The notes under the pieces are model-generated. The model did not search any database. It saw only the letters and a program-made list of their open reading frames with translations, and was not told the DNA's origin. DNA of 64,000 nucleotides, from positions 1,984,001-2,048,000 of the forward strand of contig NC_017583.1 of NCBI RefSeq assembly GCF_000184345.1, read 5' to 3'. Each line of letters starts with the position of its first letter. Within the stretch, counting starts at the first letter, position 1. Both the position numbers and the translations under genes were made by a program. The stretch is from Spirochaeta thermophila DSM 6578. GTDB taxonomy: Bacteria > Spirochaetota > Spirochaetia > Winmispirales > Winmispiraceae. Positions 1 through 64,000 of this stretch are shown here, piece after piece.

Positions 1-1044
1 CCGCACCCGGAGGTGGAGGCCGTGGCCGTGGTGGACCGCGCAGGAAGACCACGTGGGATACTCCGTCGGCGGCACGTACACGCCATGCTCAGCCGCCCCT
101 ATGCCTGGGAGGTCTTCAAACGTTCCTCGGTGCTCGAGGCCATGGAGGAGGCCCCCACGGTCCACCAGGAGACCCACTACCTCTCGGTCTTCGCGGATGC
201 ACGGGAGCACATCTATGGGGAGGACCCGCGGTACTATGTGCTCGTCGACGACTCGGGACGCTACACCGGCATGGTGAGCACCCGCGACATGCTCGTCTAC
301 AGCTACCGCCGCATCATGGAAGACCTCTCTCTCGCAAGGACCATCCAGCAACGCATTCACCCGGCCGAACAGGAGATACATCGGCCCGGCCTCTCCTGCC
401 TCACCTTCACCAGCATGAGCCAGGGAATAGGCGGCGACTACCTCAACATCCGGTCCTACCGACCCGGCACCTGGTTCATCCTCATGGGAGACGTCTCCGG
501 CAAAGGGATCGCCGCCTCCCTGGTGGCGAGCCTGCTCGACGGCATCTTCCGGACCTACCGAGGCAAGGAGGGAGCGGAAGGCCTCCTCACCCACCTCAAC
601 GCCCACCTCTACCACCTCTTCGCCCTGGAGAAGTTCCTCACCGCCGTGCTCGTCGTAGCACGGGAGGGATCCCCCACCGTGACCATCTACGACATGGGCC
701 ACTCCTACCTCTTCCTCATACGGGAGGGAAGGATCAAACGCCTCAAGACCCACCAGAGCAACCTGCCGCTGGGTATCCACCCCGAGCTTTCCCCTGTGGC
801 GAACACCCTCACTTTGAAGGAAGGCGACGTCCTCTTCGCCCATACGGACGGACTCACCGAGCAGCACAACCCCGAGGGGGCCACCTTTTCCTACGACCGC
901 ATTACGCGTGCCGTGGACGCGTGGGACGGGAACGAGATTCGCACCCTCAAGGACCTCATCCTCCACGAACACCTCACCTTCAGGGACAGCCATCCGCAGG
1001 AAGACGACATCACGTTCTTCCTGCTTACGATATATCCCCCCTAA
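1..1044 (+). CDS. CBS-domain/SpoIIE-type PP2C serine phosphatase, 5' end cut by window
   Basis: The open frame runs in from the left edge, so the true start lies outside. The visible protein begins inside a CBS-like segment: two V-D-x-x-G-x-x-x-G units near residues 7 and 78, counting from the first in-frame GTG at 13. A linker follows, then a SpoIIE/RsbU-type PP2C domain from about residue 105. The metal-binding acidic motifs are intact: GGDY (~140), GDVSGKG (~159), TDGLTE and the terminal EDDIT. Enzymes of this class dephosphorylate phosphoserine/threonine on anti-sigma-factor antagonists or similar switch proteins. The CBS pair suggests control by an adenine nucleotide, which is inference. 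A strong terminator follows about 50 bp after the stop. Confidence 0.85.
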   Translation, partial: PHPEVEAVAVVDRAGRPRGILRRRHVHAMLSRPYAWEVFKRSSVLEAMEEAPTVHQETHYLSVFADAREHIYGEDPRYYVLVDDSGRYTGMVSTRDMLVYSYRRIMEDLSLARTIQQRIHPAEQEIHRPGLSCLTFTSMSQGIGGDYLNIRSYRPGTWFILMGDVSGKGIAASLVASLLDGIFRTYRGKEGAEGLLTHLNAHLYHLFALEKFLTAVLVVAREGSPTVTIYDMGHSYLFLIREGRIKRLKTHQSNLPLGIHPELSPVANTLTLKEGDVLFAHTDGLTEQHNPEGATFSYDRITRAVDAWDGNEIRTLKDLILHEHLTFRDSHPQEDDITFFLLTIYPP

Positions 1045-1094
1045 AAGGAGGAAGGGCATTCGCCCTCACCAAGGAGGTACGAGAGAAAAAGCCA

Positions 1095-1124
1095 CACCCC
1101 TCCGCAGGGAGGGGTGACTTTTTT
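1095..1124 (+). terminator. Rho-independent terminator
   Basis: A perfect 9-bp stem (CACCCCTCC/GGAGGGGTG) with a GCAG loop is followed by ACTTTTTT. It ends the phosphatase transcript. Confidence 0.9.
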
Positions 1125-1141
1125 GCCACACGGATCTCTCA

Positions 1142-1170
1142 TTGCAGAATCCCCATACTCCTGATAGGAT
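1142..1170 (+). promoter_or_regulatory. Promoter placed for leaderless mRNA
   Basis: TTGCAG, 17 bp, TAGGAT, then only 6 nt to the ATG at 1177. Transcription should start at or next to the start codon. Confidence 0.6.
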
Positions 1171-1176
1171 ACATAT

Positions 1177-1542
1177 ATGAGTATTCCTCATCGAGGCAAG
1201 GATATGGGAGAACAAGTTGCCAAAGAAACTATACGTACTGCGAAGGCCGTGATCAAAGAAGAAGTTGAAAAGGCGGGCTTTCATCTGGTACGTATTCTTC
1301 TTTTTGGCTCACGGGCCCGAGGAGATAGCACTTCACACAGCGACTGGGATTTCTACGTGGTGGTCGATACACCGATCGATTTTCCCACGAAACGGCGTGT
1401 AGCCGGGAGCATACAAATGAGACTCGCAGAGCAGCACATCTTCTGTGATATCATCATCCAGAGCCGGGAAGCGTTTACTCACCTTAGCCGTTCAAAGAAT
1501 ACCATTTCTTACCTGGCCCGCACCGAAGGAATAAGGATATGA
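1177..1542 (+). CDS. MNT-type minimal nucleotidyltransferase (antitoxin candidate)
   Basis: A 121-residue protein with the minimal nucleotidyltransferase signature: GS at 44-45 and the metal-binding pair D56-x-D58 in GSRARGDSTSHSDWDF. Proteins of this family paired with HEPN proteins act as antitoxins, in the studied cases by AMPylating the HEPN partner. The next gene is a HEPN protein and overlaps by 4 bp (ATGA), the usual arrangement. I chose the ATG at 1177 because a promoter ends 6 nt before it. A second in-frame ATG at 1204 has AGGCAAGG before it and could also be used. Composition is AT-richer than the neighbours, in keeping with acquisition. It is a paralogue of the gene at 51761. Antitoxin function is inference. 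Confidence 0.8.
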   Translation: MSIPHRGKDMGEQVAKETIRTAKAVIKEEVEKAGFHLVRILLFGSRARGDSTSHSDWDFYVVVDTPIDFPTKRRVAGSIQMRLAEQHIFCDIIIQSREAFTHLSRSKNTISYLARTEGIRI

Positions 1543-1922
1543 GCGAGCAGGTAGAGAAATGGCTCCTTAAAGCAGAGCACGACCTCATCGTAGCGAGAAA
1601 CGAGAGTAAGATAGAGGGGGCTCCTACCGATGTAATATGCTTTCACTGTCAACAAGCAGTGGAAAAGTATCTCAAAGCATTTCTCACCCACCATCAGGTC
1701 GATATGCGCAGAACCCACAACATTGCAGAACTTCTCACTCTCTGTATCGAGAAGGATAGAGACTTTGAAGAATTAAAAAAGCGCCGTATCTACGAGCTCA
1801 CCATCTACGCGGTACAGGTCCGCTATCCCGATGACTTCTACATCCCCTCGCCTGAAGAGACTACAGAGGCACTCACAATGGCCGAATACACCCGGGCCTT
1901 TGTTATGAGGAAGCTCTCGTAG
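1539..1922 (+). CDS. HEPN-domain protein (toxin candidate, COG2250 type)
   Basis: 127 residues, predicted all-helical. It carries the core CFHCQQAVEKYLKAFL, then RRTHNI and later VRYPDDFY, features of the COG2250 HEPN group always found beside a nucleotidyltransferase. HEPN toxins are typically RNases. The catalytic RX4-6H motif of the best studied ones (for example Shewanella HepT) is not evident here: the only histidine close after an arginine is in RRTH. Enzymatic activity is therefore open. The start overlaps the upstream nucleotidyltransferase stop, so the two are translationally coupled. A closely related pair lies at 51761-52563. Confidence 0.8.
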   Translation: MSEQVEKWLLKAEHDLIVARNESKIEGAPTDVICFHCQQAVEKYLKAFLTHHQVDMRRTHNIAELLTLCIEKDRDFEELKKRRIYELTIYAVQVRYPDDFYIPSPEETTEALTMAEYTRAFVMRKLS

Positions 1923-1949
1923 CACGCACCCCGCGAGCCCCCCATGCTC

Positions 1950-1986
1950 CTTAAAGAAACACACCCCTCGATCCCGAGGGGTGTGT
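1950..1986 (-). terminator. Terminator after tRNA-Gly
   Basis: A perfect 12-bp stem (1959-1970 with 1975-1986, loop ATCC), followed on the minus strand by TTTCTTTAA. It terminates the tRNA and may also stop the HEPN transcript from the other side. Confidence 0.8.
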
Positions 1987-1992
1987 GCTTCG

Positions 1993-2064
1993 AGCGAGCG
2001 AGGGGAATCGAACCCCCATCACCAGCTTGGGAAGCTGGGGTAATAGCCATTATACGACGCTCGC
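1993..2064 (-). tRNA. tRNA-Gly (anticodon CCC)
   Basis: Read on the minus strand, the acceptor GCGAGCG pairs with CGCTCGC. The anticodon stem CCAGC/GCTGG encloses loop TTCCCAA, anticodon CCC. The T arm has GGGGG-TTCGATT-CCCCT. Total 72 nt including the discriminator; CCA is not encoded. It decodes GGG glycine codons. Confidence 0.95.
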
Positions 2065-2077
2065 CTGTGTGGAATCT

Positions 2078-2106
2078 ATAATAGCGAAAACCATCCTCTT
2101 TGGCAA
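2078..2106 (-). promoter_or_regulatory. tRNA-Gly promoter
   Basis: On the minus strand TTGCCA, 17 bp, TATTAT. The -10 ends 13 nt before the mature tRNA 5' end. Confidence 0.75.
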
Positions 2107-2332
2107 GAGCTTTTTCACGCACGGGACTCTCAAGAAGGAACAGCGCACCGGGGCATGCGAGGATGCCCCCCTTCCCGAACGCGGGTGATTCCCCATCCGG
2201 CACATGGTTCCAATACCCCTCTCTCAACCCTTTTGGGCAGGTCGGTTTTTCTCACAAGGGAAGGGGCTGGGCACTAGGCGGCGGGGTGAGGGTGGATGAA
2301 GCTGGGCCTGGTGAGGTAGGATTGGGCTCGGT

Positions 2333-3436
2333 ATGGAGCGGTATGTTCTTACGGTTGAGAAGCTGATTCCCGGTGGGCTCGGGTTGTGCCGACACGAGGG
2401 ACGTGTGGTGATGGTGCCTGATGTGGTGGATGGGGAGGTGGTGGAGGTGGAGGTGGTCGCGCGGCACAGCGACTACGATGAGGGGGTGCTGGTGGGGGTG
2501 AGGGAGGGGGCGGCGGCGCGAGTGGCGCCGAGGTGCGGGTACTACGGTGTGTGTGGGGGGTGCGCGCTCCAACACGTGGCGTACGACCACCAGGTGGAGG
2601 TGAAGCGAGGGTGGCTGGAGGAGCACCTGAGGCGGGCGGGGGTGGGTGAGGTGCCGGAGTGCGAGGTGTACGCAGGGTCGGCGTACGGGTACCGGAGCAG
2701 GGTGCAGGTACAGGTGGAGGGGGGAAGGCCAGGGTTCCTGGGGCGCGATCTCACGCACGTGGCGGTGGAGGGGTGCGCGGTGGCACACCCGGCGTGCGGG
2801 CCGGCCTTCCGGAGGGAGTACCGGATTGAGAGGGGGAAGGTGCCATTCGTGGGATGGGAAGGGCGGCTGTGGGGCGGGGAGGAGCCGGAGGAGTTCTGCG
2901 TGGAGGTGGGGGGGTACGTGTTCCATGGGAGGACAGACCTGTTCTTCCAGAGCAATCTATTCGGGCTGGAGCGACTGCTCGGGTGGCTGGAGGGGGTGGT
3001 GCCGGCAGGGGATGGGGGGGAGGCGTGGGACCTGTACGCAGGGGTGGGGGTGTTCTCACAGGTGCTGGCGCGGAGAGGGTGGCGGCCGCGGCTGGTGGAG
3101 AGCGCGGTGGCGTCGCTGGGGTATGCGGAGCAGGCGCTGGGGGGAGGGGCGGCGTATGTGGGGGTGTCGGCGGAGCGGTTCCTGCGGGGGTATAGGGGGG
3201 TGGTGCCAGGGATGGTGGTGGCAGACCCGCCGAGAGGCGGGCTCTCGCGCACGGTGCGCGCCTTCTTCGAGGGGCAGGGGGTGCCGCTGTTGGTCTACAT
3301 CTCGTGCAATACCGCCACCTTCGCCCGAGACGTGGCGCATCTGGTGTGGGCCGGCTACCGGCTCACACGGTTGGCCTTCTTTGACTTCTATCCCCAGACC
3401 CCTCACATGGAAGTCGCAGGCGTGCTCTCCAAATAA
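2333..3436 (+). CDS. rlmD: 23S rRNA (uracil-5-)-methyltransferase, RumA/TrmA family
   Basis: 367 residues. The N-terminal TRAM-type RNA-binding domain (1-58) is followed by a cysteine cluster (C68, C74, C77 in CGYYGVCGGC) that in RumA-type enzymes binds a 4Fe-4S cluster. The C-terminal SAM-dependent domain has DPPRGGLS and the catalytic cysteine in YISCNTATFARD (~C325), which forms the covalent adduct with uracil C6. The family makes m5U in 23S rRNA; the exact target (1939, 747 or both) cannot be read from sequence. No Shine-Dalgarno is visible; a TAGGAT lies 10 nt upstream of the ATG. The coding strand is extremely G-rich: bases 2461-2520 have 35 G and 11 C. Confidence 0.88.
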   Translation: MERYVLTVEKLIPGGLGLCRHEGRVVMVPDVVDGEVVEVEVVARHSDYDEGVLVGVREGAAARVAPRCGYYGVCGGCALQHVAYDHQVEVKRGWLEEHLRRAGVGEVPECEVYAGSAYGYRSRVQVQVEGGRPGFLGRDLTHVAVEGCAVAHPACGPAFRREYRIERGKVPFVGWEGRLWGGEEPEEFCVEVGGYVFHGRTDLFFQSNLFGLERLLGWLEGVVPAGDGGEAWDLYAGVGVFSQVLARRGWRPRLVESAVASLGYAEQALGGGAAYVGVSAERFLRGYRGVVPGMVVADPPRGGLSRTVRAFFEGQGVPLLVYISCNTATFARDVAHLVWAGYRLTRLAFFDFYPQTPHMEVAGVLSK

Positions 3437-3557
3437 AAATCACTTAAAAACTCTAAGCTCAACCCTGAAATTTCCTCCTCTCTGCGTTAAGTATTGTAGA
3501 TATAGGAGACGTTGTCTCCACTTGCGTTACCAAACGTCCATTAGAAAGGAGTATGGT

Positions 3558-4205
3558 ATGAAGAAGAGATATTTCCAGCATCAAATACTTGGGGTATTGT
3601 TGATGTTGTCTCTCATTCTGTTCTTCAGCCTCACTGGCTGCGACACCGGTGCTGAAGGAGAAATTGCTTTCTTGGGAGCGTGGAGGATCCTCCTGGTGGA
3701 AGAACTCTCTCCTGATCAGAAAACAATAGCATATCCTGTGGATATATTCATGAACTCAGGAGATGACGACGATGATGGAGATGGATGGATCGATTGTGAT
3801 GTGGATGGGGATGGTGAAGAAGAGGAGCTCTACTTCTCCATTTATGTGGCTATGGGTGAGGACACATTCAATTTCTACGTGAAATTGGACGGAGATGATC
3901 CTGGTGGCTCCATGTTTGAGAATGATCCGTGGCCAACTATAGGTGTCACAGGATTCGGTATGTACCGGAGCATAGAAGACAGCGGAGAGGTCACTGAGAT
4001 CGATGAAGACTCGTTCGTGGCGACCCAATCAGAAGGCCATGTAAAAGCAACGTGCAGTATCCAGGGAGATGTGCTGACCCTTCACGTGTGGACCTACGAT
4101 GATCAGAACGAATTAGTAAAAGAAGATATAGTCACGGCCCAGCGTCCCACACCTGAAGAACAGGAAGAGATGGAAAACGCCCCCGACTTCGTGGGATTAT
4201 ACTGA
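3558..4205 (+). CDS. Lipoprotein with Asp-rich calcium-type loops, unknown function
   Basis: 215 residues starting at an ATG preceded by AAAGGA. A basic N-terminus and hydrophobic stretch lead to the lipobox LTGC (C28), so it should be lipid-anchored in the envelope. Residues ~68-92 form a very acidic run with DxDxDG spacing (GDDDDDGDG, DVDGDGEEEE), resembling EF-hand or dockerin-like calcium loops. The rest looks beta-rich and ends in an acidic tail. I do not recognise a family. Codon use is AT-richer than the flanking genes. The frame is open upstream to 2646, but that part is a shadow of the methyltransferase gene. Confidence 0.75.
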   Translation: MKKRYFQHQILGVLLMLSLILFFSLTGCDTGAEGEIAFLGAWRILLVEELSPDQKTIAYPVDIFMNSGDDDDDGDGWIDCDVDGDGEEEELYFSIYVAMGEDTFNFYVKLDGDDPGGSMFENDPWPTIGVTGFGMYRSIEDSGEVTEIDEDSFVATQSEGHVKATCSIQGDVLTLHVWTYDDQNELVKEDIVTAQRPTPEEQEEMENAPDFVGLY

Positions 4206-4237
4206 CGTGAAAACAAGGATAAAACACTCTCCTCACT

Positions 4238-4257
4238 CGCTGGGCAAGCGCCCAGCG
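4238..4257. terminator. Hairpin between convergent genes, possible terminator
   Basis: CGCTGGGC / GCCCAGCG with a 4-nt loop, between the lipoprotein and the convergent gene ending at 4261. There is no clear T-tract on either side, so termination is uncertain. Confidence 0.4.
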
Positions 4258-4260
4258 GGT

Positions 4261-4662
4261 TCATGTGTCTTCTCGCAAAGAAAGATCCCCCACGATCTTG
4301 TAGACCTCTCCGTCTTTCACCACCCTAAAGTGCCTATCCGGGAAGGTCTCGTCGAGCAGTTTCTGGAGGTAGCTGAGCGCATCGTGGAGAATGGTCTCTT
4401 TGAGGGAAGGGTCCACGTGGGAGAGGGTGGCAATGCGCAGGTCCACCACATACCCCTTGCCGTAGCGTGTCCCAAACCCGGGTGAGAAGCTCGCCCCTAT
4501 GGAGAACAGACCGTCCTGGTCTTTGCTCGAGGTGGCACCTCGTGGCGGCCGCACGGGGTGCAGGGGATACAGCCCTTCATACCGCTCCTCGAGGTAATCA
4601 TCTACCCTGTCGAAGAGATCCTTGAGCCTCTTCTCGAAGGCCACGAGGTAGGGATGTTCCAC
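4261..4662 (-). CDS. Conserved hypothetical protein, cytoplasmic
   Basis: 133 residues with no signal peptide or membrane segment. It starts at GTG (4662), with GGGAGGG a few bases upstream. The N-terminal third is charged and helical (LVAFEKRLKDLFDRVDDYLEE) and the middle is glycine-rich (FSIGASFSPGFGTRYGKGY). I recognise no family or catalytic motif. The start lies 14 bp after the stop of the lipoprotein gene at 4676 on the same strand, so the two are probably cotranscribed. The 3' end faces the Asp-rich lipoprotein gene. Confidence 0.7.
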   Translation of the reverse strand: MEHPYLVAFEKRLKDLFDRVDDYLEERYEGLYPLHPVRPPRGATSSKDQDGLFSIGASFSPGFGTRYGKGYVVDLRIATLSHVDPSLKETILHDALSYLQKLLDETFPDRHFRVVKDGEVYKIVGDLSLREDT

Positions 4663-4675
4663 ATCACCCTCCCGA

Positions 4676-5302
4676 CTACCAGCTCACCTTCCAGGTAGTG
4701 GGGGCCTTGTTTTGAAGGATGTCGGAGATGGTGAGCACGAGGCGAGCGGTACGGTCATCCACCTGCTCGCCCGGTTCCCACGAGGAGAGGCGGGCAGGGC
4801 CCCTCACCTGCCAGGACACTGTGTAGTCTCCGAAGAAGGCCTCGACAAAGGCCCGGGTATCCTCATCGAACTCGGCCTCCTCAGGGGTGTAGAGGGTGAT
4901 GGTAAAGCTGTTCCCCTCGCGGCGCACCCCCTGACCGCCGCGTGCGAGCCATGCATCGAGGGCCTCCACCGAAGCGAAGCCGAGTTCCATCTCGATGATG
5001 ATGTGTTCGTCGGTCTCTTCCGTAGCGTACGATCGCAACGTGAGGCCGGGATGTTCCTCGAGGTCCTGCTCGAGAGCCTCTCGCGAAAAAGGAACCGGAA
5101 GGAGAGGATCGGGATGCTCGAAGTTCGGAGGCTCCTCCATGGTCTCGGTCGCGATGAGCGCCCTGGGTATGGTGTAGGTGATACCACACACACCGCTCCC
5201 GTCCCGATCGAGCGAGAGGTTCACCTCCTCGGATATGCATGAGGTGAAGAGAAGAAGTCCGAGGGTGAGAAGGTGTGAGAGCCTCTTACATCGGGATCCC
5301 AT
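4676..5302 (-). CDS. Lipoprotein of unknown function
   Basis: 208 residues. The ATG at 5302 is preceded by AGGAGA and gives a clean lipoprotein signal: MGSRCKR, hydrophobic core, lipobox FTSC with C22. The frame is open 10 codons further upstream, but that start has no ribosome-binding site. The mature part begins EEVNLSLDRDGSGVCGITYTIP, a beta-rich pattern seen in bacterial lipoproteins of the LppM type, though I cannot assign it firmly. It sits between a small membrane protein gene (5319) and a cytoplasmic hypothetical (4662) on the same strand. Confidence 0.72.
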   Translation of the reverse strand: MGSRCKRLSHLLTLGLLLFTSCISEEVNLSLDRDGSGVCGITYTIPRALIATETMEEPPNFEHPDPLLPVPFSREALEQDLEEHPGLTLRSYATEETDEHIIIEMELGFASVEALDAWLARGGQGVRREGNSFTITLYTPEEAEFDEDTRAFVEAFFGDYTVSWQVRGPARLSSWEPGEQVDDRTARLVLTISDILQNKAPTTWKVSW

Positions 5303-5318
5303 GGAATCTCCTTTCCTA

Positions 5319-5546
5319 TTATTCTGGTGCATTTTGCGTGATGTCCTCCTGATCGGGCGTCACCTTGCCCGGGGTGGGGGCGGGCTTTTCCTCAAACTCC
5401 GGGAGCTTTCCCCGTATCACTTTGGAATGTCGGTTCACCGCGGCGAGGTAGAGGATGATGAGGAATCCTACGAAGAAGACCGCGGTCATGAGGAGTACTT
5501 CCCAGCGCGTGAAGACACGCAGGTAGAGGAGAAACTCCTGCACCAT
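5319..5546 (-). CDS. Small single-pass membrane protein, unknown
   Basis: 75 residues. Residues ~17-36 form one hydrophobic helix (VLLMTAVFFVGFLIILYLA), followed by a basic segment and a Pro/Glu-rich cytoplasmic tail. No family recognised. The start at 5546 has no Shine-Dalgarno, but a promoter (TTGAGC, 18 bp, TAGTAT) ends 6 nt before it, within the 3' end of mutS2. It therefore looks independently transcribed and leaderless. The stop is 16 bp upstream of the next lipoprotein start (5302), suggesting cotranscription with it. Confidence 0.65.
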   Translation of the reverse strand: MVQEFLLYLRVFTRWEVLLMTAVFFVGFLIILYLAAVNRHSKVIRGKLPEFEEKPAPTPGKVTPDQEDITQNAPE

Positions 5547-5552
5547 ACCCTG

Positions 5553-5582
5553 ATACTACCCCCACCCCCCTCCCCCGCTCAA
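5553..5582 (-). promoter_or_regulatory. Promoter placed for leaderless mRNA (small membrane protein)
   Basis: Minus strand TTGAGC, 18 bp, TAGTAT, 6 nt, ATG at 5546. The -35 overlaps the mutS2 stop region. Confidence 0.55.
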
Positions 5583-7918
5583 CCCCCCTCCCCCTGCCGC
5601 AGCCACACGAGCGTCCGCCCGAACCCACCCTGCTCCGGCGGGGCGAACTGAAACCGCTCCACATGAGGGTGCGCCCGCAGGAGGTCGTGCACCCCCTTCT
5701 GGAGCACCCCCGTCCCCGTGCCGTGCACCACACTCACCTCCCGCACCCCCGCCAGCACCGCCCGGTCGAGCCACTCCTCCACCGCCCGCCGCGCCTCCTC
5801 CAGTCGCATGCCACGCACATCCAGCACCACCGGCACCCCGCGCACCGCCTCCCGCTCCACCACCACCTCCGGCCCCCTCCCCTCTTCCCCCTCTCCTCTG
5901 TCTATCGGCACGAGCTCCTCAGCCTCCAGCATCAACCGCATGGTGGGAAACTGCACCACCCACTTCCCCCGCTTCTCCTCCACCACCACCCCCTCCGCCT
6001 TTGTCCGCACGTGCCGCACCCGCATCCCCGGAACCACCCGCACCCCAGGCCGCCTCCGCTCTTGCACCCGCGCCACCCGCTCCGCCTCCCGGACGATCCG
6101 CTCCTCCACCCCTGCCACCACCTCCCGCGCCCGCCTCTCCGCCTCTCGCCTCCCCTCCCGTACCTCCCGCACCGCCTCCTCCACCCGTCTCCGCGCCTCC
6201 TGCACGAACTCCCGCAGATCCCTCACCCCCTCCTTCCTCAGCTGAGCCTCTCGCACTGCGCACGCCTCCTCCCGCTCCCTGAGCGCCTTCTCCCACTCCT
6301 CCAGGGATGCCTTAAGCCGGGCCACCTCCTCCTCACGCCGCGCGAGCTCCTGCTCCCGGGCGAGCAGGTTGCGGATGAGCACCGACACCTCCTGCCCCCG
6401 GCCCGACAGGTACTCCTCAGCCCTCCGGCACACCTCCTCCGGCACCCCCATCCGCCGGGCGATCGCCAGGGCATAACTCGCCCCCGGCACCCCCGGCGTG
6501 ATCGTGTAGAGCGGCCTGAGGCTCTCCTCGTCGAAGTTCACGCTCGCGTTCATCACCCCCGGCGTGGCGTACGCGTACGCCTTGAGCGCCGCCTGGTGCG
6601 TGGTCACCAGCACCCAGCTCCCACGCCGCCGCAACTCCTCCAGCACCGCCACCGAGAGCGCACCCCCCTCTTCCGGATCCGTGCCAGAACCCAGCTCATC
6701 GAGGAGCACGAGCGAACGCTCATCCGCCTCGCGGAGCACCTCGGCCACCCGCTTCATGTAGGCCGAAAACGTGGACAGCTCACTCTGGAGCGACTGCTCA
6801 TCGCCCAGCACCACCAGCACCCGGTCGCACACCGGAAGCACGGTGCCCTCCTCTGCCGGCACCTCCATACCGAACTGGTGCATGAGCACCGCAAGCCCCA
6901 GCGTCTTGAGGAAGACCGTTTTCCCACCCGCATTCGCACCAGAGAGCACACAGATTCGCACCCCCTCCTCATAGGCAAAATCCACCGGCACCGCCTTCTC
7001 GCCAAGAAGCGGATGCCGCAGCTTCCTCCCCACCGGTCTCTCTCCCCTCGCAGGCGCCACACACCGATGCACCGCCCCATAGCGCGCCTTGGCATAGGCC
7101 GCATCGAGCACGCCCAGCACCCCCTGGGCGTACTCCACCTCGGCCCACCTGGCCCGTACCCGCTGAGAAAGCTGTCCCAGCAGCCGCTCCACCACCTCCC
7201 GGTAGCGGTTCTGCTCCTGCACGAGCAGGTTGTTCTGCTCCACGATCTCGAACGGCTCTATGTAGGCCGTGGCCCCGCTCGATGACACCTCGTGCACGAT
7301 CCCCCTCACCCTTCCCCTGAAATTGATGTTCACGGGCAACACCGTACGCCCCTCACGCTGGGTAGGCACCGCAGCCCTGAATACCCCCTCGTACGAAGGA
7401 TCATGCAGGTACCGATACGCAATCCGTTCTATCTCCTCCTGAATACCCAGGATACGCTGTCTAATCTGACGCAGCTCGGGAACATTCTCCTCCCGTATCT
7501 CAGGCGGAAAGGCAATGTAGCGCGAGAGAAGCTCATACTCACCAGAAAAATCAGGAAGCATACGCGCCGGCTCTGAGAGCGGAGGAAGCTCAGAGGAGAC
7601 GAGCACCTCCCTGAGGCGCATGAGGGCCTCGAACCACAACATGTAGGCGCACAGATCTTCAAGCGAAAGCCGTGTGCCCTCAGTTCTGAGCATCGTCTGA
7701 AGAGAGGCAATATCAGGGAATGAAGAGGGAAGCTCCACACCCCGCGCGATGAGCGTACGCCACGCGCCTACCCGGGAGAGCTCTTCCTCTATAAGGGAAA
7801 CCTCGGTAAAAAATCCCTGCTCTGCGAGCCTCCGTCTTCCCTCCTCGCTCAATGCATACGAAGCCACCTCTTCGAGAATGAGAGAAAACTCAAGCCGTTC
7901 CACCGAGCGCGCATCCAT
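5579..7918 (-). CDS. mutS2: Endonuclease MutS2 with C-terminal Smr domain
   Basis: 779 residues from the ATG at 7918. The MutS-type ATPase has Walker A GANAGGKT (~327-334) and Walker B DELGSGTDPEEG (~407-418). A long charged coiled coil follows, then a KOW-like segment and a C-terminal Smr nuclease domain (LDVRGM and HGTGTGVL, last ~80 residues). The mismatch-recognition domain of MutS is absent, as usual for MutS2, which suppresses recombination and acts on stalled or collided ribosomes in some bacteria. The frame is open 38 codons further upstream, but the promoter TTGCGG-17-TACCAT ends 6 nt before 7918, fixing this start. The coding strand of the C-terminal half is extremely G-rich while the N-terminal half is not. 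Confidence 0.95.
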   Translation of the reverse strand: MDARSVERLEFSLILEEVASYALSEEGRRRLAEQGFFTEVSLIEEELSRVGAWRTLIARGVELPSSFPDIASLQTMLRTEGTRLSLEDLCAYMLWFEALMRLREVLVSSELPPLSEPARMLPDFSGEYELLSRYIAFPPEIREENVPELRQIRQRILGIQEEIERIAYRYLHDPSYEGVFRAAVPTQREGRTVLPVNINFRGRVRGIVHEVSSSGATAYIEPFEIVEQNNLLVQEQNRYREVVERLLGQLSQRVRARWAEVEYAQGVLGVLDAAYAKARYGAVHRCVAPARGERPVGRKLRHPLLGEKAVPVDFAYEEGVRICVLSGANAGGKTVFLKTLGLAVLMHQFGMEVPAEEGTVLPVCDRVLVVLGDEQSLQSELSTFSAYMKRVAEVLREADERSLVLLDELGSGTDPEEGGALSVAVLEELRRRGSWVLVTTHQAALKAYAYATPGVMNASVNFDEESLRPLYTITPGVPGASYALAIARRMGVPEEVCRRAEEYLSGRGQEVSVLIRNLLAREQELARREEEVARLKASLEEWEKALREREEACAVREAQLRKEGVRDLREFVQEARRRVEEAVREVREGRREAERRAREVVAGVEERIVREAERVARVQERRRPGVRVVPGMRVRHVRTKAEGVVVEEKRGKWVVQFPTMRLMLEAEELVPIDRGEGEEGRGPEVVVEREAVRGVPVVLDVRGMRLEEARRAVEEWLDRAVLAGVREVSVVHGTGTGVLQKGVHDLLRAHPHVERFQFAPPEQGGFGRTLVWLRQGEGG

Positions 7919-7924
7919 GCCCCC

Positions 7925-7953
7925 ATGGTACGGCAAGCCGCACACTTCCGCAA
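7925..7953 (-). promoter_or_regulatory. mutS2 promoter placed for leaderless mRNA
   Basis: Minus strand TTGCGG, 17 bp, TACCAT, 6 nt, ATG at 7918. Confidence 0.55.
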
Positions 7954-7960
7954 CACCCGC

Positions 7961-7993
7961 ACACAAAAACACCGGGAGGACGTCCTCCCGGTG
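7961..7993 (-). terminator. Terminator after the PEGA-domain gene
   Basis: An 11-bp GC stem (CACCGGGAGGA/TCCTCCCGGTG) followed on the minus strand by TTTTTGTGT. It separates the PEGA gene from mutS2. Confidence 0.85.
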
Positions 7994-8053
7994 CCTCACA
8001 TACCACCTCTCATCTTTCACATCCCACCCCACAGCAGGGGACCATATGCTTCC

Positions 8054-9454
8054 CTACAGCACCACTCCCATCATGAGCTTGAGTCCCCATGCTTCCAGGT
8101 AGTCAAAATCGAACGTATTGGCCGAAAACCGAAAGAGGAAGTTCCGCGAGAGAGGAATAAACATACCGAGCTCCATTCCCCACGGCCATACCACGGGAAT
8201 CTGCTCCTCCATGTTCTCGAACCCCCTGGGAAACAGCACGGTCACAAGCCACGCAGCGGAAAGCGAAAAATCAGGCCCATCCGCCGGGCTTCCTATGCCC
8301 ATCACCAGGTCGAGCCGTGAGCCATACCCTACCATGCGTTCTGCAGCAAGTTCAGCATCTATCGAGAAAAACGAAGAGGGGAAATAGAACGACAGCGATC
8401 CCCACCAGCCAGTACGGCCCTCCTCCGGGGGAAGAAGCGCCACGCCTCCACCATCTACAGCCGATGCCAGGGTGACGGTACTCGTACCCCACCCGGAGGA
8501 AACCCCTATCGCACGTTCCCTCTCGAGTCCGGCAAAGAGGGGCCTTTTCTCCTTAAGCCTGAAGGAGAGGTTCAGGGTCTGGCCGGGCTGCACCTCCACC
8601 TTTTTCGTCTCAGCGTGATACCCCTCGCGCTCCACCCTCACACGGTGTGTCCCGGATGTAACCCGCACCTCCACCGGCGCACTCCCCATGAATCTCTCAT
8701 CCACAAACACGTCTGCTCCCACATCGGCATCTATCACCAGCCCGGCCTCATCGCGCACAAGCGAAGCCTCAACACGGTAGATGCGCGGCTCATGAACCCG
8801 AACGATTGTCTCGTACGGTACGTATTCGTCCATCTCTATCTTCACGCGATAGGTATGGCGCTCGGCCTGCTCTACCCTGAAGGGGGTCTCGCCTGCGTAC
8901 TTTCCGTTGATGTACACCCGCGCCCCTGTGGGGACACTCGTGATGAACAGGAGAGACTTCCCTTCTGCAGTATCTGATCCAGGGAGAGCCTCTTTAAAGA
9001 ACTGCGCAGCAAGCGAGCGGGCAAGCAGCGTACAGGCACTCTCCAGATCGCTCAGGGTACGGGCCGTACCTGTCTCTGCGGCCACCATCCGCCCTGTCTC
9101 CACGTCGAGCATGCGGGCCGCCAGGAGTACCACATCGCCAATGGCCTGCAGTTCTCCTATCACCACATACTGGGCTGTGAGCACCTTTCCCAGACGTATG
9201 GCAGAGGAAGGATCAGTCACATCGGAGAGACTGAGCTCCTGCTGGGAGAGGACGGCCTCCATATCCCTGCGCGTGATCACGTCAAACCGACTCTCCTTGA
9301 TGAAGGCAGTCTCCACAAAGGAGGTGGCGGCCTTCGCCACCTTTGAGAGCCGGTAGTCGCTCTGAAAGGGGAAAATAGAAATACGGACATCGGATGCCCA
9401 CAGGTGACCCACCATCCACACAAACAACAAAAGCAGTCCTCTTCGCATCCACAT
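8054..9454 (-). CDS. PEGA-domain envelope protein with CsgG-like N-terminal domain
   Basis: 466 residues with a signal peptide (~1-20, ending HLWAS). Residues ~22-160 resemble the CsgG/curli-assembly type fold (FPFQSDYRLSK, FDVITRRDMEAVLSQQEL, LTAQYVVIGELQ). Two PEGA repeats follow (VPTGARVYINGKYAGETPF at ~170, and ADVFVDERFMGSAPVEV at ~245). The last ~150 residues are aromatic, beta-strand-rich and could form a small outer-membrane barrel. PEGA domains are surface or periplasmic beta modules common in spirochaetes. The start has GGAGGGAGATGAGGG upstream. It is followed by a strong terminator, so it is monocistronic. Function unknown; likely envelope structure or secretion. Confidence 0.8.
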   Translation of the reverse strand: MWMRRGLLLLFVWMVGHLWASDVRISIFPFQSDYRLSKVAKAATSFVETAFIKESRFDVITRRDMEAVLSQQELSLSDVTDPSSAIRLGKVLTAQYVVIGELQAIGDVVLLAARMLDVETGRMVAAETGTARTLSDLESACTLLARSLAAQFFKEALPGSDTAEGKSLLFITSVPTGARVYINGKYAGETPFRVEQAERHTYRVKIEMDEYVPYETIVRVHEPRIYRVEASLVRDEAGLVIDADVGADVFVDERFMGSAPVEVRVTSGTHRVRVEREGYHAETKKVEVQPGQTLNLSFRLKEKRPLFAGLERERAIGVSSGWGTSTVTLASAVDGGGVALLPPEEGRTGWWGSLSFYFPSSFFSIDAELAAERMVGYGSRLDLVMGIGSPADGPDFSLSAAWLVTVLFPRGFENMEEQIPVVWPWGMELGMFIPLSRNFLFRFSANTFDFDYLEAWGLKLMMGVVL

Positions 9455-9593
9455 TCCCTCATCTCCCTCCTTGTGTCGAGAACTATCAGGCTACGATATG
9501 TGGCACGCCCACGTTATTAAACCTAGCGTATTTCTTTCTGATATACAACCGGAAGTCATCCGCTCTACGAGCCCCTGGGACGTGGCAGATTCT

Positions 9594-10079
9594 TTATTGT
9601 GCTCTCTCCTCCCCCTCACAGGAAAGGTCCTGCCAGCGGACCATACCGTGGGGAAGCTCCCGGTTGAGGGGGGGAAGCTCGCCGTACCGCTTGAAGTAGC
9701 ACTTGAGGAGCCATTCCTCCTGCCGCTTGGCCTCAGAGGGCGAGGTGAGGCACACGTAGGTGTACTGGATCGCCCACTCACCCTCCTCGATGCGACGGGC
9801 AAAGGCCTCCACATTTTTTAGAAGGAAAAAAGCGAGCTTTCCCTCGGCATGACGGGCCCTTCTGCGACGCAGGGCCTCATGGAACCTCAGGAGCCGTCTC
9901 CTTATGCTCCGTGCCCTTCCTACGTGGAGGATGCCCTCTTCATCGATGCCGAGGAAGCGGGGAATGGGGACAGGTCGTCCGGTCCCATCCACCAGGCGGA
10001 GACGGTAGACCGAAGGGGTGTCGGGAAGCCGGTGGGACGGGATCCCATCCACAGGTCTCCATGTATACCATGCGAGCAT
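9594..10079 (-). CDS. Hypothetical protein, possibly a degenerate GIY-YIG-like domain
   Basis: 161 residues, ATG preceded by GAGGAGAGG. VYRLRLVDGTG (~24) and ILHVGRARSIRRRLLRFHEAL (~50-70) have the spacing of a GIY-YIG nuclease core (strand, then G-R/A-S/T-I-x-x-R), but the eponymous GIY/YIG tripeptides are not conserved. The middle is strongly basic (ALRRRRARHAEGK), compatible with nucleic-acid binding. It is the last gene of the run Zn-ribbon, murI, rsgA, this gene. Nuclease activity is doubtful. Confidence 0.55.
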   Translation of the reverse strand: MLAWYTWRPVDGIPSHRLPDTPSVYRLRLVDGTGRPVPIPRFLGIDEEGILHVGRARSIRRRLLRFHEALRRRRARHAEGKLAFFLLKNVEAFARRIEEGEWAIQYTYVCLTSPSEAKRQEEWLLKCYFKRYGELPPLNRELPHGMVRWQDLSCEGEERAQ

Positions 10080-10162
10080 CGCGGGCCTCTCCTCGACGAA
10101 GTATCCGACGGCAGTCCGCAGCGCGCCCTCTCATGGGGAGGGTGCGGCCGGGGTCCGGCCTC

Positions 10163-11095
10163 TCACCCGTACTCCTCCTGCTCGAGGAGCTCGAGCTCCT
10201 CCCGCAGCCTGAGGTAGCTCTCGTAGCGCTCGGGGTCGATGCGACCTTTCATCACCGCCTCTTTCACCGCGCAGTCGGGCTCGTCCATGTGCTGGCACGA
10301 GGGATAGGCACACTCCTTGGCATAGGGCTCGAATTCGCGGAAGCACCACCCCACATCACGGGAGGAGGTCCCGTAGGGCACGAACTCACGCACCCCCGGG
10401 GTATCGATCACCTCGAAGCCCCGGGCATGGAAGAGGCGTGAGTAGTTGGTGACGTGCGAGCCACGGTTGTACTTGCGCGAGATCTCCCCCACCCGCTGGC
10501 CTGCGCCGGGCACGAGGGTGTTGAGGAGCGACGACTTGCCCACCCCCGATTGCCCCACGAGCACCACGGTTTTTCCTTGAAAGAAGGCCACCAGGTCGGC
10601 AATGCCCTCGCCGGTTTTCACCGAGATCATCCGCACATGGTAGCCGATGTCGGCATAGAGCGAGAGGCGACGCGCCACCTCGGGCGGGACCCCGAGGTCC
10701 TTTTTATTGAGAAGGACGAGGGCTTCAGCACCTTCCACAAGCTCTGCGGCCACGAGGACCCGGTCGATGAAGCGCGGTCTGAAGGGCGGCTGGTCTGGGC
10801 TCGTGAGGCACACCAGCAGGTCCACGTTGGCAGCCAGCGTCTGAGGGGCTTTGCGCTTGAGGTTGTAGCGAACAAAGGCGTTCTTCCGTTCGAGCCTGCG
10901 CTCGATGGAGCCCTTGTGCTCCTCGATGGGGTCTTCCTCGAACTCCACCCGGTCGCCGGGGGCGAGGGGGTTGTAGTCTCCTACGGCATCCTCGAGGACT
11001 TTTCCTTTTATACGGCACTCGTAGAGGGCGCCCGTGCCTTCCTCCTCTACGGTGAAGATGTTGTTGATGCCCATGAGCACCAGGCCTCTTCTCAT
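10163..11095 (-). CDS. rsgA: Ribosome small-subunit-dependent GTPase A
   Basis: 310 residues. An N-terminal OB-fold is followed by a circularly permuted GTPase: G4 NKKD (~130) precedes G1 GQSGVGKS (181-188) and G3 DTPG. The C-terminal zinc motif C-x-C-x-H-x-C (KECAYPSCQHMDEPDC) is complete. RsgA checks 30S subunit maturation near helix 44. The start ATG overlaps the murI stop as ATGA, so the two are translationally coupled. The alternative start MGINNIF (8th codon) is also possible. Confidence 0.94.
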   Translation of the reverse strand: MRRGLVLMGINNIFTVEEEGTGALYECRIKGKVLEDAVGDYNPLAPGDRVEFEEDPIEEHKGSIERRLERKNAFVRYNLKRKAPQTLAANVDLLVCLTSPDQPPFRPRFIDRVLVAAELVEGAEALVLLNKKDLGVPPEVARRLSLYADIGYHVRMISVKTGEGIADLVAFFQGKTVVLVGQSGVGKSSLLNTLVPGAGQRVGEISRKYNRGSHVTNYSRLFHARGFEVIDTPGVREFVPYGTSSRDVGWCFREFEPYAKECAYPSCQHMDEPDCAVKEAVMKGRIDPERYESYLRLREELELLEQEEYG

Positions 11096-11952
11096 TCGAG
11101 CACACCTCCAAAGGAGAGTCCGTAGTGCCGGGTGAACCTGAGATACCGACCCTCGGGTGGGGTCCGTCCGGTGAGGTAGAACGAGGCGGTAGAGGGGCCC
11201 CTCCTCCCACAGGGGAGGTACGAGAGAAGGTGGCCGAGCCTCCGGCCCACTCCTTCCCGGGAGTCTATCACCTGCACGTGCTCCCCTGCGAGGGAGCGGA
11301 TCTGGGCTTCGAGGAACACGAAGTGGGTGCAGCCGAGCACGATGGTGTCGGCGCCCTGGGCCACACAGCGGTCCACCGCCTCCCGGACTGCGGTGCGGCG
11401 TTCCTCTCCGGAGGCGTCGATGAAGCGGTGTTCCACAAACTCCACGATGTGCGGGGAAGGGACCTTCACCACTCGCGCACCGTTCGCATAGGTGGCGATG
11501 AGCTCATCGGTGTAGAAATCCCGCAAGGTGCGCTCGGTCGCAAGGAGTCCTACGACGCCTGTACGGGTGAGGGAGGCGGCAGGTTTGATGGCGGGCACCA
11601 CGCCCACGAAGGGGATCGCGTACCGGGCACGCAGGGCGGGCAGACCCACCACCGAGGCGGTGTTGCACGCGAGGACCACGAGCTTCGGCCTGAACCGGCG
11701 AAGCAGGCCGGCCACGAGGTCCACGAGGATGGCCTCGAGCTCTTCGTGGGATCTGGGGCCGTAGGGGAAGTGGGCCCTGTCGGCGACATAGACGAACTCC
11801 TCGCCCTCGATGTGATTGAGGGCCCACAGAAGGTAGGGGATACCGCCTATCCCAGAATCCAGGAAGAGCACCGGCCGGCACGGGTCATCCAAAGAGGTCT
11901 TCAAGCGCTTTGCGAGCTCTTCTTCGTTCCTCCGCGTTCCTGTCTCCTGCAT
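11092..11952 (-). CDS. murI: Glutamate racemase
   Basis: 286 residues from the ATG at 11952 (AGAGGA upstream). It has the racemase hallmarks: LDSGIGG near residue 30, the two catalytic cysteines in ACNTAS and GCTHF, and GVVPAIKPA. It makes D-glutamate for the peptidoglycan stem peptide. The upstream zinc-ribbon gene overlaps the first 68 bp in another frame, and rsgA starts inside the stop codon. It is therefore the centre of a tightly coupled operon. Confidence 0.93.
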   Translation of the reverse strand: MQETGTRRNEEELAKRLKTSLDDPCRPVLFLDSGIGGIPYLLWALNHIEGEEFVYVADRAHFPYGPRSHEELEAILVDLVAGLLRRFRPKLVVLACNTASVVGLPALRARYAIPFVGVVPAIKPAASLTRTGVVGLLATERTLRDFYTDELIATYANGARVVKVPSPHIVEFVEHRFIDASGEERRTAVREAVDRCVAQGADTIVLGCTHFVFLEAQIRSLAGEHVQVIDSREGVGRRLGHLLSYLPCGRRGPSTASFYLTGRTPPEGRYLRFTRHYGLSFGGVLE

Positions 11953-12166
11953 GGTCCTCTTCCCTCGGTGTGAAGTAGTCGCAGAAATTGGCCCTGTCCT
12001 TCTCGGCGACCCGTTCGGGGATGGTCTCCCTGCACTCCCAGTGGGCGTTGGGATCGTAGAATCTACAGTTGAGGCAGACCCGTGCCTCCTTGCCACAGGA
12101 GGGGCAGAGCGTGGAGCGGTACACCTTCTCCACCTCGATGGGCGCCCCGCAGGCATGACACCTCAT
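11885..12166 (-). CDS. Small zinc-ribbon protein
   Basis: 93 residues with three cysteine pairs: CHAC (3-6), CPSC (21-24) and CLNC (31-34), plus C45 and C62. The first two pairs look like a zinc ribbon; a helical charged tail follows. Similar small proteins occur in other spirochaetes, but I cannot name a function. It overlaps murI by 68 bp in a different frame, with strong coupling implied. The start at 12166 has no Shine-Dalgarno; TAGAAT ends 7 nt before it, so it is predicted leaderless. It shares a 49-bp intergenic region with the divergent pentapeptide-repeat gene. Confidence 0.78.
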   Translation of the reverse strand: MRCHACGAPIEVEKVYRSTLCPSCGKEARVCLNCRFYDPNAHWECRETIPERVAEKDRANFCDYFTPREEDHAGDRNAEERRRARKALEDLFG

Positions 12167-12173
12167 GGTGTGT

Positions 12174-12202
12174 ATTCTAATTGTAAAATCCACGGAAATA
12201 AA
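12174..12202 (-). promoter_or_regulatory. Promoter of the Zn-ribbon/murI/rsgA operon
   Basis: Minus strand TTTATT, 17 bp, TAGAAT, 7 nt, ATG at 12166. It overlaps the divergent promoter at 12181-12209, so the two cannot be occupied together. Confidence 0.5.
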
Positions 12203-12209
12203 GTATCCT
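12181..12209 (+). promoter_or_regulatory. Promoter of the pentapeptide-repeat gene
   Basis: TTGTAA, 17 bp, TATCCT, 6 nt, ATG at 12216. Confidence 0.55.
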
Positions 12210-12215
12210 GTGTAC

Positions 12216-12824
12216 ATGTTCGTCCCTACGCCGTGTGCACATGAGGGATGTCCGGGTTTTGCCGTCTCGGGGTACGATCGGTGTTTCTCCCATCTTACGG
12301 CCGATGAACAGGATGCGTTCGCCTCCCGGATACGTGAGATGCTCACCCGGCAGGAGCGGATCACCGATCTCTCGCTCTCGGGCATGGACCTTTCGGGGCT
12401 TCCGCTCTCGGGGAAGCGGCTGTATGCCTGCAATCTCTCCGGATGTCGTCTCTCGACCACCAGGGTGGAGAAGCTCCTGCTTAGACTCTGTTTCCTGGAC
12501 GGGAGTGTCTTCGAGGGGGTGACCTTCACCGGCCTGGATACGAACTTCTGCAGTTTTGCGGGGTCGCGTGTGGTGGGATGTACGCTGGAGGAGTCTGATG
12601 TACTCACCTCCAATTTCAACGGCAGCATCTTCGAGGAGAGCGAGTTCAAGAGCTGCGATCTCTACCACTCACGCTTCATGCTGAGCTCGCTCAGGAAGAT
12701 GCGTTTCTACGACTGCAACCTGAAGCGTACGTACTTCATCGGGGCCTCGTTGGAGGAGGTGTCGTTCCCCTACTCCAACGACGAGGATGCCTACTTCGAG
12801 CCGAAGGAGGAGACGCCGCTGTGA
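12216..12824 (+). CDS. Pentapeptide-repeat protein with Cys/His-rich N-terminus
   Basis: 202 residues. The N-terminus (CAHEGCPGFAVSGYDRCFSHL) has three cysteines and two histidines spaced like a small zinc knuckle. A short helical segment follows, then from ~50 to the end A/C/S-(D/N/F)-L/F-x-x pentapeptide repeats (LSGMDLSGLPLSG, CNLSGCRLS, SNFNGSIFEESEF, CDLYHSRF). These fold as a right-handed beta-helix. Some family members mimic DNA and bind gyrase; the role here is unknown. No Shine-Dalgarno; the promoter ends 6 nt before the ATG. The stop overlaps the GTG of the metallo-hydrolase gene, so the two are coupled. Confidence 0.82.
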   Translation: MFVPTPCAHEGCPGFAVSGYDRCFSHLTADEQDAFASRIREMLTRQERITDLSLSGMDLSGLPLSGKRLYACNLSGCRLSTTRVEKLLLRLCFLDGSVFEGVTFTGLDTNFCSFAGSRVVGCTLEESDVLTSNFNGSIFEESEFKSCDLYHSRFMLSSLRKMRFYDCNLKRTYFIGASLEEVSFPYSNDEDAYFEPKEETPL

Positions 12825-13414
12825 AAGTCTTCGCCCACTTCTCGCTCCCGGGGTTCTCCAACACGTACCTGGTGGGTCCCGAGGAAGGGGGAGATGCGAT
12901 CCTGGTGGATCCGGGGTGCTTCGACGAGTACCTCCTCAACCTGGTGGAAGATCACGGCTACTACGTCCGGCACGTGCTGGTCACCCACGGCCACCGCAAC
13001 CACTACCAGGGGATCAAGACGATTCTCAGGATCTACGACGCCACGGTGTACGCGAATACGCCGCACCTCGATGGGGTGCTGTGCGAGATGGTGCACGAGG
13101 GGCGGCGGCTCGATCTGGGGTGGGTGGAGGTGAGGGTGCTCTCCCTTCCCGGTCACTCGCGGGACTCGGTGGCGTATGTGATGGGGCCGTACGTGTTCAC
13201 GGGCGATGCCCTCACCTCGGGGAAGGTGGGAAGTCCGGTGAATCCTCAGGGGAAGGCGCTCCTCATCGCCTACCTCAACCAGAAGCTGCTCGCGCTTCCG
13301 GAGCACTACATCGTGTTTCCGGGGCACGGCCCCCCCACCACGGTTCGCACCGAGGCGGCGTTCAACGTGGATCTCCGTCTGACGCCCGGGCGAGGGACCG
13401 GAGTACCGTTTTGA
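12821..13414 (+). CDS. Metallo-beta-lactamase-fold hydrolase (glyoxalase II-like)
   Basis: 197 residues. MBL-fold landmarks: THGHRNH (residues 55-61), GHSRDSV, TGDAL and PGHGPPTT. The usual HxHxDH motif reads HGHRNH, so the aspartate that ligands metal site 2 is asparagine (N60). The following metal-site histidine and aspartate are kept. Typical substrates in this branch are thioesters such as S-lactoylglutathione or related persulfides. The N substitution may mean a single metal or altered activity. Starts at GTG within the stop of the pentapeptide gene. Its 3' end overlaps the convergent rluD gene by 53 bp. Confidence 0.82.
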   Translation: MKVFAHFSLPGFSNTYLVGPEEGGDAILVDPGCFDEYLLNLVEDHGYYVRHVLVTHGHRNHYQGIKTILRIYDATVYANTPHLDGVLCEMVHEGRRLDLGWVEVRVLSLPGHSRDSVAYVMGPYVFTGDALTSGKVGSPVNPQGKALLIAYLNQKLLALPEHYIVFPGHGPPTTVRTEAAFNVDLRLTPGRGTGVPF

Positions 13415-14321
13415 AACGGTGAGGAAGCGGGGCCCTGAAGGTGAGGAGGCCCCTCCCGGGTATGCGGATGGTGAGGAGATAGGCGTGGAGCATGAGGGTG
13501 GCGTCGGGGAAGCGGGGGTCGGGGCGGGCGTAGAGGGGGTCGCCGAGGATGGGGCAGCCGAGCGCGGCGGTGTGGACGCGGAGCTGGTGGGTGCGGCCGG
13601 TGGTGGGGTAGAGGGCGACGAAGGAGTGGGTGCCGAAGGCGGCGAGGAGGCGGTAGCGGGTGTGGGAGTACTTGCCCCGGTCCGGCCTCGAGAGGAGGGT
13701 GAACTTCTTGCGGTGCACAGGGTCACGGGCGAGGTGGCCTTCGATCTCTCCTTCCCGGGCGGGGGGGGTGCCTTTGAGTACGGCGAGGTAGAGTTTCTTC
13801 GTCTCCTTTTCCTTGAACTGTGTGGCGAGGAAGTGGTGGGTGGCGGGGTCTTTGGCCACCACGAGGACGCCCGAGGTGTCTTTGTCGAGGCGGTGGACAA
13901 TGCCGATGCGCAGGCGTTCTTCGTCGTCGAGGTCGTCCGAAGAGGCGCGGGTGGCGAGTTCGTGCGAGTAGTGGAGGAGGCCGTGGACGAGGGTGCCGGT
14001 GGGGTTGCCCGCCCCGGGGTGTACCACGAGGCCCTGGGGTTTGTCGATAACGAGGCAGTGCGGGTCTTCGTAGAGGACGGTGAAGGGAACGGGTTCGGGG
14101 GTGAGATCGGGTGGGGCTTCGGGGAGGAGGGTGCCGGCGATGCGGGCGCCGGCGTGGACGCGCTGGGAGGGTTTGGCGGGCCGACCGTCGAGGGCAAGAT
14201 CGGCGATGCGCTGCTTGACCTGGCTGCGGGTGATGCCGAGGAGTTCGGCGAGGGCCTGGTCGAGACGGAGTCCGTCGAGGTGGGGGGGGACGTGGAGGGA
14301 GAAGGGGGTGGGGTCAGTCAT
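13362..14321 (-). CDS. rluD: Pseudouridine synthase, RluA/RluD family
   Basis: 319 residues from the ATG at 14321. An S4 RNA-binding domain (LDGLRLDQALAELLGITRSQVKQRI, ~15-40) precedes a catalytic domain with HRLDKDTSG (143-151, catalytic D146) and TGRTHQLRVH. The domain order and length match RluD, which modifies helix 69 of 23S rRNA, but RluA/C paralogues cannot be excluded. The start overlaps the upstream membrane-protein gene by 8 bp. The coding strand is C-rich (the plus strand has 36 G and 12 C in 13501-13560), giving a Pro/Thr-rich protein. Confidence 0.9.
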   Translation of the reverse strand: MTDPTPFSLHVPPHLDGLRLDQALAELLGITRSQVKQRIADLALDGRPAKPSQRVHAGARIAGTLLPEAPPDLTPEPVPFTVLYEDPHCLVIDKPQGLVVHPGAGNPTGTLVHGLLHYSHELATRASSDDLDDEERLRIGIVHRLDKDTSGVLVVAKDPATHHFLATQFKEKETKKLYLAVLKGTPPAREGEIEGHLARDPVHRKKFTLLSRPDRGKYSHTRYRLLAAFGTHSFVALYPTTGRTHQLRVHTAALGCPILGDPLYARPDPRFPDATLMLHAYLLTIRIPGRGLLTFRAPLPHRFKTVLRSLARASDGDPR

Positions 14322-14820
14322 GGGCCTCCCCGGATGCGGGGTAGGTAGCGAAGGGGGAGGGTGCGGCGTGAAGGGGGGCGGGCCGGAGGGGAAGGAGGGG
14401 GTGAGAGGCCTGGGGGGCGGGGGTGGGGGCCGGGGCGGCGGGCCGGGAGGAGCGGCGGCGAGCCACGATGAGGGCGTCGATGAAGGCGGCCGCGAGCGAG
14501 ATGCCGCCGGCGATGAGGTAGATGCGGAGGTGCTCCTCGTCGGAGAGTGGCTCGCCGCCGGGCTGGGTGAAGGGGGCGGGGGCGTAGCGGGGATCCCAGT
14601 CGTGGGTGGCGTAGCGGTAGAGGGAGTACCCGAGGTTGGTGAACAGGAGGGCAAAGGGGAAGATGCCCAGTGAGATGATCTCGAACCGGCGGATGGTGTG
14701 CGCCCAGGTGGGGAACTCCTCGGGCCGGTAGGGTTCGTAGGGCGGGGGGGTGGCCTCGGGGGAGAGGGGGGCGAGGGGGAGGGCGAGGAGGACGAGGAGG
14801 GAGGTGAGGCGGGCTCTCAC
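14314..14820 (-). CDS. Membrane protein with signal peptide, unknown
   Basis: 168 residues, GTG start overlapping the yggS stop (GTGA). A hydrophobic N-terminus (~1-20) is followed by PYEPYRPEEFPTWAHTIRRFEIISLGIFPFALLFTNLGY, with a membrane helix at ~45-65. A second helix lies at ~100-120 (LIAGGISLAAAFIDALIVARRR), then a Pro/Ala-rich tail. No family recognised. It lies between yggS and rluD with overlaps on both sides, so all three are one transcript. Confidence 0.7.
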   Translation of the reverse strand: MRARLTSLLVLLALPLAPLSPEATPPPYEPYRPEEFPTWAHTIRRFEIISLGIFPFALLFTNLGYSLYRYATHDWDPRYAPAPFTQPGGEPLSDEEHLRIYLIAGGISLAAAFIDALIVARRRSSRPAAPAPTPAPQASHPLLPLRPAPLHAAPSPFATYPASGEAHD

Positions 14821-15509
14821 GGGGCACGCTCCCCGAAGAGCACCGTACCCAGGCGGAGGATGGTGCTCCCCTCCTCGATCGCGATGGGATAGTCGTTGCT
14901 CATGCCCATGGAGAGTTCGGCGAGGGGGAGCGAGGGGAAGGCCTTCTGCATACGAGAGGCCAGCTCGCGCAGGCCCCCGAACACGGCCCGGATCACCCTC
15001 TCGTCGTCGGTGTAGGGCGCCATGGTCATGAAGCCCCGCACCTCGAGGGCGGGACTTGCGGCGAGGCGCTCGAGGGCCTGGGCCACCTCTTCCTCGGTGC
15101 GGAACCCGTACTTGGTCTCCTCCCCTGAGAGGTTCACCTCGACGAGCACAGGGAGCCTCCCTTCCCGATCCCCCCACGCCTTCTCCAGGGCCTCGATGAG
15201 GGGGATGCGATCGACCGAGTGGATGCAGGAGAAGAGCTCCACCGCCTTCCTGGCCTTGTTGCGCTGGAGGTGGCCGATGAGGTGGAGCTCGGCATCGGGG
15301 GGAAAGGCCTCTCGCTTGGAGGCGGCCTCCTGGAGCCTGTTCTCGCCGAAGAGCCTGATGCCCGCACGGTAGGCGTCTGCAATCGCCTCAGGGCCGTGGA
15401 GCTTGGTGACGGCCATCACCCGCACCTCCTCCGGCCGCCTCCCCGCTTTCACGCACCGTTCCCTCACCTCGTCGAGGATGCGTCGTATGTGTTCCTCCCG
15501 CTCCCTCAT
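14817..15509 (-). CDS. yggS: PLP homeostasis protein, YggS/PROSC family
   Basis: 230 residues forming an alanine-racemase-like barrel. The PLP lysine is K36 in AVTKLHG, with FGENRLQEA, HLIGHLQRNKA and SMGMSNDY as family markers. YggS buffers free pyridoxal phosphate. It is divergent from pdxS-pdxT, which make PLP, so synthesis and buffering share a 132-bp intergenic region. A TATAAC lies 8 nt before the ATG, with a weak TTTTCT 17 bp upstream, so the mRNA may be near-leaderless. Confidence 0.93.
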   Translation of the reverse strand: MREREEHIRRILDEVRERCVKAGRRPEEVRVMAVTKLHGPEAIADAYRAGIRLFGENRLQEAASKREAFPPDAELHLIGHLQRNKARKAVELFSCIHSVDRIPLIEALEKAWGDREGRLPVLVEVNLSGEETKYGFRTEEEVAQALERLAASPALEVRGFMTMAPYTDDERVIRAVFGGLRELASRMQKAFPSLPLAELSMGMSNDYPIAIEEGSTILRLGTVLFGERAP

Positions 15510-15517
15510 CTCTTTTG

Positions 15518-15546
15518 GTTATAGCACAAGGACAACGATGAGAAAA
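15518..15546 (-). promoter_or_regulatory. Possible yggS promoter
   Basis: Minus strand TTTTCT, 17 bp, TATAAC, 8 nt, ATG at 15509. The -35 is weak. Confidence 0.35.
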
Positions 15547-15580
15547 GGCCGCCGCCGGCCCTCAGCCCCTTTGTCTTACC

Positions 15581-15610
15581 TTGACGCTCAGGGATCGATT
15601 GGCATATTGT
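15581..15610 (+). promoter_or_regulatory. pdxST promoter
   Basis: TTGACG followed by TATTGT at 18-bp spacing (or CATATT at 16). This gives a ~25-nt leader with AGAGGGAAGG before the pdxS ATG. Confidence 0.55.
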
Positions 15611-15641
15611 TTTCCATGATACCATCCGGAGAGGGAAGGCT

Positions 15642-16547
15642 ATGAGCGAGAAGCTGTGGTCCGAACGTCAGACTGCGACCTGGCGCACCAAGGTGGGGCT
15701 CGCCGAGATGCTCAAAGGCGGGGTCATCATGGATGTGGTGACGCCGGAGCAGGCGCGTATCGCGGAGGATGCAGGAGCTGCGGCGGTGATGGCGCTCGAG
15801 AGGGTGCCTGCAGATATCCGCGCCCACGGTGGGGTGGCGCGCATGTCCGATCCCGAGATCATCATCCGGATCCAGGAGGCGGTCTCCATCCCGGTGATGG
15901 CGAAGTGCCGCATAGGACACTTCGTCGAGGCACAGATCCTGGAGGCCCTGGGGGTCGACTTCATCGACGAGAGCGAGGTGCTCACCCCTGCAGACGAGGA
16001 GCACCACATCTGGAAGCACGATTTCAAGGTGCCGTTCGTGTGTGGGTGCCGCGATCTGGGCGAGGCCCTCAGGCGGATAGGCGAGGGTGCGGCCATGATC
16101 CGTACCAAGGGAGAGGCCGGCACGGGCGACGTGGTGGAGGCGGTTCGACACATGCGCGCGGTGATGAACGGGATACGCAGGCTCACCACCTTGAGCGACG
16201 AACAGCTCATGACCGAAGCGAAGCGTCTGGGCGCTCCGTTCGACGTGCTGCACGAGGTGGCGAAGACCGGCAAGCTCCCGGTACCCAACTTCTCCGCCGG
16301 AGGCATCGCCACCCCGGCCGATGCCGCGCTCATGATGCAGCTCGGGGCCGAGGCCGTCTTCGTGGGCTCCGGGATCTTCAAGTCGGAGAATCCTGCCAAA
16401 CGGGCCAAGGCCATCGTGGAGGCCGTCACCTACTACAACGACCCGAAGAAGCTCGCCGAGATCTCCCGGGGGTTGGGCGAGCCCATGCACGGGATCGAGG
16501 TGCGCACCATCGAAGAGGGCAGACAGCTCGCACAGCGAGGCTGGTGA
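15642..16547 (+). CDS. pdxS: Pyridoxal 5'-phosphate synthase, PdxS subunit
   Basis: 301 residues, highly conserved. It contains D31 in VIMDVVT and the substrate-binding lysine K88 in [14 protein letters not shown], plus RTKGEAGTG and [20 protein letters not shown]. It condenses ribose 5-phosphate, glyceraldehyde 3-phosphate and ammonia to PLP. The glutaminase partner pdxT starts 3 bp after the stop. A good Shine-Dalgarno precedes the ATG. Confidence 0.97.
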
Positions 16548-16550
16548 GGG

Positions 16551-17138
16551 ATGAGGGTAGGGATACTGGGACTGCAGGGCGACTTCGCCCTGCATCAGCG
16601 TATGCTCACCTCCTTGGGAGTGGAGACGAGGATCGTCCGCTCGATGGAAGACCTCGAAGACTGCGCCTCGCTGGTGATACCCGGCGGTGAGAGCACCACC
16701 ATGGGGGGGCTCCTCGTCCGTTTCGGCATGCTCGAGGCCCTCTCGGCCCGCATAAGGGAGGGCCTTCCCGTGTTCGGGACCTGTGCGGGCGCCATTCTCC
16801 TCGCCCGAGAGATCATCGGGTATCCCGACCAGCCCCGGCTCGGAGTCCTCGATATCGCGATAGAGAGGAATGCCTACGGCAGGCAGAAGGAGAGCTTCGA
16901 GACCGACGTGCTCATCCCCTCCCTCAGGGACCAGCCCTATCGGGCGGTCTTCATCAGGGCGCCCATCATCCGCGCGGTGGGACCCGGAGTCGAGGTGCTC
17001 GCCTGGTTCGAAGACCTTCCCATCCTGGTGCGCCGGGGACACATCCTGGCCGCCACCTTCCATCCGGAACTCACCGACGATCCGTACATCCACCGGTACT
17101 TCCTTGAACAAGTGGCCTCGCGGCTCACGGTCCGGTGA
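16551..17138 (+). CDS. pdxT: Pyridoxal 5'-phosphate synthase glutaminase, PdxT subunit
   Basis: 195 residues, class I glutamine amidotransferase. GLQGDFALH, GGESTTMGGLL, nucleophile C78 in FGTCAGAILLA and the terminal HPEL pair complete the Cys-His-Glu triad. It feeds ammonia to PdxS. It lies 3 bp after pdxS, and ispH begins 12 bp after its stop. Confidence 0.96.
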   Translation: MRVGILGLQGDFALHQRMLTSLGVETRIVRSMEDLEDCASLVIPGGESTTMGGLLVRFGMLEALSARIREGLPVFGTCAGAILLAREIIGYPDQPRLGVLDIAIERNAYGRQKESFETDVLIPSLRDQPYRAVFIRAPIIRAVGPGVEVLAWFEDLPILVRRGHILAATFHPELTDDPYIHRYFLEQVASRLTVR

Positions 17139-17150
17139 CGAGGAGTTCTC

Positions 17151-18056
17151 ATGGAGATACTCGCCCCCCGATTTTCGGGATTCTGCCCGGGCGTGAAGAA
17201 GGCGGAAGATGCACTCCTTGCACTCCGCAACGGCACGGATGAACCGCTCTACGTCCTCGGCGAGCTCATCCACAACCACCACTTCATCGAGGAACTCGAA
17301 CGACGGCGCATCCATACCGTCTCACGTATAGAGGACATCCCCGAGGGGGCCCATGTGGTCATCAGGACACACGGTATCCCACGGGAGGTGGAGGAGCGCC
17401 TCAGGGAACGATTTCGTGTCACCGACCTCACCTGCTTCAAGGTCAAGGCCCTCCAGAAGGTCATCCTCGACCATGACCGAGCCGGATACGCCGTACTCAT
17501 AAGCGGCAAGAGGAAACATCCGGAAGTACAGGGACTCGTGAGCTACGCCCGGAAGGTGTGGGTGCTGGAGACGAGCGAGGAGATCGAGTCGTTCTTTCGA
17601 GACGTGAAGGAAGACCCCACCCACCCCCTGCACCCCCCGCAACCCGTGCTCCTCGTCTCCCAGACCACCGCCCCCCACTCCCTCTTCGAGGCCCTCACCA
17701 CCTCAGCCCGCACCCACCTCCCCCGTCACACCCTCGCCGTCCACAACTCCATCTGCCCCATCACCACCCACAGGGAAGAGGCCGCCCTCGTACTCCAGGA
17801 CCAGGTGGACCTCACCCTCGTGATAGGCGATCCCTCATCCTCCAACGCCACCAAGCTCTACGAGCGGCTCAAGGCGCACAACCCCGCCACCTGGTTCATC
17901 ACCTCGGTGGACGACCTTCCAGCCCTGCACCCCCACCTCCGCCGGGCCACCCGCATCCAGCTCGTCTCCTCCTCCTCCTCCCCCCCCAGCCAGGAACACG
18001 CGATCCGCACCTACCTCCTCACCCACTACGGGACTACGCCCTCCTGGTCAGATTGA
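17151..18056 (+). CDS. ispH: 4-hydroxy-3-methylbut-2-enyl diphosphate reductase
   Basis: 301 residues. The three iron-sulfur ligand cysteines are present: C12 (FCPGVKKA), C95 (LTCFK) and a third near ~197 (NSICPITTHRE). The histidine motifs GELIHNHH and RTHG and the closing S-SSNATKL loop match. It catalyses the last step of the MEP pathway to IPP/DMAPP. It follows pdxT closely and converges with the prenyl synthase gene (23-bp overlap). From about base 17,610 to the end the coding strand turns abruptly C-rich, giving a Pro/His/Thr/Ser-rich C-terminal third. Confidence 0.94.
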   Translation: MEILAPRFSGFCPGVKKAEDALLALRNGTDEPLYVLGELIHNHHFIEELERRRIHTVSRIEDIPEGAHVVIRTHGIPREVEERLRERFRVTDLTCFKVKALQKVILDHDRAGYAVLISGKRKHPEVQGLVSYARKVWVLETSEEIESFFRDVKEDPTHPLHPPQPVLLVSQTTAPHSLFEALTTSARTHLPRHTLAVHNSICPITTHREEAALVLQDQVDLTLVIGDPSSSNATKLYERLKAHNPATWFITSVDDLPALHPHLRRATRIQLVSSSSSPPSQEHAIRTYLLTHYGTTPSWSD

Positions 18057-19107
18057 ACACCGCGAGCTCCTCGAGCAACCTCCTCCCCTCCTCCCCCACG
18101 CCCAGCCCCGCCATCCGCTCCTCCACCCGCCGCACATACCCCTCCACCAGGCGCCCCACCTCCTCCCGCACCCCCCGCTCCTCCACCATCCTCCGCACCC
18201 ATCCGAGCTCCTCCTCCCCCACCTCCCCTCCCCAGACCCCATCCAACCGCCGCCGCTCCTCCCCCTCGAGCCGCTCCCGCAGGAGCACCCAGAACACTGT
18301 CCGCTTCCCCTCCCGCACATCGCTCCCCGCAGGCTTCCCTATCTCCTCCTCGCTCCCGAACAACCCCAGCTCATCGTCCCGTATCTGGAACACCACCCCC
18401 AGGAGCTCCCCCACCTCCTCGAGCGCCCCCCGCACCCCCTCGTCCGCCCCTGCGAGCAGCGCCCCCAGCGAGAGCGGCACCGAGAAGGTGTAGCGCCCCG
18501 TCTTGTAGCGGTACACCCGCAGCACATCGTCGAGACTCACCCCCCCGCCCGTCGCCCCGTACCACACATCGTCCATCTGCGCCACCCCCACCCGCGCGTA
18601 CTCCTCGGCCACGCACCGCAGGAGCGCGTCCCGCATCGCCGCCCCCCTCCCCACCCCGGCGAGCAACCCGAACCCCAGGAAAAACGCCACATCCCCCACA
18701 CACACCGCGAGCGCCTCCCCCACCCTCCGTGCCTCACGCACCCCCTCCTCATCCGCCCGCCCCTCGTATTGTGCGAACATCGAAGGACCACCGCGTCTCA
18801 CCCTGTCCCTGTCCATCACATCGTCGTGCACCAGGAGCCCCGACTGGAAGAGCTCCAGCGCCGCCCCCACCCGGGCACACCACTCCTCCGGTGCCCCACC
18901 ACACACCCTCGCCCCTGCCCACACGAGCGCCCCCCGCACCAACTTCCCCCTCCGCACAAACCCGAAGAGACGCTCCACCGCATCCTCCCCCCACCGCCCC
19001 GTCCCGGACACCACACGCCGCGCCATCTCCTCACCCTCCTCCAGCACCCCCTCTATCGCACCTCTCGCCCGACCATACAGATCCTGCCACAACGACACAT
19101 CTCCCAT
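18034..19107 (-). CDS. Trans-isoprenyl diphosphate synthase
   Basis: 357 residues from the ATG at 19107, which has GGAGGTG upstream; longer starts at 19128 or 19164 lack this. First aspartate-rich motif LVHDDVMDRD (D95, D96, D99); second motif QIRDDELGLFG. GKLVRGALV and KTGRYTFS are further family marks. It elongates allylic diphosphates, probably to GGPP or longer, for quinone or lipid-carrier synthesis. The second motif resembles the DDxLG version of short-chain actinobacterial-type enzymes. The coding strand is extremely G-rich: the plus strand has 36 C and 9 G in 18061-18120. Confidence 0.87.
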   Translation of the reverse strand: MGDVSLWQDLYGRARGAIEGVLEEGEEMARRVVSGTGRWGEDAVERLFGFVRRGKLVRGALVWAGARVCGGAPEEWCARVGAALELFQSGLLVHDDVMDRDRVRRGGPSMFAQYEGRADEEGVREARRVGEALAVCVGDVAFFLGFGLLAGVGRGAAMRDALLRCVAEEYARVGVAQMDDVWYGATGGGVSLDDVLRVYRYKTGRYTFSVPLSLGALLAGADEGVRGALEEVGELLGVVFQIRDDELGLFGSEEEIGKPAGSDVREGKRTVFWVLLRERLEGEERRRLDGVWGGEVGEEELGWVRRMVEERGVREEVGRLVEGYVRRVEERMAGLGVGEEGRRLLEELAVFNLTRRA

Positions 19108-19227
19108 GCACACCTCCAGGTTCAGCATACTACGGATCGCCCTCCCTTTATGCAAGGACCGCATTCATCCCGTTTATCCCCTTCTCGACACATGTTATAC
19201 TGCCGATGTTGGAAGAAGGGAGGTCAC

Positions 19228-19812
19228 ATGAACAAGCACGCCCTCACTCTCGCGGCCCTCATCGCGCTCATCACCACCGGCTGTCGGACCACCACATCCG
19301 AGAGCCCCGAGACACCCCCGGAACCCACCTACAGCGTGGAAAGCGGCATGCTCGTCCAGCTCGCCTACACCGGCACCTTTCCCGACGGCACCCAGTTCGC
19401 CCACGCCCCCGAAACGGCCCCCCTGACCGTCATCATCGGGAGAGGCATGCTCATCCCCGGCCTGGAAGAAGGCATCATGGGAATGCACGCAGGCGAAGAG
19501 CGCACCGTGGTCGTCCCGCCCGGGAAAGGCTACGGCTCCCGTCACGAGAAGGCCGTCCAGACATTCTCGTGGGATGAACTCCCCGAGATGGATCGGACGA
19601 CACTCAAGAAAGGAGCACTCATCGCCGTCAACACCAAACAAGGCATCGTCCCCGCCACCGTGGTCTCGGTTTCCGACAAGGGCCTCACCCTCGACTTCAA
19701 CCACCCCCTCGCGGGAAAGACCCTCATCTTCAACGTCCACATCCTCACCGTCCGCCCCCCCTCCCCGGAAGAGGAACGTATGCTCACACCGTTCACCATC
19801 CAAGCGCCTTGA
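19228..19812 (+). CDS. FKBP-type peptidyl-prolyl isomerase lipoprotein (SlyD-like)
   Basis: 194 residues with lipoprotein signal LITTGC (C19) and GGGAGG before the ATG. The FKBP core is interrupted by an IF/flap domain as in SlyD: VQLAYTGTFPDGTQF, IPGLEEGIMGMHAGEERTVVVPPGKGYG, then a ~75-residue insert, and HPLAGKTLIFNVHILTV closing the fold. It should assist proline isomerisation or folding in the periplasm. TATACT at 19195 and TTTATC 17 bp upstream form a plausible promoter. The 3' end overlaps the convergent permease gene by 20 bp. Confidence 0.87.
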   Translation: MNKHALTLAALIALITTGCRTTTSESPETPPEPTYSVESGMLVQLAYTGTFPDGTQFAHAPETAPLTVIIGRGMLIPGLEEGIMGMHAGEERTVVVPPGKGYGSRHEKAVQTFSWDELPEMDRTTLKKGALIAVNTKQGIVPATVVSVSDKGLTLDFNHPLAGKTLIFNVHILTVRPPSPEEERMLTPFTIQAP

Positions 19813-21088
19813 GGACGAAGAAATATCCACCCGCCCCCGCGGCGATCACGAAAAGCGGCACGGCGAGCAACCGCATATTCCGGAAGAGGTGTGACTCGAA
19901 GTACTCACTACTCACCACGAAACACACGTGGAGAGGCGAGAGCATCATTCCGATGTACCCCGCCACATAGGCGAGCATCACATACGGCCCCACCCGCTCA
20001 ACCCCCATACCGGAAAGGAGCCCCATCACCACCGGGAAGCTCACCCCCACGAATCCCACGGCGATCCCCAGAACCAATCCCGCAATGAACGGAAGGAACA
20101 CCAGGACGACCACCGGGGGAATCCCCGCCCCCGAGAGCGAGCCGGCGATCCGCTCGGCCAGAGTCCCCCCGTCCGCGGGAAACTCGAACAGGAAACCGTA
20201 GACCCTGATGAGCATCACCAGAAGCACGAGACTCCACAACCGCTTCCCGAAAAACACCCCCCGCACCTTCCCACCGGGGATACCCGTCCTCACGAGGAGC
20301 ACCGCGATCGCCGACCACACCCCCAGCGCCAACCACAGATACCGTCCTCCCCTGACCCCGGGGAACAGGACGCTCCCGAGGACATACACCCCCAACACGA
20401 TCCCGATCTCGAGAAACGGCGCACGCAACCCATCCCGGGCCTCGTCATCTTCTCCCGACCTCTGCCCTCCTTCCGCACTGATCACCGACCTCAGGTAGAC
20501 CACATATCCCACCACCAGGGCGAGCACCATGAAGACCGCGTGGTTTCTCATGAACGAGAGCGTACTCATCCCGGAGAGCTCCACGGCCAGGAGCACACCC
20601 GGATAGAGCGGCAGCCAGTACTCCCAGAGATGCCTGAACCAGTAGTTCACCACCGCACGCTGGGCACCGGAGAGCCTCTCCGATCTGTCCGCACGGGCTA
20701 CCATGGGCGCAGAGAAGATGGCCCCTCCCGGCATGGGCAGCAACCCCACCACGGCGGGAAACACCGCGAGGCTCCAGGGATACCGCACGCGTCTCTCCAC
20801 GATCCGAACCACGGAATCCACGAGCCCCGCTTCTTTCAATAGAGACGAAAGGGCCATCACCCCTATGATGACGAGGAAGAAGAAGAGCATCGGGAGCGTG
20901 AAGGCCCTCCCCGGCAGGAACGAAAGAAAGAAATCCTCGATCGGTATGCCGTAGAACAGTATCATACCCACCATGCCTACCAAAATGGAAATCGTAATAT
21001 TTTTTAGAAACAGGTAGGCGATGACGATGAGCGAAAAAACCACCAAGAGCACGAGAAGGTCGGAAATCTGCACAAAAAAAGCCACCAT
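19793..21088 (-). CDS. DUF401 family integral membrane protein
   Basis: 431 residues from an ATG with GAGGAGG upstream; the frame is open 7 codons further. About 11 hydrophobic helices. The family motif LLPMPGGAIFSAPMV (~120-135) and NYWFRHLWEYWLPLYPG are characteristic of DUF401 (COG1906), which resembles ion or organic-acid permeases; the substrate is unknown. It is divergent from ilvB with overlapping control regions (minus-strand TTACAG-17-TATGTG lies over the ilvB promoter), so co-regulation is possible. Confidence 0.8.
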   Translation of the reverse strand: MVAFFVQISDLLVLLVVFSLIVIAYLFLKNITISILVGMVGMILFYGIPIEDFFLSFLPGRAFTLPMLFFFLVIIGVMALSSLLKEAGLVDSVVRIVERRVRYPWSLAVFPAVVGLLPMPGGAIFSAPMVARADRSERLSGAQRAVVNYWFRHLWEYWLPLYPGVLLAVELSGMSTLSFMRNHAVFMVLALVVGYVVYLRSVISAEGGQRSGEDDEARDGLRAPFLEIGIVLGVYVLGSVLFPGVRGGRYLWLALGVWSAIAVLLVRTGIPGGKVRGVFFGKRLWSLVLLVMLIRVYGFLFEFPADGGTLAERIAGSLSGAGIPPVVVLVFLPFIAGLVLGIAVGFVGVSFPVVMGLLSGMGVERVGPYVMLAYVAGYIGMMLSPLHVCFVVSSEYFESHLFRNMRLLAVPLFVIAAGAGGYFFVLKALGW

Positions 21089-21102
21089 ATCCTCCTCTTT
21101 TC

Positions 21103-21131
21103 TTGACACATATCAGAATCAGGTATATTCT
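21103..21131 (+). promoter_or_regulatory. ilvBN promoter
   Basis: TTGACA, 17 bp, TATTCT. The leader of about 28 nt contains GGAGCAAAGGA before the ATG and is too short for a peptide attenuator. Confidence 0.65.
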
Positions 21132-21166
21132 GTAATCTATATCATACCGGAGCAAAGGACAAGCAT

Positions 21167-22882
21167 ATGACAGGTCAGCAGAAAAAAGGTGCAGAAGTGG
21201 TCATCGACCTCATCCATCGACAGGGAGTGGAGTACATCTTCGGCATCCCCGGTGGAGCCGCCATTCCACTCTATGACGCCCTGGTCGACTCCGGCATCAA
21301 GTTCATCCTCACCCGTCACGAACAAGGAGCCACCCACATGGCGGACGGGTATGCCAGGGCGAGCGGCAAAGCGGCGGTGGTACTGGTCACCTCCGGCCCC
21401 GGGGCCACCAACACCGTCACCGGCATCTTCACCGCCTACATGGACTCCTCTCCGGTCGTCGTCATCACCGGGCAGCAGACGCGCAACAACCTGGGACTCG
21501 ACGCCTTCCAGGAAGCCGATGTCTCGGGAATCACCTACCCCATCGTGAAACACTCGTACCTCGTGAAAGACCCCAAGGAACTCCCCCGTATCGTCCGCGA
21601 GGCCTTCCACCTCGCCACCACGGGAAGACCCGGCCCGATCCTCATCGACATCCCCAAGGACATCTCCAACTCCCTCATAGAACCCGACTACGACGAGGAG
21701 TTCCATCTCGAGGGGTACAAAGTCCAGGTTGAAGGCGACACGGAAAAGATAGAGGAAGCCGCACGGCTCCTCCACGAAGCCAAACGCCCCGTGCTCCTCG
21801 TGGGTCACGGCGCCATCATCTCCGGAGCCGAGAAGGCAGTGCGCCACCTTGCGGAGAAACTCCAGATCCCTGTGACCACCACTCTGCTCGGCAAAGGGGC
21901 CTTCCCCGAGACACACGAGCTCAGTCTCGGGATGCTCGGTATGCACGGGACGGCATACGCCAACATGGCCGTGGACAACTGCGACCTCATCGTCTCCATC
22001 GGCTCCAGGTGGGACGACCGCATCACCGGAGACGTCTCCCGATTCTGCGTGAACGCCAAGAAGATCCACATCGACATCGATCCGGCCGAGATCAACAAGA
22101 TCATCAAGGTCGATGTGGGCATCGTGGGCGACGCGCGCCACGTGGTGGAGGCCCTCGCCGGGATCAGCAGACGAGGAGACACCACGGACTGGCTCAAACA
22201 GATCAACCGGTGGAAACGCCAGTATCCACTCAAGTATCGGAAAGAGGGCAAACTCAAGGCCCAGCACGTGATAGAGGAACTCTACCGGCAGACGGGAGGA
22301 AAGGCCGTGGTGGTGACCGACGTGGGACAGCACCAGATGTGGGCGGCCCAGTACTACAAGGTGGACTCCCCCCGGAACTGGATCTCCTCCGGAGGAGCCG
22401 GAACCATGGGCTTCGGCCTGCCCGCGGCCATAGGAGCACAGTTCGCCCGCCCCGACGAGACGGTCGTGGCCATCGTGGGTGATGGAGGCTTCCAGATGAC
22501 CTTCTTCGAACTCGCCACCGCGGTGATCCACAGGCTCCCCATAAAGATCGTGGTGATCAACAACCGGTATCTCGGTATGGTGCGTCAGTGGCAACACCTC
22601 TTCTACGAGAACCGGCTCTCCGGCGTGGATCTCGAAGGCAGCCCCGACTTCGTGAAGCTCGCCCGGAGCTTCGGGTGCAAGGCCTTCCGTCTGCGAAGGC
22701 CGGGCGACGTGAGGCGGGTGGTCGAGCAGGCACTCTCCTACAACGACGGCCCTTGCCTCATCGACGCAGAGGTGGAGAAAGAGGAGAACGTCTTCCCCAT
22801 GATTCCGGCCGGCGCCGCCATCAGCGAAATGATCCTCGAACCACCTCGAAGACGACTCAAGAGACCCGTAAGGAGCAGGTGA
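21167..22882 (+). CDS. ilvB: Acetolactate synthase large subunit
   Basis: 571 residues of the ThDP-dependent family. The catalytic glutamate is E52 in [16 protein letters not shown], followed by [10 protein letters not shown], the FAD/ADP-binding middle domain, and the ThDP motif GDGGFQM...VINN near the C-terminus. It condenses pyruvate (or pyruvate plus 2-ketobutyrate), the first step of branched-chain amino acid synthesis. The regulatory subunit gene begins 1 bp after its stop. Confidence 0.96.
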
Positions 22883-22883
22883 T

Positions 22884-23426
22884 ATGGCACAGGAACAGAT
22901 CATCACGAACAACAACGGCAGGAATCAGGCCAGCGAGCGTCACGCGATAAGCCTCTACGTGGCGAACAAACCGGGAGTCCTCATCCGGATCGCCCTCGTA
23001 TTCGCGCGGCGGGGTTACAACATCGACAGCCTCGTGGTCTCCGAATCGGCCACCAATCCAGACTTCTCGGTGATGAACATCGTGGCCACCGGTGAACGCA
23101 AGGGGCTGGAACAGATCATCAAGCAGCTCAACAAGCTGGTAGACGTAGTCCATGCGAGCGATCGCACCGGGGAGGACATCATCCAGAGGGAACTCGCCCT
23201 CATCAAGGTCAACTGTCCCGCCGAGGTCAGAACGGACATTCTCCAAGCCGGCGAGGCCCTCGGATGCGAGATCCTCAACCTCACGGAGGACAAGATCATC
23301 CTACAGGCGGTGGGCGATCCCGAGAGGATCGATACAATCCTCAGGGTCTTCCAGCCCTACGGCATCCTGGAGAGCATGCGTACCGGCAAGGTGCTCATGG
23401 CCAAGGGAAGCGAGTTCACCCCCTGA
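22884..23426 (+). CDS. ilvN: Acetolactate synthase small (regulatory) subunit
   Basis: 180 residues. The N-terminal ACT domain (ISLYVANKPGVLIRIALVFARRGYNIDSL) binds branched-chain amino acids for feedback control. The C-terminal domain (~95-170) contacts the large subunit. An extra ~18-residue hydrophilic leader (QEQIITNNNGRNQASE) precedes the ACT domain. It directly follows ilvB and ends with a strong terminator. Confidence 0.94.
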   Translation: MAQEQIITNNNGRNQASERHAISLYVANKPGVLIRIALVFARRGYNIDSLVVSESATNPDFSVMNIVATGERKGLEQIIKQLNKLVDVVHASDRTGEDIIQRELALIKVNCPAEVRTDILQAGEALGCEILNLTEDKIILQAVGDPERIDTILRVFQPYGILESMRTGKVLMAKGSEFTP

Positions 23427-23448
23427 GTACAGGGCAAAGCACAGCAGA

Positions 23449-23473
23449 AGCCGGGAGAATCCCGGCTTTTTTT
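23449..23473 (+). terminator. Terminator after ilvBN
   Basis: AGCCGGGA-GAA-TCCCGGCT followed by seven T. Confidence 0.93.
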
Positions 23474-23561
23474 ATAGTTTCCTGTAAGCCATTGAGGAGA
23501 CCCCACGTCCCCTTCCAGAGGCATGTGAGTCCGCATGACCTGATGCAAGAATCGTATACAC

Positions 23562-23594
23562 AAAAAACAAAACCCCGCACTTCTTTGCGGGGTT
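23562..23594 (-). terminator. Terminator after the che operon and tRNA-Val
   Basis: Minus-strand hairpin AACCCCGCA/TGCGGGGTT (6-nt loop), then TTGTTTTTTG. It closes the cheA-to-tRNA transcript. Confidence 0.92.
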
Positions 23595-23605
23595 TCTATT
23601 TATCT

Positions 23606-23679
23606 TGGGCGGTAGTGGATTCGAACCACCGACCCCTTGCATGTCAAGCAAGTGCTCTAACCAACTGAGCTAACCGCCC
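23606..23679 (-). tRNA. tRNA-Val (anticodon GAC)
   Basis: Minus strand: acceptor GGGCGGT/ACCGCCC, D arm TTAGCTCAGTTGGTTAGAGC, anticodon loop TTGACAT (GAC), T loop TTCGAAT, discriminator A; 74 nt; CCA not encoded. Its 5' end lies one nucleotide after the cheY stop codon and a terminator follows, so it appears to be processed from the che transcript. Confidence 0.95.
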
Positions 23680-23680
23680 A

Positions 23681-24118
23681 TCAGCGTTTCAGGGCCATGA
23701 TGATACGCTCGAGGACCTTCTTCCTGTCGAGCGGTTTCACTATATAATTTTTTGCGCCGAGAAGCAAGGACTTCTTGACGAGGTCCTGTTTCCCCAGCGC
23801 GCTTATCATGACGACACGGGCATTCTTGTCGAATTCCATGATTTTTTCAAGGGCCGTTACGCCGTCCATCTTCGGCATGGTGATATCCATGGTCACCAAG
23901 TCCACCTTCGGATAGAGTTCCTTGTACTTCTCGACGGCCTCCTCGCCGTCCCCCGCCGTGGCGATGATCTCGAACCCCTCGGAGGCGAGGATCTGACTTA
24001 TCTGCTTGGTGACAAACATGGAATCATCCACCACCAGCACGCGATACGGTTCCCCGTTCTCCTTGATCCCTTCAGGCCGCCGCTCGTTGATACTGGGAAA
24101 ATCCGCTTTGGTCTTCAT
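23681..24118 (-). CDS. cheY: Chemotaxis response regulator CheY
   Basis: 145 residues. Receiver domain with acidic pair D31-D32, phosphoacceptor D78 (TMDITMPKMDG), switch Ser in MISALG and lysine in YIVKPL. A 24-residue N-terminal extension (KADFPSINERRPEGIKENGE) precedes the domain, longer than in enteric CheY. Phosphorylated by CheA, it acts on the flagellar switch. It overlaps cheX by 4 bp. The tRNA-Val follows after one base. Confidence 0.95.
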   Translation of the reverse strand: MKTKADFPSINERRPEGIKENGEPYRVLVVDDSMFVTKQISQILASEGFEIIATAGDGEEAVEKYKELYPKVDLVTMDITMPKMDGVTALEKIMEFDKNARVVMISALGKQDLVKKSLLLGAKNYIVKPLDRKKVLERIIMALKR

Positions 24119-24585
24119 ACAGCCCTCCGCTCCCGGATTGCCACGTTTATCTCCACCTTTCCCTGAGGCACCTCCATGGGCACGATGAGCGCCTCCACCT
24201 CGGGATCCGTCACCTCCATGTTGTCCCCTGTGAAGATGGCCGGGGGAGTCAGATCGAATCGAAATCCCAATTCATGGAGCTTCGTCACCGCCTGGGCGGT
24301 GATCATGTTGGCGAGCTCGGTGATGGTGGCCTTCACCAGTTCATCGAGCTTGGTGAGTTCCTCCCCGTTCATCACCGAAGCAACTTTGAGCGCGGTCTCC
24401 TTCGACATATCGAACAATACCCGCCCCTCCACGTCACCGGCGAGGCCCACCACCGCCGCCACCCCAAGGACCGGCATGGTCGTCGACTTAAGGAAGAGCT
24501 CCCCCCTCCGCACCTCGCCACCCAGGACCTCTTTGAGTACATAGTACGCAGACTCGACAAAGGGGTTGATGTACTCTACCCGCAT
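24115..24585 (-). CDS. cheX: CheY-P phosphatase CheX
   Basis: 156 residues. The catalytic ExxN motif is in ITELANMI (E90, N93), with the repeat-like KASVMNGEE helix of the CheC/CheX/FliY family. In spirochaetes CheX replaces CheZ in removing phosphate from CheY-P. It sits between the CheW-CheR fusion (3 bp away) and cheY (4-bp overlap). Confidence 0.94.
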   Translation of the reverse strand: MRVEYINPFVESAYYVLKEVLGGEVRRGELFLKSTTMPVLGVAAVVGLAGDVEGRVLFDMSKETALKVASVMNGEELTKLDELVKATITELANMITAQAVTKLHELGFRFDLTPPAIFTGDNMEVTDPEVEALIVPMEVPQGKVEINVAIRERRAV

Positions 24586-24588
24586 ATA

Positions 24589-25959
24589 TCACTCCTTCGT
24601 TCCAACCGTCGATTTCTGAAAAACCGGGAGATCATCCCGGACCCTCTTCCATCCTTCGTACACGCTTATGTCCTCATGCGCCCCGGCGAGGACAAGGCCC
24701 TTGGGCTTGAGCTTCTCTTCCCACTCCTCCAGGACCCTGAGCTGAGCCGAAGGCTCGAGGAACGAGAGGACATCCCGTGCCACAATGAGATCTATACCAA
24801 CAAACGGGTTGGCGTTCAAGACATCATGATATTCGAAGACGATGGCGTCCTTGATCTCCTGCGAGAAGGTGTAGCCGTTCCGGCCCTCAACCAGGAAGGA
24901 ATGGAGCCAGGAGGGTACCTCCTCCCTGTTCACCACGAGATTGGGTGCCATGGAGACGCTCAGGAGGTCTACATCCTGCGCCCAGATGGTGAGGAGCACA
25001 CCGGGATATCGGTTCCTGAGGAGCGCGGCGAGAGAGTAGGTCTCATACCCTTTTCCACAGCCGACATTCCATACCTTGTAGGGCGGCGACACCTCCTTCG
25101 GCAGGCTCTCCGCCACACGCGTCGCGTACTTCTCTCCCCAGAACTCTCCGGTATGCGGGGAGAAGAAAGGAGAAAGGAACTCCCGGGCGTCCTCCTCTTC
25201 CTGGAGCTGGAGTTCCTTCCCCTGAGCGGCCCGCTCCTGCTTCCACTCCTCCCACCGGCCTTCCACCCATGCTTCGTTGAGAGCCGTCACATGGAATCCC
25301 GCGAGGGCGGCGAGCCCTTCTTTTATGAACTGGAGGTCCTGCTCTTCCTTCCTGCGCGGGGCGGGGACCTTCTCCTTCGGGGCTTTCGAGGCCTTCTCCT
25401 TTCTGATCTCGGATGCAGGAGCCGAGTCTTCCGGGGCGGATTCCTCTTCCTCTCTTCCGAGAATACGCTCTATGTCGAGAACGATGTAGAGCCTCTCTTC
25501 GTGCTCCACCACACCGCTTATGAACCGAACGTTGATATCCCCGAAGAGGGGGTGGGGAGGCTGAATCCTCCGGGAGGGGACGGCGACTACCCGGTCGATG
25601 GCGTCCACCACCACCCCCACCAGGGTATCCCCCACGTGTACGATGAGTCCGGTATCCGGCCGGCCGGGGGTCTCCTCGAAGGGGAGATTGAACATCCGCC
25701 TGAGGTCCACCACCGAGATGATCTCACCCCTCAGGTTGTAGACCCCCCGGACATAGGGAGGCGTATTGGGCACATAGGTGTACTGGGCGAACTTCGCGAT
25801 CTCCTTCACCTTCATGATATCCACGCCGTAATCCCGTCCGCCCAGGGAAAACGTCACCATCCTGAAATCGGGGATCTCTATCTCCTGGACCTCTTCCTCC
25901 TCGTCCCACGCATCTTCCACCGCGTCCTGTTCCTTCAGGTCAGCATCTTTCACCGCCAT
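24589..25959 (-). CDS. cheW: CheW coupling protein fused to a CheR-like methyltransferase domain
   Basis: 456 residues. An acidic N-terminus (~1-30) is followed by a CheW domain (~32-170: VTFSLGGRDYGVDIMKVKEI, VYNLRGEIISVVDLRR). A charged linker (~170-205) leads to a CheR-like domain (~240-445: VWNVGCGKGYETYSLAAL, VARDVLSFL). CheW links CheA to receptors and CheR methylates receptor glutamates. The SAM loop GCGKGYE is a variant of the usual GC-S-G-E-E and the CRN motif is ARD, so methyltransferase activity may be reduced or lost. The same fusion stands in the Treponema che operon. It ends 3 bp before cheX. Confidence 0.9.
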   Translation of the reverse strand: MAVKDADLKEQDAVEDAWDEEEEVQEIEIPDFRMVTFSLGGRDYGVDIMKVKEIAKFAQYTYVPNTPPYVRGVYNLRGEIISVVDLRRMFNLPFEETPGRPDTGLIVHVGDTLVGVVVDAIDRVVAVPSRRIQPPHPLFGDINVRFISGVVEHEERLYIVLDIERILGREEEESAPEDSAPASEIRKEKASKAPKEKVPAPRRKEEQDLQFIKEGLAALAGFHVTALNEAWVEGRWEEWKQERAAQGKELQLQEEEDAREFLSPFFSPHTGEFWGEKYATRVAESLPKEVSPPYKVWNVGCGKGYETYSLAALLRNRYPGVLLTIWAQDVDLLSVSMAPNLVVNREEVPSWLHSFLVEGRNGYTFSQEIKDAIVFEYHDVLNANPFVGIDLIVARDVLSFLEPSAQLRVLEEWEEKLKPKGLVLAGAHEDISVYEGWKRVRDDLPVFQKSTVGTKE

Positions 25960-25968
25960 GCAGCACTC

Positions 25969-28341
25969 CTAGAGGATACTGGTATCGCGCTTCTTCCGGG
26001 CCTCGCGCTCCTCCTTGAGACCCAGTTCCAGAAGCTGAGGGACGTCGATGATGAGGGAGACGGTGCCTTCACCCGTGATATTGGCCCCCGCGATGCCGGG
26101 CGTATTCACGAAGTGATCCCTGAGAGGCTTGATCACCACGTCCTCCTCTCCCAGGATGCCATCCACCACGATCCCCATCTTACGTTCCCCGCTTCCCACG
26201 ATGACCACGAAGAAATACTCCTTCTCCTCATCCGTGGGGATTTTGAAGAGACGGTTCAACCTGAGGAGGGAGACCACCTCCTCCCGTACGTCGAAGACCT
26301 CATACCCGTCGATATATCGGATGTCCGAAGGACGTATCCTGTGGCAGTCCACCACCGAGGTGATGGGGATGGCGTAGCGTTCGCCACCCACCTGCACCAG
26401 GAGCCCCTGTATGATAGCGAGGGTGAGGGGGAGCTTGATGGTGAACCGGGTACCCTTTCCCTGCTCCGACCAGACCGAGATGGACCCGTTGAGCTTCTCG
26501 ATCTGCCGCTTCACCACGTCGAGCCCCACGCCCCGGCCCGAGAGATCGGTGACCGACCGTGCCGTCGAGAAACCGGGCTCGAAGATGAGGTTGAAGGCCT
26601 CCACCTGGGAGAGGATCTTGTTAGGATGGATGAGTCCCCGTTCCACCGCACGTTTCCGCACCGCCTCTACGTCTATCCCCCGTCCATCGTCGATGATCTC
26701 TATCACGATGAGATTGCCTTCGTTCCGCGCCCTGAGGACGATAGTACCCTCTTCCGGCTTCCCCGCCTTTTTCCGCTCTCCGGGGCCCTCTATACCGTGG
26801 TCGACCGAGTTCCGCACACAGTGGATGAGAGGATCGAGGAGATCCTCGATCACCGACTTGTCGAGCTCGGTCTCCTGCCCCTCGATGATGAGATTGATCT
26901 TCTTCTTGAGCGACCGTGAGAGATCCCTGACCAACCTCGGGAAACGCGCGAAGATCTGCGAGATGGGGACCATGCGGATACGCATCACCGCTTCCTGCAT
27001 CTCTCCGGTGATACGGTTGAGCTGCTGGGTCGCCTCACGATACTTGTTCAATATCCCTTTGAACGAGGCCTCCACCGGATCGAACATCTCGAAGAGTTCA
27101 CCGTACTGCTCCTGGAGCATCCGCCGCACCTGTTTCTCGGAGACATCCTGCTCCACCATCATACGTGCGAGCTCGGGGATCACGTCCATGAGGCCTCTGA
27201 GTTTCTCGCCGAAGAGCGACTGGAGGGTCTGGAACTGGGTGAACGTCTCTCCGAACTGGACGGAAATCTGATTGAACGTGGCCTTGTTGATGACCGCCTC
27301 GCTCACGAGATTGAGGAGGGCGTCCACCCTCCCGCTGTCGACCCGGAGAATGGACGTGGCCACCGACTTCTCGCGCACAGGAGCAGCGGGTGCCTTCTTC
27401 GGGAGCTCGGGGAGCGGCCCCTCCTCCTCTTCGGCCGGAACGGGACCCACCTCTTCTCCCCCGCTCTCTGCTCCTTCCTCCACGCCCTCGGGCTCCCCGC
27501 CTCTCCCTTGTGCCTCTTCCCCCTCCTCGGGGAGGCTCACCCGCTCCACTTTCACGTCCTTCGCCACGTCACTCGGGAAGACGATACGGGAGAGGAGCTC
27601 CTCCTCCGAAAGGGAAGAGGCCACGTAGTACACCACCACCGGGAAGAACTCGTCCTCGTAGAGCTTCTCGAAGGGAGGATCCGTCCTGAGGACCGCCCCC
27701 AGATCCTTGAGCAGGGCGAAGCCCTGGATCCCTCCCACCGTGTTCATCACATTCGACTCGTCGAACGTGACCTGCACCCTGTAGACGGTGTGCCTCGACG
27801 GGGCCGCCTCGAAGAGCTCGCGTATCTCCTCTTCCGAGAGGCTCTCTCCTCCGGTGGAAGCGGCCTTGCCTCTGGAGGGAGCGCCTTTCCGGGACGATCC
27901 GGCTTTCTTTCCTGATGCAGGGGGTTCCGCAGGCGGGTGTGCTCCGGCTCCCTGGAGGGCCTTGAGGCGTTCCAGCAGAGCAGAGACATCCTCTCGGTAC
28001 ACGTCTCCCGCTTCTCTCGCCCCGAGCATGGCCTTGAGCACGTCGAGCGAGGAGAGAAGCAGGTCCACGATCTCCGAGGAGACCTTCACCGTGCCGCTTC
28101 GGATCTCATCCAGGGCATCCTCGAGGGCGTGTGTGAATTCCGCGAGTTCCTCCATCTGGACGGTCCCCGCTCCCCCCTTCAAGGTATGGGCCGCCCTGAA
28201 GATCTCGTCTACGGCCTCGGAGTTGCCCGGATCCTGTTCCAGCACCAGCAGGTTCTGCTCCATGAGCTCCACCTGCTGGTAGGCCTCTGCAAAGAAATCT
28301 TTGAGAAGCTCTTCATTGTGAGGGTCAAGATAGTCGCTCAT
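25969..28341 (-). CDS. cheA: Chemotaxis histidine kinase CheA
   Basis: 790 residues. P1 Hpt domain with phospho-H52 (AAHTLKGGAGT). P2-like CheY-binding domain (~185-280). A Glu/Pro-rich linker leads to the P3 dimerisation domain. P4 ATPase has the N box CVRNSVDHGIE and G boxes DDGRGID and DLSGRGVGLDVVK. P5 is a CheW-like domain at the C-terminus. First gene of cheA-cheW/R-cheX-cheY-tRNA-Val. The ATG has GAAGGAG upstream; a TTGACT and TATAAA lie in the 50-bp gap to the GH3 gene, but their spacing (14 bp) is poor. Confidence 0.96.
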   Translation of the reverse strand: MSDYLDPHNEELLKDFFAEAYQQVELMEQNLLVLEQDPGNSEAVDEIFRAAHTLKGGAGTVQMEELAEFTHALEDALDEIRSGTVKVSSEIVDLLLSSLDVLKAMLGAREAGDVYREDVSALLERLKALQGAGAHPPAEPPASGKKAGSSRKGAPSRGKAASTGGESLSEEEIRELFEAAPSRHTVYRVQVTFDESNVMNTVGGIQGFALLKDLGAVLRTDPPFEKLYEDEFFPVVVYYVASSLSEEELLSRIVFPSDVAKDVKVERVSLPEEGEEAQGRGGEPEGVEEGAESGGEEVGPVPAEEEEGPLPELPKKAPAAPVREKSVATSILRVDSGRVDALLNLVSEAVINKATFNQISVQFGETFTQFQTLQSLFGEKLRGLMDVIPELARMMVEQDVSEKQVRRMLQEQYGELFEMFDPVEASFKGILNKYREATQQLNRITGEMQEAVMRIRMVPISQIFARFPRLVRDLSRSLKKKINLIIEGQETELDKSVIEDLLDPLIHCVRNSVDHGIEGPGERKKAGKPEEGTIVLRARNEGNLIVIEIIDDGRGIDVEAVRKRAVERGLIHPNKILSQVEAFNLIFEPGFSTARSVTDLSGRGVGLDVVKRQIEKLNGSISVWSEQGKGTRFTIKLPLTLAIIQGLLVQVGGERYAIPITSVVDCHRIRPSDIRYIDGYEVFDVREEVVSLLRLNRLFKIPTDEEKEYFFVVIVGSGERKMGIVVDGILGEEDVVIKPLRDHFVNTPGIAGANITGEGTVSLIIDVPQLLELGLKEEREARKKRDTSIL

Positions 28342-28392
28342 TGTCTCCTTCTATCTTTATATAAACCTCCCTATAAGTCAAGCTGAAAACGC

Positions 28393-30240
28393 TCAGTAGG
28401 AAAGGCCGTATCCATAAGGAAACAGGGCCTTTTCCGGGTGATGCCCACTCTCCTCGATGGTGAGAGGGAGCACCTCCATGCTCCTGGGCCAGACGAAGGG
28501 TAGCTTTCCCGTGGGCGCATAGTCCCCGAAGAGGACATCGGCGATCCCATCCCCTTCGGTACCCGGCAGCCACACCGCGAGGAGCGCGTCCATGGAGTCG
28601 AGCAGATCGGTGATAATGCGGGGTCTGCCGCTCACGAGAACCACGACCACCGGCAGGCCGGTCTGCGAGGCATGGATGATGAGTTCCGCGTCCTCCCTGG
28701 TGAGCGAGAGATCCTGTCTGTCGCCGTACATCTCGGCATAGGGCGTCTCTCCCACCACCACGATGATCACATCGGCCTTCACCTGCGCGAGCTGCGAGGC
28801 CCGCCGTACGTGCGTCACGAGGGAAGGATCGCTCACGGCCTTCCTGATCGCCTCCAGGATGGTCGTCCCCTCGGTGACCCTCCCCCGCTTCCCCTGCCAG
28901 GTGATGGTCCACCCACCGCACTGGACTCCCAGATCGTCGGCCTTGTCACCGAGCACGAGGATACGCGTACCTTCCTTCTTCAAGGGAAGGACCCCTCCAT
29001 CGTTCTTGAGAAGGACCACCGATTTTCGGACCGCCTCACGGGCGAGGGCGCGATGGGGCTCGCTCCCCACCATGGAGAAATCCACGTCCTCCTGTATGGG
29101 ACGTTCGAAGAGTCCGAGACGGAACTTGGTGAGGAGGATACGGTACACGGCTTCGTCTATGCGCTTCCGCGATACGACCCCCTCCTCCACCAGCGACTTC
29201 ACCGCCGCCACGAATCCCCGGTAGTCGTCGGGTATCATGATCATGTCCACCCCCGCGTTGATCACCGTGGCGAGCTTCTCCTCGAGCGAACCCGGCAGTT
29301 CGGTGTGGGCCGCCCAGTCGGAGACGATGAGTCCGTCGAACCCGAGTTCTCCTCTGAGCACACCCTGGATGAGGTCGCGGTTGGCGTGCATCTTCACCCC
29401 GTTGATGCTCGAGAAGCTCACCATCACCGATCCCACACCCGCCTTCACCGCCTCCACATAGGGACGAAGGTGCACCTTCCTCAGCTCCTCCTCGGTGAGC
29501 CGTGCATCACCCCTGTCCTTCCCTCCTGTGGTCCCGCCGTCTGCCACGAAGTGCTTGGCCGTCGCGAGGATGGTATCTGGCCGGGCGAGGCTCTCCGGAG
29601 CAGGTACGCCCTGGAACCCCCGAATGAGCGCCGCTCCCAGCCGAGCCACGAGCTCCGGATCCTCGCCGAACCCCTCGTACGTCCTTCCCCATCGTTCGTC
29701 CTGGGGGACCGTGACACAGGGGGCGAAGGTCCAGTGGATACCCGTGGCCACCACCTCCTCTGCCACCGCCCGGCCGATCCGCTCGACGAGCTCTGGATCC
29801 CCGGTGGCCCCCAGCCCTATATTGTGGGGAAAGATCACTGCACCGTGGACATTGTTGTGACCATGCACCGCATCGATGCCGTAGAGTATGGGAATACCCA
29901 GACGGGTACCGAGGGCCTCTCTCTGGAAGCCGTCCACCATCTCCTTCCACGACTCGGGGGTATTCCGCCGCGGCGCAGAACCTCCCCCGCTCAGGATGGC
30001 TCCCAGGCCGTACTCGGCGATGTCGTGTGGGCTCTTGAGATACCCCCTGTCGACCATGGCCATCTGACCGATCTTCTCCTCAATCGTCATGTAGGAGAGG
30101 AGGTCCCGCGCGCGTTCCTCGGGAGAGAGGGACGAGTCCCTGAACCTGCCTCGTGAAGGATCACCCTTCACCCCACATCCCCATGTGGGAAAGAGAAGAA
30201 ACACGATCATGAGCAACCAGACCGGCTTGTGGTTTTTCAT
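28393..30240 (-). CDS. Glycoside hydrolase family 3 beta-glucosidase lipoprotein
   Basis: 615 residues with lipobox PTWGC (C22), so membrane-anchored outside the cytoplasm. GH3 N-terminal barrel: GIPILYGIDAVHGHNN, ATAKHFVADGGTTGG, and the nucleophile aspartate in FDGLIVSDW (~305). The C-terminal alpha/beta domain runs to PFPYGYGLSY-type ending (FPYGYGLSY at the very end). Closest in pattern to exo-beta-1,4/1,3-glucosidases such as ExoP or barley ExoI; it lacks a fibronectin-III tail. It lies directly downstream of the oligosaccharide transporter, separated by a terminator, suggesting it trims cello- or other beta-gluco-oligosaccharides for uptake. Confidence 0.9.
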   Translation of the reverse strand: MKNHKPVWLLMIVFLLFPTWGCGVKGDPSRGRFRDSSLSPEERARDLLSYMTIEEKIGQMAMVDRGYLKSPHDIAEYGLGAILSGGGSAPRRNTPESWKEMVDGFQREALGTRLGIPILYGIDAVHGHNNVHGAVIFPHNIGLGATGDPELVERIGRAVAEEVVATGIHWTFAPCVTVPQDERWGRTYEGFGEDPELVARLGAALIRGFQGVPAPESLARPDTILATAKHFVADGGTTGGKDRGDARLTEEELRKVHLRPYVEAVKAGVGSVMVSFSSINGVKMHANRDLIQGVLRGELGFDGLIVSDWAAHTELPGSLEEKLATVINAGVDMIMIPDDYRGFVAAVKSLVEEGVVSRKRIDEAVYRILLTKFRLGLFERPIQEDVDFSMVGSEPHRALAREAVRKSVVLLKNDGGVLPLKKEGTRILVLGDKADDLGVQCGGWTITWQGKRGRVTEGTTILEAIRKAVSDPSLVTHVRRASQLAQVKADVIIVVVGETPYAEMYGDRQDLSLTREDAELIIHASQTGLPVVVVLVSGRPRIITDLLDSMDALLAVWLPGTEGDGIADVLFGDYAPTGKLPFVWPRSMEVLPLTIEESGHHPEKALFPYGYGLSY

Positions 30241-30283
30241 TTTCCCCTCCTCTTTGCTGTGTTATCGTTACCAACCGTCTCAC

Positions 30284-30312
30284 AAAAGAGGGAGGGCATG
30301 CAACCCTCCCTC
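30284..30312 (-). terminator. Terminator after the ABC transporter operon
   Basis: GAGGGAGGG/CCCTCCCTC stem with 7-nt loop, then TTTTGTG on the minus strand. Read-through would reach the GH3 gene, 44 bp away. Confidence 0.8.
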
Positions 30313-30317
30313 GTCGC

Positions 30318-31271
30318 TCAGCCATCCTTTTCGTCGTAGTACTTCCAGCACGCCACCCAGTGGTCCTCGTCCTTTCGATGAAGGGGTGGAGTCTCCACTC
30401 GGCAACGGTCCTCCGCCACGGGACACCGGCCGTAGTAGGGACACCCCAGAGTCCCGTCACCCACCTGCTCCTTGAGGCGGATCTCCACCTCCTCCCATTT
30501 TTCATCCAATCTGGGTACAGCGGCCATGAGCATCTTGGTATAGGGATGGAGCGTGTCGTGGTAGACCTTCTCGGTGGAGCCCATCTCCACCACCCTCCCC
30601 TTGTACATGATCACCGCCTTGTCACCTATGTAGTACCCCAGGGCGAGATCGTGCGTGATGAAGAGGACCGAAAGCCCCCGCGCCTTGAGATCGCCTATGA
30701 GGTTGAGCACGTCCACGCGGGTAGAGGCATCCAGCATGCTGATGATCTCGTCCGCCACCAGGAACTTCACGTCGAGGAGCAGGGCCCGGGCGATGAGGAA
30801 CCGCTGGAGCTGGCCCCCGCTCAGCTGATGGGGGTACTTGTTGAGTACGTCGGGAGGGTTGAGGCCCACCGCGCGGAGGGCACCCTCGACCTTCTCCTTC
30901 CATTCGGAGGCGGAGGTTGAAGGGTAGAATTCCTCCTTCACCAGGCTGAAGATACGATCCGCTTTGAAGATGGGGTTGTACGAACTGAAGGGATCCTGGA
31001 AGACCCCCTGTACGTAGCGATAGTACTCCTTGAGCGACGCCCCCTTGAGGAGCGAGATGTCCTGGCCGTCGAAGAGGATCTTTCCCTCCGAAATCCCTAT
31101 CAGCCTGAGGATCATCTTCCCGATGGTGGTCTTCCCGCTTCCGCTCTCCCCGATGAGCGAGACCACCTCTCCGTCCGCGATATCGAAGCTCACATCGTCC
31201 ACCGCCCTCAGGGTCTTCCGCCCGAAGGCCCCTATCCTGTAGATCTTCGAGACATGCTGCAGTTCAAGCAT
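30318..31271 (-). CDS. Oligosaccharide/oligopeptide ABC transporter ATPase, OppF type
   Basis: 317 residues: Walker A GESGSGKTT (~41), Q loop, signature LSGGQLQRF (~153), Walker B VADEI-S-MLD. The C-terminal OppF/DppF extension has the cysteine cluster GCPYYGRCPVAEDRC. It powers import with the neighbouring OppD. Note aspartate/glutamate in ADEIISMLDAST as in active ATPases. It starts inside the OppD stop region (8-bp overlap). Confidence 0.92.
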   Translation of the reverse strand: MLELQHVSKIYRIGAFGRKTLRAVDDVSFDIADGEVVSLIGESGSGKTTIGKMILRLIGISEGKILFDGQDISLLKGASLKEYYRYVQGVFQDPFSSYNPIFKADRIFSLVKEEFYPSTSASEWKEKVEGALRAVGLNPPDVLNKYPHQLSGGQLQRFLIARALLLDVKFLVADEIISMLDASTRVDVLNLIGDLKARGLSVLFITHDLALGYYIGDKAVIMYKGRVVEMGSTEKVYHDTLHPYTKMLMAAVPRLDEKWEEVEIRLKEQVGDGTLGCPYYGRCPVAEDRCRVETPPLHRKDEDHWVACWKYYDEKDG

Positions 31272-32226
31272 CGCTCCCTACCTCCTTCCAGCAGGATACC
31301 CAGTGTCCTTTTTCCACTTCGATCACGGGTGGTTCCTCCACACACCGTTCGTGGGCGAACGGGCACCTGTCCCTGAATCTGCATCCCCGGGGGGGATCGA
31401 GGAGGAGGGGCGGCTTGCCCGGTATTCCCTTGAGCCGCTTCTCGCCGAACTTCACCCCTATCTCGGGGAGCGACGAGATGAGCATCTGGGTATAGGGATG
31501 CCGAGGCTCCCGGATGAGCGTGGAGGTGGGGGCCCGCTCGGCGAACTTGCCCGCGTACATCACCATGATGCTGTCGGCGATCTGGTAGAGGATCGAGACG
31601 TCATGGGTGATGACGATCATCGACTTCACGAACTCCCTGTTGCGGAACTCCACCAGCATCTCGGCGATCGCCTTCTGGGTGGAGACGTCGAGGGCCGAGG
31701 TGATCTCGTCGGCAATGAGGACCGAGGGGTTCAGGAGGGTGGAGATCACCATCACCATCCGCTGCTTCATCCCACCGGAAAGTTCGATGGGGTACATGTC
31801 GAGCACCTTCTCGGGCAGCTCCACGAGCTCGAGACGGCGTGTGAGCTCGGGGAGCAGGGCTTCGAAATTCTCCCCCTTCGCCTCGAGGATCTCGGCGATC
31901 ATCCGACCGATCTTCCTCGTGGGATTCATCGCATTCATGGCATACTGCGGCACGGTGGAGATGGTGCGGTACCGATATTCGTTCATCCTCTCGAAGTCCC
32001 ATATGGGAAGCTCGTCCCCGTCCACGGTGACCGAGCCCTCCACATAGCGCATGGGCGGCTTGAGGAGCACCAGACTGTTGCCGAGCGTGGACTTTCCGCA
32101 CCCCGACTCCCCCGCGAGCCCCATGATCTCTCCATCTCCTATGGTGAAGGTGACCCCGTCGAGGGCCTTCACATCACCCCGGAGGGTCTGATAGTACACC
32201 CTGAGATTCTCTATCTGTAGACTCAT
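31264..32226 (-). CDS. Oligosaccharide/oligopeptide ABC transporter ATPase, OppD type
   Basis: 320 residues: Walker A GESGCGKST, signature LSGGMKQRM, Walker B LIADEITSALDVST, switch THD. The C-terminal cysteine motif GCRFRDRCPFAHERC is typical of OppD/DppD. It starts 3 bp after the oppC stop and overlaps oppF by 8 bp. Together with the sugar-type binding protein upstream, it most likely energises oligosaccharide import, as for related Thermotoga systems. Confidence 0.93.
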   Translation of the reverse strand: MSLQIENLRVYYQTLRGDVKALDGVTFTIGDGEIMGLAGESGCGKSTLGNSLVLLKPPMRYVEGSVTVDGDELPIWDFERMNEYRYRTISTVPQYAMNAMNPTRKIGRMIAEILEAKGENFEALLPELTRRLELVELPEKVLDMYPIELSGGMKQRMVMVISTLLNPSVLIADEITSALDVSTQKAIAEMLVEFRNREFVKSMIVITHDVSILYQIADSIMVMYAGKFAERAPTSTLIREPRHPYTQMLISSLPEIGVKFGEKRLKGIPGKPPLLLDPPRGCRFRDRCPFAHERCVEEPPVIEVEKGHWVSCWKEVGSDA

Positions 32227-32229
32227 GCC

Positions 32230-33147
32230 TCACATCTCCCTGAGTTTGGGGTTGAAGACCTCGTCGAGCCCTACGTTCGTGATGTAGAGGGCCCCCACTA
32301 TGGCGGCGATCGCGAGCCCGGGCGGCACGAACCACCACCACACACCGAGCTGGAGCGCGCTCCAGAGCACCGCGTTGTTCATCATGAGTCCCAGGGACAT
32401 GGCGTTGGTGGGGCCGAGACCGATGAAGTCGAGAGTCGCCGCATTGAGTATGGCACCACCGAACTGGAGGATGAACGTCATGAAGAGGTATGACATCATG
32501 TTGGGGGCGATCTCGGTGAGGATGATCTTCCCCGAACGCATCCCCGTGATCCGCGCGAGGTCCACGAACTCCCTGGCCCTCAGGGAGAAGGTCTGTGCCC
32601 TGATGGCGCGTGCCGCCCACGGCCACGCGGTGAACCCTATGAAGAGGGCCTCGCTGAAGATACTCCGCACCTTGAGGTAGGCCGCAATGATGAGAAGGAG
32701 GGCGAAGGTGGGAATCACGATCACGATGTTGGTCAACATGTTGAGGGCCTCATCGACGACTCCGCCCCTGTATCCCGCGACGAATCCTATGAGCATACCG
32801 ATGAGGGTACCGAGACCTCCTCCAAGGAGGCCCACGATGAACACGGGTCTCAGGCCGTAGACGAACTGGCTGTACACATCCTGGCCGAAGGTGGTGGTCC
32901 CGAACCAATACTCCGCGTTCGGAGGCTGGTTCGGAGGCCCCACGTACTCGTTCGGATCGTACTTCGCAAAGAGAGGCCCCACGAGGGCCACGAGGAGGAA
33001 GAACCCCACGATGGCCACCCCTATCCTCACCCGCGTGTTCCTCCATGCGAAGAACAGGAGCTCCCTGAAGGACGACATCTGAGGCTTGACCTCCTGGGGA
33101 GGTTCTGCCCCTTGTTGTACCTCGTGAATCATTTCCCTGTCACTCAT
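32230..33147 (-). CDS. ABC transporter permease, OppC type
   Basis: 305 residues from the ATG at 33147, overlapping oppB by 4 bp. The frame is open far upstream, but that is a shadow of oppB. A hydrophilic N-terminus (~1-35) is followed by six membrane helices. The EAA loop (AREFVDLARITGMRSGKIILTEIAPN, ~205-230) contacts the ATPases. The periplasmic segment has the OppC-type FGTTTFGQDVYSQFVYGLR. Confidence 0.93.
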   Translation of the reverse strand: MSDREMIHEVQQGAEPPQEVKPQMSSFRELLFFAWRNTRVRIGVAIVGFFLLVALVGPLFAKYDPNEYVGPPNQPPNAEYWFGTTTFGQDVYSQFVYGLRPVFIVGLLGGGLGTLIGMLIGFVAGYRGGVVDEALNMLTNIVIVIPTFALLLIIAAYLKVRSIFSEALFIGFTAWPWAARAIRAQTFSLRAREFVDLARITGMRSGKIILTEIAPNMMSYLFMTFILQFGGAILNAATLDFIGLGPTNAMSLGLMMNNAVLWSALQLGVWWWFVPPGLAIAAIVGALYITNVGLDEVFNPKLREM

Positions 33148-34136
33148 GCCGACTCTCCTGTAAGTCCGTAACGGGTTCTCGGATCGATGAGGATGTAGAT
33201 CACGTCGATGAAGAAGTTCGCGAGAAGCACCCCGATGATGATGAAAAGAAAACATCCCTGGAGGAGGAAGTAGTCCTTGTTCTGAATGGCGGCCAGGATC
33301 TGATACCCTATGCCGGGATAGGAGAAGACCTGCTCGGTCACGAGGGCTCCCGCGACGATCGTCCCCAACTGGAGGGCGAGCCCGGTCACCTGGGGCAGGA
33401 TGGCGTTCCGGAAGGCATACCGACGGATGAGCCTCCGGGGTGCACCCAGGGCCTCGAGATAGCGCGAGTAGTCCGCCTCCAACTCGTAGATGATCATGTT
33501 CCGCATGCCTATGGCCCATCCCCCGAACATCACCAGGAAGAGAGAGGCGAAGGGCAGGAACCAGTGCCAGAGGAGATCGAGGAAGAATCGCACCGAGAGA
33601 TGCGGCACCAGACCGAAGCTGTAGGCCCCGGCGATGGGAAAGACCCCGAAGGCCGTGCCGAGCACCCAGGCGAGGATGATCGCCATCCACATGTAGGGAG
33701 TGGCCGTGAGGAAGTACCCCACCGGCAGCAAGGTGTTGTCGAGCCGCTTCCGCCTGGCGGCGAAGGCCCCGAACTTGTTCCCCGCCCACCAACTCAAGAG
33801 CACGGCGGGAAGGAGGAGTGCGATGTCATAGGGCACGGCCTCCATGATGACCTTCATCACCGGCGTGGGAAACCGGTAGATGCTGATCCCAAGATCACCC
33901 CTGAAGACCGCCCCCCAGAAATTGAGATACTGTTTCCACAGGGGCAGATCGAGCCCGAAGGCCTGAGTGTAGTGACTGTAGATGATCTTGTACGCATCGG
34001 GCCTGAGCTGGGCCCTCGCGAGCATCGACTGTATGGGATCCCCCGGCATGAAGCGGGGAATGAGCCAGTCGATGGTGACGGCCACGAAAAACGTGAGGAG
34101 ATAGACACCTATCTTCCGGATGAAGTAGCGTTTCAC
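33144..34136 (-). CDS. ABC transporter permease, OppB type
   Basis: 330 residues: N-terminal helix, a long periplasmic segment with FMPGDPIQSML and DLGISIYRFPTPV, then five helices. The EAA loop is DYSRYLEALGAPRRLIRRYAFRNAILP. First of four genes (permease B, C, ATPase D, F) overlapping by 4-8 bp or nearly touching. The binding-protein gene lies 128 bp upstream, with a hairpin between that should reduce permease relative to binding-protein expression. Confidence 0.93.
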   Translation of the reverse strand: MKRYFIRKIGVYLLTFFVAVTIDWLIPRFMPGDPIQSMLARAQLRPDAYKIIYSHYTQAFGLDLPLWKQYLNFWGAVFRGDLGISIYRFPTPVMKVIMEAVPYDIALLLPAVLLSWWAGNKFGAFAARRKRLDNTLLPVGYFLTATPYMWMAIILAWVLGTAFGVFPIAGAYSFGLVPHLSVRFFLDLLWHWFLPFASLFLVMFGGWAIGMRNMIIYELEADYSRYLEALGAPRRLIRRYAFRNAILPQVTGLALQLGTIVAGALVTEQVFSYPGIGYQILAAIQNKDYFLLQGCFLFIIIGVLLANFFIDVIYILIDPRTRYGLTGESA

Positions 34137-34231
34137 GTATCCTCCTGAGCTTGTTGATACCCTCTTGTTCCATTATAACGCCCGAATCCGATCCGTAAAG
34201 ACTTTTTGCACTGGAATTGAGGGGGAGAAGA

Positions 34232-34256
34232 AGGCCCTCCCCCCTGGGGAGGGCCT
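34232..34256 (-). terminator. Attenuating hairpin between binding-protein and permease genes
   Basis: Perfect 11-bp stem AGGCCCTCCCC/GGGGAGGGCCT with a 3-nt loop, followed on the minus strand by TCTTCTCC. The weak T-tract fits partial termination or a 3'-end stabiliser. Confidence 0.65.
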
Positions 34257-34264
34257 CGACGTGC

Positions 34265-35986
34265 TTACTGCTGTGCGGGCTTGAGTTCGGTGAGGGTGAG
34301 GAGACCACCCACCTGGACATACCCACCCCACAGACACGGCATGTAGTCGGGGGTATCCGGGGCTGCGGTGGGCCAGTTGGTCCACACGGAGGTGTTGAAC
34401 TGGGCCCAGAGGCCGTTGAACCAGAGCGGGATGGCCACCATCTCCTTAAGCTGGATCTCCTGGATCTTGGAGATCACCGCCTTCATGCCCTCGGTATCGT
34501 CGGTGGGCACACGATTGAGCTGTTCCACGAGGTCGAAGATCTGCTGGTTGTTATACCGGCCGAAGTTACCGTTGGGCATGTTGTCCGAGATGGGATGGTA
34601 GAACACCCAGTTGTAGAAGGTCCACGGGGTGTTGCTGAGACCGGAGCCAAAGTTGTTGATCGCCATGTCGAAGGTGCCGCCGTAGAGCTGGTCGGAGTAT
34701 CCACCGAAGTCGGGGTACTCGGGCTCCACGTTGATACCGGCGGCCTTACACCCCTCGGCCACGATCTTGATGGACTCCATCCAGTCGGTCCACCCGAACG
34801 GCACGATCACCGAGAGCCTGATCTTGGACCCGTCCGGCGCCTCGACGAACCCGTCGCCGTCCACGTCCTTGTAGCCCGCGTCGGCGAGGATCTTCTTCGC
34901 CTGGGCGGTATCGTACTTGAACCCGTACCTCGCCACCACGTTCTTGTCGATGTACTTGCTCCAGGTGGGGAGCAGGCCGGTCGGATCCGAAGCCTGGACG
35001 AGGCCTGCGTAGGCCACGTTCACGATCTTCTGGGTATCGATGGCGAAGGCGATGGCCCTCCGGAAGGCCGGATCGTTGAGAGGCTTCTTGGTGAGGTTGA
35101 GCCAGAGGAACGCGGTATTGGCCGAGAGCATGTACGGAGGCCCGTCGTAGTAGGTCTTCACGTACCCCTGCTTCACCAGGGCGGCGATCCCGGGCAGGAA
35201 GTTGTTGGACAGGTCGAGCTCACCCTTCACCACCATGCCGAGCGCCACGTTATTGCTCGAGTTGCGGATGTCGACGATGTACTTGGGAGCAACCTTCTTG
35301 CCGAGAAGCTTGGTGGCCCACCAGTCTTCGTTCCGCACCCAGATCATACGATCTTCACTGTGCCCGTAGTACTTGTAGGCACCGGAACCCACGGGGTTCT
35401 CGTTCGCATCGTTGGCCACGTCCTCCTTCCCCTCGAAGATGTGCTTGGGCACGATCCCCTGGGTGTAGAGGGTGTTGTCCCACGACTGGTAACGCGGATC
35501 GCTGAACGTGAACCGCAAGGTGTAATCGTCGACCTTCACGATCTCGGCGAGCCAATCCCAGATGGTGCTCAGGGACACGCTCTGCTGCTTGGCGAGCTCG
35601 AAGGTGAACTTCACGTCTTCGGCGGTGAGAGGCTTGCCGTCCTGCCACGTGATCCCCTTCCTCACCTTCAGTTCGTACGTCTTGGCGTCCACCCACTTCC
35701 CGCTCTCGGCGAGCCATGGGATGAACTCGTCCTTGAGCGGATCATAGAGGAAGAGAGGCTCGTAGCAGAGCCCGATGGTACCTGTCGCCACCGCCCACGG
35801 GGTGTAGGGGTTCCAGTTGGACGGTGGGGCCCACATGGTACCGCTGGAGTACAGGGTCTCGTTCCTGGGGAACTCCACCACCTGCTGAGAGGGAGCCGCG
35901 CCGGCCTGCTGTGCAGCTTGACCGCTCGCGAACACCACACCCGCAAGGAGGAAGAGACTCAAGACCACGGTAAAGGCTTTTCTCAT
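34265..35986 (-). CDS. Extracellular solute-binding protein family 5 (oligosaccharide type)
   Basis: 573 residues with a Sec signal peptide (~1-21, ending VVFASGQ) and no lipobox cysteine, so it is a soluble periplasmic or cleaved form. The SBP_bac_5 fold is clear: YELKVRKGITWQDGKPLTAEDVKFTFELA and FRRAIAFAIDTQKIV. The family includes peptide binders and the cello-/manno-oligosaccharide binders of thermophiles. The GH3 glucosidase and ROK regulator nearby favour sugars. GGAGGG precedes the ATG. The divergent ROK gene probably controls it. Confidence 0.9.
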   Translation of the reverse strand: MRKAFTVVLSLFLLAGVVFASGQAAQQAGAAPSQQVVEFPRNETLYSSGTMWAPPSNWNPYTPWAVATGTIGLCYEPLFLYDPLKDEFIPWLAESGKWVDAKTYELKVRKGITWQDGKPLTAEDVKFTFELAKQQSVSLSTIWDWLAEIVKVDDYTLRFTFSDPRYQSWDNTLYTQGIVPKHIFEGKEDVANDANENPVGSGAYKYYGHSEDRMIWVRNEDWWATKLLGKKVAPKYIVDIRNSSNNVALGMVVKGELDLSNNFLPGIAALVKQGYVKTYYDGPPYMLSANTAFLWLNLTKKPLNDPAFRRAIAFAIDTQKIVNVAYAGLVQASDPTGLLPTWSKYIDKNVVARYGFKYDTAQAKKILADAGYKDVDGDGFVEAPDGSKIRLSVIVPFGWTDWMESIKIVAEGCKAAGINVEPEYPDFGGYSDQLYGGTFDMAINNFGSGLSNTPWTFYNWVFYHPISDNMPNGNFGRYNNQQIFDLVEQLNRVPTDDTEGMKAVISKIQEIQLKEMVAIPLWFNGLWAQFNTSVWTNWPTAAPDTPDYMPCLWGGYVQVGGLLTLTELKPAQQ

Positions 35987-36014
35987 GACAGTCCCTCCTG
36001 CTGTGATATAACTA

Positions 36015-36031
36015 CCCCAATGACATTGGGG
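36015..36031. promoter_or_regulatory. 17-bp palindrome, candidate operator
   Basis: CCCCAAT-GAC-ATTGGGG, perfect 7-bp arms. It lies in the binding-protein 5' leader, about 30-45 nt after the predicted start site, between that gene and the divergent ROK regulator. A ROK-binding site is the natural guess. Confidence 0.5.
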
Positions 36032-36067
36032 TTGTGCGATCCTTGGTTATTGTATCACATCAACGAA

Positions 36068-36097
36068 AGTATACCCCCGGCTTTCCGGAGCTGTCAA
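36068..36097 (-). promoter_or_regulatory. Promoter of the ABC transporter operon
   Basis: Minus strand TTGACA, 18 bp, TATACT. The leader is about 75 nt and contains the palindrome. Confidence 0.7.
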
Positions 36098-36128
36098 GCT
36101 TTTTTTGGAGTAGTCAATCAAGTTCTTG

Positions 36129-36157
36129 TTGTACTCTTTCCTGGGATATGATATAAA
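36129..36157 (+). promoter_or_regulatory. ROK gene promoter placed for leaderless mRNA
   Basis: TTGTAC, 17 bp, TATAAA, 6 nt, ATG at 36164. Confidence 0.6.
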
Positions 36158-36163
36158 AGTAGC

Positions 36164-37387
36164 ATGGCCAATGCGCGTACCATCAATGCCATCAATATCT
36201 CGCGGGTCCTCAGACACGTGTGGCACTTTCCCCGGAAGAGCAGGAGCGAGATCGCCGAGGATCTGGGCCTCGACAAGTCCACGGTCACGAAGATCGTGGC
36301 ATCCCTCGAACAGATGGGTCTCGTCGTCCCCCGCGAGGAAGGCCCCTCGGGTCCACGTGGCGGAAGGAAACCCATCTACCTGGGCATCAATCCTTCCTTC
36401 GGGATGGTCCTGGGGTTCGAACTCCATACCACGACGTATTCCGCCATCGCGCTCGACTTCACGGGAAAGGAACTCTTCTACAAGGAGGCCGCCCTCCCGG
36501 AGGAGGACGATATCATCCTCATCACCGCCCGCATGATCGAGGAGACCAGGGAGGAGGTCCGAGCCCTCGGCCTCCCGCTCGCCGGCATGGGGATAGGGCT
36601 TTCAGGTCTGGTCGATCCCTTCGAGGGCGTGGTGCACCGCTCCAATCCCTTGGACATCACCTCCCCCACCGCACTCGTCCCTCCCCTCGAGAAACGGTTC
36701 GGACTTCCCGTGTTCATCGAGAACGACGCGAACTGCTGTTGCTGGGCCGATCTCCTCCAGACGAGGGGCGCCCGTGAGGGGAACGCACTCTTCATCCTCT
36801 CGGAATTCCGCCAAACCAGTGCCCACACCGTTCCCCAGATGGGGATCGGCATCGGCATGGCGTTTCTCTTTCACGAGGGGGTCTTCTACGGTGATCACTT
36901 CATCGCAGGAGAGTTCAAGAGCATCCTCTGGCGACCCCCGAACGTCACCCAGTTCAGCATCCCGGACGAGGAAGCGGCGCGCATACCCGACCCGCAGGTG
37001 GTGAAGAAGGTCATCGTGGAACTGGGCAAGCACGTGGCATTCCTGGCCAACACCCTCGACCTGAGCCGGATCGTGGTCTGCGGTGATCTGGAGGCCTTCG
37101 AACAGGAAGTGAAGACCATTTTCATGGAAGAGATTCAGGCGAACTGGCTCTATCCCGAGCAGACTTCCCCACGCATCGAGATGTCGCCTCTCAAAGAGAA
37201 GACCGTGGCCTACGGCGCCGCAGGCTGCTTCCTCGAGCGTCTCTTCAGCGTGCCGGAGGTGGTACCCGGCTCCAGGGTCCTTCCCTCGGGCCTGAACCTC
37301 CTCGAGCTGGTGCTCGAGCACTGGCAGGGGGGGAATCCTGATACTCCGCCACGCACGTATGTACAGTCAGAGGATTCTCGTCTATAG
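36164..37387 (+). CDS. ROK-family transcriptional regulator
   Basis: 407 residues. Winged helix-turn-helix at ~22-65 (RSEIAEDLGLDKSTVTKIVASLEQMGLVV), then a ROK/actin-like sugar-binding fold (GMGIGLSGLVDPFEGVV, PVFIENDANCCCWAD). The usual ROK zinc motif C-x-C-G-x-x-G-C is missing; the corresponding GxH region reads GDHFIAGEFKS. It could repress the divergent transporter operon until a gluco- or manno-oligosaccharide binds. No Shine-Dalgarno; the promoter ends 6 nt before the ATG, so leaderless. Confidence 0.88.
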   Translation: MANARTINAINISRVLRHVWHFPRKSRSEIAEDLGLDKSTVTKIVASLEQMGLVVPREEGPSGPRGGRKPIYLGINPSFGMVLGFELHTTTYSAIALDFTGKELFYKEAALPEEDDIILITARMIEETREEVRALGLPLAGMGIGLSGLVDPFEGVVHRSNPLDITSPTALVPPLEKRFGLPVFIENDANCCCWADLLQTRGAREGNALFILSEFRQTSAHTVPQMGIGIGMAFLFHEGVFYGDHFIAGEFKSILWRPPNVTQFSIPDEEAARIPDPQVVKKVIVELGKHVAFLANTLDLSRIVVCGDLEAFEQEVKTIFMEEIQANWLYPEQTSPRIEMSPLKEKTVAYGAAGCFLERLFSVPEVVPGSRVLPSGLNLLELVLEHWQGGNPDTPPRTYVQSEDSRL

Positions 37388-37388
37388 T
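37360..37388 (+). promoter_or_regulatory. Promoter of the 37396 gene
   Basis: TGTACA, 17 bp, TATAGT, 7 nt, ATG at 37396. It lies within the end of the ROK gene. Confidence 0.5.
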
Positions 37389-37395
37389 CTATAGT

Positions 37396-37794
37396 ATGAC
37401 GGAACAGGAATTCCGGAAGGCCTATGAGGGGATTCTCGAGGATCTGGAGCGGTTGCCCGATCATGCTCCGGACATCATCCAAAAGACAGCGGCCCATCTG
37501 GACATGCTCTCCTTTTCTTTCACGCAGGGCAAGCTCGATCTCGACCTCGTACGCATCACCAAAGCACAGTTGAGGGAAGAACTCGAGCGACTCGCCTCGC
37601 TCGGCCCCGAGGAGTTCGAGGCCGAACTCAACATGGAGAAGCCCTACTCGGGAGGGGACAGGGAGGCATGGGCCCGGAAAGCGAAACTTCAGAGGATGCG
37701 ATTCCTCCTCGACAAATACGCCTTCGTATGCAGACTCAGGGACAACGACCCCGAGACATGGGACGCGGTGAACGAGCTTTTCTACGACGATTGA
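37396..37794 (+). CDS. Hypothetical protein, helical, cytoplasmic
   Basis: 132 residues, acidic and predicted helical, without signal or membrane segments. Repeated Leu/Glu heptads (FRKAYEGILEDLERLPDH, LVRITKAQLREELERLASL) suggest a helical bundle. It ends VNELFYDD. No family recognised. It starts 8 bp after the ROK stop but has its own promoter ending 7 nt before the ATG and no Shine-Dalgarno, so it is predicted leaderless. It converges on argA. Confidence 0.68.
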   Translation: MTEQEFRKAYEGILEDLERLPDHAPDIIQKTAAHLDMLSFSFTQGKLDLDLVRITKAQLREELERLASLGPEEFEAELNMEKPYSGGDREAWARKAKLQRMRFLLDKYAFVCRLRDNDPETWDAVNELFYDD

Positions 37795-37807
37795 CGGACT
37801 CGCCTGC

Positions 37808-39124
37808 TCAGCCCTGGGCCAGGTCCTTCACGTATACGCGGGAGTTGCGGGAAGGGAGGTAGCGACGGCGGCGCTCGGGGGGAAGCTCCTCCGGGGTTGA
37901 AAGTGAGAACCCCATCTGCTCGAACCAGTCCGAGGCCTGTGTGGTGAGGGCGAAGAGACGTTTGAGCCCTGCCTTGCGCGCCTGATCGATGAGAAACGTG
38001 GTGAGCCTGCGACCGATCCCCAGGTGCCGCACCGTGGAGTCCATGGCCAGTCCGGCCACCTCACCTTCCTTCCCATAAATATAGAGAGCTCCGCACCCGT
38101 AGATGCTCCCGTCGAGCTCGTACACGTAGAAGTTCTGATATTCGTTCCGGAGCTGATCCGCGCTCCTCGGGAGGAGCACTCCCTCGCGGATGAGGGGATC
38201 CATGAGCCTGAGCACCGCGGGAACATCCTCCTCACGCATGGCTCGGATACTCTCGAACTCGTTCCTGTGAATCATGGTCCCTACCCCGAGATTGGAGAAG
38301 ATCTCCTTGAGGAGGACCCCGTCGATCATGGCGTTGAGGATGTGTACCCGGTCCACGCCGGCCCTGCACGCACGACTCGCGTGAGCGATGTGCTCGAGAT
38401 GGGAGCGGCTGCCCGGATTCATCTCGAGGAGGGCTTCGGCCTGCTCCACGGTGAGTCTGGAGATATACCCTTCCTCGGTGAGGACCACTCCCTCGGGGAG
38501 GAGGAGATCGGCGGCCCTGTAACCCGGTCGATCGATGAGGTAGAAGAGCTTCTCCGCCGAGACCTGGGCGGCGATGGTGCCGGCGAGTTCGTTGGAGGAG
38601 ATGTTGTACGGCTTGCCCTGGGCGTTCCACCCCACGCAGGGGAAGATGGGAACGATCTCATCGTGAAGGAGCTTCACGACCGGCTCGATGTTCACCCGTT
38701 CCACCCTCCCGGTGCGCAGGAAGTCCACCCCGTCTATCACCCCGAGGCTCCGGGCCCGCACCCAATTGCCCACCACGGCATGGATCCCCTCCCCCGCAAG
38801 GGCGGTCATGAGCCTGGTGGAGACATCAAAGGCCGCCATCTCGATGAAGGGCATGGCCTCTTCCGGCGAGATGCGCACCCCGTCCTTCTCTTCCCAGGAG
38901 ATGCCGTACTGCCTGCAGATCTCGTCGATCCGCTCCTTTGCCCCGGGAACGAGGATCACGTTGATTCCCGCCTGTCTGAGGAGCGCGATGTCTCTCACCA
39001 GGAGCGGAGCGTGGGGAGCCTGCAGCGCACGGTAGTCCACCTTCACCACGAAGGTGGCCCCCCGGAACCTGCGGAGATAGTAAAAGACCTCCCGTATGAG
39101 TTCCACGTGCTCCTGAAGGTTCAT
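37808..39124 (-). CDS. argA: Amino-acid N-acetyltransferase (N-acetylglutamate synthase)
   Basis: 438 residues. The amino-acid-kinase-like domain (~1-280: VVKVDYRALQAP, VPGAKERIDEIC, ISSNELAGTIAAQVSAEKLFYLID) binds arginine in ArgA. The GNAT domain (~290-438: MREEDVPAVLRLMDPL, VAGLAMDSTVRHLGIGRRL) transfers acetyl from acetyl-CoA to glutamate, the first step of arginine/ornithine synthesis. Ornithine is also the probable third residue of spirochaetal peptidoglycan. It lies 24 bp after ndk in the same operon, without a convincing Shine-Dalgarno. Confidence 0.9.
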   Translation of the reverse strand: MNLQEHVELIREVFYYLRRFRGATFVVKVDYRALQAPHAPLLVRDIALLRQAGINVILVPGAKERIDEICRQYGISWEEKDGVRISPEEAMPFIEMAAFDVSTRLMTALAGEGIHAVVGNWVRARSLGVIDGVDFLRTGRVERVNIEPVVKLLHDEIVPIFPCVGWNAQGKPYNISSNELAGTIAAQVSAEKLFYLIDRPGYRAADLLLPEGVVLTEEGYISRLTVEQAEALLEMNPGSRSHLEHIAHASRACRAGVDRVHILNAMIDGVLLKEIFSNLGVGTMIHRNEFESIRAMREEDVPAVLRLMDPLIREGVLLPRSADQLRNEYQNFYVYELDGSIYGCGALYIYGKEGEVAGLAMDSTVRHLGIGRRLTTFLIDQARKAGLKRLFALTTQASDWFEQMGFSLSTPEELPPERRRRYLPSRNSRVYVKDLAQG

Positions 39125-39148
39125 AGGGGTATATGCCGTCCTTCCCTC

Positions 39149-39664
39149 TCAGGAGAGATAGTGCTCGGCCTCGTCCGACCTCTTGTATCCGGAGACGAGC
39201 TCTTCTTTCAGGAACCACACCGATATCTCGTATGCGGCCTCCTCGTCCGTAGCCGAAGCATGGATGAGATTGCGGACACTCCCTTGGGCCGAATTGCTGT
39301 ATTCATAGGTATGGTGGGCAAAATCGCCCCTGATGGTCCCAGGAGGGGCGGACGCGGGCTCCGTGCTGCCGCAGAGCTTCCTCACCACCGGCACCACGTC
39401 CACCCCTTCGAGCACGAAGGCCACCACGGGGCCGGAACAGAGGAATTGCACGAGCCTGTTCCACACGGCCTCTCCGTGTCGTACCGCAATATCCTCGTAT
39501 CGGTAGTGACGTCGTGCGCGCTCCTCGTCGGGCACGAGCATCTTCATGGCCACGATCTTGAGGCCCGCATCCTCGAACCTCGTGAGGATCCTTCCCACCA
39601 ACCCTCGCCTCACGCCATCGGGCTTGACGAGACAGAGGGTACGCGTGATCTCCCGTGTTCCCAT
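39149..39664 (-). CDS. ndk: Nucleoside diphosphate kinase, long form
   Basis: 171 residues, about 20-30 longer than the common 140-150. The phospho-histidine is H135 in SVRNLIHAS; LCLVKPDGVRRGLVG and GPVVAFVLEG are standard. The extra residues lie mainly around the GTIRGDFAHHTYEYSNS segment and the C-terminus (VSGYKRSDEAEHYLS), as in some archaeal and deep-branching bacterial enzymes. It equilibrates NTP pools. The promoter TTGACA-16-TAAGAT ends 6 nt before the ATG, so leaderless. argA follows. Confidence 0.92.
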   Translation of the reverse strand: MGTREITRTLCLVKPDGVRRGLVGRILTRFEDAGLKIVAMKMLVPDEERARRHYRYEDIAVRHGEAVWNRLVQFLCSGPVVAFVLEGVDVVPVVRKLCGSTEPASAPPGTIRGDFAHHTYEYSNSAQGSVRNLIHASATDEEAAYEISVWFLKEELVSGYKRSDEAEHYLS

Positions 39665-39670
39665 GTCCCT

Positions 39671-39698
39671 ATCTTACGAGACATCCCCCTTCTGTCAA
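39671..39698 (-). promoter_or_regulatory. ndk-argA promoter placed for leaderless mRNA
   Basis: Minus strand TTGACA, 16 bp, TAAGAT, 6 nt, ATG at 39664. Confidence 0.55.
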
Positions 39699-39707
39699 GC
39701 AGTTTCA

Positions 39708-39737
39708 TTGACGAGCGTCATACTCCTTCACTATAGT
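39708..39737 (+). promoter_or_regulatory. Promoter of the GH130-GT4-GH130 operon
   Basis: TTGACG, 18 bp, TATAGT, followed by a ~35-nt leader with AAGGAGGA before the ATG at 39779. Confidence 0.65.
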
Positions 39738-39778
39738 TAAAGAGGGAATCCTTCTCTCCCTCTTCTCAAGGAGGATCC

Positions 39779-41242
39779 ATGGTCACGGTCACGCGAGTCC
39801 CCGTGAAACTGAGACCCAACCCTCAACGTGTCCTCCTTCGGTACTTCAGCCCCGGGGAAAAGGCTCGGATAGAACACATCCTTGGGAGGATACTCACCCT
39901 CTCGGAAGAAGAGGTGGCGGAGCATCTTTCCTCGGTATCAGCGCGTTTCTCCCACCATGAGTCCTACCTGAAGGAACGCCTCTCCAGACACTTCGAAAGG
40001 ATTCGACCCTACCTCTTCCTGGATGCCGAACTCTCGGAGGAGAGGAAACTCTTCATCGGGAGCTTCTTCACGAGCGAGTATTCCATAGAGGCCTCGGCGC
40101 TCTTCAATCCATCCATCGTTCCCCATCCGGATCAGAGCGGGCTCCCCGAGGGGGCCGTCCGCTTCGTCCTCTCCCTACGGGCCACGGGTGAGGGACACAT
40201 CTCCTCCCTCGTCTTCAGGGAAGGGGTCTTCCATCCCGACGGCCGGGTGACGGTGGAGGAATCCGGGGCCCGCTACGTCCTTCCCCCTCAAGTCATCGCC
40301 AATTCCACCTACAACAAGAGGGAGTTCATCGCAAAGCTCACTGAGGCGGGTTACTACAACGAGTACGCCGAACTGCTCCTCTCCCCTCTCGAAGAAGAAT
40401 TCGGCTACCGCGATCTCATCCGGAGGATCGAAGAGCTCAGGGAGGCCACCCCCACCCACACGCGCCCATTCCTCGGAACGCTCGAGGCGATAGAGTGGCT
40501 CGCGAGCTTCAACCAGGAGGTATACTTCCCGCCGGACGTACCGATCGACCGGCGGGTGATCCCCCCTGCGACCGTGGTCGATCTCAAGGGGATAGAGGAC
40601 GCCCGGTTCGTACGCTTCGTGGACGAAAGGGGAGCCGTCACCTACTACGCGACCTACACCGCCTACGACGGCACGAGCTTCTCACCACAGCTCCTCGCGA
40701 CCAAGGACTTCACCCACTTCAGGTTCATCTCGCTCACGGGCAAGGCGGTGAAGAACAAGGGCTTCGCGCTCTTCCCCCGGAAGATAGGGGGAAAGTACTG
40801 CATGCTCGGCCGCCAGGACAACGAGACCATCACCCTCATGTTCTCCGATCACCTGAGCTTCTGGAACGAGTACCGGATCATCCTGAGACCGAAGTATGTG
40901 TGGGAGTTCATCCAGATGGGGAACTGTGGACCGCCCATAGAGACCGAGGCGGGGTGGCTCGTGATCACCCACGGCGTGGGGCCCATGCGCCACTACGCTC
41001 TGGGGGCGGTGCTCCTCGATCGTGAAGACCCCCTCCGCGTCCTCGGGCGACTCAGGGATCCGCTCCTGGAAGCGGTGGGTGAGGAGCGGGCGGGATACGT
41101 GCCGAACGTACTCTACAGCTGCGGCTCCCTCCTGCACGAGGGGAGGCTCCTCATCCCCTACGCGATGTCCGACTACGTGACGAGCTTCGCCATCGTACAG
41201 GTGGATGAACTTCTCGAGGAACTACTTCGCTGCGGTCCCTAG
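39779..41242 (+). CDS. GH130-family mannoside phosphorylase/hydrolase-like protein, long form
   Basis: 487 residues. A helical N-terminal region (~20-210) precedes a five-bladed beta-propeller of the GH130 type: IEDARFVRF (E273-D274-A275-R276, D274 aligning with the catalytic acid), KNKGFALFPRKIGGKYCMLGRQDNE, GNCGPPIETEAGWLVITHGVG, and Y-S-C-G at the end. GH130 enzymes phosphorolyse or hydrolyse beta-mannosides. The N-terminal extension and the partner glycosyltransferase set it apart from short phosphorylases; substrate unknown. First gene of a three-gene operon. Confidence 0.78.
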   Translation: MVTVTRVPVKLRPNPQRVLLRYFSPGEKARIEHILGRILTLSEEEVAEHLSSVSARFSHHESYLKERLSRHFERIRPYLFLDAELSEERKLFIGSFFTSEYSIEASALFNPSIVPHPDQSGLPEGAVRFVLSLRATGEGHISSLVFREGVFHPDGRVTVEESGARYVLPPQVIANSTYNKREFIAKLTEAGYYNEYAELLLSPLEEEFGYRDLIRRIEELREATPTHTRPFLGTLEAIEWLASFNQEVYFPPDVPIDRRVIPPATVVDLKGIEDARFVRFVDERGAVTYYATYTAYDGTSFSPQLLATKDFTHFRFISLTGKAVKNKGFALFPRKIGGKYCMLGRQDNETITLMFSDHLSFWNEYRIILRPKYVWEFIQMGNCGPPIETEAGWLVITHGVGPMRHYALGAVLLDREDPLRVLGRLRDPLLEAVGEERAGYVPNVLYSCGSLLHEGRLLIPYAMSDYVTSFAIVQVDELLEELLRCGP

Positions 41243-41303
41243 AGAAGGGATGTCCGGCTCTGGGGGCCGAGACGCTACCCCATTGAATTGAAAGGAGGAC
41301 TGC

Positions 41304-42524
41304 ATGCGTATAGGGATGATCTCCACCCATCCGCCCATAGAGTGCGGTATCGCCACGTACTGTCAGTACCTGGTGGAAGCCCTCAGGTTCCACCAGATGG
41401 AGATCTTCGTGATGAGCCCCTTCGGCGCCCAGGGAGAGCGTGTGTTTCCGGTCTTTCCTCCCGGGAGCGATACCTTCGCCCACATGGTATTCAAGCTCAG
41501 TACGTCCATGACCCCCGACATCATGCACATACAGCACGAGTACGGCCTCTATGGAGACCAGCGGGGCATGGAGATCGTCGATCTCACACTCCGTTACCAT
41601 CTGGTGGGTATCCCGGTGGTCATCACCCTCCACACCGTGTACGAGCACCTCTCACGGGAGGAGAAGATCGTACTCCACCCTCTCCTCTCGGCGGCGTCCG
41701 GTGTCATCGTGCACGAGGACTTCCAGAAAGCGTCCCTCCTCGAGGGTTTACCCGATATCCCCTCCCTCGAGTCGAAGATCGCGGTCATCGAACATGGAAT
41801 CAGGACGGTTGGCCCGGTACCCAATGCGAAGCATATCCTGGGACTCGAAGGCAAGAAGGTGCTCCTCCTCGCCGGCTACTTCAGGCCCAGCAAGCGGTTC
41901 GAACTCATCGTCGATCTGTTGCCCCGCCTGGTGGAGAGGGTGGAGGACCTGGTCCTCGTAGTGGCTGGCAAGACGAGGAACCTGGAGTACGACGAGTACC
42001 GCAGACAGCTTTTCGAAAAGATCCATTCCTCCCCCGTGGAGGACCGTATCCTGGTCTTCCGTGGTCAGTTCCCCCAGTACACGTTCGACACCATCCTCTC
42101 TGCGGCCGATGTGGTGGTGCTCCCTTACGAGAAAGGGGCACAGAGCGGGATGCTGGCCCAGTGTTTCGCCGCACACAGACCGGTGATCACCTCCGGGCTT
42201 CTCGCCTTCAGAAAGGTGATAGAACGCAGCGGAGGAGGTCTCATCGCGGAACAAGACGAAGACTACCTGGAACTCATCCCCCGTGTGCTCAACGACAAGG
42301 CTCTCTATGCCCGGCTTCAAGAGAACATCCGTCGTTACGTAGAGAAGAGGGCATCCTGGAAAAAGGTGGCCGAAGCCCATATCGAGGTGTATCGAAGGAT
42401 CCTCGGCTCCACTCTGGGGAAGGCCCGCTACATCTACATCCCCGAACCGGCACAGGACGATCGGGTGAAACCGTTGTCACCCCGTATCCCCGCAGAAGGA
42501 GGCATGCATGGAACGACATCCTGA
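41304..42524 (+). CDS. GT4-family glycosyltransferase
   Basis: 406 residues, GT-B fold. N-terminal Rossmann half: MRIGMISTHPPIECGIATYCQYLVEAL, then HIQHEYGLYG. C-terminal half: VLLLAGYFRPSKRFELIVDLLPRL and the nucleotide-sugar motif PYEKGAQSGMLAQCFAAHRPVI. No membrane segment. The ECGIA start and HEYG motif are typical of mannosyltransferases of this family paired with GH130 genes. It lies 61 bp after the first GH130 gene and overlaps the second by 17 bp. A C-terminal tail (~380-406) looks disordered. Confidence 0.85.
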   Translation: MRIGMISTHPPIECGIATYCQYLVEALRFHQMEIFVMSPFGAQGERVFPVFPPGSDTFAHMVFKLSTSMTPDIMHIQHEYGLYGDQRGMEIVDLTLRYHLVGIPVVITLHTVYEHLSREEKIVLHPLLSAASGVIVHEDFQKASLLEGLPDIPSLESKIAVIEHGIRTVGPVPNAKHILGLEGKKVLLLAGYFRPSKRFELIVDLLPRLVERVEDLVLVVAGKTRNLEYDEYRRQLFEKIHSSPVEDRILVFRGQFPQYTFDTILSAADVVVLPYEKGAQSGMLAQCFAAHRPVITSGLLAFRKVIERSGGGLIAEQDEDYLELIPRVLNDKALYARLQENIRRYVEKRASWKKVAEAHIEVYRRILGSTLGKARYIYIPEPAQDDRVKPLSPRIPAEGGMHGTTS

Positions 42525-43587
42525 GAACCCCCTCATACGACCGGAAGACGTATCCCCCTCCACTCCTGAGTATGAAGTGGTCGGAGCCTTCAATCCCGGC
42601 GCCGTCAAGGTGGGCGACGAGTACCTTCTCCTCCTCCGTGTAGCCGAACGGGTGCGAAAAGAGGAGGGGTGGATACGGGTGCCCCATGTGGAGTTCAGGG
42701 AAGGGGGCAACGGCATCCCCTCGGTCCTGTCATTCAGGGAAGACGATCCCGATGTACGCCTCAAGGACACCAGGGGGGTGGTGTACAAGGGCGTGGACTA
42801 CCTCTCCACCATGAGCCACATCCGCCTCGCACGAAGCAGAGACGGGGTACACTTCACCGTGGAGAAGGACCCCTTCCTGTTCCCCGCCTCTCCCGCCGAG
42901 CGGTTCGGGGTGGAGGATGCCCGGGTGGTGTACCTGGAGGGCAGGTACTGGATCACCTTCACCGTGGTTTCCCCCGACGGGTGGGCCACGGCCCTCGCCT
43001 CCACCACCGACTTCCGATCGGTAGAGCGCCACGGCATCATCTTCCATCCGCAGAACAAGGATGTCTGCATCTTCCCCGAAAAGATCCGAGGAAGGTACGC
43101 AGCCCTCCACAGACCCAACAACGAAGGCTTCGGAAAACCGTCGATCTGGTACGCGGAATCGCCGGACCTCCTTCACTGGGGAGCGCACTCCTGCCTTGCC
43201 CGACCACGGCCCACCGTGTGGGAGGCGATGAAGATAGGGGGCGGCGCGCCTTCGATCAGGACGACGAAGGGGTGGCTCCAGATCTACCACGCGAAAGGAG
43301 AGGGACAACGCTACACCCTCTTCGCCCTTCTCCTCGACCACGAAGATCCTCGGAAGATCATCGCGCGGGGTACCGTTCCCCTCATGGAACCCGAGGCACC
43401 CTACGAGAAGGAAGGCTTCTTCGGAAACGTGCTCTTCACCAACGGGATCATCGCCCACGAGGACGGAACGCTCTCCATATACTACGGCGCGGCGGATCAG
43501 TATACCTGCCTCGTCCGCACCGGACTGGAAGAGGTCTTCGCCCATCTCGAGGCCCACGGTGACCGCGGGTCTCGAGCAGCAGGTTGA
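42508..43587 (+). CDS. GH130-family beta-1,2-mannoside phosphorylase-like protein
   Basis: 359 residues, beta-propeller throughout. FNPGAVKVGDEYLLLLRVAE (~28) is the classical GH130 opening, VEDARVVYL (E136-D137-A138-R139) the catalytic loop, and NKDVCIFPEKIRGRYAALHRP, GGGAPSIRTTKGWLQIYHAKG and FPNV-like FGNVLFTNG the phosphate/substrate strands. Family members act on beta-1,2- or beta-1,4-mannosides; the short form with this opening is mostly phosphorolytic, giving mannose 1-phosphate. It overlaps the glycosyltransferase gene by 17 bp and is followed by a terminator. Confidence 0.85.
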   Translation: MERHPENPLIRPEDVSPSTPEYEVVGAFNPGAVKVGDEYLLLLRVAERVRKEEGWIRVPHVEFREGGNGIPSVLSFREDDPDVRLKDTRGVVYKGVDYLSTMSHIRLARSRDGVHFTVEKDPFLFPASPAERFGVEDARVVYLEGRYWITFTVVSPDGWATALASTTDFRSVERHGIIFHPQNKDVCIFPEKIRGRYAALHRPNNEGFGKPSIWYAESPDLLHWGAHSCLARPRPTVWEAMKIGGGAPSIRTTKGWLQIYHAKGEGQRYTLFALLLDHEDPRKIIARGTVPLMEPEAPYEKEGFFGNVLFTNGIIAHEDGTLSIYYGAADQYTCLVRTGLEEVFAHLEAHGDRGSRAAG

Positions 43588-43609
43588 TCGCTTACATGAG
43601 GGTACACAA

Positions 43610-43640
43610 GAGGCCCACCCTCAGGGTGGGCCTCTCTTTC
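43610..43640 (+). terminator. Terminator between convergent GH130 and htrA genes
   Basis: 11-bp stem GAGGCCCACCC/GGGTGGGCCTC with TCA loop, then TCTTTC on the plus strand. It probably serves both directions. Confidence 0.8.
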
Positions 43641-43656
43641 ATCACTCCACGAACAC

Positions 43657-45171
43657 CTATCTGGGTACCTTGAGGCCGATCACCACCTCGGTGGTGCCCC
43701 GGAGCACGCTGAAACGTACCGTGGCCCCCGGCCTGCTCGTCTCGGCGAGAGCTCCGTAGAAGTCCTTCACCGACCTCACGGCCCGGTCTCCCACAGCGGT
43801 GATCACATCCCCTGCACGAAGGCCGGCCACCGCAGGTGGAGTCCCGGCCGCCACCTGTACCACCAGGACGCCCGTACGGGCCTCGACCCCGTACCGCTCA
43901 CGCACCTCGTCGGTGAGCTGAGTGACCATGAGACCGGGCCATAACTGCTCCACGGACCGGGAAAGCTCATCGTCGGTCTTCCTCTCCCCGAGGCGCACGG
44001 TGAAGACCTTGCTCCCGCCCTGCCTGAGCACCTCTATCTCAACACGCTCGCCGGGGCTCCGCATCCCGATCTCCCGGGAGAGCTCCGAGGCCTGGGTGAT
44101 CACGGTGTTCCCCGCCCGCACCACAAAGTCCCCCGGCCTCAGCCCCGCCTGCCACGCGGGGGACCCCACGTACACGTTGGAGATGAGCGTTCCCTTCTTC
44201 CCCTTGATACCGAGAGCCTCGGCAAACCCGGGGAACGCCACGTCCGAAGGGTCGAGGAGGGTCACACCCAGCCATCCATAGGCCACGTGCCCTCTCTCGA
44301 TGAGCTGTTCCATGGTCCGCTTCGCCACGTTGATGGGGATGGCGAACCCGAGCCCCACGTTGCCTCCGGTCTGGGAGGCGATCCACGCGTTGATCCCTAT
44401 CACCTCGGCGTCGAGGTTCACGAGCGCCCCGCCCGAGTTGCCCGGATTGATGGCCGCATCGGTCTGGATGTAGTCCGTGAACTCACCGATCTGCGTACCG
44501 GGGGGGCTCTTCCTCCCCAAGGCGCTGACTATGCCGGCCGTCACGGTGGACTCGAATCCGTACGGATTACCCACCGCGAGCACCCAGTCGCCCACCTCGA
44601 GGGTGTCGGAGTCGCCCAGCCGGGCCACCGGTATCTCCTCGGAGGTCTCAAAAGAGACCACCGCGAGGTCGATCCGCTCGTCCTTCCCCACGATCTTCGC
44701 AGGAAAGGTCCGCTGGTCGTAGAGTTTCACGCTGATCTCGTCCGCATCCCCCACCACGTGGGCATTCGTGAGCACGTAGACCGTCTTGCCGTCACGACGT
44801 ACGATCACGCCCGAGCCGAGTCCGCTCCGCCTGAACTCCCGTTCCTGGAACTGCGGTGTCCCGAAGAAGAAGTCCCAGGGGGACTCGAAGGAGGGCACCC
44901 GCTGCTTCACCACCTCCACCACGTTGATCTCCACCACCACAGGGAGGACATCACGTGAGACCCGGTTGAATATCTCCTCAAAGGCCCTCGGGTCGACATA
45001 GGTCTTCTCGACCACCCGTTCCTCCCTCACGGGGACCGCAGAGGGAGAGGGATCGGCCGTCTGACCGGCTACCGTAGTGGAGTCGACGAAGGCCACGTTC
45101 TGCTGCGCCTGCGTGCACGCAACCACGAGGAACACGAACGCCACGGCTCTGAGGACAAGATTCCGCTTCAT
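43657..45171 (-). CDS. htrA: Periplasmic serine protease, HtrA/DegP family, two PDZ domains
   Basis: 504 residues. The signal sequence ends VVACTQAQ; VAC with C19 could be a lipobox, so it may be lipid-anchored. Trypsin-like domain with H138 (TNAHVV), D168 (RIDLAVV) and S246 (NPGNSGGALV). PDZ1 spans ~280-375 and PDZ2 ~400-500. It degrades or refolds damaged envelope proteins. It stands downstream of two small heat-shock genes on the same strand, separated by a hairpin. GGGAGGAG precedes the ATG. Confidence 0.93.
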   Translation of the reverse strand: MKRNLVLRAVAFVFLVVACTQAQQNVAFVDSTTVAGQTADPSPSAVPVREERVVEKTYVDPRAFEEIFNRVSRDVLPVVVEINVVEVVKQRVPSFESPWDFFFGTPQFQEREFRRSGLGSGVIVRRDGKTVYVLTNAHVVGDADEISVKLYDQRTFPAKIVGKDERIDLAVVSFETSEEIPVARLGDSDTLEVGDWVLAVGNPYGFESTVTAGIVSALGRKSPPGTQIGEFTDYIQTDAAINPGNSGGALVNLDAEVIGINAWIASQTGGNVGLGFAIPINVAKRTMEQLIERGHVAYGWLGVTLLDPSDVAFPGFAEALGIKGKKGTLISNVYVGSPAWQAGLRPGDFVVRAGNTVITQASELSREIGMRSPGERVEIEVLRQGGSKVFTVRLGERKTDDELSRSVEQLWPGLMVTQLTDEVRERYGVEARTGVLVVQVAAGTPPAVAGLRAGDVITAVGDRAVRSVKDFYGALAETSRPGATVRFSVLRGTTEVVIGLKVPR

Positions 45172-45239
45172 ATCGCTCCTCCCGCATCACGAGCTTCTCT
45201 CACAAAAACGAATCCGGCCGGAAAAAGTTACAACACAAC

Positions 45240-45264
45240 AGGGGCTGCCCATCGGGCAGCCCCT
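45240..45264 (-). terminator. Hairpin between small heat-shock gene and htrA
   Basis: 11-bp stem AGGGGCTGCCC/GGGCAGCCCCT with GAT loop, followed on the minus strand by GTTGTGTTGTAACTTTTT. Probably partial termination before htrA. Confidence 0.65.
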
Positions 45265-45272
45265 GCAGCCAC

Positions 45273-45650
45273 TCAGGCGGTCTTCACCTCTATCTTCTTC
45301 GGTTTCGCGCTCTCCTTCACCTGGAGGGTGAGAAAGAGCACACCGTTCTCCAGCCGGGCCTCGATGGACTCGGGGTCCACGGTCTCGTCGAGGGTGAAGA
45401 CCCTCCTGTAGTCGCACATCCTCCGCTCCCTCACCAGGTAGGCCCCCTCAGGAAGGGTGTCCTTCCTGTGCCCCACCACCGTGAGGGTGTTGTCCTCCAC
45501 GGAGATCTCCACCCCATCCTTGTCCACGCCCGGCATCTCCATCCTCACCACGATCTTCCCGTCCTCCTCGCGCACGTCGTACACAGGAGGCCGGAAGACC
45601 CGCTCCTCTTTCCTCGCTTCCTGTTTCTGGAGTTCCTTCCTCTCTTTCAT
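45273..45650 (-). CDS. Small heat-shock protein, Hsp20/alpha-crystallin family (second)
   Basis: 125 residues. The alpha-crystallin domain fills most of the protein (YDVREEDGKIVVRMEMPGVDKDGVEISVEDNTLTVVG ... RVFTLDETVDPESIEARLENGVLFLTL). The usual C-terminal I-x-I tail is KIEVKTA. The N-terminal arm is short and charged (KERKELQKQEARKEERV), which should limit oligomer size. It lies 21 bp after the first Hsp20 gene; the start has GGAAGGAGG upstream. Holdase chaperone. Confidence 0.93.
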   Translation of the reverse strand: MKERKELQKQEARKEERVFRPPVYDVREEDGKIVVRMEMPGVDKDGVEISVEDNTLTVVGHRKDTLPEGAYLVRERRMCDYRRVFTLDETVDPESIEARLENGVLFLTLQVKESAKPKKIEVKTA

Positions 45651-45671
45651 GGCACACCTCCTTCCCCGGGA

Positions 45672-46124
45672 TTACTTCACCTGCACGGCGATCTTCTTGG
45701 GCTTCTTCTCCTCCCTCTTTGCGATGGTGATGGTGAGCACCCCGTTCTTGAGCTCGGCCTTCACCGCATCGGGATCGATGGAATCCGGCAGGGAGACCGT
45801 CCTCTGGAACGCACCGCTCCAGGACTCCTTACGGTAGTAATCTCCCTTCTTTTCCTCCTTCTCGTCCTTCTTCTCGCCCTTGATGGTCAGTACGTTGTTG
45901 GTGAGGGTGATGTCGAGATCCTTCTCGCTCACACCCGGGAGGTCGCAGGAGACGATCACCTCGTTGTCGGTCTCCATCACATCGAGACTCGGCGAGGTGA
46001 CTCTGTCGAACAGACCTGTGGTCTCAGGCCATACGAGGTCGAAGACCCGGTTGATCTCCTCCTGTATCCTGTCCAGCTCGTCGAGCCAAGTGTCGGTCGT
46101 CCTTCTCACGAGATCCCTTGCCAT
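45672..46124 (-). CDS. Small heat-shock protein, Hsp20/alpha-crystallin family (first)
   Basis: 150 residues from the ATG at 46124 (AAGGAGGGAG upstream); the frame is open further but without a start signal. A longer N-terminal arm (~1-45: ARDLVRRTTDTWLDELDRIQEEINRVFD) and alpha-crystallin domain (SLDVMETDNEVIVSCDLPGVSEKDLDITLTNNVLTIKGEKK). Tail KKIAVQVK carries the I-x-V anchor. First gene of a two-Hsp20 unit behind a sigma-54-type promoter. Confidence 0.94.
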   Translation of the reverse strand: MARDLVRRTTDTWLDELDRIQEEINRVFDLVWPETTGLFDRVTSPSLDVMETDNEVIVSCDLPGVSEKDLDITLTNNVLTIKGEKKDEKEEKKGDYYRKESWSGAFQRTVSLPDSIDPDAVKAELKNGVLTITIAKREEKKPKKIAVQVK

Positions 46125-46172
46125 ATCTCCCTCCTTACGTACGGTGTGTGTATGGAGCCCACCACGTGGGCC

Positions 46173-46189
46173 GGAGCGATTTTCGCTCC
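46173..46189 (-). promoter_or_regulatory. Hairpin at the predicted 5' end of hsp20 mRNA
   Basis: Minus strand GGAGCGA-AAA-TCGCTCC, perfect 7-bp stem starting at the predicted transcription start. Possibly a 5' stability element or thermosensor; function not shown. Confidence 0.5.
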
Positions 46190-46200
46190 ACATGCAGATT

Positions 46201-46217
46201 AGCAAATGCCGTGCCAA
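46201..46217 (-). promoter_or_regulatory. Sigma-54 (RpoN) promoter for the hsp20 genes
   Basis: Minus strand TTGGCACGGCATTTGCT: GG at -24 and GC at -12 with the TGGCACG-N4-TTGC consensus. The start site should fall near 46190. Confidence 0.75.
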
Positions 46218-46396
46218 CCCAATGACAAGTGCACATCTCATTTGTTGGAAAGAGCTTAAACGTGCCTACCTCGGACGGCGAGTATGGATGGGCGGTCCCG
46301 ATTGGGTCGAAATTACCCACCCGGGGAAGGCGCCCCGAGAGACACCGTGTGTCATAATGATACGATTCCGCCCTCACCGGGGATCCATGGAGCCCC

Positions 46397-46425
46397 TTGC
46401 AGGAACGCCCCGCCTCGCCTACACT
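46397..46425 (+). promoter_or_regulatory. SDR gene promoter placed for leaderless mRNA
   Basis: TTGCAG, 17 bp, TACACT, 7 nt, ATG at 46433. Confidence 0.6.
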
Positions 46426-46432
46426 GGGCCTC

Positions 46433-47182
46433 ATGGAGAGAGCGGCGCTCGTGACCGGCGGGGCGCAGGGTATAGGCGACGCCATCGTGAAGGCCCTGCT
46501 CGAGGCGGGATATGCGGTGGCCTCCGTGGACAAGGACGGAGAGGCGCTCCTGGAACAACAGGAACGGTTGGCAACATACCGGGGCTACCTTCCGATCGAG
46601 GCCGACATCGCCTTCCAGGAAGGGATCGCACGCGCAGTTCGCCTCACCTTGGAGCGCTTCGGACGCCTCCACGGCCTGGTGAACAATGCGGCCGTCTCGG
46701 CAGACACCCCCCTGCACGCGCTCTCGCGGCAGGAGTGGGAGGCGGTGCTGGCCGTGAACCTCACGGCGCCGTGCTTCCTCGCCCAGGCCTGTGCCCCCCA
46801 TCTGGCCGCCACCCGGGGGGCCATCGTCAACATCTGCTCCACACGTGCCCTCATGTCCGAGCCCCACACCGAGGCCTACAGCGCGAGCAAGGGAGGGCTC
46901 CTGGCCCTCACCCACGCCCTCGCGGTGAGTCTGGGCCCCCGCGTCCGTGTGAACGCCGTGAGCCCAGGATGGATAGAGGTGCGCGATCGGAAGAAGCGTG
47001 CGCTGAGGCAGGAGGTCCACCACACCGAGGAGGACGCGCTCCAGCACCCTGCGGGCCGCGTGGGGGTACCGGAAGACATCGCGCGCATGGTGCTCTTCCT
47101 GCTCGACCCTGCGAACGACTTCATCACGGGACAGAACTTCGTCATCGACGGCGGCATGACGAGGAAGATGATCTACGTGTAA
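46433..47182 (+). CDS. Short-chain dehydrogenase/reductase
   Basis: 249 residues. NAD(P)-binding TGGAQGIG (~8-15), NNAAVS, catalytic Ser in ICSTRA, Tyr-x-x-x-Lys in YSASKGG, and NAVSPGWIEV. The acidic residue in VDKDG after strand 2 favours NAD over NADP. Substrate unknown; the pattern is close to glucose 1-dehydrogenase/3-oxoacyl-reductase types. The ATG at 46433 lacks a Shine-Dalgarno, and the promoter ends 7 nt before it. The next gene starts 15 bp after its stop. Confidence 0.88.
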   Translation: MERAALVTGGAQGIGDAIVKALLEAGYAVASVDKDGEALLEQQERLATYRGYLPIEADIAFQEGIARAVRLTLERFGRLHGLVNNAAVSADTPLHALSRQEWEAVLAVNLTAPCFLAQACAPHLAATRGAIVNICSTRALMSEPHTEAYSASKGGLLALTHALAVSLGPRVRVNAVSPGWIEVRDRKKRALRQEVHHTEEDALQHPAGRVGVPEDIARMVLFLLDPANDFITGQNFVIDGGMTRKMIYV

Positions 47183-47197
47183 CACCCTGGAGGGACT

Positions 47198-47644
47198 ATG
47201 CTCATATCGGAAGACGAGAGGGAGAAGGACGGACGGGTCTGCGACTCCGACGAGGGCCTCAACCTGGCCTGGCGGGCCGTACGGGAGTTCCACCTGCGTT
47301 TCGGACATCCACACGAGGACCGGCCCCGGTTCCTCGAGGGGAAACGGGCCGCGGCCCGCGCCAAGTGGATGCAGGAGGAGGTGGAGGAGTTTCTCGAAGC
47401 GGAGGATGTGGTGGATCAGGCGGATGCCATGATCGACCTCATCTATTTCGCGCTGGGCACCCTGGTGGAGATGGGGGTGAAGCCGGAGCCCTTGTTCCGC
47501 ATCGTCCACGAGGCCAACATGAAGAAACTCTGGCCCGACGGGAAGCCTCACTACAACGAGGACGGCAAGACCGTGAAACCTCCCGGCTGGACGGACCCCT
47601 ATCCCGCCCTGCAGGCGGAAATAGAACGGCAGGGGAACCAGTAG
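47198..47644 (+). CDS. MazG/PRA-PH-like nucleotide pyrophosphohydrolase
   Basis: 148 residues. An all-alpha NTP-PPase core: EEVEEFLEAEDVVDQADAMIDLIYFALG gives the EExxE...ExxD-type metal site (~65-95). The N-terminal AWRAVREFHLRFGHP and C-terminal HEANMKKLWPDGKPHYNEDGKTVKPPGW match the HisE-like/Cof-associated family of phosphoribosyl-ATP pyrophosphohydrolase-like proteins. Probably hydrolyses a nucleotide or dNTP; the exact substrate is unclear. CTGGAGGG precedes the ATG. Confidence 0.8.
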   Translation: MLISEDEREKDGRVCDSDEGLNLAWRAVREFHLRFGHPHEDRPRFLEGKRAAARAKWMQEEVEEFLEAEDVVDQADAMIDLIYFALGTLVEMGVKPEPLFRIVHEANMKKLWPDGKPHYNEDGKTVKPPGWTDPYPALQAEIERQGNQ

Positions 47645-47650
47645 GAAATC

Positions 47651-47679
47651 TTGCACAATCTCATATCCGATGTTAGATT
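47651..47679 (+). promoter_or_regulatory. Promoter of the rubrerythrin-VIT1 gene
   Basis: TTGCAC, 17 bp, TAGATT. A leader of ~22 nt carries AGGAGG before the GTG at 47708. Confidence 0.5.
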
Positions 47680-47707
47680 GAAACGAGATCACACAAGGAG
47701 GAACGGG

Positions 47708-48571
47708 GTGGATCAGAGGCTTCTCGAGACCATCGAGGTCTTCCAGAAGACAGAGACCACGGAACACTATGTCTACAGCCGGCTCGCCGAGCTCGTAGAA
47801 GGAAACAACCGGGAGGTGCTCCTCCGTATCGCCGGGGAAGAGGGGCACCACGCCGAGGTGTGGTCCCGTTACACCGGAAAGACCTTCCGTCCGAACCGCC
47901 TCAAGGCCTTCTTCTACCTCTTCATCGCCCGGATCTTCAGCTACACCTTCGCCATCAAACTCATGGAGCGAGGCGAGGAACGGGCCGAGGCCGGATACGG
48001 CACGCTGGTGACGACCGTACCCGAGGCCGAGGAGATCCTCCACGAAGAGGAGGAGCATGAAAAAGAGCTCACCGCCATGCTCGACGAGGAACGGCTCGGC
48101 TACATAGGATCCATGGTCCTGGGACTCAACGACGCCCTGGTGGAACTCACCGGCGCCCTCGCCGGTCTCACCTTCGCGCTCCAGCACACCCGGCTGGTGG
48201 GCCTCACCGGACTCATCACGGGGATCTCGGCGGCCCTCTCGATGGCCGCCTCCGAATACCTCTCCACCCGCTCAGAGAAGGGCGAGAAGTCCCCCGGCAA
48301 GGCGGCTCTCTACACAGGGGTGGTCTACCTGGTGACCGTGCTCATCCTGGTGTGGCCGTACTTCGTCCTCGGTCACTATGTCCCTGCCCTCGCATTCGCC
48401 CTCCTGGGCGCGGTGACCGTGATACTGATCTTCACCTTCTTCGTGAGCGTGGTACAGGAGGAATCCTTCGCCCGGCTCTTCCTCGAGATGCTGGGCGTGA
48501 GCCTGGGGGTGGCGGCCCTCTCGTTCGGCATCGGTCTCCTCGCCCGCATGGTCCTCAAGGTGGATATATGA
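47708..48571 (+). CDS. Rubrerythrin-like ferritin domain fused to VIT1/CCC1 iron/manganese transporter
   Basis: 287 residues from a GTG with AGGAGG 6 nt upstream. The frame also opens at 47651, but that TTG is part of the promoter. N-terminal half: helical di-iron domain with ETTEHYVYSRLAEL, GEEGHHAEVW and EEEEHEKELTAML (E-x-x-H motifs). C-terminal half: VIT1-type transporter (SMVLGLNDALVELTGALAGLTFAL, SAALSMAASEYLSTRSE), with helices to ~285. It matches the MbfA/Ccc1-rubrerythrin group, which exports Fe or Mn under oxidative stress. Confidence 0.87.
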   Translation: MDQRLLETIEVFQKTETTEHYVYSRLAELVEGNNREVLLRIAGEEGHHAEVWSRYTGKTFRPNRLKAFFYLFIARIFSYTFAIKLMERGEERAEAGYGTLVTTVPEAEEILHEEEEHEKELTAMLDEERLGYIGSMVLGLNDALVELTGALAGLTFALQHTRLVGLTGLITGISAALSMAASEYLSTRSEKGEKSPGKAALYTGVVYLVTVLILVWPYFVLGHYVPALAFALLGAVTVILIFTFFVSVVQEESFARLFLEMLGVSLGVAALSFGIGLLARMVLKVDI

Positions 48572-48658
48572 ATCTCACGGTACAAATCCTGCTCCCACAT
48601 TCCTTCAGGCGCCGTGCCGCGCTGTCCAGGAGGCTATCCCACAAAACACAATTTTCTG

Positions 48659-48687
48659 TTGAGCGATACTGAAAATCCCAGTACTAT
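48659..48687 (+). promoter_or_regulatory. Adenylate cyclase gene promoter
   Basis: TTGAGC, 17 bp, TACTAT, 5 nt before GTG 48693 and 11 nt before ATG 48699. Leaderless or near-leaderless. Confidence 0.5.
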
Positions 48688-48692
48688 GGTCG

Positions 48693-50768
48693 GTGGCTAT
48701 GAGAACGTCCATGGTAGTGATGGCTGTAGTTCTCCTCTTGGCAGGCGCACCTCTCAGGGCAACCCCGGTAGTACCGGTGGAGCCCTCGGATCATATGGTA
48801 CAAGTGGGCGGTCGCTGCGCATTCTGGAAAGACAGCTCAGGCAGGGCCACTATAGAGGAGGTCCTTACGCTCTCTCCCTCAGCCTTTAACGAAGGCTCTG
48901 GGTTAGAAGACCTTACCTTCGGTTTTCAATCCCACCCTATGTGGTTCAAAGTCACCTTTGAGTACAGGGAGGCACAGGAGCCAGCACCATTCCTCCTCGT
49001 GCTCGACTACAGTCTGGTGGACGAGGTGCGCCTCTACCTTCCTCAGAAAGACGGCACCTGGAAGGAGCTCGACTATACCGCCTACGAAGGCTCACACAGG
49101 CCTGTGTTTTCCGTGACACTTCAACCTGGTCCCAACCCAATGTTCGTCCGCGTCTCCACCGAAGGGACACTTAGATTCCCGCTCTACCTCTTTAAGGAGC
49201 ACACGTACAGGGTCCGGGCATTGAGACAGACTGCAGGAATGGGACTCTTTTTTGGGGCGCTTCTCCTGGCCGCATTCATTAACCTCTTCTTTTTCTACGC
49301 GTACAAGAGGGAACCGGATGGGATTGCGAGTCTCTTCCTCACCCTACTCATTGTGTTCTACAGCATCTTTCAGTCCATTCAGGACGGTTTTGTACTGTTC
49401 TTCATCCCTAAACACATCGGATCCCTCTTCCGAGCCTATGTGATCTGCGGCGAACTTGGACTCGTGGCGCTGAGTTTTTTCATGATCTTCTTCTTTAAAA
49501 GAGATTACGTGAACACCCCGTTCCTTCAAGTCTTCTCGTATTTCTGGGGCGCCGCGCTCATTCTCATCATCCTCACCTTTTCCGTAAGCCCCGCTCTCTA
49601 TGTGAAGGTATTTGCCCTCACCGGAGCGGTCTCATTCGTCCCCAATCTCTGGCTCCTCCTCCATCCACCGGGAAGACGCACTTTCCTGGGAAGGTATCTT
49701 CTCATTGCCTACCTCCTCCTCATCGGAAGCATCGTGATCTTTGGAGTGAGAGGACTGGGGCAGCTCCCTTCCAATTGGTTTACTCTCAACATCATCCGAC
49801 TGGGATTTCTCCTGTTCATCGTAGTGCTCACCCTCATCCAGTTCAAACGCCTCCAGCTTCTAATAGAAGAAAAGTACACGGTAGAGAAGAACTGGAAGGA
49901 GCTCTACGAGGCCTCTTCCAAGTTCGTGCCTCGGGAATTCCTCTCCTTCATGCACAGGGGGTCGATAAAGGACGTGCGGCTGGGAGATCAGACGGAGACC
50001 GAGCTCACCCTCATGTTCTCCGACATCAGGAACTTCACGAGCATCGTGGAGTCCCTCACCCCTGCCGAGAGCTTCGAATTCCTCAATGGGTATTTCGAGT
50101 GCATCGGTCCCATCATCAGGAAGCACCACGGATTCATCGACAAGTACATAGGGGACGGGGTCATGGCCATCTTCCCCCATAAGGCGGACGACGCCCTTGC
50201 AGCGGCCCTCGAGATCCAGCAGGCGCTCCCGGCGCTCAACAGGCGGTATGAGTCGAAGGGTTGGCCGTCCATACGTATAGGTATAGGGATACATACCGGG
50301 CCGTGCATGGTGGGCACCGTGGGCGAGGATCTCCGAATGGATACCACCGTGATCTCCGACGTGGTCAACATCGCGGCGAGGCTGGAGAATCTCACCAAGA
50401 CGTTCGGAACCGATATCCTCATATCGGAGCAGGTGGTGATGTCCCTGGCGGATCCCGGAGCCCTCCACCTCCGATTCCTGGGGAAGGTGATGGTGAAGGG
50501 CAAGTCCTCCGCGGTATCGGTCTTCCAGGTGCTCACCGACAGGGAGTTCCTCAAGGAAAAGGAGCTGAGGGCGGCGTACGATTCCTTCGAACAGGGAATG
50601 TTCGCCTTCTTCAAGCGGGATTTCGCCACCGCCATCTCGCTCTTCAACAGGGTCCTCGAGGTCGTCCCTTCCGACATGCCCGCAAGGGTCTACCTCGAGG
50701 AGGCAATGACCCTGCATGCATCGGGTGTACCCGAAGGGTGGGATGGGTATCTCAGGATCACCTCGTGA
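48693..50768 (+). CDS. 7TM-DISM receptor adenylate cyclase (class III)
   Basis: 691 residues (GTG; ATG two codons later is equally possible). Signal peptide ~1-23. Extracytoplasmic 7TMR-DISMED2 domain ~30-175, then seven helices ~180-395 (7TMR-DISM_7TM), a short coiled segment, and a class III cyclase domain ~420-600. Metal aspartates lie in FSDIRNFTS and GDGVMAIF. Purine-specifying residues K (IDKYIGDG) and D (VISDVVNIAARL) fit adenylate rather than guanylate cyclase. A C-terminal tetratricopeptide-like tail follows (~620-680). DISMED2 domains often bind carbohydrates. The first ~1.2 kb is lower in GC than its surroundings. Confidence 0.88.
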   Translation: MAMRTSMVVMAVVLLLAGAPLRATPVVPVEPSDHMVQVGGRCAFWKDSSGRATIEEVLTLSPSAFNEGSGLEDLTFGFQSHPMWFKVTFEYREAQEPAPFLLVLDYSLVDEVRLYLPQKDGTWKELDYTAYEGSHRPVFSVTLQPGPNPMFVRVSTEGTLRFPLYLFKEHTYRVRALRQTAGMGLFFGALLLAAFINLFFFYAYKREPDGIASLFLTLLIVFYSIFQSIQDGFVLFFIPKHIGSLFRAYVICGELGLVALSFFMIFFFKRDYVNTPFLQVFSYFWGAALILIILTFSVSPALYVKVFALTGAVSFVPNLWLLLHPPGRRTFLGRYLLIAYLLLIGSIVIFGVRGLGQLPSNWFTLNIIRLGFLLFIVVLTLIQFKRLQLLIEEKYTVEKNWKELYEASSKFVPREFLSFMHRGSIKDVRLGDQTETELTLMFSDIRNFTSIVESLTPAESFEFLNGYFECIGPIIRKHHGFIDKYIGDGVMAIFPHKADDALAAALEIQQALPALNRRYESKGWPSIRIGIGIHTGPCMVGTVGEDLRMDTTVISDVVNIAARLENLTKTFGTDILISEQVVMSLADPGALHLRFLGKVMVKGKSSAVSVFQVLTDREFLKEKELRAAYDSFEQGMFAFFKRDFATAISLFNRVLEVVPSDMPARVYLEEAMTLHASGVPEGWDGYLRITS

Positions 50769-50885
50769 GAGGGCTCGTCAGGCAGGCTCACCCCGGTGGG
50801 GAGGGCGTACACGCACCTCTTCGCGGGCTTCGACGCCGAGTCACACGAGGCGCGCCCTCCAACGGAAGACGAGGCGCCCCGGCGT

Positions 50886-51563
50886 TCACCGAAGGGGGGA
50901 CATCTCTCGGGAGAGCAGGGCGTAGAGATCCTCTACACGGTGACAGAGGATCCCCGCCCCTGCATCCCTCAGTTCCTCCTCGGTGCGGAAGCCCCAGGTG
51001 ACCGCGACCGCCTGTATGCCCGCAGCCCTCGCGGTCTCGAGATCCACTTCGGAATCGCCTACAAGCACCACATCCTCGGGTCCGAGATCGCTCCACGCTG
51101 CGAGGATCTCGTAGACCCCTCGGGGATCCGGCTTCGGTGGAAGCCCTTCCCTGTGCCCCAGGATCACATCGAAGAGGGAGAGGTCGAAGAACGGGGCGAG
51201 GGCTCCCTCCACGGCGTGGTGCGGCTTGTTGCTCAACACCGCGAGACGGATGCCGGCCTCCCTGAGACGACCGAGGAGGTCGGGTATGCCGGGATAGGGG
51301 CGGGTTCGGAGGTGTGCCCGTCGCTCGTATTCCTCCTCGAACTCACGAAAGAGGGCCTCCACCCGCTCGGGCGATCGGGCCTCCGGCGGCACGGCCCGTT
51401 CTATCATGATGATGGCGCCGAATCCCACCATGAGCCGGTAGTCTTCCAGCGGGTGGGTCGGGAACCCATGGCGTGCGAGTACGGTATTCACCGCCTCCGC
51501 CAAGTCGGGGAGGGTGTCCAGCAGGGTGCCGTCGAGATCGAAGATCACACCTCGTATCCTCAT
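50886..51563 (-). CDS. HAD phosphatase, phosphoglycolate phosphatase-like
   Basis: 225 residues. HAD motifs: I FDLDGTLLDT (9-18), II LSNKPH, III K in PKPDP, IV GDSEVDLETARAAG. The helical cap places it in subfamily IA with Gph. Likely removes phosphate from 2-phosphoglycolate or a small sugar phosphate. No Shine-Dalgarno; TTGCCT-17-TACGTT ends 6 nt before the ATG, so leaderless. Confidence 0.88.
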   Translation of the reverse strand: MRIRGVIFDLDGTLLDTLPDLAEAVNTVLARHGFPTHPLEDYRLMVGFGAIIMIERAVPPEARSPERVEALFREFEEEYERRAHLRTRPYPGIPDLLGRLREAGIRLAVLSNKPHHAVEGALAPFFDLSLFDVILGHREGLPPKPDPRGVYEILAAWSDLGPEDVVLVGDSEVDLETARAAGIQAVAVTWGFRTEEELRDAGAGILCHRVEDLYALLSREMSPLR

Positions 51564-51569
51564 GCGGAG

Positions 51570-51598
51570 AACGTACTGGATTCCGGTGAGGGAGGCAA
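51570..51598 (-). promoter_or_regulatory. Phosphatase gene promoter placed for leaderless mRNA
   Basis: Minus strand TTGCCT, 17 bp, TACGTT, 6 nt, ATG at 51563. Confidence 0.5.
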
Positions 51599-51624
51599 GT
51601 GGCCCAGGCAGGGCTCACTCCTCA

Positions 51625-51701
51625 AGGAGTCTCGTGAGGACCCGGTCGAAGACCGCGGCAAAGGCCCTCAGCTCACGGTGCGAGAAACGACTGCGGGTCT
51701 T
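51625..51701. repeat. 77-bp direct repeat, left copy (orphan 3' end of yaiI)
   Basis: Identical over 77 bp to 52586-52662. It encodes the last ~25 residues of YaiI (TRSRFSHRELRAFAAVFDRV...) with no gene body in front, followed by a stop. It lies on the far side of the nucleotidyltransferase/HEPN pair. Confidence 0.95.
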
Positions 51702-51760
51702 CAAGGACCCGAAACCTACAGGCTGCACAACCGCGCGGGATGTGCTAGTATGTACACGGG

Positions 51761-52150
51761 ATGAGGAAAGGAATGCATGGAAAAGGGCGACGGTCCTTCC
51801 CTTTCGATTCGGGGGGAGCAATCCCCGAGGACGAGGTGAAACCGCTCATCGGGAAACTCATCCGTGAGTACCTGGGAGAGAACGGGCTCCATCCCGAGCG
51901 CATCCTCCTCTTCGGATCGCGCGCGCGAGGGGACTCCTCCAAGGGGAGCGACTGGGATATCCTCGTCATCGTGAGAGAGAGGTTGAGCATCCAGGAGAAG
52001 AGGAGGATCTCGAGGGAGCTGAGAAGGGCCTTTGCCGGAAAGCTCATTCCGGTGGACATCCTCATAAAGACCGCCGAAGAGCTCCCCTCTTACGAATCGT
52101 TGCCGGGGAGCATCACGAGAGAGGCGCTCCATCGAGGGGTCCCCCTGTGA
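51761..52150 (+). CDS. MNT-type minimal nucleotidyltransferase (antitoxin candidate), second copy
   Basis: 129 residues. GS at 52-53 and D64-x-D66 in GSRARGDSSKGSDWDI, then VDILIKTAEEL. It is a clear paralogue of the protein at 1177 (shared RILLFGSRARGDS core). The start is 51761 or 51773; the latter has GAGGAAAGG close upstream, and an extended -10 (TGCTAGTAT at 51743-51751) precedes both. GTGA overlap with the HEPN gene. The pair lies between 77-bp direct repeats of yaiI sequence, pointing to insertion as a unit. AMPylating antitoxin is the expected role. Confidence 0.82.
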   Translation: MRKGMHGKGRRSFPFDSGGAIPEDEVKPLIGKLIREYLGENGLHPERILLFGSRARGDSSKGSDWDILVIVRERLSIQEKRRISRELRRAFAGKLIPVDILIKTAEELPSYESLPGSITREALHRGVPL

Positions 52151-52563
52151 ACCCCAAGGACTACGTGCGGAAGTGGCTCCACAAAGGGTGGGAAGACTAC
52201 CTCACGGCCTCGCACGAGCTCAACCTCCCCCCAGAAAACGAGGTCATCACCTCCTCGGTATGTTTCCACTCTCAACAGGCGGTGGAGAAGTTCCTGAAGG
52301 CGTACCTCATCTCTCGCGGGGTGGAGTTCGGGAGAACGCACTCGATCGAATTCCTGCTCGCATTCTGCAGCAGGGAGGACGAGGATTTCGGATCACTCGA
52401 TCCGGGGGATCTTACCTCTTATGCGGTGGACGTGCGATATCCGGACGAGTTCTATACCCCCACCCTGGAAGAGGCACGGAAAGCGCTCGAACGTGCGGGC
52501 GAGGTGAAGGATCTCATCCTCAGGAAACTGGGGATCTCCGAGAGAGAGGTGGAGGAATCCTGA
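52147..52563 (+). CDS. HEPN-domain protein (toxin candidate), second copy
   Basis: 138 residues. Core SSVCFHSQQAVEKFLKAYLI, then GRTHSIEFLLAFC and VRYPDEFYTPTLEEA align with the protein at 1539. As there, no RX4-6H catalytic motif is apparent. Starts at GTG overlapping the nucleotidyltransferase stop. The stop lies 22 bp before the right copy of the 77-bp repeat. Confidence 0.82.
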   Translation: MNPKDYVRKWLHKGWEDYLTASHELNLPPENEVITSSVCFHSQQAVEKFLKAYLISRGVEFGRTHSIEFLLAFCSREDEDFGSLDPGDLTSYAVDVRYPDEFYTPTLEEARKALERAGEVKDLILRKLGISEREVEES

Positions 52564-52569
52564 CCTCCC

Positions 52570-53034
52570 CTACCCCGACTCCCCCAGGAGTCTCGTGAGG
52601 ACCCGGTCGAAGACCGCGGCAAAGGCCCTCAGCTCACGGTGCGAGAAACGACTGCGGGTCTTGACCAGCCCCAGCTCCCTCAGCTGCTTCATGGCGTGGC
52701 GCGCGGAGAGGCGCTCCCGGACGTTTTCCCGGGTGAACTCCGTACCCCTGTCGTTTATCACCGGCACCCCCCGCTCCACGAGCTCGGCGGCGAGGGGGAT
52801 GTCCCGGGTGACGACCAGGTGCCAGGGCTTCGCATGGGTGAGGATATACGCATCGGCCGCGCCGGGCGCCGGGGGGAGTTTCACCGGCTTGATCCACGGG
52901 CCTTGCGGGAGCTGCAGCCTTCCCTGATGCACCACGTAGACGGGAACCTCACGCCGCTCTGCAGCCCTGAAGATCACCTCCCTCACCTTCACGGGACACG
53001 AGTCGCCGTCGAGGTAGATGCGAACCCGCGCCAT
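52570..53034 (-). CDS. yaiI: YaiI/YqxD family (DUF188) protein
   Basis: 154 residues. PIN-like fold typical of the family: YLDGDSCPVKVREVIFRAAERR at the start, TRDIPLAAELVERGVPVINDRGTEFT in the middle and the basic tail TRSRFSHRELRAFAAVFDRVLTRLL. The conserved acidic residues suggest a nuclease-like metal site, but activity is unproven. It starts directly after the manA stop. Its last 77 coding bases are duplicated at 51625-51701. Confidence 0.9.
   Translation of the reverse strand: MARVRIYLDGDSCPVKVREVIFRAAERREVPVYVVHQGRLQLPQGPWIKPVKLPPAPGAADAYILTHAKPWHLVVTRDIPLAAELVERGVPVINDRGTEFTRENVRERLSARHAMKQLRELGLVKTRSRFSHRELRAFAAVFDRVLTRLLGESG
52586..52662. repeat. 77-bp direct repeat, right copy (3' end of intact yaiI)
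   Basis: Identical to 51625-51701; offset 961 bp. The two copies enclose 884 bp holding the nucleotidyltransferase/HEPN pair. Confidence 0.95.
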
Positions 53035-54249
53035 CTACGCCACCGGCAACGAGGCCCGGTAGAGGCGGCCCTCGACACTCACCTCGTACCGGCCCACCAC
53101 GGCGGCCACCACCACCGACTGTCCCCTGGAGAGCTCGAGGGTTCCGCCTTCCCAGGAGAAGATCGCATGGTCCCCCAGGAGCACGAGGATCTCCACGGAA
53201 CCCACCTCCACCTCAACCGGGTCGTCCGCCTCGATGCAGGAGAGGGCGAACTCCCCGGTGGGCAGGTCGTACGCCCATAGACCGGGTGCGACCTCCCGGG
53301 GGGAGAGCACCTCCACCCCATCCTTCCCTCGAAAGGTGAGGACGCGGAGGAGCTCCGGCACGTCCACGTGCTTGGGAGTGCATCCGCCCCTCAGGACGTT
53401 GTCCGAGTTGGCCATGAGTTCCACCCCCACGCCCTCGAGATAGGCGTGGAGTTCCCCTGCGGGGAGGAACATGGCCTCACCCGGCGCGAGCTTGACCAGG
53501 TTGAGGTAGAGGGGGGCGAGGGCACCGATGTCACCGGGATAGAGGTCGGCGAGCCGGAGGAGCCACTGGTATTCGGGCTCCGGATGATCCCGGAAGGCCA
53601 CCGAGGCCGTGGTCACCACCTCTCGTTTCACCTGAGGCTCCAGGGTCATGAGGGTGCGGAAGAAGCGGGAGAGGCCCGAGGGAGTGGGGTCTATCCGGAG
53701 GTCCCTCACCGCCTGCTCGAGGGGCTCGAAGGCGGGATGGGTGAACCTGCGTGCGATCTCCCCGGGCGAGCGGAAGCCCCGCAGGGCCCAGAAGGGCGTC
53801 ACCGCACAGATCACCTCCGGTTTGTGGTTGGGATCCCTGTAGTTGCGATGAGGTGCATCGAGTGGGATGCCCTCCCGGTTCTCCCGTTCGAAGCCCTCTC
53901 GTGCCTGCTCCTTGTTCGGATGGGCCTGGATGGAGAGCGGCTGAGTCACGCCCAAGACCTTGAAGAGAAAGGGGAGGACGTTGCCGTAGCGTGGGGCCGC
54001 AGCGCCGAGCCAGGAGACGGGATCCCGTTCGATGAGGTCCCCGAGCGGTACGCGTTCCCCGTCCGAGAGGCGGACATAGGAGGGGGCTTTCGGATGGGCG
54101 CCCATCCACAGCTCGGCCATGGGCGTGCCCTCGGGGTTGGGGATGCCGAGAAAGGTGGTGAAGGCGGTGGGAGACCCCCACGCATAGTGCTGGATGCTGT
54201 TCTCGAGCAGATGGATACCGGGCTGCACGGGCGTTCTTCCTCCCTTCAT
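53035..54249 (-). CDS. manA: Mannose-6-phosphate isomerase, class I
   Basis: 404 residues from the ATG at 54249, which has GGAAG upstream. An ATG at 54267 lies too close to the -10 box to be in the mRNA. Type I PMI cupin: zinc ligands in QAHPNKEQA, HKPEV and LPAGELHAYLEG, and active-site NSDNVLRGGCTPKHVD. It interconverts mannose 6-phosphate and fructose 6-phosphate, linking mannan metabolism (GH130 operon) to glycolysis. yaiI follows immediately. Divergent from the PPi-phosphofructokinase gene. Confidence 0.94.
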   Translation of the reverse strand: MKGGRTPVQPGIHLLENSIQHYAWGSPTAFTTFLGIPNPEGTPMAELWMGAHPKAPSYVRLSDGERVPLGDLIERDPVSWLGAAAPRYGNVLPFLFKVLGVTQPLSIQAHPNKEQAREGFERENREGIPLDAPHRNYRDPNHKPEVICAVTPFWALRGFRSPGEIARRFTHPAFEPLEQAVRDLRIDPTPSGLSRFFRTLMTLEPQVKREVVTTASVAFRDHPEPEYQWLLRLADLYPGDIGALAPLYLNLVKLAPGEAMFLPAGELHAYLEGVGVELMANSDNVLRGGCTPKHVDVPELLRVLTFRGKDGVEVLSPREVAPGLWAYDLPTGEFALSCIEADDPVEVEVGSVEILVLLGDHAIFSWEGGTLELSRGQSVVVAAVVGRYEVSVEGRLYRASLPVA

Positions 54250-54271
54250 CGCGCTTCCGTGTGTCATACCC

Positions 54272-54300
54272 AGTGTACGGCAAAAATTCCGATATGACAA
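54272..54300 (-). promoter_or_regulatory. manA promoter
   Basis: Minus strand TTGTCA, 17 bp, TACACT. The start site near 54265 gives a ~16-nt leader to the ATG at 54249. Confidence 0.6.
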
Positions 54301-54368
54301 GGAGTAGCTATGTGGAGAAACGAGCGGGAGGCAGCAGCCGAGCGTTTCCCGACACTGATGCACACTCC

Positions 54369-54397
54369 TTGAACAAACCGATCCATACGGATACACT
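54369..54397 (+). promoter_or_regulatory. pfp promoter
   Basis: TTGAAC, 17 bp, TACACT. A ~33-nt leader contains AAGGAGAGGAG before the ATG. Confidence 0.65.
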
Positions 54398-54436
54398 TTC
54401 CCCGTCGCAACCATATCATCCAAAGGAGAGGAGCTC

Positions 54437-56101
54437 ATGACACGGATATCCCCGCTTCAGAAGGCCAGATATGGATACGTCCCCAAGCTGCCTCCCGTGC
54501 TTCAGGACGAGATCGCCAGGATCCAGGCGGAACTGGGACAGCCCACCGAGGCGGTGGCCGACAGGGAAGACCTCAAGCGTCTGTTTGCGAACACCTATGG
54601 GAAGCCCATCGCCACCCTCACCAGGGGATCCAACCCCGAGGCGGGGAGGAGGCGGACCGTGGGGGTGATCCTCTCGGGCGGGCCTGCACCCGGCGGCCAT
54701 AACGTGATCTGCGGCCTCTTCGACGCCCTCAAGAAGGCGAACAGGGAGTCCACGCTCATCGGTTTCAAGGGAGGGCCTTCCGGCATCCTCGACGACGAGT
54801 GGATCGAGTTCACCGACTCGCTCATCAACCAGTACCGGAACACCGGGGGGTTCGACATCATCGGCTCGGGACGAACCAAGATCGAGACGCCCGAGCAGTT
54901 CGCAAAGGCCCTCGAGAACGCGAAGAAACACGGGCTGGACGCCCTGGTCATCATAGGAGGCGACGACTCCAACACGAACGCCGCCCTGCTCGCCGAGTAC
55001 TTCGTACAACAGGGGGCGCCCATACAGGTGATCGGAATCCCCAAGACCATCGACGGGGACTTGAAGAACGAGTACATCGAGGCGTCCTTCGGGTTCGATA
55101 CCGCCACCAAGGTCTACGCAGAGCTCATCGGCAACATCGCCCGGGATGCGATCTCCTCGCGTAAGTACTGGCACTTCATCCGGCTCATGGGCCGTTCGGC
55201 CTCACACATCGCCCTGGAGTGCGCCCTCCAGACCCAGCCGAACGTGTGCATCGTCTCGGAGGAGGTGCGCGAGAAGAACATGACCCTCTCCCAGATCGTG
55301 GATCAGATCGTGGATGCCGTGGTGAAACGGGCCGCGAAGGGGGAGAACTTCGGGGTGGTGCTCGTGCCCGAGGGGCTCATCGAGTTCATCCCCGAGGTGG
55401 GTGCGCTCATCGACGAGCTCAACACCCTGCTCGCGAAGGAGGCTGAGGTCTTCAACAGGATCGATGATCCGAGGGAACGGATCTCGTGGGTGAAGGGGAA
55501 GCTCTCGGGCAACAACCAGCGCGTGTTCTCCTCGCTCCCCGAGACGATCCAGGCACAGCTCCTCATGGACAGGGATCCACACGGCAACGTCCAGGTCTCG
55601 CGGATCGAGACCGAGCGGCTGCTCATCGAGATGGTCTCCTCCCGGCTCAAGACGCTCAAGGGGGAAGGGGCTTATAAGGGCAAGTTCAGCGCCCTCAACC
55701 ACTTCTTTGGCTACGAGGCGAGGTGTGCCTTCCCGAGCAACTTCGACGCCGACTACTGCTACGCCCTCGGTTTCACGGCCTTCGTGTTGATCGCGAACGG
55801 GCTCACGGGGTACATCGCGGCGATCAAGAACCTCGCCCGGCCTGCGGTGGAGTGGAAGCCCATGGGGATCCCCCTCACGATGATGATGAACATGGAGAAG
55901 CGGCACGGGAAGATGAAGCCGGTGATCAGGAAGGCCCTCGTGGATCTCGAGGGTGCGCCGTTCAAGCGGTTCGCAGCACAGCGGGATGCGTGGGCGACCG
56001 AGAGCGCCTACGTGTTCCCGGGCGCCATCCAGTACTACGGGCCGGACGATGTGTGCAACCAGCCGACCATGACGCTGAAGCTCGAACAAGGGCTGGAATA
56101 G
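54437..56101 (+). CDS. pfp: Pyrophosphate-dependent 6-phosphofructokinase, long (plant-beta-like) form
   Basis: 554 residues, the long PPi-PFK clade. [10 protein letters not shown] (~81-90), PPi-determining GGDDSN (174-179; D177 in place of the ATP-enzyme glycine) and PKTIDGDL (~203) are all present. [14 protein letters not shown] and [10 protein letters not shown] follow. It phosphorylates fructose 6-phosphate reversibly with PPi, saving ATP in glycolysis, as shown biochemically for Spirochaeta and Borrelia. Strong Shine-Dalgarno and terminator; monocistronic. Confidence 0.96.
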
Positions 56102-56127
56102 GCGACGATCAATGCCTCTTTCATGGC

Positions 56128-56162
56128 AAAGGCGCCCGGGACCTTCCGGGCGCCTTTCTTTG
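56128..56162 (+). terminator. Terminator after pfp
   Basis: 12-bp stem AAAGGCGCCCGG/CCGGGCGCCTTT with 6-nt loop, then CTTTG. Confidence 0.88.
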
Positions 56163-56244
56163 TGAGGGCCGCAGTGGAAGAGTGAAGGCGGATCTCAAGG
56201 GGACGAGAGGTTGCGGAAGGCGTGTGTGGGTGGCGGGCGGAGGG

Positions 56245-57198
56245 TCAGCCTGCGAGCTCGAGGATGAGTGCCCTGGGATCGGGGAGGGAGGCGGGGATGA
56301 GGGTGCGGGCGCTCTCGGAGGCGCACCGAGCCGCGAAGGAGGCGGCCTCCTGGAGGGGCTTGCCCCGATGGAGGGCGAGGGCGAGGCCCGCCGTGAAGGC
56401 GTCGCCGCAGCCTATGGTGTTGACCGCCGGAACCCGGGGCACCGGGACGTGCTCCACTCCGTCCGGGCCGGCGAGGATGAGGGGCTCGGGGCCGCAGGTG
56501 ATGGCGAAGGCGGTGTGGTAGGCGCGTGCGAGGCGCAGGGCCTCGGCGGCGGCCTGGTCCCTGGATGCGGCCGCTCCCCGGAGGAAGGTGGAGGAGAACT
56601 CCTCCAGGTTGGGGGTCACGACCAGGGGGCGGTGGGGAAGCACGGCCTCGAGCTCCGGGCCGCGTATGTCCACGATGAGGCGGACGCCTGTACGGGAGGC
56701 GGCCTGCGCCATGCGGGCGTAGAGGTCGGCGGGGTAACCGGGGGCCGGTTTGCCGGTGAGGATGAGGGTGTGCGCGCCGGAGAGGAGCTGGAAGAAGGCC
56801 TCAGTGAGGCGGGAGGATGCCTGTTCGGGGACGCGGGGCGACTCCTCGACGAGTTCGGTGACCGCTCCGTCGGCCTCGATCACGGTGGTGCAGGTACGGA
56901 TCTCCACCGGAAGGGAGACGGCGTGCACGTGGATGCCCTCCCGGTGGGCGTGGTGGAGATAGAGGGGGGCCTGGAGTCCGCCGAGGTGGGTGAGGTGTAC
57001 GGCGCGTTGTCCGAGCTGGCTCAGGGTGCGACAGACGTTGTGGCCCTTGCCGGCCACGCAGAGGGATGACTCCCGGGCGCGATTGACCGCCCCTCTGCGC
57101 ACCGCATCGAACCGAAGGGTGCGCTGGAAGGTGGGACTGGGGCAGACTACCAGGAAGTAGGGGGGGATGGGGGGCGGAGGAACGGGGATATCGGGCAT
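56245..57198 (-). CDS. PfkB-family sugar kinase (LacC/1-phosphofructokinase type)
   Basis: 317 residues from the ATG at 57198 with AGGAGG upstream. N-terminal CPSPTFQRTLRF matches the NPAxDxT opening of FruK/LacC, GKGHNVCRTLSQLG is the PfkB signature 1, and NTIGCGDAFTAGLA carries the catalytic aspartate. It phosphorylates a sugar phosphate such as fructose 1-phosphate or tagatose 6-phosphate; which one is not clear. It lies 8 bp after the Fe-dehydrogenase gene in a yhbY-adh-pfkB operon. The N-terminal ~15 residues are Pro-rich. Confidence 0.82.
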   Translation of the reverse strand: MPDIPVPPPPIPPYFLVVCPSPTFQRTLRFDAVRRGAVNRARESSLCVAGKGHNVCRTLSQLGQRAVHLTHLGGLQAPLYLHHAHREGIHVHAVSLPVEIRTCTTVIEADGAVTELVEESPRVPEQASSRLTEAFFQLLSGAHTLILTGKPAPGYPADLYARMAQAASRTGVRLIVDIRGPELEAVLPHRPLVVTPNLEEFSSTFLRGAAASRDQAAAEALRLARAYHTAFAITCGPEPLILAGPDGVEHVPVPRVPAVNTIGCGDAFTAGLALALHRGKPLQEAASFAARCASESARTLIPASLPDPRALILELAG

Positions 57199-57206
57199 GC
57201 GGCCTC

Positions 57207-58379
57207 CTAGATGCGTGAGATGATGATGGAAGCGATCTCCTCTCGAGGTATGATGCAGGGGTGGGCCTTGTGGGAAGCGGAGGCGGCGAGGGCGCGCGCA
57301 TCCTCGGGTGTGATGCCGCATCCCGAGAGGGAGGGGATGCCCGCCTGTTCGCGGAGGGCATAGAGGGTGGCGGGGAGGAGGGAGGGGGGACTGGTACCGG
57401 TGGGACGCCGACCCGAGAGGGCCTCGCCCGCGAGGGCGCACCGGGTGAGGAGGGAGGAGTGTCCCTCCCGCTCCAGGACCCGCACCGTGGCCTCCATCAC
57501 CTCGGGCAGGAGGTTGGCACACAGGAGGCCGTGCGATACGGGGAACCGAGCCCCCATGGGTGAGGCGAGCCCATGCACCAACCCCAGGCCTGCGCTCGTG
57601 AGGCACACGCCGGAGAAATAGGCGGCATAGGCCATCTCGAGCCTCGCATCCACCTTCCGCCCGCCCTCACGCACCACCACGAGAAAGGAACGACCTGCGA
57701 GCACGAGCCCCTGGAGGGCGAGGGCGTCGCTTGCAGGGTTGGCCTCGGTGGAGAGGAAGGCCTCGACGAGCTGCGAAATAGCGTCCATACCCGCCGCTGC
57801 GGTGATGGAAGGGGGACAGGAGAGATGGAGGAGCGGATCGAGAAAGGCGGCATCGGGAACATAGCCGGGATGGCGGAGGGAGCGTTTGTAGCCCGAGGGG
57901 CCCACCTCGGAGAGCACGGCGTTCGAGGTGGCTTCACTCCCCGTACCCGCCGTGGTGGGCACGGCCACGAGCGGGAGTCGCTCCCCTGTGGGGAACTTCG
58001 TCCCCACTCCTTCGAGGTAGTCCTTCACGCTCCCCTCGAGGAAGAGGCCTGCGCTCACCGCCTTTCCGGTGTCGAGCACGCTCCCTCCGCCCACCGCCAC
58101 CACCACCTCGGCCCCCATCTCGCGGGCCCTTCGCACCCCCTCGTCCACCACCTGGGGCGAGGGCTCGCCGTGTATCGGGTATCGTTCCCACTCCACCCCG
58201 TTGCGCTCGATCTCCCTGAGCGCCTCCTGTACAGGCTCGAGACCGTCGAAGGAGGACATGCCGGTACAGAGGAAGATCCTCCTCCATCCCCGCTCCGCTA
58301 CGAGCCGGGGGAACAGGTCGAACACCCCTTCCCCTGCATAGAGCTCCGGTGTCCGGGCCACAGTGGGACGCACCGCCAT
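57207..58379 (-). CDS. Iron-containing alcohol dehydrogenase
   Basis: 390 residues. NAD-binding GGGSVLDTGKAV (~97), PTTAGTGSEAT, and the metal site D in PDAAFLDP, H in LVHGLASPMG and H in SHGLLCA. The second ligand position, His in many members (GxDAxxH), reads GMDAISQ. It reduces an aldehyde or ketone, probably in fermentation or aldose metabolism. The ATG follows the yhbY stop directly (TGAATG). Confidence 0.88.
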   Translation of the reverse strand: MAVRPTVARTPELYAGEGVFDLFPRLVAERGWRRIFLCTGMSSFDGLEPVQEALREIERNGVEWERYPIHGEPSPQVVDEGVRRAREMGAEVVVAVGGGSVLDTGKAVSAGLFLEGSVKDYLEGVGTKFPTGERLPLVAVPTTAGTGSEATSNAVLSEVGPSGYKRSLRHPGYVPDAAFLDPLLHLSCPPSITAAAGMDAISQLVEAFLSTEANPASDALALQGLVLAGRSFLVVVREGGRKVDARLEMAYAAYFSGVCLTSAGLGLVHGLASPMGARFPVSHGLLCANLLPEVMEATVRVLEREGHSSLLTRCALAGEALSGRRPTGTSPPSLLPATLYALREQAGIPSLSGCGITPEDARALAASASHKAHPCIIPREEIASIIISRI

Positions 58380-58694
58380 TCACCCCTCCTCGCGGTACGG
58401 GATGATCACCCTCCGCCTCTCGGGATCGCTCGCCTCCCGGTAGAACACGGCCACGTGTCCGATCACGGCTACGAGGAGGGCCCCCAGCCTCTCCGCGAGC
58501 TCGCGGGCGAGATCTTCCCGTTCATCCTTCCAGGCCACGAACCGCACCTTCACGAGTTCGTTCCTCTCGAGGGCATCGTCGAGGGCCCGGAATACACCTT
58601 CGGCCAAGCCCGCCTTTCCCACATAGACCGCCGGGTCCAGATCGTGCGCCATCCGTATGAGGGCGCTCCTCTGATAGCCTCTGAGTTCCATCAT
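58380..58694 (-). CDS. yhbY: YhbY family RNA-binding protein (CRM domain)
   Basis: 104 residues: LRGYQRSALIRMAHDLDPAVYVGKAGLAEGVFRALDDALERNELVKVRF is the CRM fold with the GxxG loop (VGKAG). Members bind pre-50S ribosomes. Two ATGs follow a GTG; I chose the ATG at 58694 because TAGTAT ends exactly 6 nt before it and no Shine-Dalgarno exists. First gene of yhbY-adh-pfkB. Confidence 0.9.
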   Translation of the reverse strand: MMELRGYQRSALIRMAHDLDPAVYVGKAGLAEGVFRALDDALERNELVKVRFVAWKDEREDLARELAERLGALLVAVIGHVAVFYREASDPERRRVIIPYREEG

Positions 58695-58700
58695 CACTTT

Positions 58701-58729
58701 ATACTATGCAAATCGGGGGCCTTCCGCAA
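58701..58729 (-). promoter_or_regulatory. yhbY operon promoter placed for leaderless mRNA
   Basis: Minus strand TTGCGG, 17 bp, TAGTAT, 6 nt, ATG at 58694. The -35 abuts the end of the upstream membrane-protein gene. Confidence 0.6.
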
Positions 58730-58743
58730 GGATGGGCATATCC

Positions 58744-59172
58744 TCAGGGCTCCGCCTTCCGGCGTGCGAGTCCGAAGATGAGGAGCAGTCCCGCGGCGGC
58801 CGCTGCGAGCACCCATCCGGGCCTGAGTGCGAGATCGTGGCGTACCACCTCGAAGAGGACACCGCCGGCCAGGAGGAGCCCCAGCACGCCCGTGACCACG
58901 GAGACGAGACGCGCCCCGGCATCGGCGAGCCGCAGGAGGAGGACGATCCAGCAGAGGGCGAAGAGCACGTAGAAGGCATAGCGGAGCACGGTGAGCACAG
59001 AGGTGCCACCCTTGAGCAGCTCCTGGATATTCCCCATTCCGCCGGCCATCTCCCCCAAGGTGACGGCAGAGAACGAAATCCCCAAGGCGCTCACCCAGGG
59101 GAGGAAGAGCGAGATCATGAGGATCACCGCGAGCACGGCATCGAACCGTCGGAGAAAGATTCGAAGGTTCAT
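58744..59172 (-). CDS. Four-helix membrane protein, unknown
   Basis: 142 residues from the ATG at 59172, which has GGAGGTACAT directly upstream; the ATG at 59184 lacks this. Four hydrophobic helices: ~10-30 (AVLAVILMISLFLPWVSAL), ~60-80, ~85-105 and ~115-137, with a basic C-terminal end (ARRKAEP). An LPW motif after helix 1 recalls small bacterial membrane proteins of unknown role. Monocistronic between yhbY and the methyltransferase. Confidence 0.72.
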   Translation of the reverse strand: MNLRIFLRRFDAVLAVILMISLFLPWVSALGISFSAVTLGEMAGGMGNIQELLKGGTSVLTVLRYAFYVLFALCWIVLLLRLADAGARLVSVVTGVLGLLLAGGVLFEVVRHDLALRPGWVLAAAAAGLLLIFGLARRKAEP

Positions 59173-59300
59173 ATGTACCTCCATGGGATGGCTCCACGAG
59201 GACCTCCCTCGTGATACGACAAAGCATAGTACAGGCGGTGACCGGAATCAATCAGGAGATCCGCGTGGGGAATCGACGACACCCTCCTCACCCGAAGAGT

Positions 59301-61013
59301 TCACTCCTGCCGTTCCATCTTCCCCATCCGTCTCCGGGCGCGTTCCAGGAGGCGGGGGAGGTCTCGTTCGATGAGGGGATAGGCGCCCGGCGACGACGCG
59401 AGGAGGTGCTGCAGGTGGCACACGGCGCGGCTGAACTCGCACTGGTACTTCTTGAAGGCGAACTTGGAGAGGAGCCACACCACGCGTTTGGAGAGGAGGC
59501 GGACCTCCTTCCTGTAGGAGAGTCGGGGGAGGATGGAGAGGGCCACGTAGAACTCCTCCTCCTTGTCGGTACACGCCGCGAGGGAGAGGTCGGCCCTCAT
59601 GCTCTCGAGTTCCTCGAGGCTGCACCGTTCGAGGCCCGGAGGGGCTCCCTGGGGGAGGTAGCCGGCTATGGTCTTCACCGGAGGGAGAGAGGGGGAGAGG
59701 TGGAGGAGGTCGCCTTCCAGTCGGAAGAGGCGGGAAAGGAGGGCGGGTCGGAAGCCCCTCGAGAGGAGGGCCTCGACCTCCTTCACCGCAAGGGCGTGTC
59801 TGAGGGATCGTCGCAGCTCCGGCGAGGCGGGTTTCCCCCTGGTGAGGATGCACACATACTCCACGGTGCCAGTCTTTCTGTAGATGCTCTGCCGTCCCCC
59901 GCGGTAGGCGGTGTGATTCGCCACCTCCACCTCCACCGAGCCGTGGAGCGAGAGGATGTCGACGAGGCGTTCACAGGGGATGATCCCGTCGGTGTTGTAG
60001 CTCACCAGCAGCACAGGGGCCCGCACCTGCGCGACGAGGGCCTCCATGGCCTCCTCGGCGTACCTGCGGGAACAGAAGGGAGACCAGGTGCGCTTCCAGT
60101 CGGACCTGATCCCCGCCTTGTGAACGAGCTTCCCTTCCCGGTCGCGTTCCTCGCTCACCGGAGGCCTGTCCCACAGGGCGATGGTGTTGAGCATGAAGTA
60201 GTTGCTGCCGTATTGGTGGATGGTGTACGGCGGATCGAGGTAGCAGAGATCGGCTTCTATTCGCGAGACGAGGGAGAAGGCGTCCTCGCAGAAGGTACGG
60301 GCGGACGGTCCGTGCTCGAGGAGCACGGGAGGGGGAATCCTGATGGGGGCGAGGATACGGGTGAGGGCATCGCGACCGTGGCCTCCGAAACCCCGGTGGA
60401 AGGCCTTGAAGAGTCCCGAGGTGTTGGCATGCTTGGCCGCACCGTAGAGCAGGAGGGCCACGAGGAGGGCCTTTTCCTTGCCCGCCGGGTCGGGGAGGTC
60501 CCAGCCGGGATACCACTCTTCGATGGTCTCGCGCACCACATCGATGAATCGGGCGTTGTACGGTGTGTAGAAGAGTCGCTCGGAAGAGGGATCGGCGTCT
60601 TCGAGGCTGCGGGGGGCGTAGTACCGGCTGATGTAGGGCGCCCGCGGGTATTCACCGGCGCCTCGACGGTTGAGGACCGAGAGGACTTCTTCGATGCCGC
60701 CCAGATGCCGGTACAGAAGGGGAAGCTCGGAGGCGTCGATCTCAAGGTAGGCCTTGTTCACGAGGTAGGCGTAGAACTCCCAGTCGCCTGCAGTCACCTC
60801 GATGCCCAGGATACGGGCGAGGCGGCTCACCACGCCCGTGCCGGCAAAGGGGTCGAGGAAGGTGCGGGCTCCGGTGCGGGCCCTCACCTTGTGGAAGATC
60901 CGGGCGAGGAAGGGGAGGAGAGAGCGTTTGTTGCCTATGTAGGCGAGGAGCTGGTGATTAAGGTAGGGGTGGGAGCGTATCCCCGTACGGAAGGTAGACG
61001 GCGAGGTTCTCAT
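59301..61013 (-). CDS. Adenine-specific DNA methyltransferase, D12/COG3392 type, with large C-terminal extension
   Basis: 570 residues. Motif X LLAYIGNKRSLLPFL (~22-36), motif I FLDPFAGTGVVSR (D54-G60) and motif IV LDPPY (D260-Y263) mark an alpha-class N6-adenine methyltransferase. The region after ~370 (200 residues, basic and helical, ending RLLERARRRMGKMERQ) has no recognisable motif and may be target-recognition or a separate domain. No restriction-enzyme gene is next to it, so it looks like an orphan. The start overlaps the end of queD by 56 bp; no good Shine-Dalgarno. Confidence 0.82.
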   Translation of the reverse strand: MRTSPSTFRTGIRSHPYLNHQLLAYIGNKRSLLPFLARIFHKVRARTGARTFLDPFAGTGVVSRLARILGIEVTAGDWEFYAYLVNKAYLEIDASELPLLYRHLGGIEEVLSVLNRRGAGEYPRAPYISRYYAPRSLEDADPSSERLFYTPYNARFIDVVRETIEEWYPGWDLPDPAGKEKALLVALLLYGAAKHANTSGLFKAFHRGFGGHGRDALTRILAPIRIPPPVLLEHGPSARTFCEDAFSLVSRIEADLCYLDPPYTIHQYGSNYFMLNTIALWDRPPVSEERDREGKLVHKAGIRSDWKRTWSPFCSRRYAEEAMEALVAQVRAPVLLVSYNTDGIIPCERLVDILSLHGSVEVEVANHTAYRGGRQSIYRKTGTVEYVCILTRGKPASPELRRSLRHALAVKEVEALLSRGFRPALLSRLFRLEGDLLHLSPSLPPVKTIAGYLPQGAPPGLERCSLEELESMRADLSLAACTDKEEEFYVALSILPRLSYRKEVRLLSKRVVWLLSKFAFKKYQCEFSRAVCHLQHLLASSPGAYPLIERDLPRLLERARRRMGKMERQE

Positions 61014-61386
61014 CGGTCTCGAACACCTCTACCTTCCATATCGGTGTCCCGGGGAGTTTCTTCACCATCTCCTCGTACACATAGGTGGCGATCCGCTCGG
61101 CGCTCGGGTTGTCCTGGAAGAAGGGGTGGTCGTTGAGGTTCGTATGGTCGAGCCGTGCGAGCACCTCCCTGAGGGCCTTCTTGAGGATCCCGAAGTCGAG
61201 GACCATACCCCCTTCATCGAGTTTCCTCCCTGCGGCGTAGGCCCGGACGCGGTAGTTGTGGCCGTGGAGGGTTTCGCACTTCCCGTGGTAGGAGGCGAGG
61301 TAGTGGGCTGCGGCAAAGGTGCCTTCCGCCCTCACCACGTACACGGCCTTGTCTGCGCGCTCGTCTCCCTGATAGGATGGGGCCAT
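60958..61386 (-). CDS. queD: 6-carboxytetrahydropterin synthase / 6-pyruvoyl-tetrahydropterin synthase family
   Basis: 142 residues from the ATG at 61386. Zinc histidines in FAAAHYL and TLHGHNYRV, catalytic Cys in YHGKCETLHGHN, and D-H-T-N-L-N-D and P-S-A-E-R motifs. It makes the pterin precursor of queuosine. The start codon overlaps that of divergent murE in CATG (61384-61387). The promoter TTGATC-17-TAGAAC lies inside murE coding sequence and ends 7 nt before the ATG. The frame stays open to 61422 with only a TTG. Confidence 0.85.
   Translation of the reverse strand: MAPSYQGDERADKAVYVVRAEGTFAAAHYLASYHGKCETLHGHNYRVRAYAAGRKLDEGGMVLDFGILKKALREVLARLDHTNLNDHPFFQDNPSAERIATYVYEEMVKKLPGTPIWKVEVFETDENLAVYLPYGDTLPPLP
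61349..61378 (+). promoter_or_regulatory. murE promoter, inside queD
   Basis: TTGTCT, 18 bp, TAGGAT, 6 nt, ATG at 61385. Confidence 0.5.
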
Positions 61387-62896
61387 GAGTCTGGTTCTAT
61401 CATCTTTGCTGGATGCGATCAAGCCCGAGGAGGTGCGAGGCGAGGGGGATCCCCCGGTGCGTCTCCTCGCCTACGATTCGCGGGACGTGGAATCAGGGGC
61501 GCTCTTCTTCGCCCTTCCGGGGCTTCACACCGACGGACATCGGTTCGTTCAGGATGCGCTCGAACGGGGTGCGGTCGCGGTGGTACACGAGCGGGAGCTT
61601 CCGTCCTACCGGGAAGGGGTGGTGTACCTGAGGGTGAAGAACGCCCGCAGGGCGCTCTCCGCCGCCTCCGCGGTGTTCTACGGGCATCCTTCCCAGGATC
61701 TCGAGGTGATAGGGGTGACGGGTACGGACGGGAAGAGCAGTACCACCTACTTCATCTACCAGCTTCTCCGGGCTTCGGGAGTGAAGGTGGGGTGCATCTC
61801 CACGGCCCTCTTCTCCACCGGGGGGGAGCCTGAGCCGAATCCGCTTCGCCAGTCCACGCCCGAGGCCCCCTTCGTGCATGGGGCGCTGGCCCGTATGAGG
61901 GAGGCGGGGTGCACCCACGCGGTGGTGGAGGCGACATCCCACGGGCTCTCTCCGCGCACCGCACGGCTGGAAGACGTGCGCTTCACGGTGGGGGTGCTCA
62001 CCAACATCACCCACGAGCACATGGAGTTCCACGGGTCGTTCGAGCAGTACCGCGAGGACAAGGGCAGGCTCTTCAGGGGGCTCCCCGAGGAGGGGAAGGC
62101 GGTGCTCAACCTGGACGATCCTTCCTCAGGGTTCCTCGCCGAGAGGACGAGGGCCGGGGTGTGGGGGTACGGGCTTGGTGCGCGGGAGGGGGCGAGGCTC
62201 TGGGCCGAGGTGCGGGAGGAGTCGCTCGCAGGGTCGCGGTGTCTCGTGCACGGGAGGGAGACCCTCGAGGTGTGGGTGCCGTTCCCGGGCCGCTTCAATG
62301 TGGAGAACGTGCTCGCGGCGGTGCTGGGGGCCGCGGCGGCGGCGGGGAAGGAGCCGGAGGGGTTCCTGTCCCACGTGCCACACCTGGAGGGTGTGCCGGG
62401 CCGGATGGAGCGGGTGGAGGCAGGTCAGCCGTTCCTCGTGCTGGTGGATTATGCCCACACGCCGGGGGCGTTCGAGAAGCTGCTGCCGTTCGTGCGCCGG
62501 TTCGTGGAGGGACGCCTGATCGTGGTCTTCGGGTCGGCGGGCGAGCGGGACAGGACGAAGCGGCCGATGCAGGGGCGGGTGGCCTCGCGCTGGGCGGAGG
62601 TGGTGGTGCTCACGGATGAGGATCCCCGGGGCGAGGACAGGATGGCGATCCTGCGGGAGATCGCCGCGGGGTGCGAGGGGCTGATGGAGGGCGAGAGCCT
62701 GTTCATGGTGCCGGACCGCAGAGAGGCGATCGGTCTGGCGGTGGGGATGGCACGCGAGGGGGATGCGGTGCTGTGTCTGGGGAAGGGGCACGAGCGGAGT
62801 ATCGTCACGGCGGAGGGTCCGGTGGCGTGGGATGAGGTGGGGGCGGTACGGGAGGCACTGGCGGCGCGGGGGTGGCGGGAGGAGCAGGGCTTGTGA
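61385..62896 (+). CDS. murE: UDP-N-acetylmuramoyl-L-alanyl-D-glutamate ligase (third-residue adding)
   Basis: 503 residues, Mur ligase. ATP loop TGTDGKSST (112-120), carbamoylated lysine K226 in YREDKGRLF, NVENVLAA and VDYAHTPGAFEKLL. The amino-acid-selectivity motif, DNPR in diaminopimelate enzymes, reads EDPR (412-415) within TDEDPRGED. Spirochaetes typically carry ornithine at this position, so ornithine (or lysine) is the expected substrate. The start ATG shares CATG with divergent queD; no strong Shine-Dalgarno. Followed by ddl after 30 bp. Confidence 0.93.
   Translation: MSLVLSSLLDAIKPEEVRGEGDPPVRLLAYDSRDVESGALFFALPGLHTDGHRFVQDALERGAVAVVHERELPSYREGVVYLRVKNARRALSAASAVFYGHPSQDLEVIGVTGTDGKSSTTYFIYQLLRASGVKVGCISTALFSTGGEPEPNPLRQSTPEAPFVHGALARMREAGCTHAVVEATSHGLSPRTARLEDVRFTVGVLTNITHEHMEFHGSFEQYREDKGRLFRGLPEEGKAVLNLDDPSSGFLAERTRAGVWGYGLGAREGARLWAEVREESLAGSRCLVHGRETLEVWVPFPGRFNVENVLAAVLGAAAAAGKEPEGFLSHVPHLEGVPGRMERVEAGQPFLVLVDYAHTPGAFEKLLPFVRRFVEGRLIVVFGSAGERDRTKRPMQGRVASRWAEVVVLTDEDPRGEDRMAILREIAAGCEGLMEGESLFMVPDRREAIGLAVGMAREGDAVLCLGKGHERSIVTAEGPVAWDEVGAVREALAARGWREEQGL
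61394..61422 (-). promoter_or_regulatory. queD promoter, inside murE
   Basis: Minus strand TTGATC, 17 bp, TAGAAC, 7 nt, ATG at 61386. Confidence 0.5.
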
Positions 62897-62919
62897 GGGA
62901 AGGGGGGGGCGGGTATAAT
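62891..62919 (+). promoter_or_regulatory. ddl promoter placed for leaderless mRNA
   Basis: TTGTGA (overlapping the murE stop), 17 bp, consensus TATAAT, 7 nt, ATG at 62927. Confidence 0.65.
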
Positions 62920-62926
62920 GCGGGGC

Positions 62927-64000
62927 ATGGAACGGATGAGGATCGCCTTGCTCTACGGTGGACGCTCAGGGGAACACGAGGTCTCGTGCAGGTCGGCGGC
63001 CGCGATCTACGAGCACCTCGATCGCGAGAGGTTCGAGGTCCTGCCGGTAGGGATCACCCACGAGGGACGGTGGTACCTGCAGCGCGAGGTGCGGGTGAAG
63101 GACGGGGCGCTGGAGGTGACAGAGGACGAGGGGGCGGTGGTGTGGGCGGTGCCGGGCGCGGGGCTCTGGTGCGGGGGGGAAGACCTGAGGGTGGACTGCG
63201 TCTTCCCCATCGTGCACGGCACCTTCGGAGAGGACGGCACGCTCCAGGGACTGCTGGAGCAGGCCGGGGTGGCGTACGTGGGGGCGGGGGTGCTCGGGAG
63301 CGCGTTGGGGATGGACAAGGACAGGGCCAAGGCGGTGTGGCTGCAGGCGGGGCTCCCCATCCTTCCCTTCATGGTGGTACGCCGGGAGTCACTCCCTCCC
63401 TGGAACGAGCTTGCGATTCAGCTCAGACGGAGAATGGAGTTTCCCGTCTTTGTGAAGCCCGCCCGGGGCGGTTCCTCTGTGGGCATCTCAAAGGTCCACG
63501 ACGAGCGGGGGCTCAAGAAGGCCTGTGAACTCGCCTTCACGTACGACTCGAAGATCGTCATCGAGCAGGGGATCGAGGCCCGGGAGATCGAATGCGGGGT
63601 GTGGGGAAACGAGGACGTACGGAGCTTCCCTCCCGGCGAGATCATCCACACGCACGAATTCTACGATTACGAGGCCAAGTACGAGGACACCGAAGGTCTT
63701 CAGCTCAAGATCCCTGCAGAGCTCACCCCTGAACAGCAGGAGTACGTACGGAACGTGGCGGAGAAGGCCTACAGGGCCCTCGAGTGTGAGGGATTCGCGC
63801 GAGTCGATTTTCTCCTCGACACCGAGACCGAGGTCTTCTACCTCAACGAGATCAACACCCTTCCGGGATTCACGCCGGTGAGCATGTTCCCCCTCATGGC
63901 CCAGGCAGCGGGCATCTCGTTTCCCGACCTCCTCACCAGGCTCATCGAACTGGGGCTCGATCGCAGCAGGAGGAGAGCCGCCCTCTCATACCGCTACGAG
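62927..64000 (+). CDS. ddl: D-alanine-D-alanine ligase, 3' end cut by window
   Basis: The frame runs from the ATG at 62927 to the right edge (358 codons visible, open). ATP-grasp enzyme: LLYGGRSGEHEVSCRSA opening, FPIVHGTFGEDGTLQGLLE, VKPARGGSSVGISKV and the metal-binding FARVDFLLD...YLNEINTLPGFTPVSMFP. It joins two D-alanines for the peptidoglycan precursor. An ATG three codons later is the other possible start. Its promoter ends 7 nt before 62927, so it can be leaderless although it follows murE by only 30 bp. The coding strand is very G-rich up to about 63,370 and then becomes ordinary. Confidence 0.93.
   Translation, partial: MERMRIALLYGGRSGEHEVSCRSAAAIYEHLDRERFEVLPVGITHEGRWYLQREVRVKDGALEVTEDEGAVVWAVPGAGLWCGGEDLRVDCVFPIVHGTFGEDGTLQGLLEQAGVAYVGAGVLGSALGMDKDRAKAVWLQAGLPILPFMVVRRESLPPWNELAIQLRRRMEFPVFVKPARGGSSVGISKVHDERGLKKACELAFTYDSKIVIEQGIEAREIECGVWGNEDVRSFPPGEIIHTHEFYDYEAKYEDTEGLQLKIPAELTPEQQEYVRNVAEKAYRALECEGFARVDFLLDTETEVFYLNEINTLPGFTPVSMFPLMAQAAGISFPDLLTRLIELGLDRSRRRAALSYRYE

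Follow-up and report, generated by a model that had tools for sequence, protein, structure and literature searches.

The window, by which we mean the whole analysed stretch of 64,000 nucleotides, carries a pair of small heat-shock genes on its minus strand. The DNA upstream of them contains a sigma-54-type promoter element and a palindrome that we predict to be an upstream activator site (UAS). The features of the locus are listed below.

45240..45265, minus strand: probable intrinsic terminator after hsp20-2, AGGGGCTGCCC-loop-GGGCAGCCCCT with a T-rich tail, read from the sequence and outside the scanned interval 46100-46500
45273..45650, minus strand: hsp20-2, second small heat-shock protein of 125 aa, encoded 21 bp downstream of hsp20-1 in the same orientation
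45672..46124, minus strand: hsp20-1, alpha-crystallin small heat-shock protein (MARDLVRR..., 150 aa), start ATG at 46124
46157..46171, minus strand: 5′UTR hairpin 2 (GCCCACGTGGTGGGC), whose paired form in G001 is GTCCACGTAGTGGAC, with one compensatory pair
46173..46189, minus strand: 5′UTR hairpin 1 (GGAGCGAAAATCGCTCC), with one change in G002
46189..46191, minus strand: predicted transcription start (~46190), inferred from the -12 spacing and promoter geometry, unmapped
46201..46216, minus strand: sigma-54 -24/-12 promoter TGGCACGGCATTTGCT, identified by its perfect consensus match and its conservation before hsp20 in relatives
46344..46356, no strand assigned: overlapping palindrome GACACCGTGTGTC, a possible second half-site read from the sequence; its TGTGTC half is common with the UAS, and its function is inferred
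46348..46364, no strand assigned: palindrome TGTGTCATAATGATACG (as read on the plus strand), predicted to be the UAS; it lies 132 bp from the promoter on its upstream side, and binding is inferred

A gene for an HtrA-like protease with a trypsin domain and two PDZ domains (window 43660-45171, minus strand) comes next after the hsp20 pair, behind the likely terminator. On the other side, a divergent dehydrogenase gene begins at 46433 on the plus strand. A ROSE element or other RNA thermometer in the leader was considered and rejected: despite the two hairpins, the hsp20 5′UTR matched no thermometer family in Rfam, and its total fold was not unusual (z -1.17).

The minus strand from 46217 to 46201 reads TTGGCACGGCATTTGCT, with the -24 GG at 46215-46214, the -12 GC at 46203-46202 and N4 spacing. 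The first-pass annotation had claimed a match to TGGCACG-N4-TTGC with the invariant GG and GC correctly spaced and directed toward hsp20. Both points were confirmed, as the element fits the sigma-54 consensus and spacing perfectly and is oriented toward hsp20-1, whose ATG (46124) lies 77 bp downstream of 46201 on the minus strand. Within the 64 kb window, TGGCACG-GCAT-TTGCT (46216-46201, minus strand) is the sole -24/-12 element without a mismatch, the remaining matches having 2 mismatches each. In G001, a genome of the same family whose Hsp20-1 is 77% identical, the upstream DNA is mostly unalignable with that of the window genome (G000), yet TTGGCACATTTATTGCA stays in place; the -24/-12 element, which reads TGGCACATTTATTGCA in G001, is the best-preserved block of this diverged interval. 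It is also conserved before hsp20 in G002, and a perfect element, TGGCACGAATTTTGCT, precedes the hsp20 gene of G191, whose Hsp20 is 55% identical.

The complete window genome (2,560,222 bases) encodes rpoN as well as ten AAA+ activators with the central ATPase domain, all scoring like true family members. The components needed by such a promoter, which the first-pass annotation had proposed to look for, are thus present in the same genome as the promoter itself. Two of the activators are variants: L004 carries GAFTDA instead of GAFTGA, and L010 is short and ends soon after the ATPase domain, with no HTH visible in the open frame. Throughout the genome, TGGNAC-N5-TTGCW occurs at 10 sites, compared with 2 for a reversed control pattern, and these sites precede glnA, a glutamate synthase-like gene, a sigma-70-family gene, hsp20, genes beside two activators, and others (gene names, except that of the sigma factor, come from reading translations). 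Because of this excess over the control and the genes that are served, the sites look like working promoters rather than noise. As to the same motif before other stress genes, a search also suggested at the outset, a sigma-54 promoter precedes the sigma-70-family gene in the window genome and clpB in G048 and G029. Taken together, rpoN, the ten activators, the conserved element and the absence of CIRCE described below support the RpoN control of hsp20 that the annotation had put forward. In the absence of transcription data, we are highly confident that hsp20 has a working RpoN promoter in the -24/-12 element. It is plausible that hsp20 answers a signal other than heat alone; no signal can be read from the sequence.

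Three of the genomic sites deserve separate description. The sigma-70-family gene (L059, C1:1607522, minus strand) has a perfect sigma-54 promoter, and its product is closest to the RpoS and RpoD models while falling under their cut-offs. We saw no clear UAS there, and a TGTATG-N6-CATACA sequence lies 110 bp upstream; the arrangement suggests a putative cascade from RpoN to a second sigma factor. At L057 (C1:285851, minus strand), a strong GGGCTGCTTC-GCAT-GAAGCAGCCC hairpin lies no more than 100 bp after a perfect sigma-54 promoter and before a chemoreceptor-like ORF, and it might belong to a small RNA or to an attenuator. L060, which is one of the ten sites (C1:1942898, minus strand), has no evident downstream gene on the same strand but a short hairpin-rich stretch with a terminator-like hairpin. 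When it was compared with L200 in G001 (C2:550342), the UAS-like site, the promoter, the GGAGCGTTGCTCC hairpin and the GGCGTGTGTTC stretch were found to be kept, with the same rpe-like gene alongside. This looks like a probable RpoN-driven small RNA of the same regulon, kept between two genera. Pairing of this predicted RNA with the hsp20 leader, compared by eye, was not conserved.

We also considered that the operon is transcribed mainly from some other promoter, used by the housekeeping sigma factor or by the RpoN-controlled sigma-70-family factor, with the -24/-12 element serving as a second promoter that is minor or specific to stress. Such an arrangement has a precedent in E. coli ibpB, which has both sigma-32 and sigma-54 promoters (PMC4370416, PMC4316790), and the window genome does possess a sigma-70-family gene under an RpoN promoter. 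However, a promoter scan of 46100-46500 found no sigma-70-type promoter, with unusual sigma factors outside its reach, and it is the -24/-12 element that has been best preserved between G000 and G001. We regard this explanation as unlikely but still viable.

To place the locus among its relatives, 117 hsp20 upstream regions from the phylum were classed by a fixed rule, with positions computed from the aligned start. A -24/-12 element was present in 47 of them (shuffled mean 1.8, maximum 5) and CIRCE, which sits just before hsp20, in 33; the other 37 had neither. No region had both elements, and no genome fell into both classes. Of the 47 sigma-54 regions, 30 contained a UAS with at most 3 mismatches (shuffled mean 0.3), and its distance from the promoter, on the upstream side, was 89-269 bp; such a UAS was found in 0 of the 33 CIRCE regions and in 5 of the 37 regions with neither element. 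The UAS consensus was partly derived from the regions that were scored, and the within-class figure is therefore somewhat optimistic. A motif search of the whole window genome at up to 3 mismatches, which did not extend to the hrcA gene, detected no CIRCE (TTAGCACTC-N9-GAGTGCTAA), so that hsp20 does not qualify as a member of an HrcA/CIRCE regulon. Among the spirochaete hsp20 promoters examined that could be classed, roughly half thus appear to have the RpoN arrangement in place of HrcA/CIRCE, as far as predicted elements can tell.

The 17-bp palindrome has the consensus TGTRTCATWATGAYACA, and the copy at 46348-46364 is the sole TGTRTCATWATGATAC site without a mismatch in the window genome. 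Its distance of 132 bp falls within the 80-250 bp expected of a conserved upstream activator site; this assignment was made without binding data. A TGTATCATAATGATACA-like palindrome is common to the compared sigma-54 hsp20 promoters, for example those of G001 and G191. Copies of TGTATCATWATGATACA with at most 1 mismatch were found in 14 genomes among 198 of the phylum. Several of them lie upstream of sigma-54 promoters of sigma-70-family genes in five genomes (G048, G029, G069, G180 and G090), of clpB-like genes, recognized by their Clp_N domain, in G048 and G029, and of a sigma-54-type hsp20 gene in G197. In G067, the palindrome precedes a clpB-like gene at which no sigma-54 promoter was scored, and the copies in G084, G010, G132 and G123 have no such context and may be due to chance. 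A response regulator gene is divergent from the clpB-like gene in both G029 (L190) and G048 (L203), sharing with it the intergenic region and a perfect UAS; the regulator in G029 consists of a receiver plus an HD domain.

A candidate for the protein acting at this palindrome is L003 (G000:654292-655650), which contains a receiver, an AAA+ domain with GAFTGA and a Fis-type HTH. A gene for a PAS/HisKA/HATPase histidine kinase lies directly upstream, as expected of an Hk2-Rrp2-type two-component system. L003 and Rrp2 of Borrelia turicatae, which are ~55.5% identical, fall into one clade with support of 99/97, and the recognition helix IGRKTLHRK is largely conserved within this clade. L003 therefore matches an Rrp2-type activator in its domain order and in its position with Borrelia Rrp2. 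The Borrelia genome used here (G071) was identified as B. turicatae by the 100% identity of a plasmid stretch, and it contains a single strong L003 match with an adjoining kinase-like gene. We took this match to be Rrp2 because Rrp2 is the only activator described in Borrelia (PMC2940757). When named genomes were scanned with the activator alignment, the matches were mostly in other phyla. In the window genome, a small ORF (L205:2868-3423, minus strand) whose translation has a J-domain-like HPD motif is convergent to the activator gene, possibly by coincidence.

The distribution of L003 follows the promoter classes. A match of at least 430 bits was found in 42 of the 45 genomes of the sigma-54 type and in none of the 29 of the CIRCE type (Fisher p ~1.6e-17; 74 genomes). 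The cut-off was picked by eye between the score ranges of orthologs and paralogs, and the test carries no correction for shared ancestry. The sigma-54-type genomes without a strong match are G017, which is 85% complete, and G063 and G091, which are low-GC genomes with weaker promoter calls. Twelve genomes classed as having neither element also carry an L003-type activator, some of them with -12 variants of the TTGAT type, which escaped the strict rule. Moreover, the gene order activator, UAS, sigma-54 promoter and sigma-70-family gene recurs in G048, G069 and G009, which represent three families. A UAS and a sigma-54 promoter also precede the sigma-70-family gene in G180 and G090, and the corresponding gene of the window genome has the promoter without a clear UAS.

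The promoter might be a real RpoN promoter and yet be served by another of the ten enhancer-binding proteins, for example the GAF-domain proteins L002 or L004, or L011, to which the palindrome would then belong. L002 and L004 are likewise conserved in several compared genomes, and a palindrome with 3 mismatches lies upstream of L011, which is 5 kb from a third hsp20 gene. However, among the activators of the window genome, L003 alone has reciprocal best hits in each of the four sigma-54-type genomes that were compared, only L003-type genes were seen beside perfect or near-perfect UAS copies, and the presence of L003 tracks the promoter type in the 74 genomes, the other activators not having been profiled across the phylum. 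We find this assignment improbable. L011 was rejected as the cognate activator on account of the 3 mismatches in its palindrome copy and of a reciprocal best hit that, among the genomes compared, was confined to its own family.

The palindrome could also serve the divergent dehydrogenase gene, which begins 69 bp from it, or be an unrelated operator, with hsp20 activated without an enhancer. Enhancer-independent activation by Rrp2 has been reported for Borrelia rpoS (Blevins 2009, as far as it is cited in PMC11109971). Against this, the palindrome recurs before the hsp20 genes of relatives, G191 and G001 among them, as well as upstream of clpB and of genes for sigma factors, at activator-like distances, and the gene past the intergenic region of G001, as inferred from the alignment, is unlike the dehydrogenase. 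We therefore consider this reading very unlikely. That the -24/-12 match is due to chance and that HrcA or an RNA thermometer controls hsp20 is scarcely credible, since, notwithstanding the two leader hairpins and the compensatory change in G001, the promoter is conserved and strongly enriched over shuffles, no CIRCE site was detected in the genome when up to 3 mismatches were allowed, and neither Rfam nor the fold points to a thermometer.

Overall, we propose a putative mechanism in which an Rrp2-type protein and the palindrome at 46348-46364 operate the RpoN promoter of hsp20. We hold this to be probable, with binding and the start site inferred and the signal unknown. It builds on sequence elements that are present and conserved, on their mutual exclusion with CIRCE, and on the co-occurrence and gene adjacency of the activator. 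RNA polymerase containing RpoN would transcribe the hsp20-1/hsp20-2 operon from 46216-46201, and the promoter would be opened by the response-regulator ATPase L003, the ortholog of Borrelia Rrp2. L003 would be phosphorylated by the histidine kinase encoded upstream or by a small phosphodonor; this phosphorylation, like the inducing condition, is inferred. Dimers or oligomers of L003 may then bind the palindrome and loop to the promoter, both steps being inferred without transcription data. In related spirochaetes, clpB and the sigma-70-family gene next to the activator gene share the site and the promoter type, and Hsp20 would therefore be one output of a regulon. Such an Rrp2-type proteostasis and stress regulon may take the place of HrcA/CIRCE repression.

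The same elements can be followed into the Borreliaceae. TTGGTAY-type -24/-12 elements precede the hsp20 gene in five of the seven Borreliaceae compared (G097, G131, G157, G177 and G185), and in the same five, the palindrome TGTGTATTTATTATACA or its reversed-order form lies ~100-130 bp upstream of the element. The -24/-12 element before hsp20 is gone in B. turicatae (L329), and in G102 its spacing is one base short. The hsp20 gene of this family (L325, L326, L331, L337, L338) sits between fbaA-like and aspS-like genes. In B. burgdorferi, rpoS has been described as the only known sigma-54-type promoter (PMC11109971). Together with the enhancer-independent activation cited there, this makes the Borreliaceae hsp20 sites a prediction that conflicts with the published view or extends it. 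The Rrp2 pathway of Borrelia, orthologous to that of L003, is activated by raised temperature combined with high cell density (PMC2940757). We tentatively speculate, at somewhat less than even confidence, that the ancestral job of Hk2-Rrp2-RpoN was the control of chaperones (hsp20, clpB and a sigma factor) through a DNA enhancer, in exchange with HrcA/CIRCE, and that Borrelia inherited it. If this is true, the Borreliaceae hsp20 gene would be a second RpoN target and the diverged palindrome a candidate Rrp2 enhancer. More broadly, our analysis proposes what DNA is bound and which genes are controlled by an Rrp2-type activator outside Borrelia. It also describes two unrelated modes of control for one set of chaperone genes, which were never seen together among the genomes examined. 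With a 17-bp site defined in a thermophilic, free-living relative, enhancer use by Rrp2 can be put to a direct test.

The closest known system is Hk2-Rrp2-RpoN-RpoS of B. burgdorferi. The predicted activator shares a clade with B. turicatae Rrp2, and its gene lies next to that of a kinase; several spirochaetes have this site and an RpoN promoter before a sigma-70-family gene. Unlike in the Borrelia pathway, for which the published account gives rpoS as the only known sigma-54-type promoter and no enhancer, the clear target here is an operon of small heat-shock genes, with a palindromic site upstream of it. An RpoN promoter also serves the small heat-shock gene ibpB of E. coli (PMC4316790, PMC4370416). 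However, that promoter is a second one inside a sigma-32 operon, whereas at our locus no promoter other than the -24/-12 element can be recognised, and a conserved site lies upstream. In other spirochaetes, HrcA/CIRCE controls homologous hsp20 genes, but negatively, through a repressor, and among the 117 regions, no region or genome combined it with the RpoN arrangement. In Bacteroidota and Planctomycetota, the GroES, GrpE and IbpA families are enriched in predicted RpoN regulons (PMC12316311); the accessible part of that survey reports this chaperone cluster in other phyla and gives no activator, binding site or spirochaete hsp20. A small heat-shock gene under sigma-54 thus has a precedent in ibpB, and chaperone regulons of this kind have been predicted in other phyla. 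What appears new, within the open-access literature searched, is the enhancer motif of the spirochaetes, the connection of this motif with Rrp2, and the exchange between the RpoN arrangement and CIRCE, which exclude each other.
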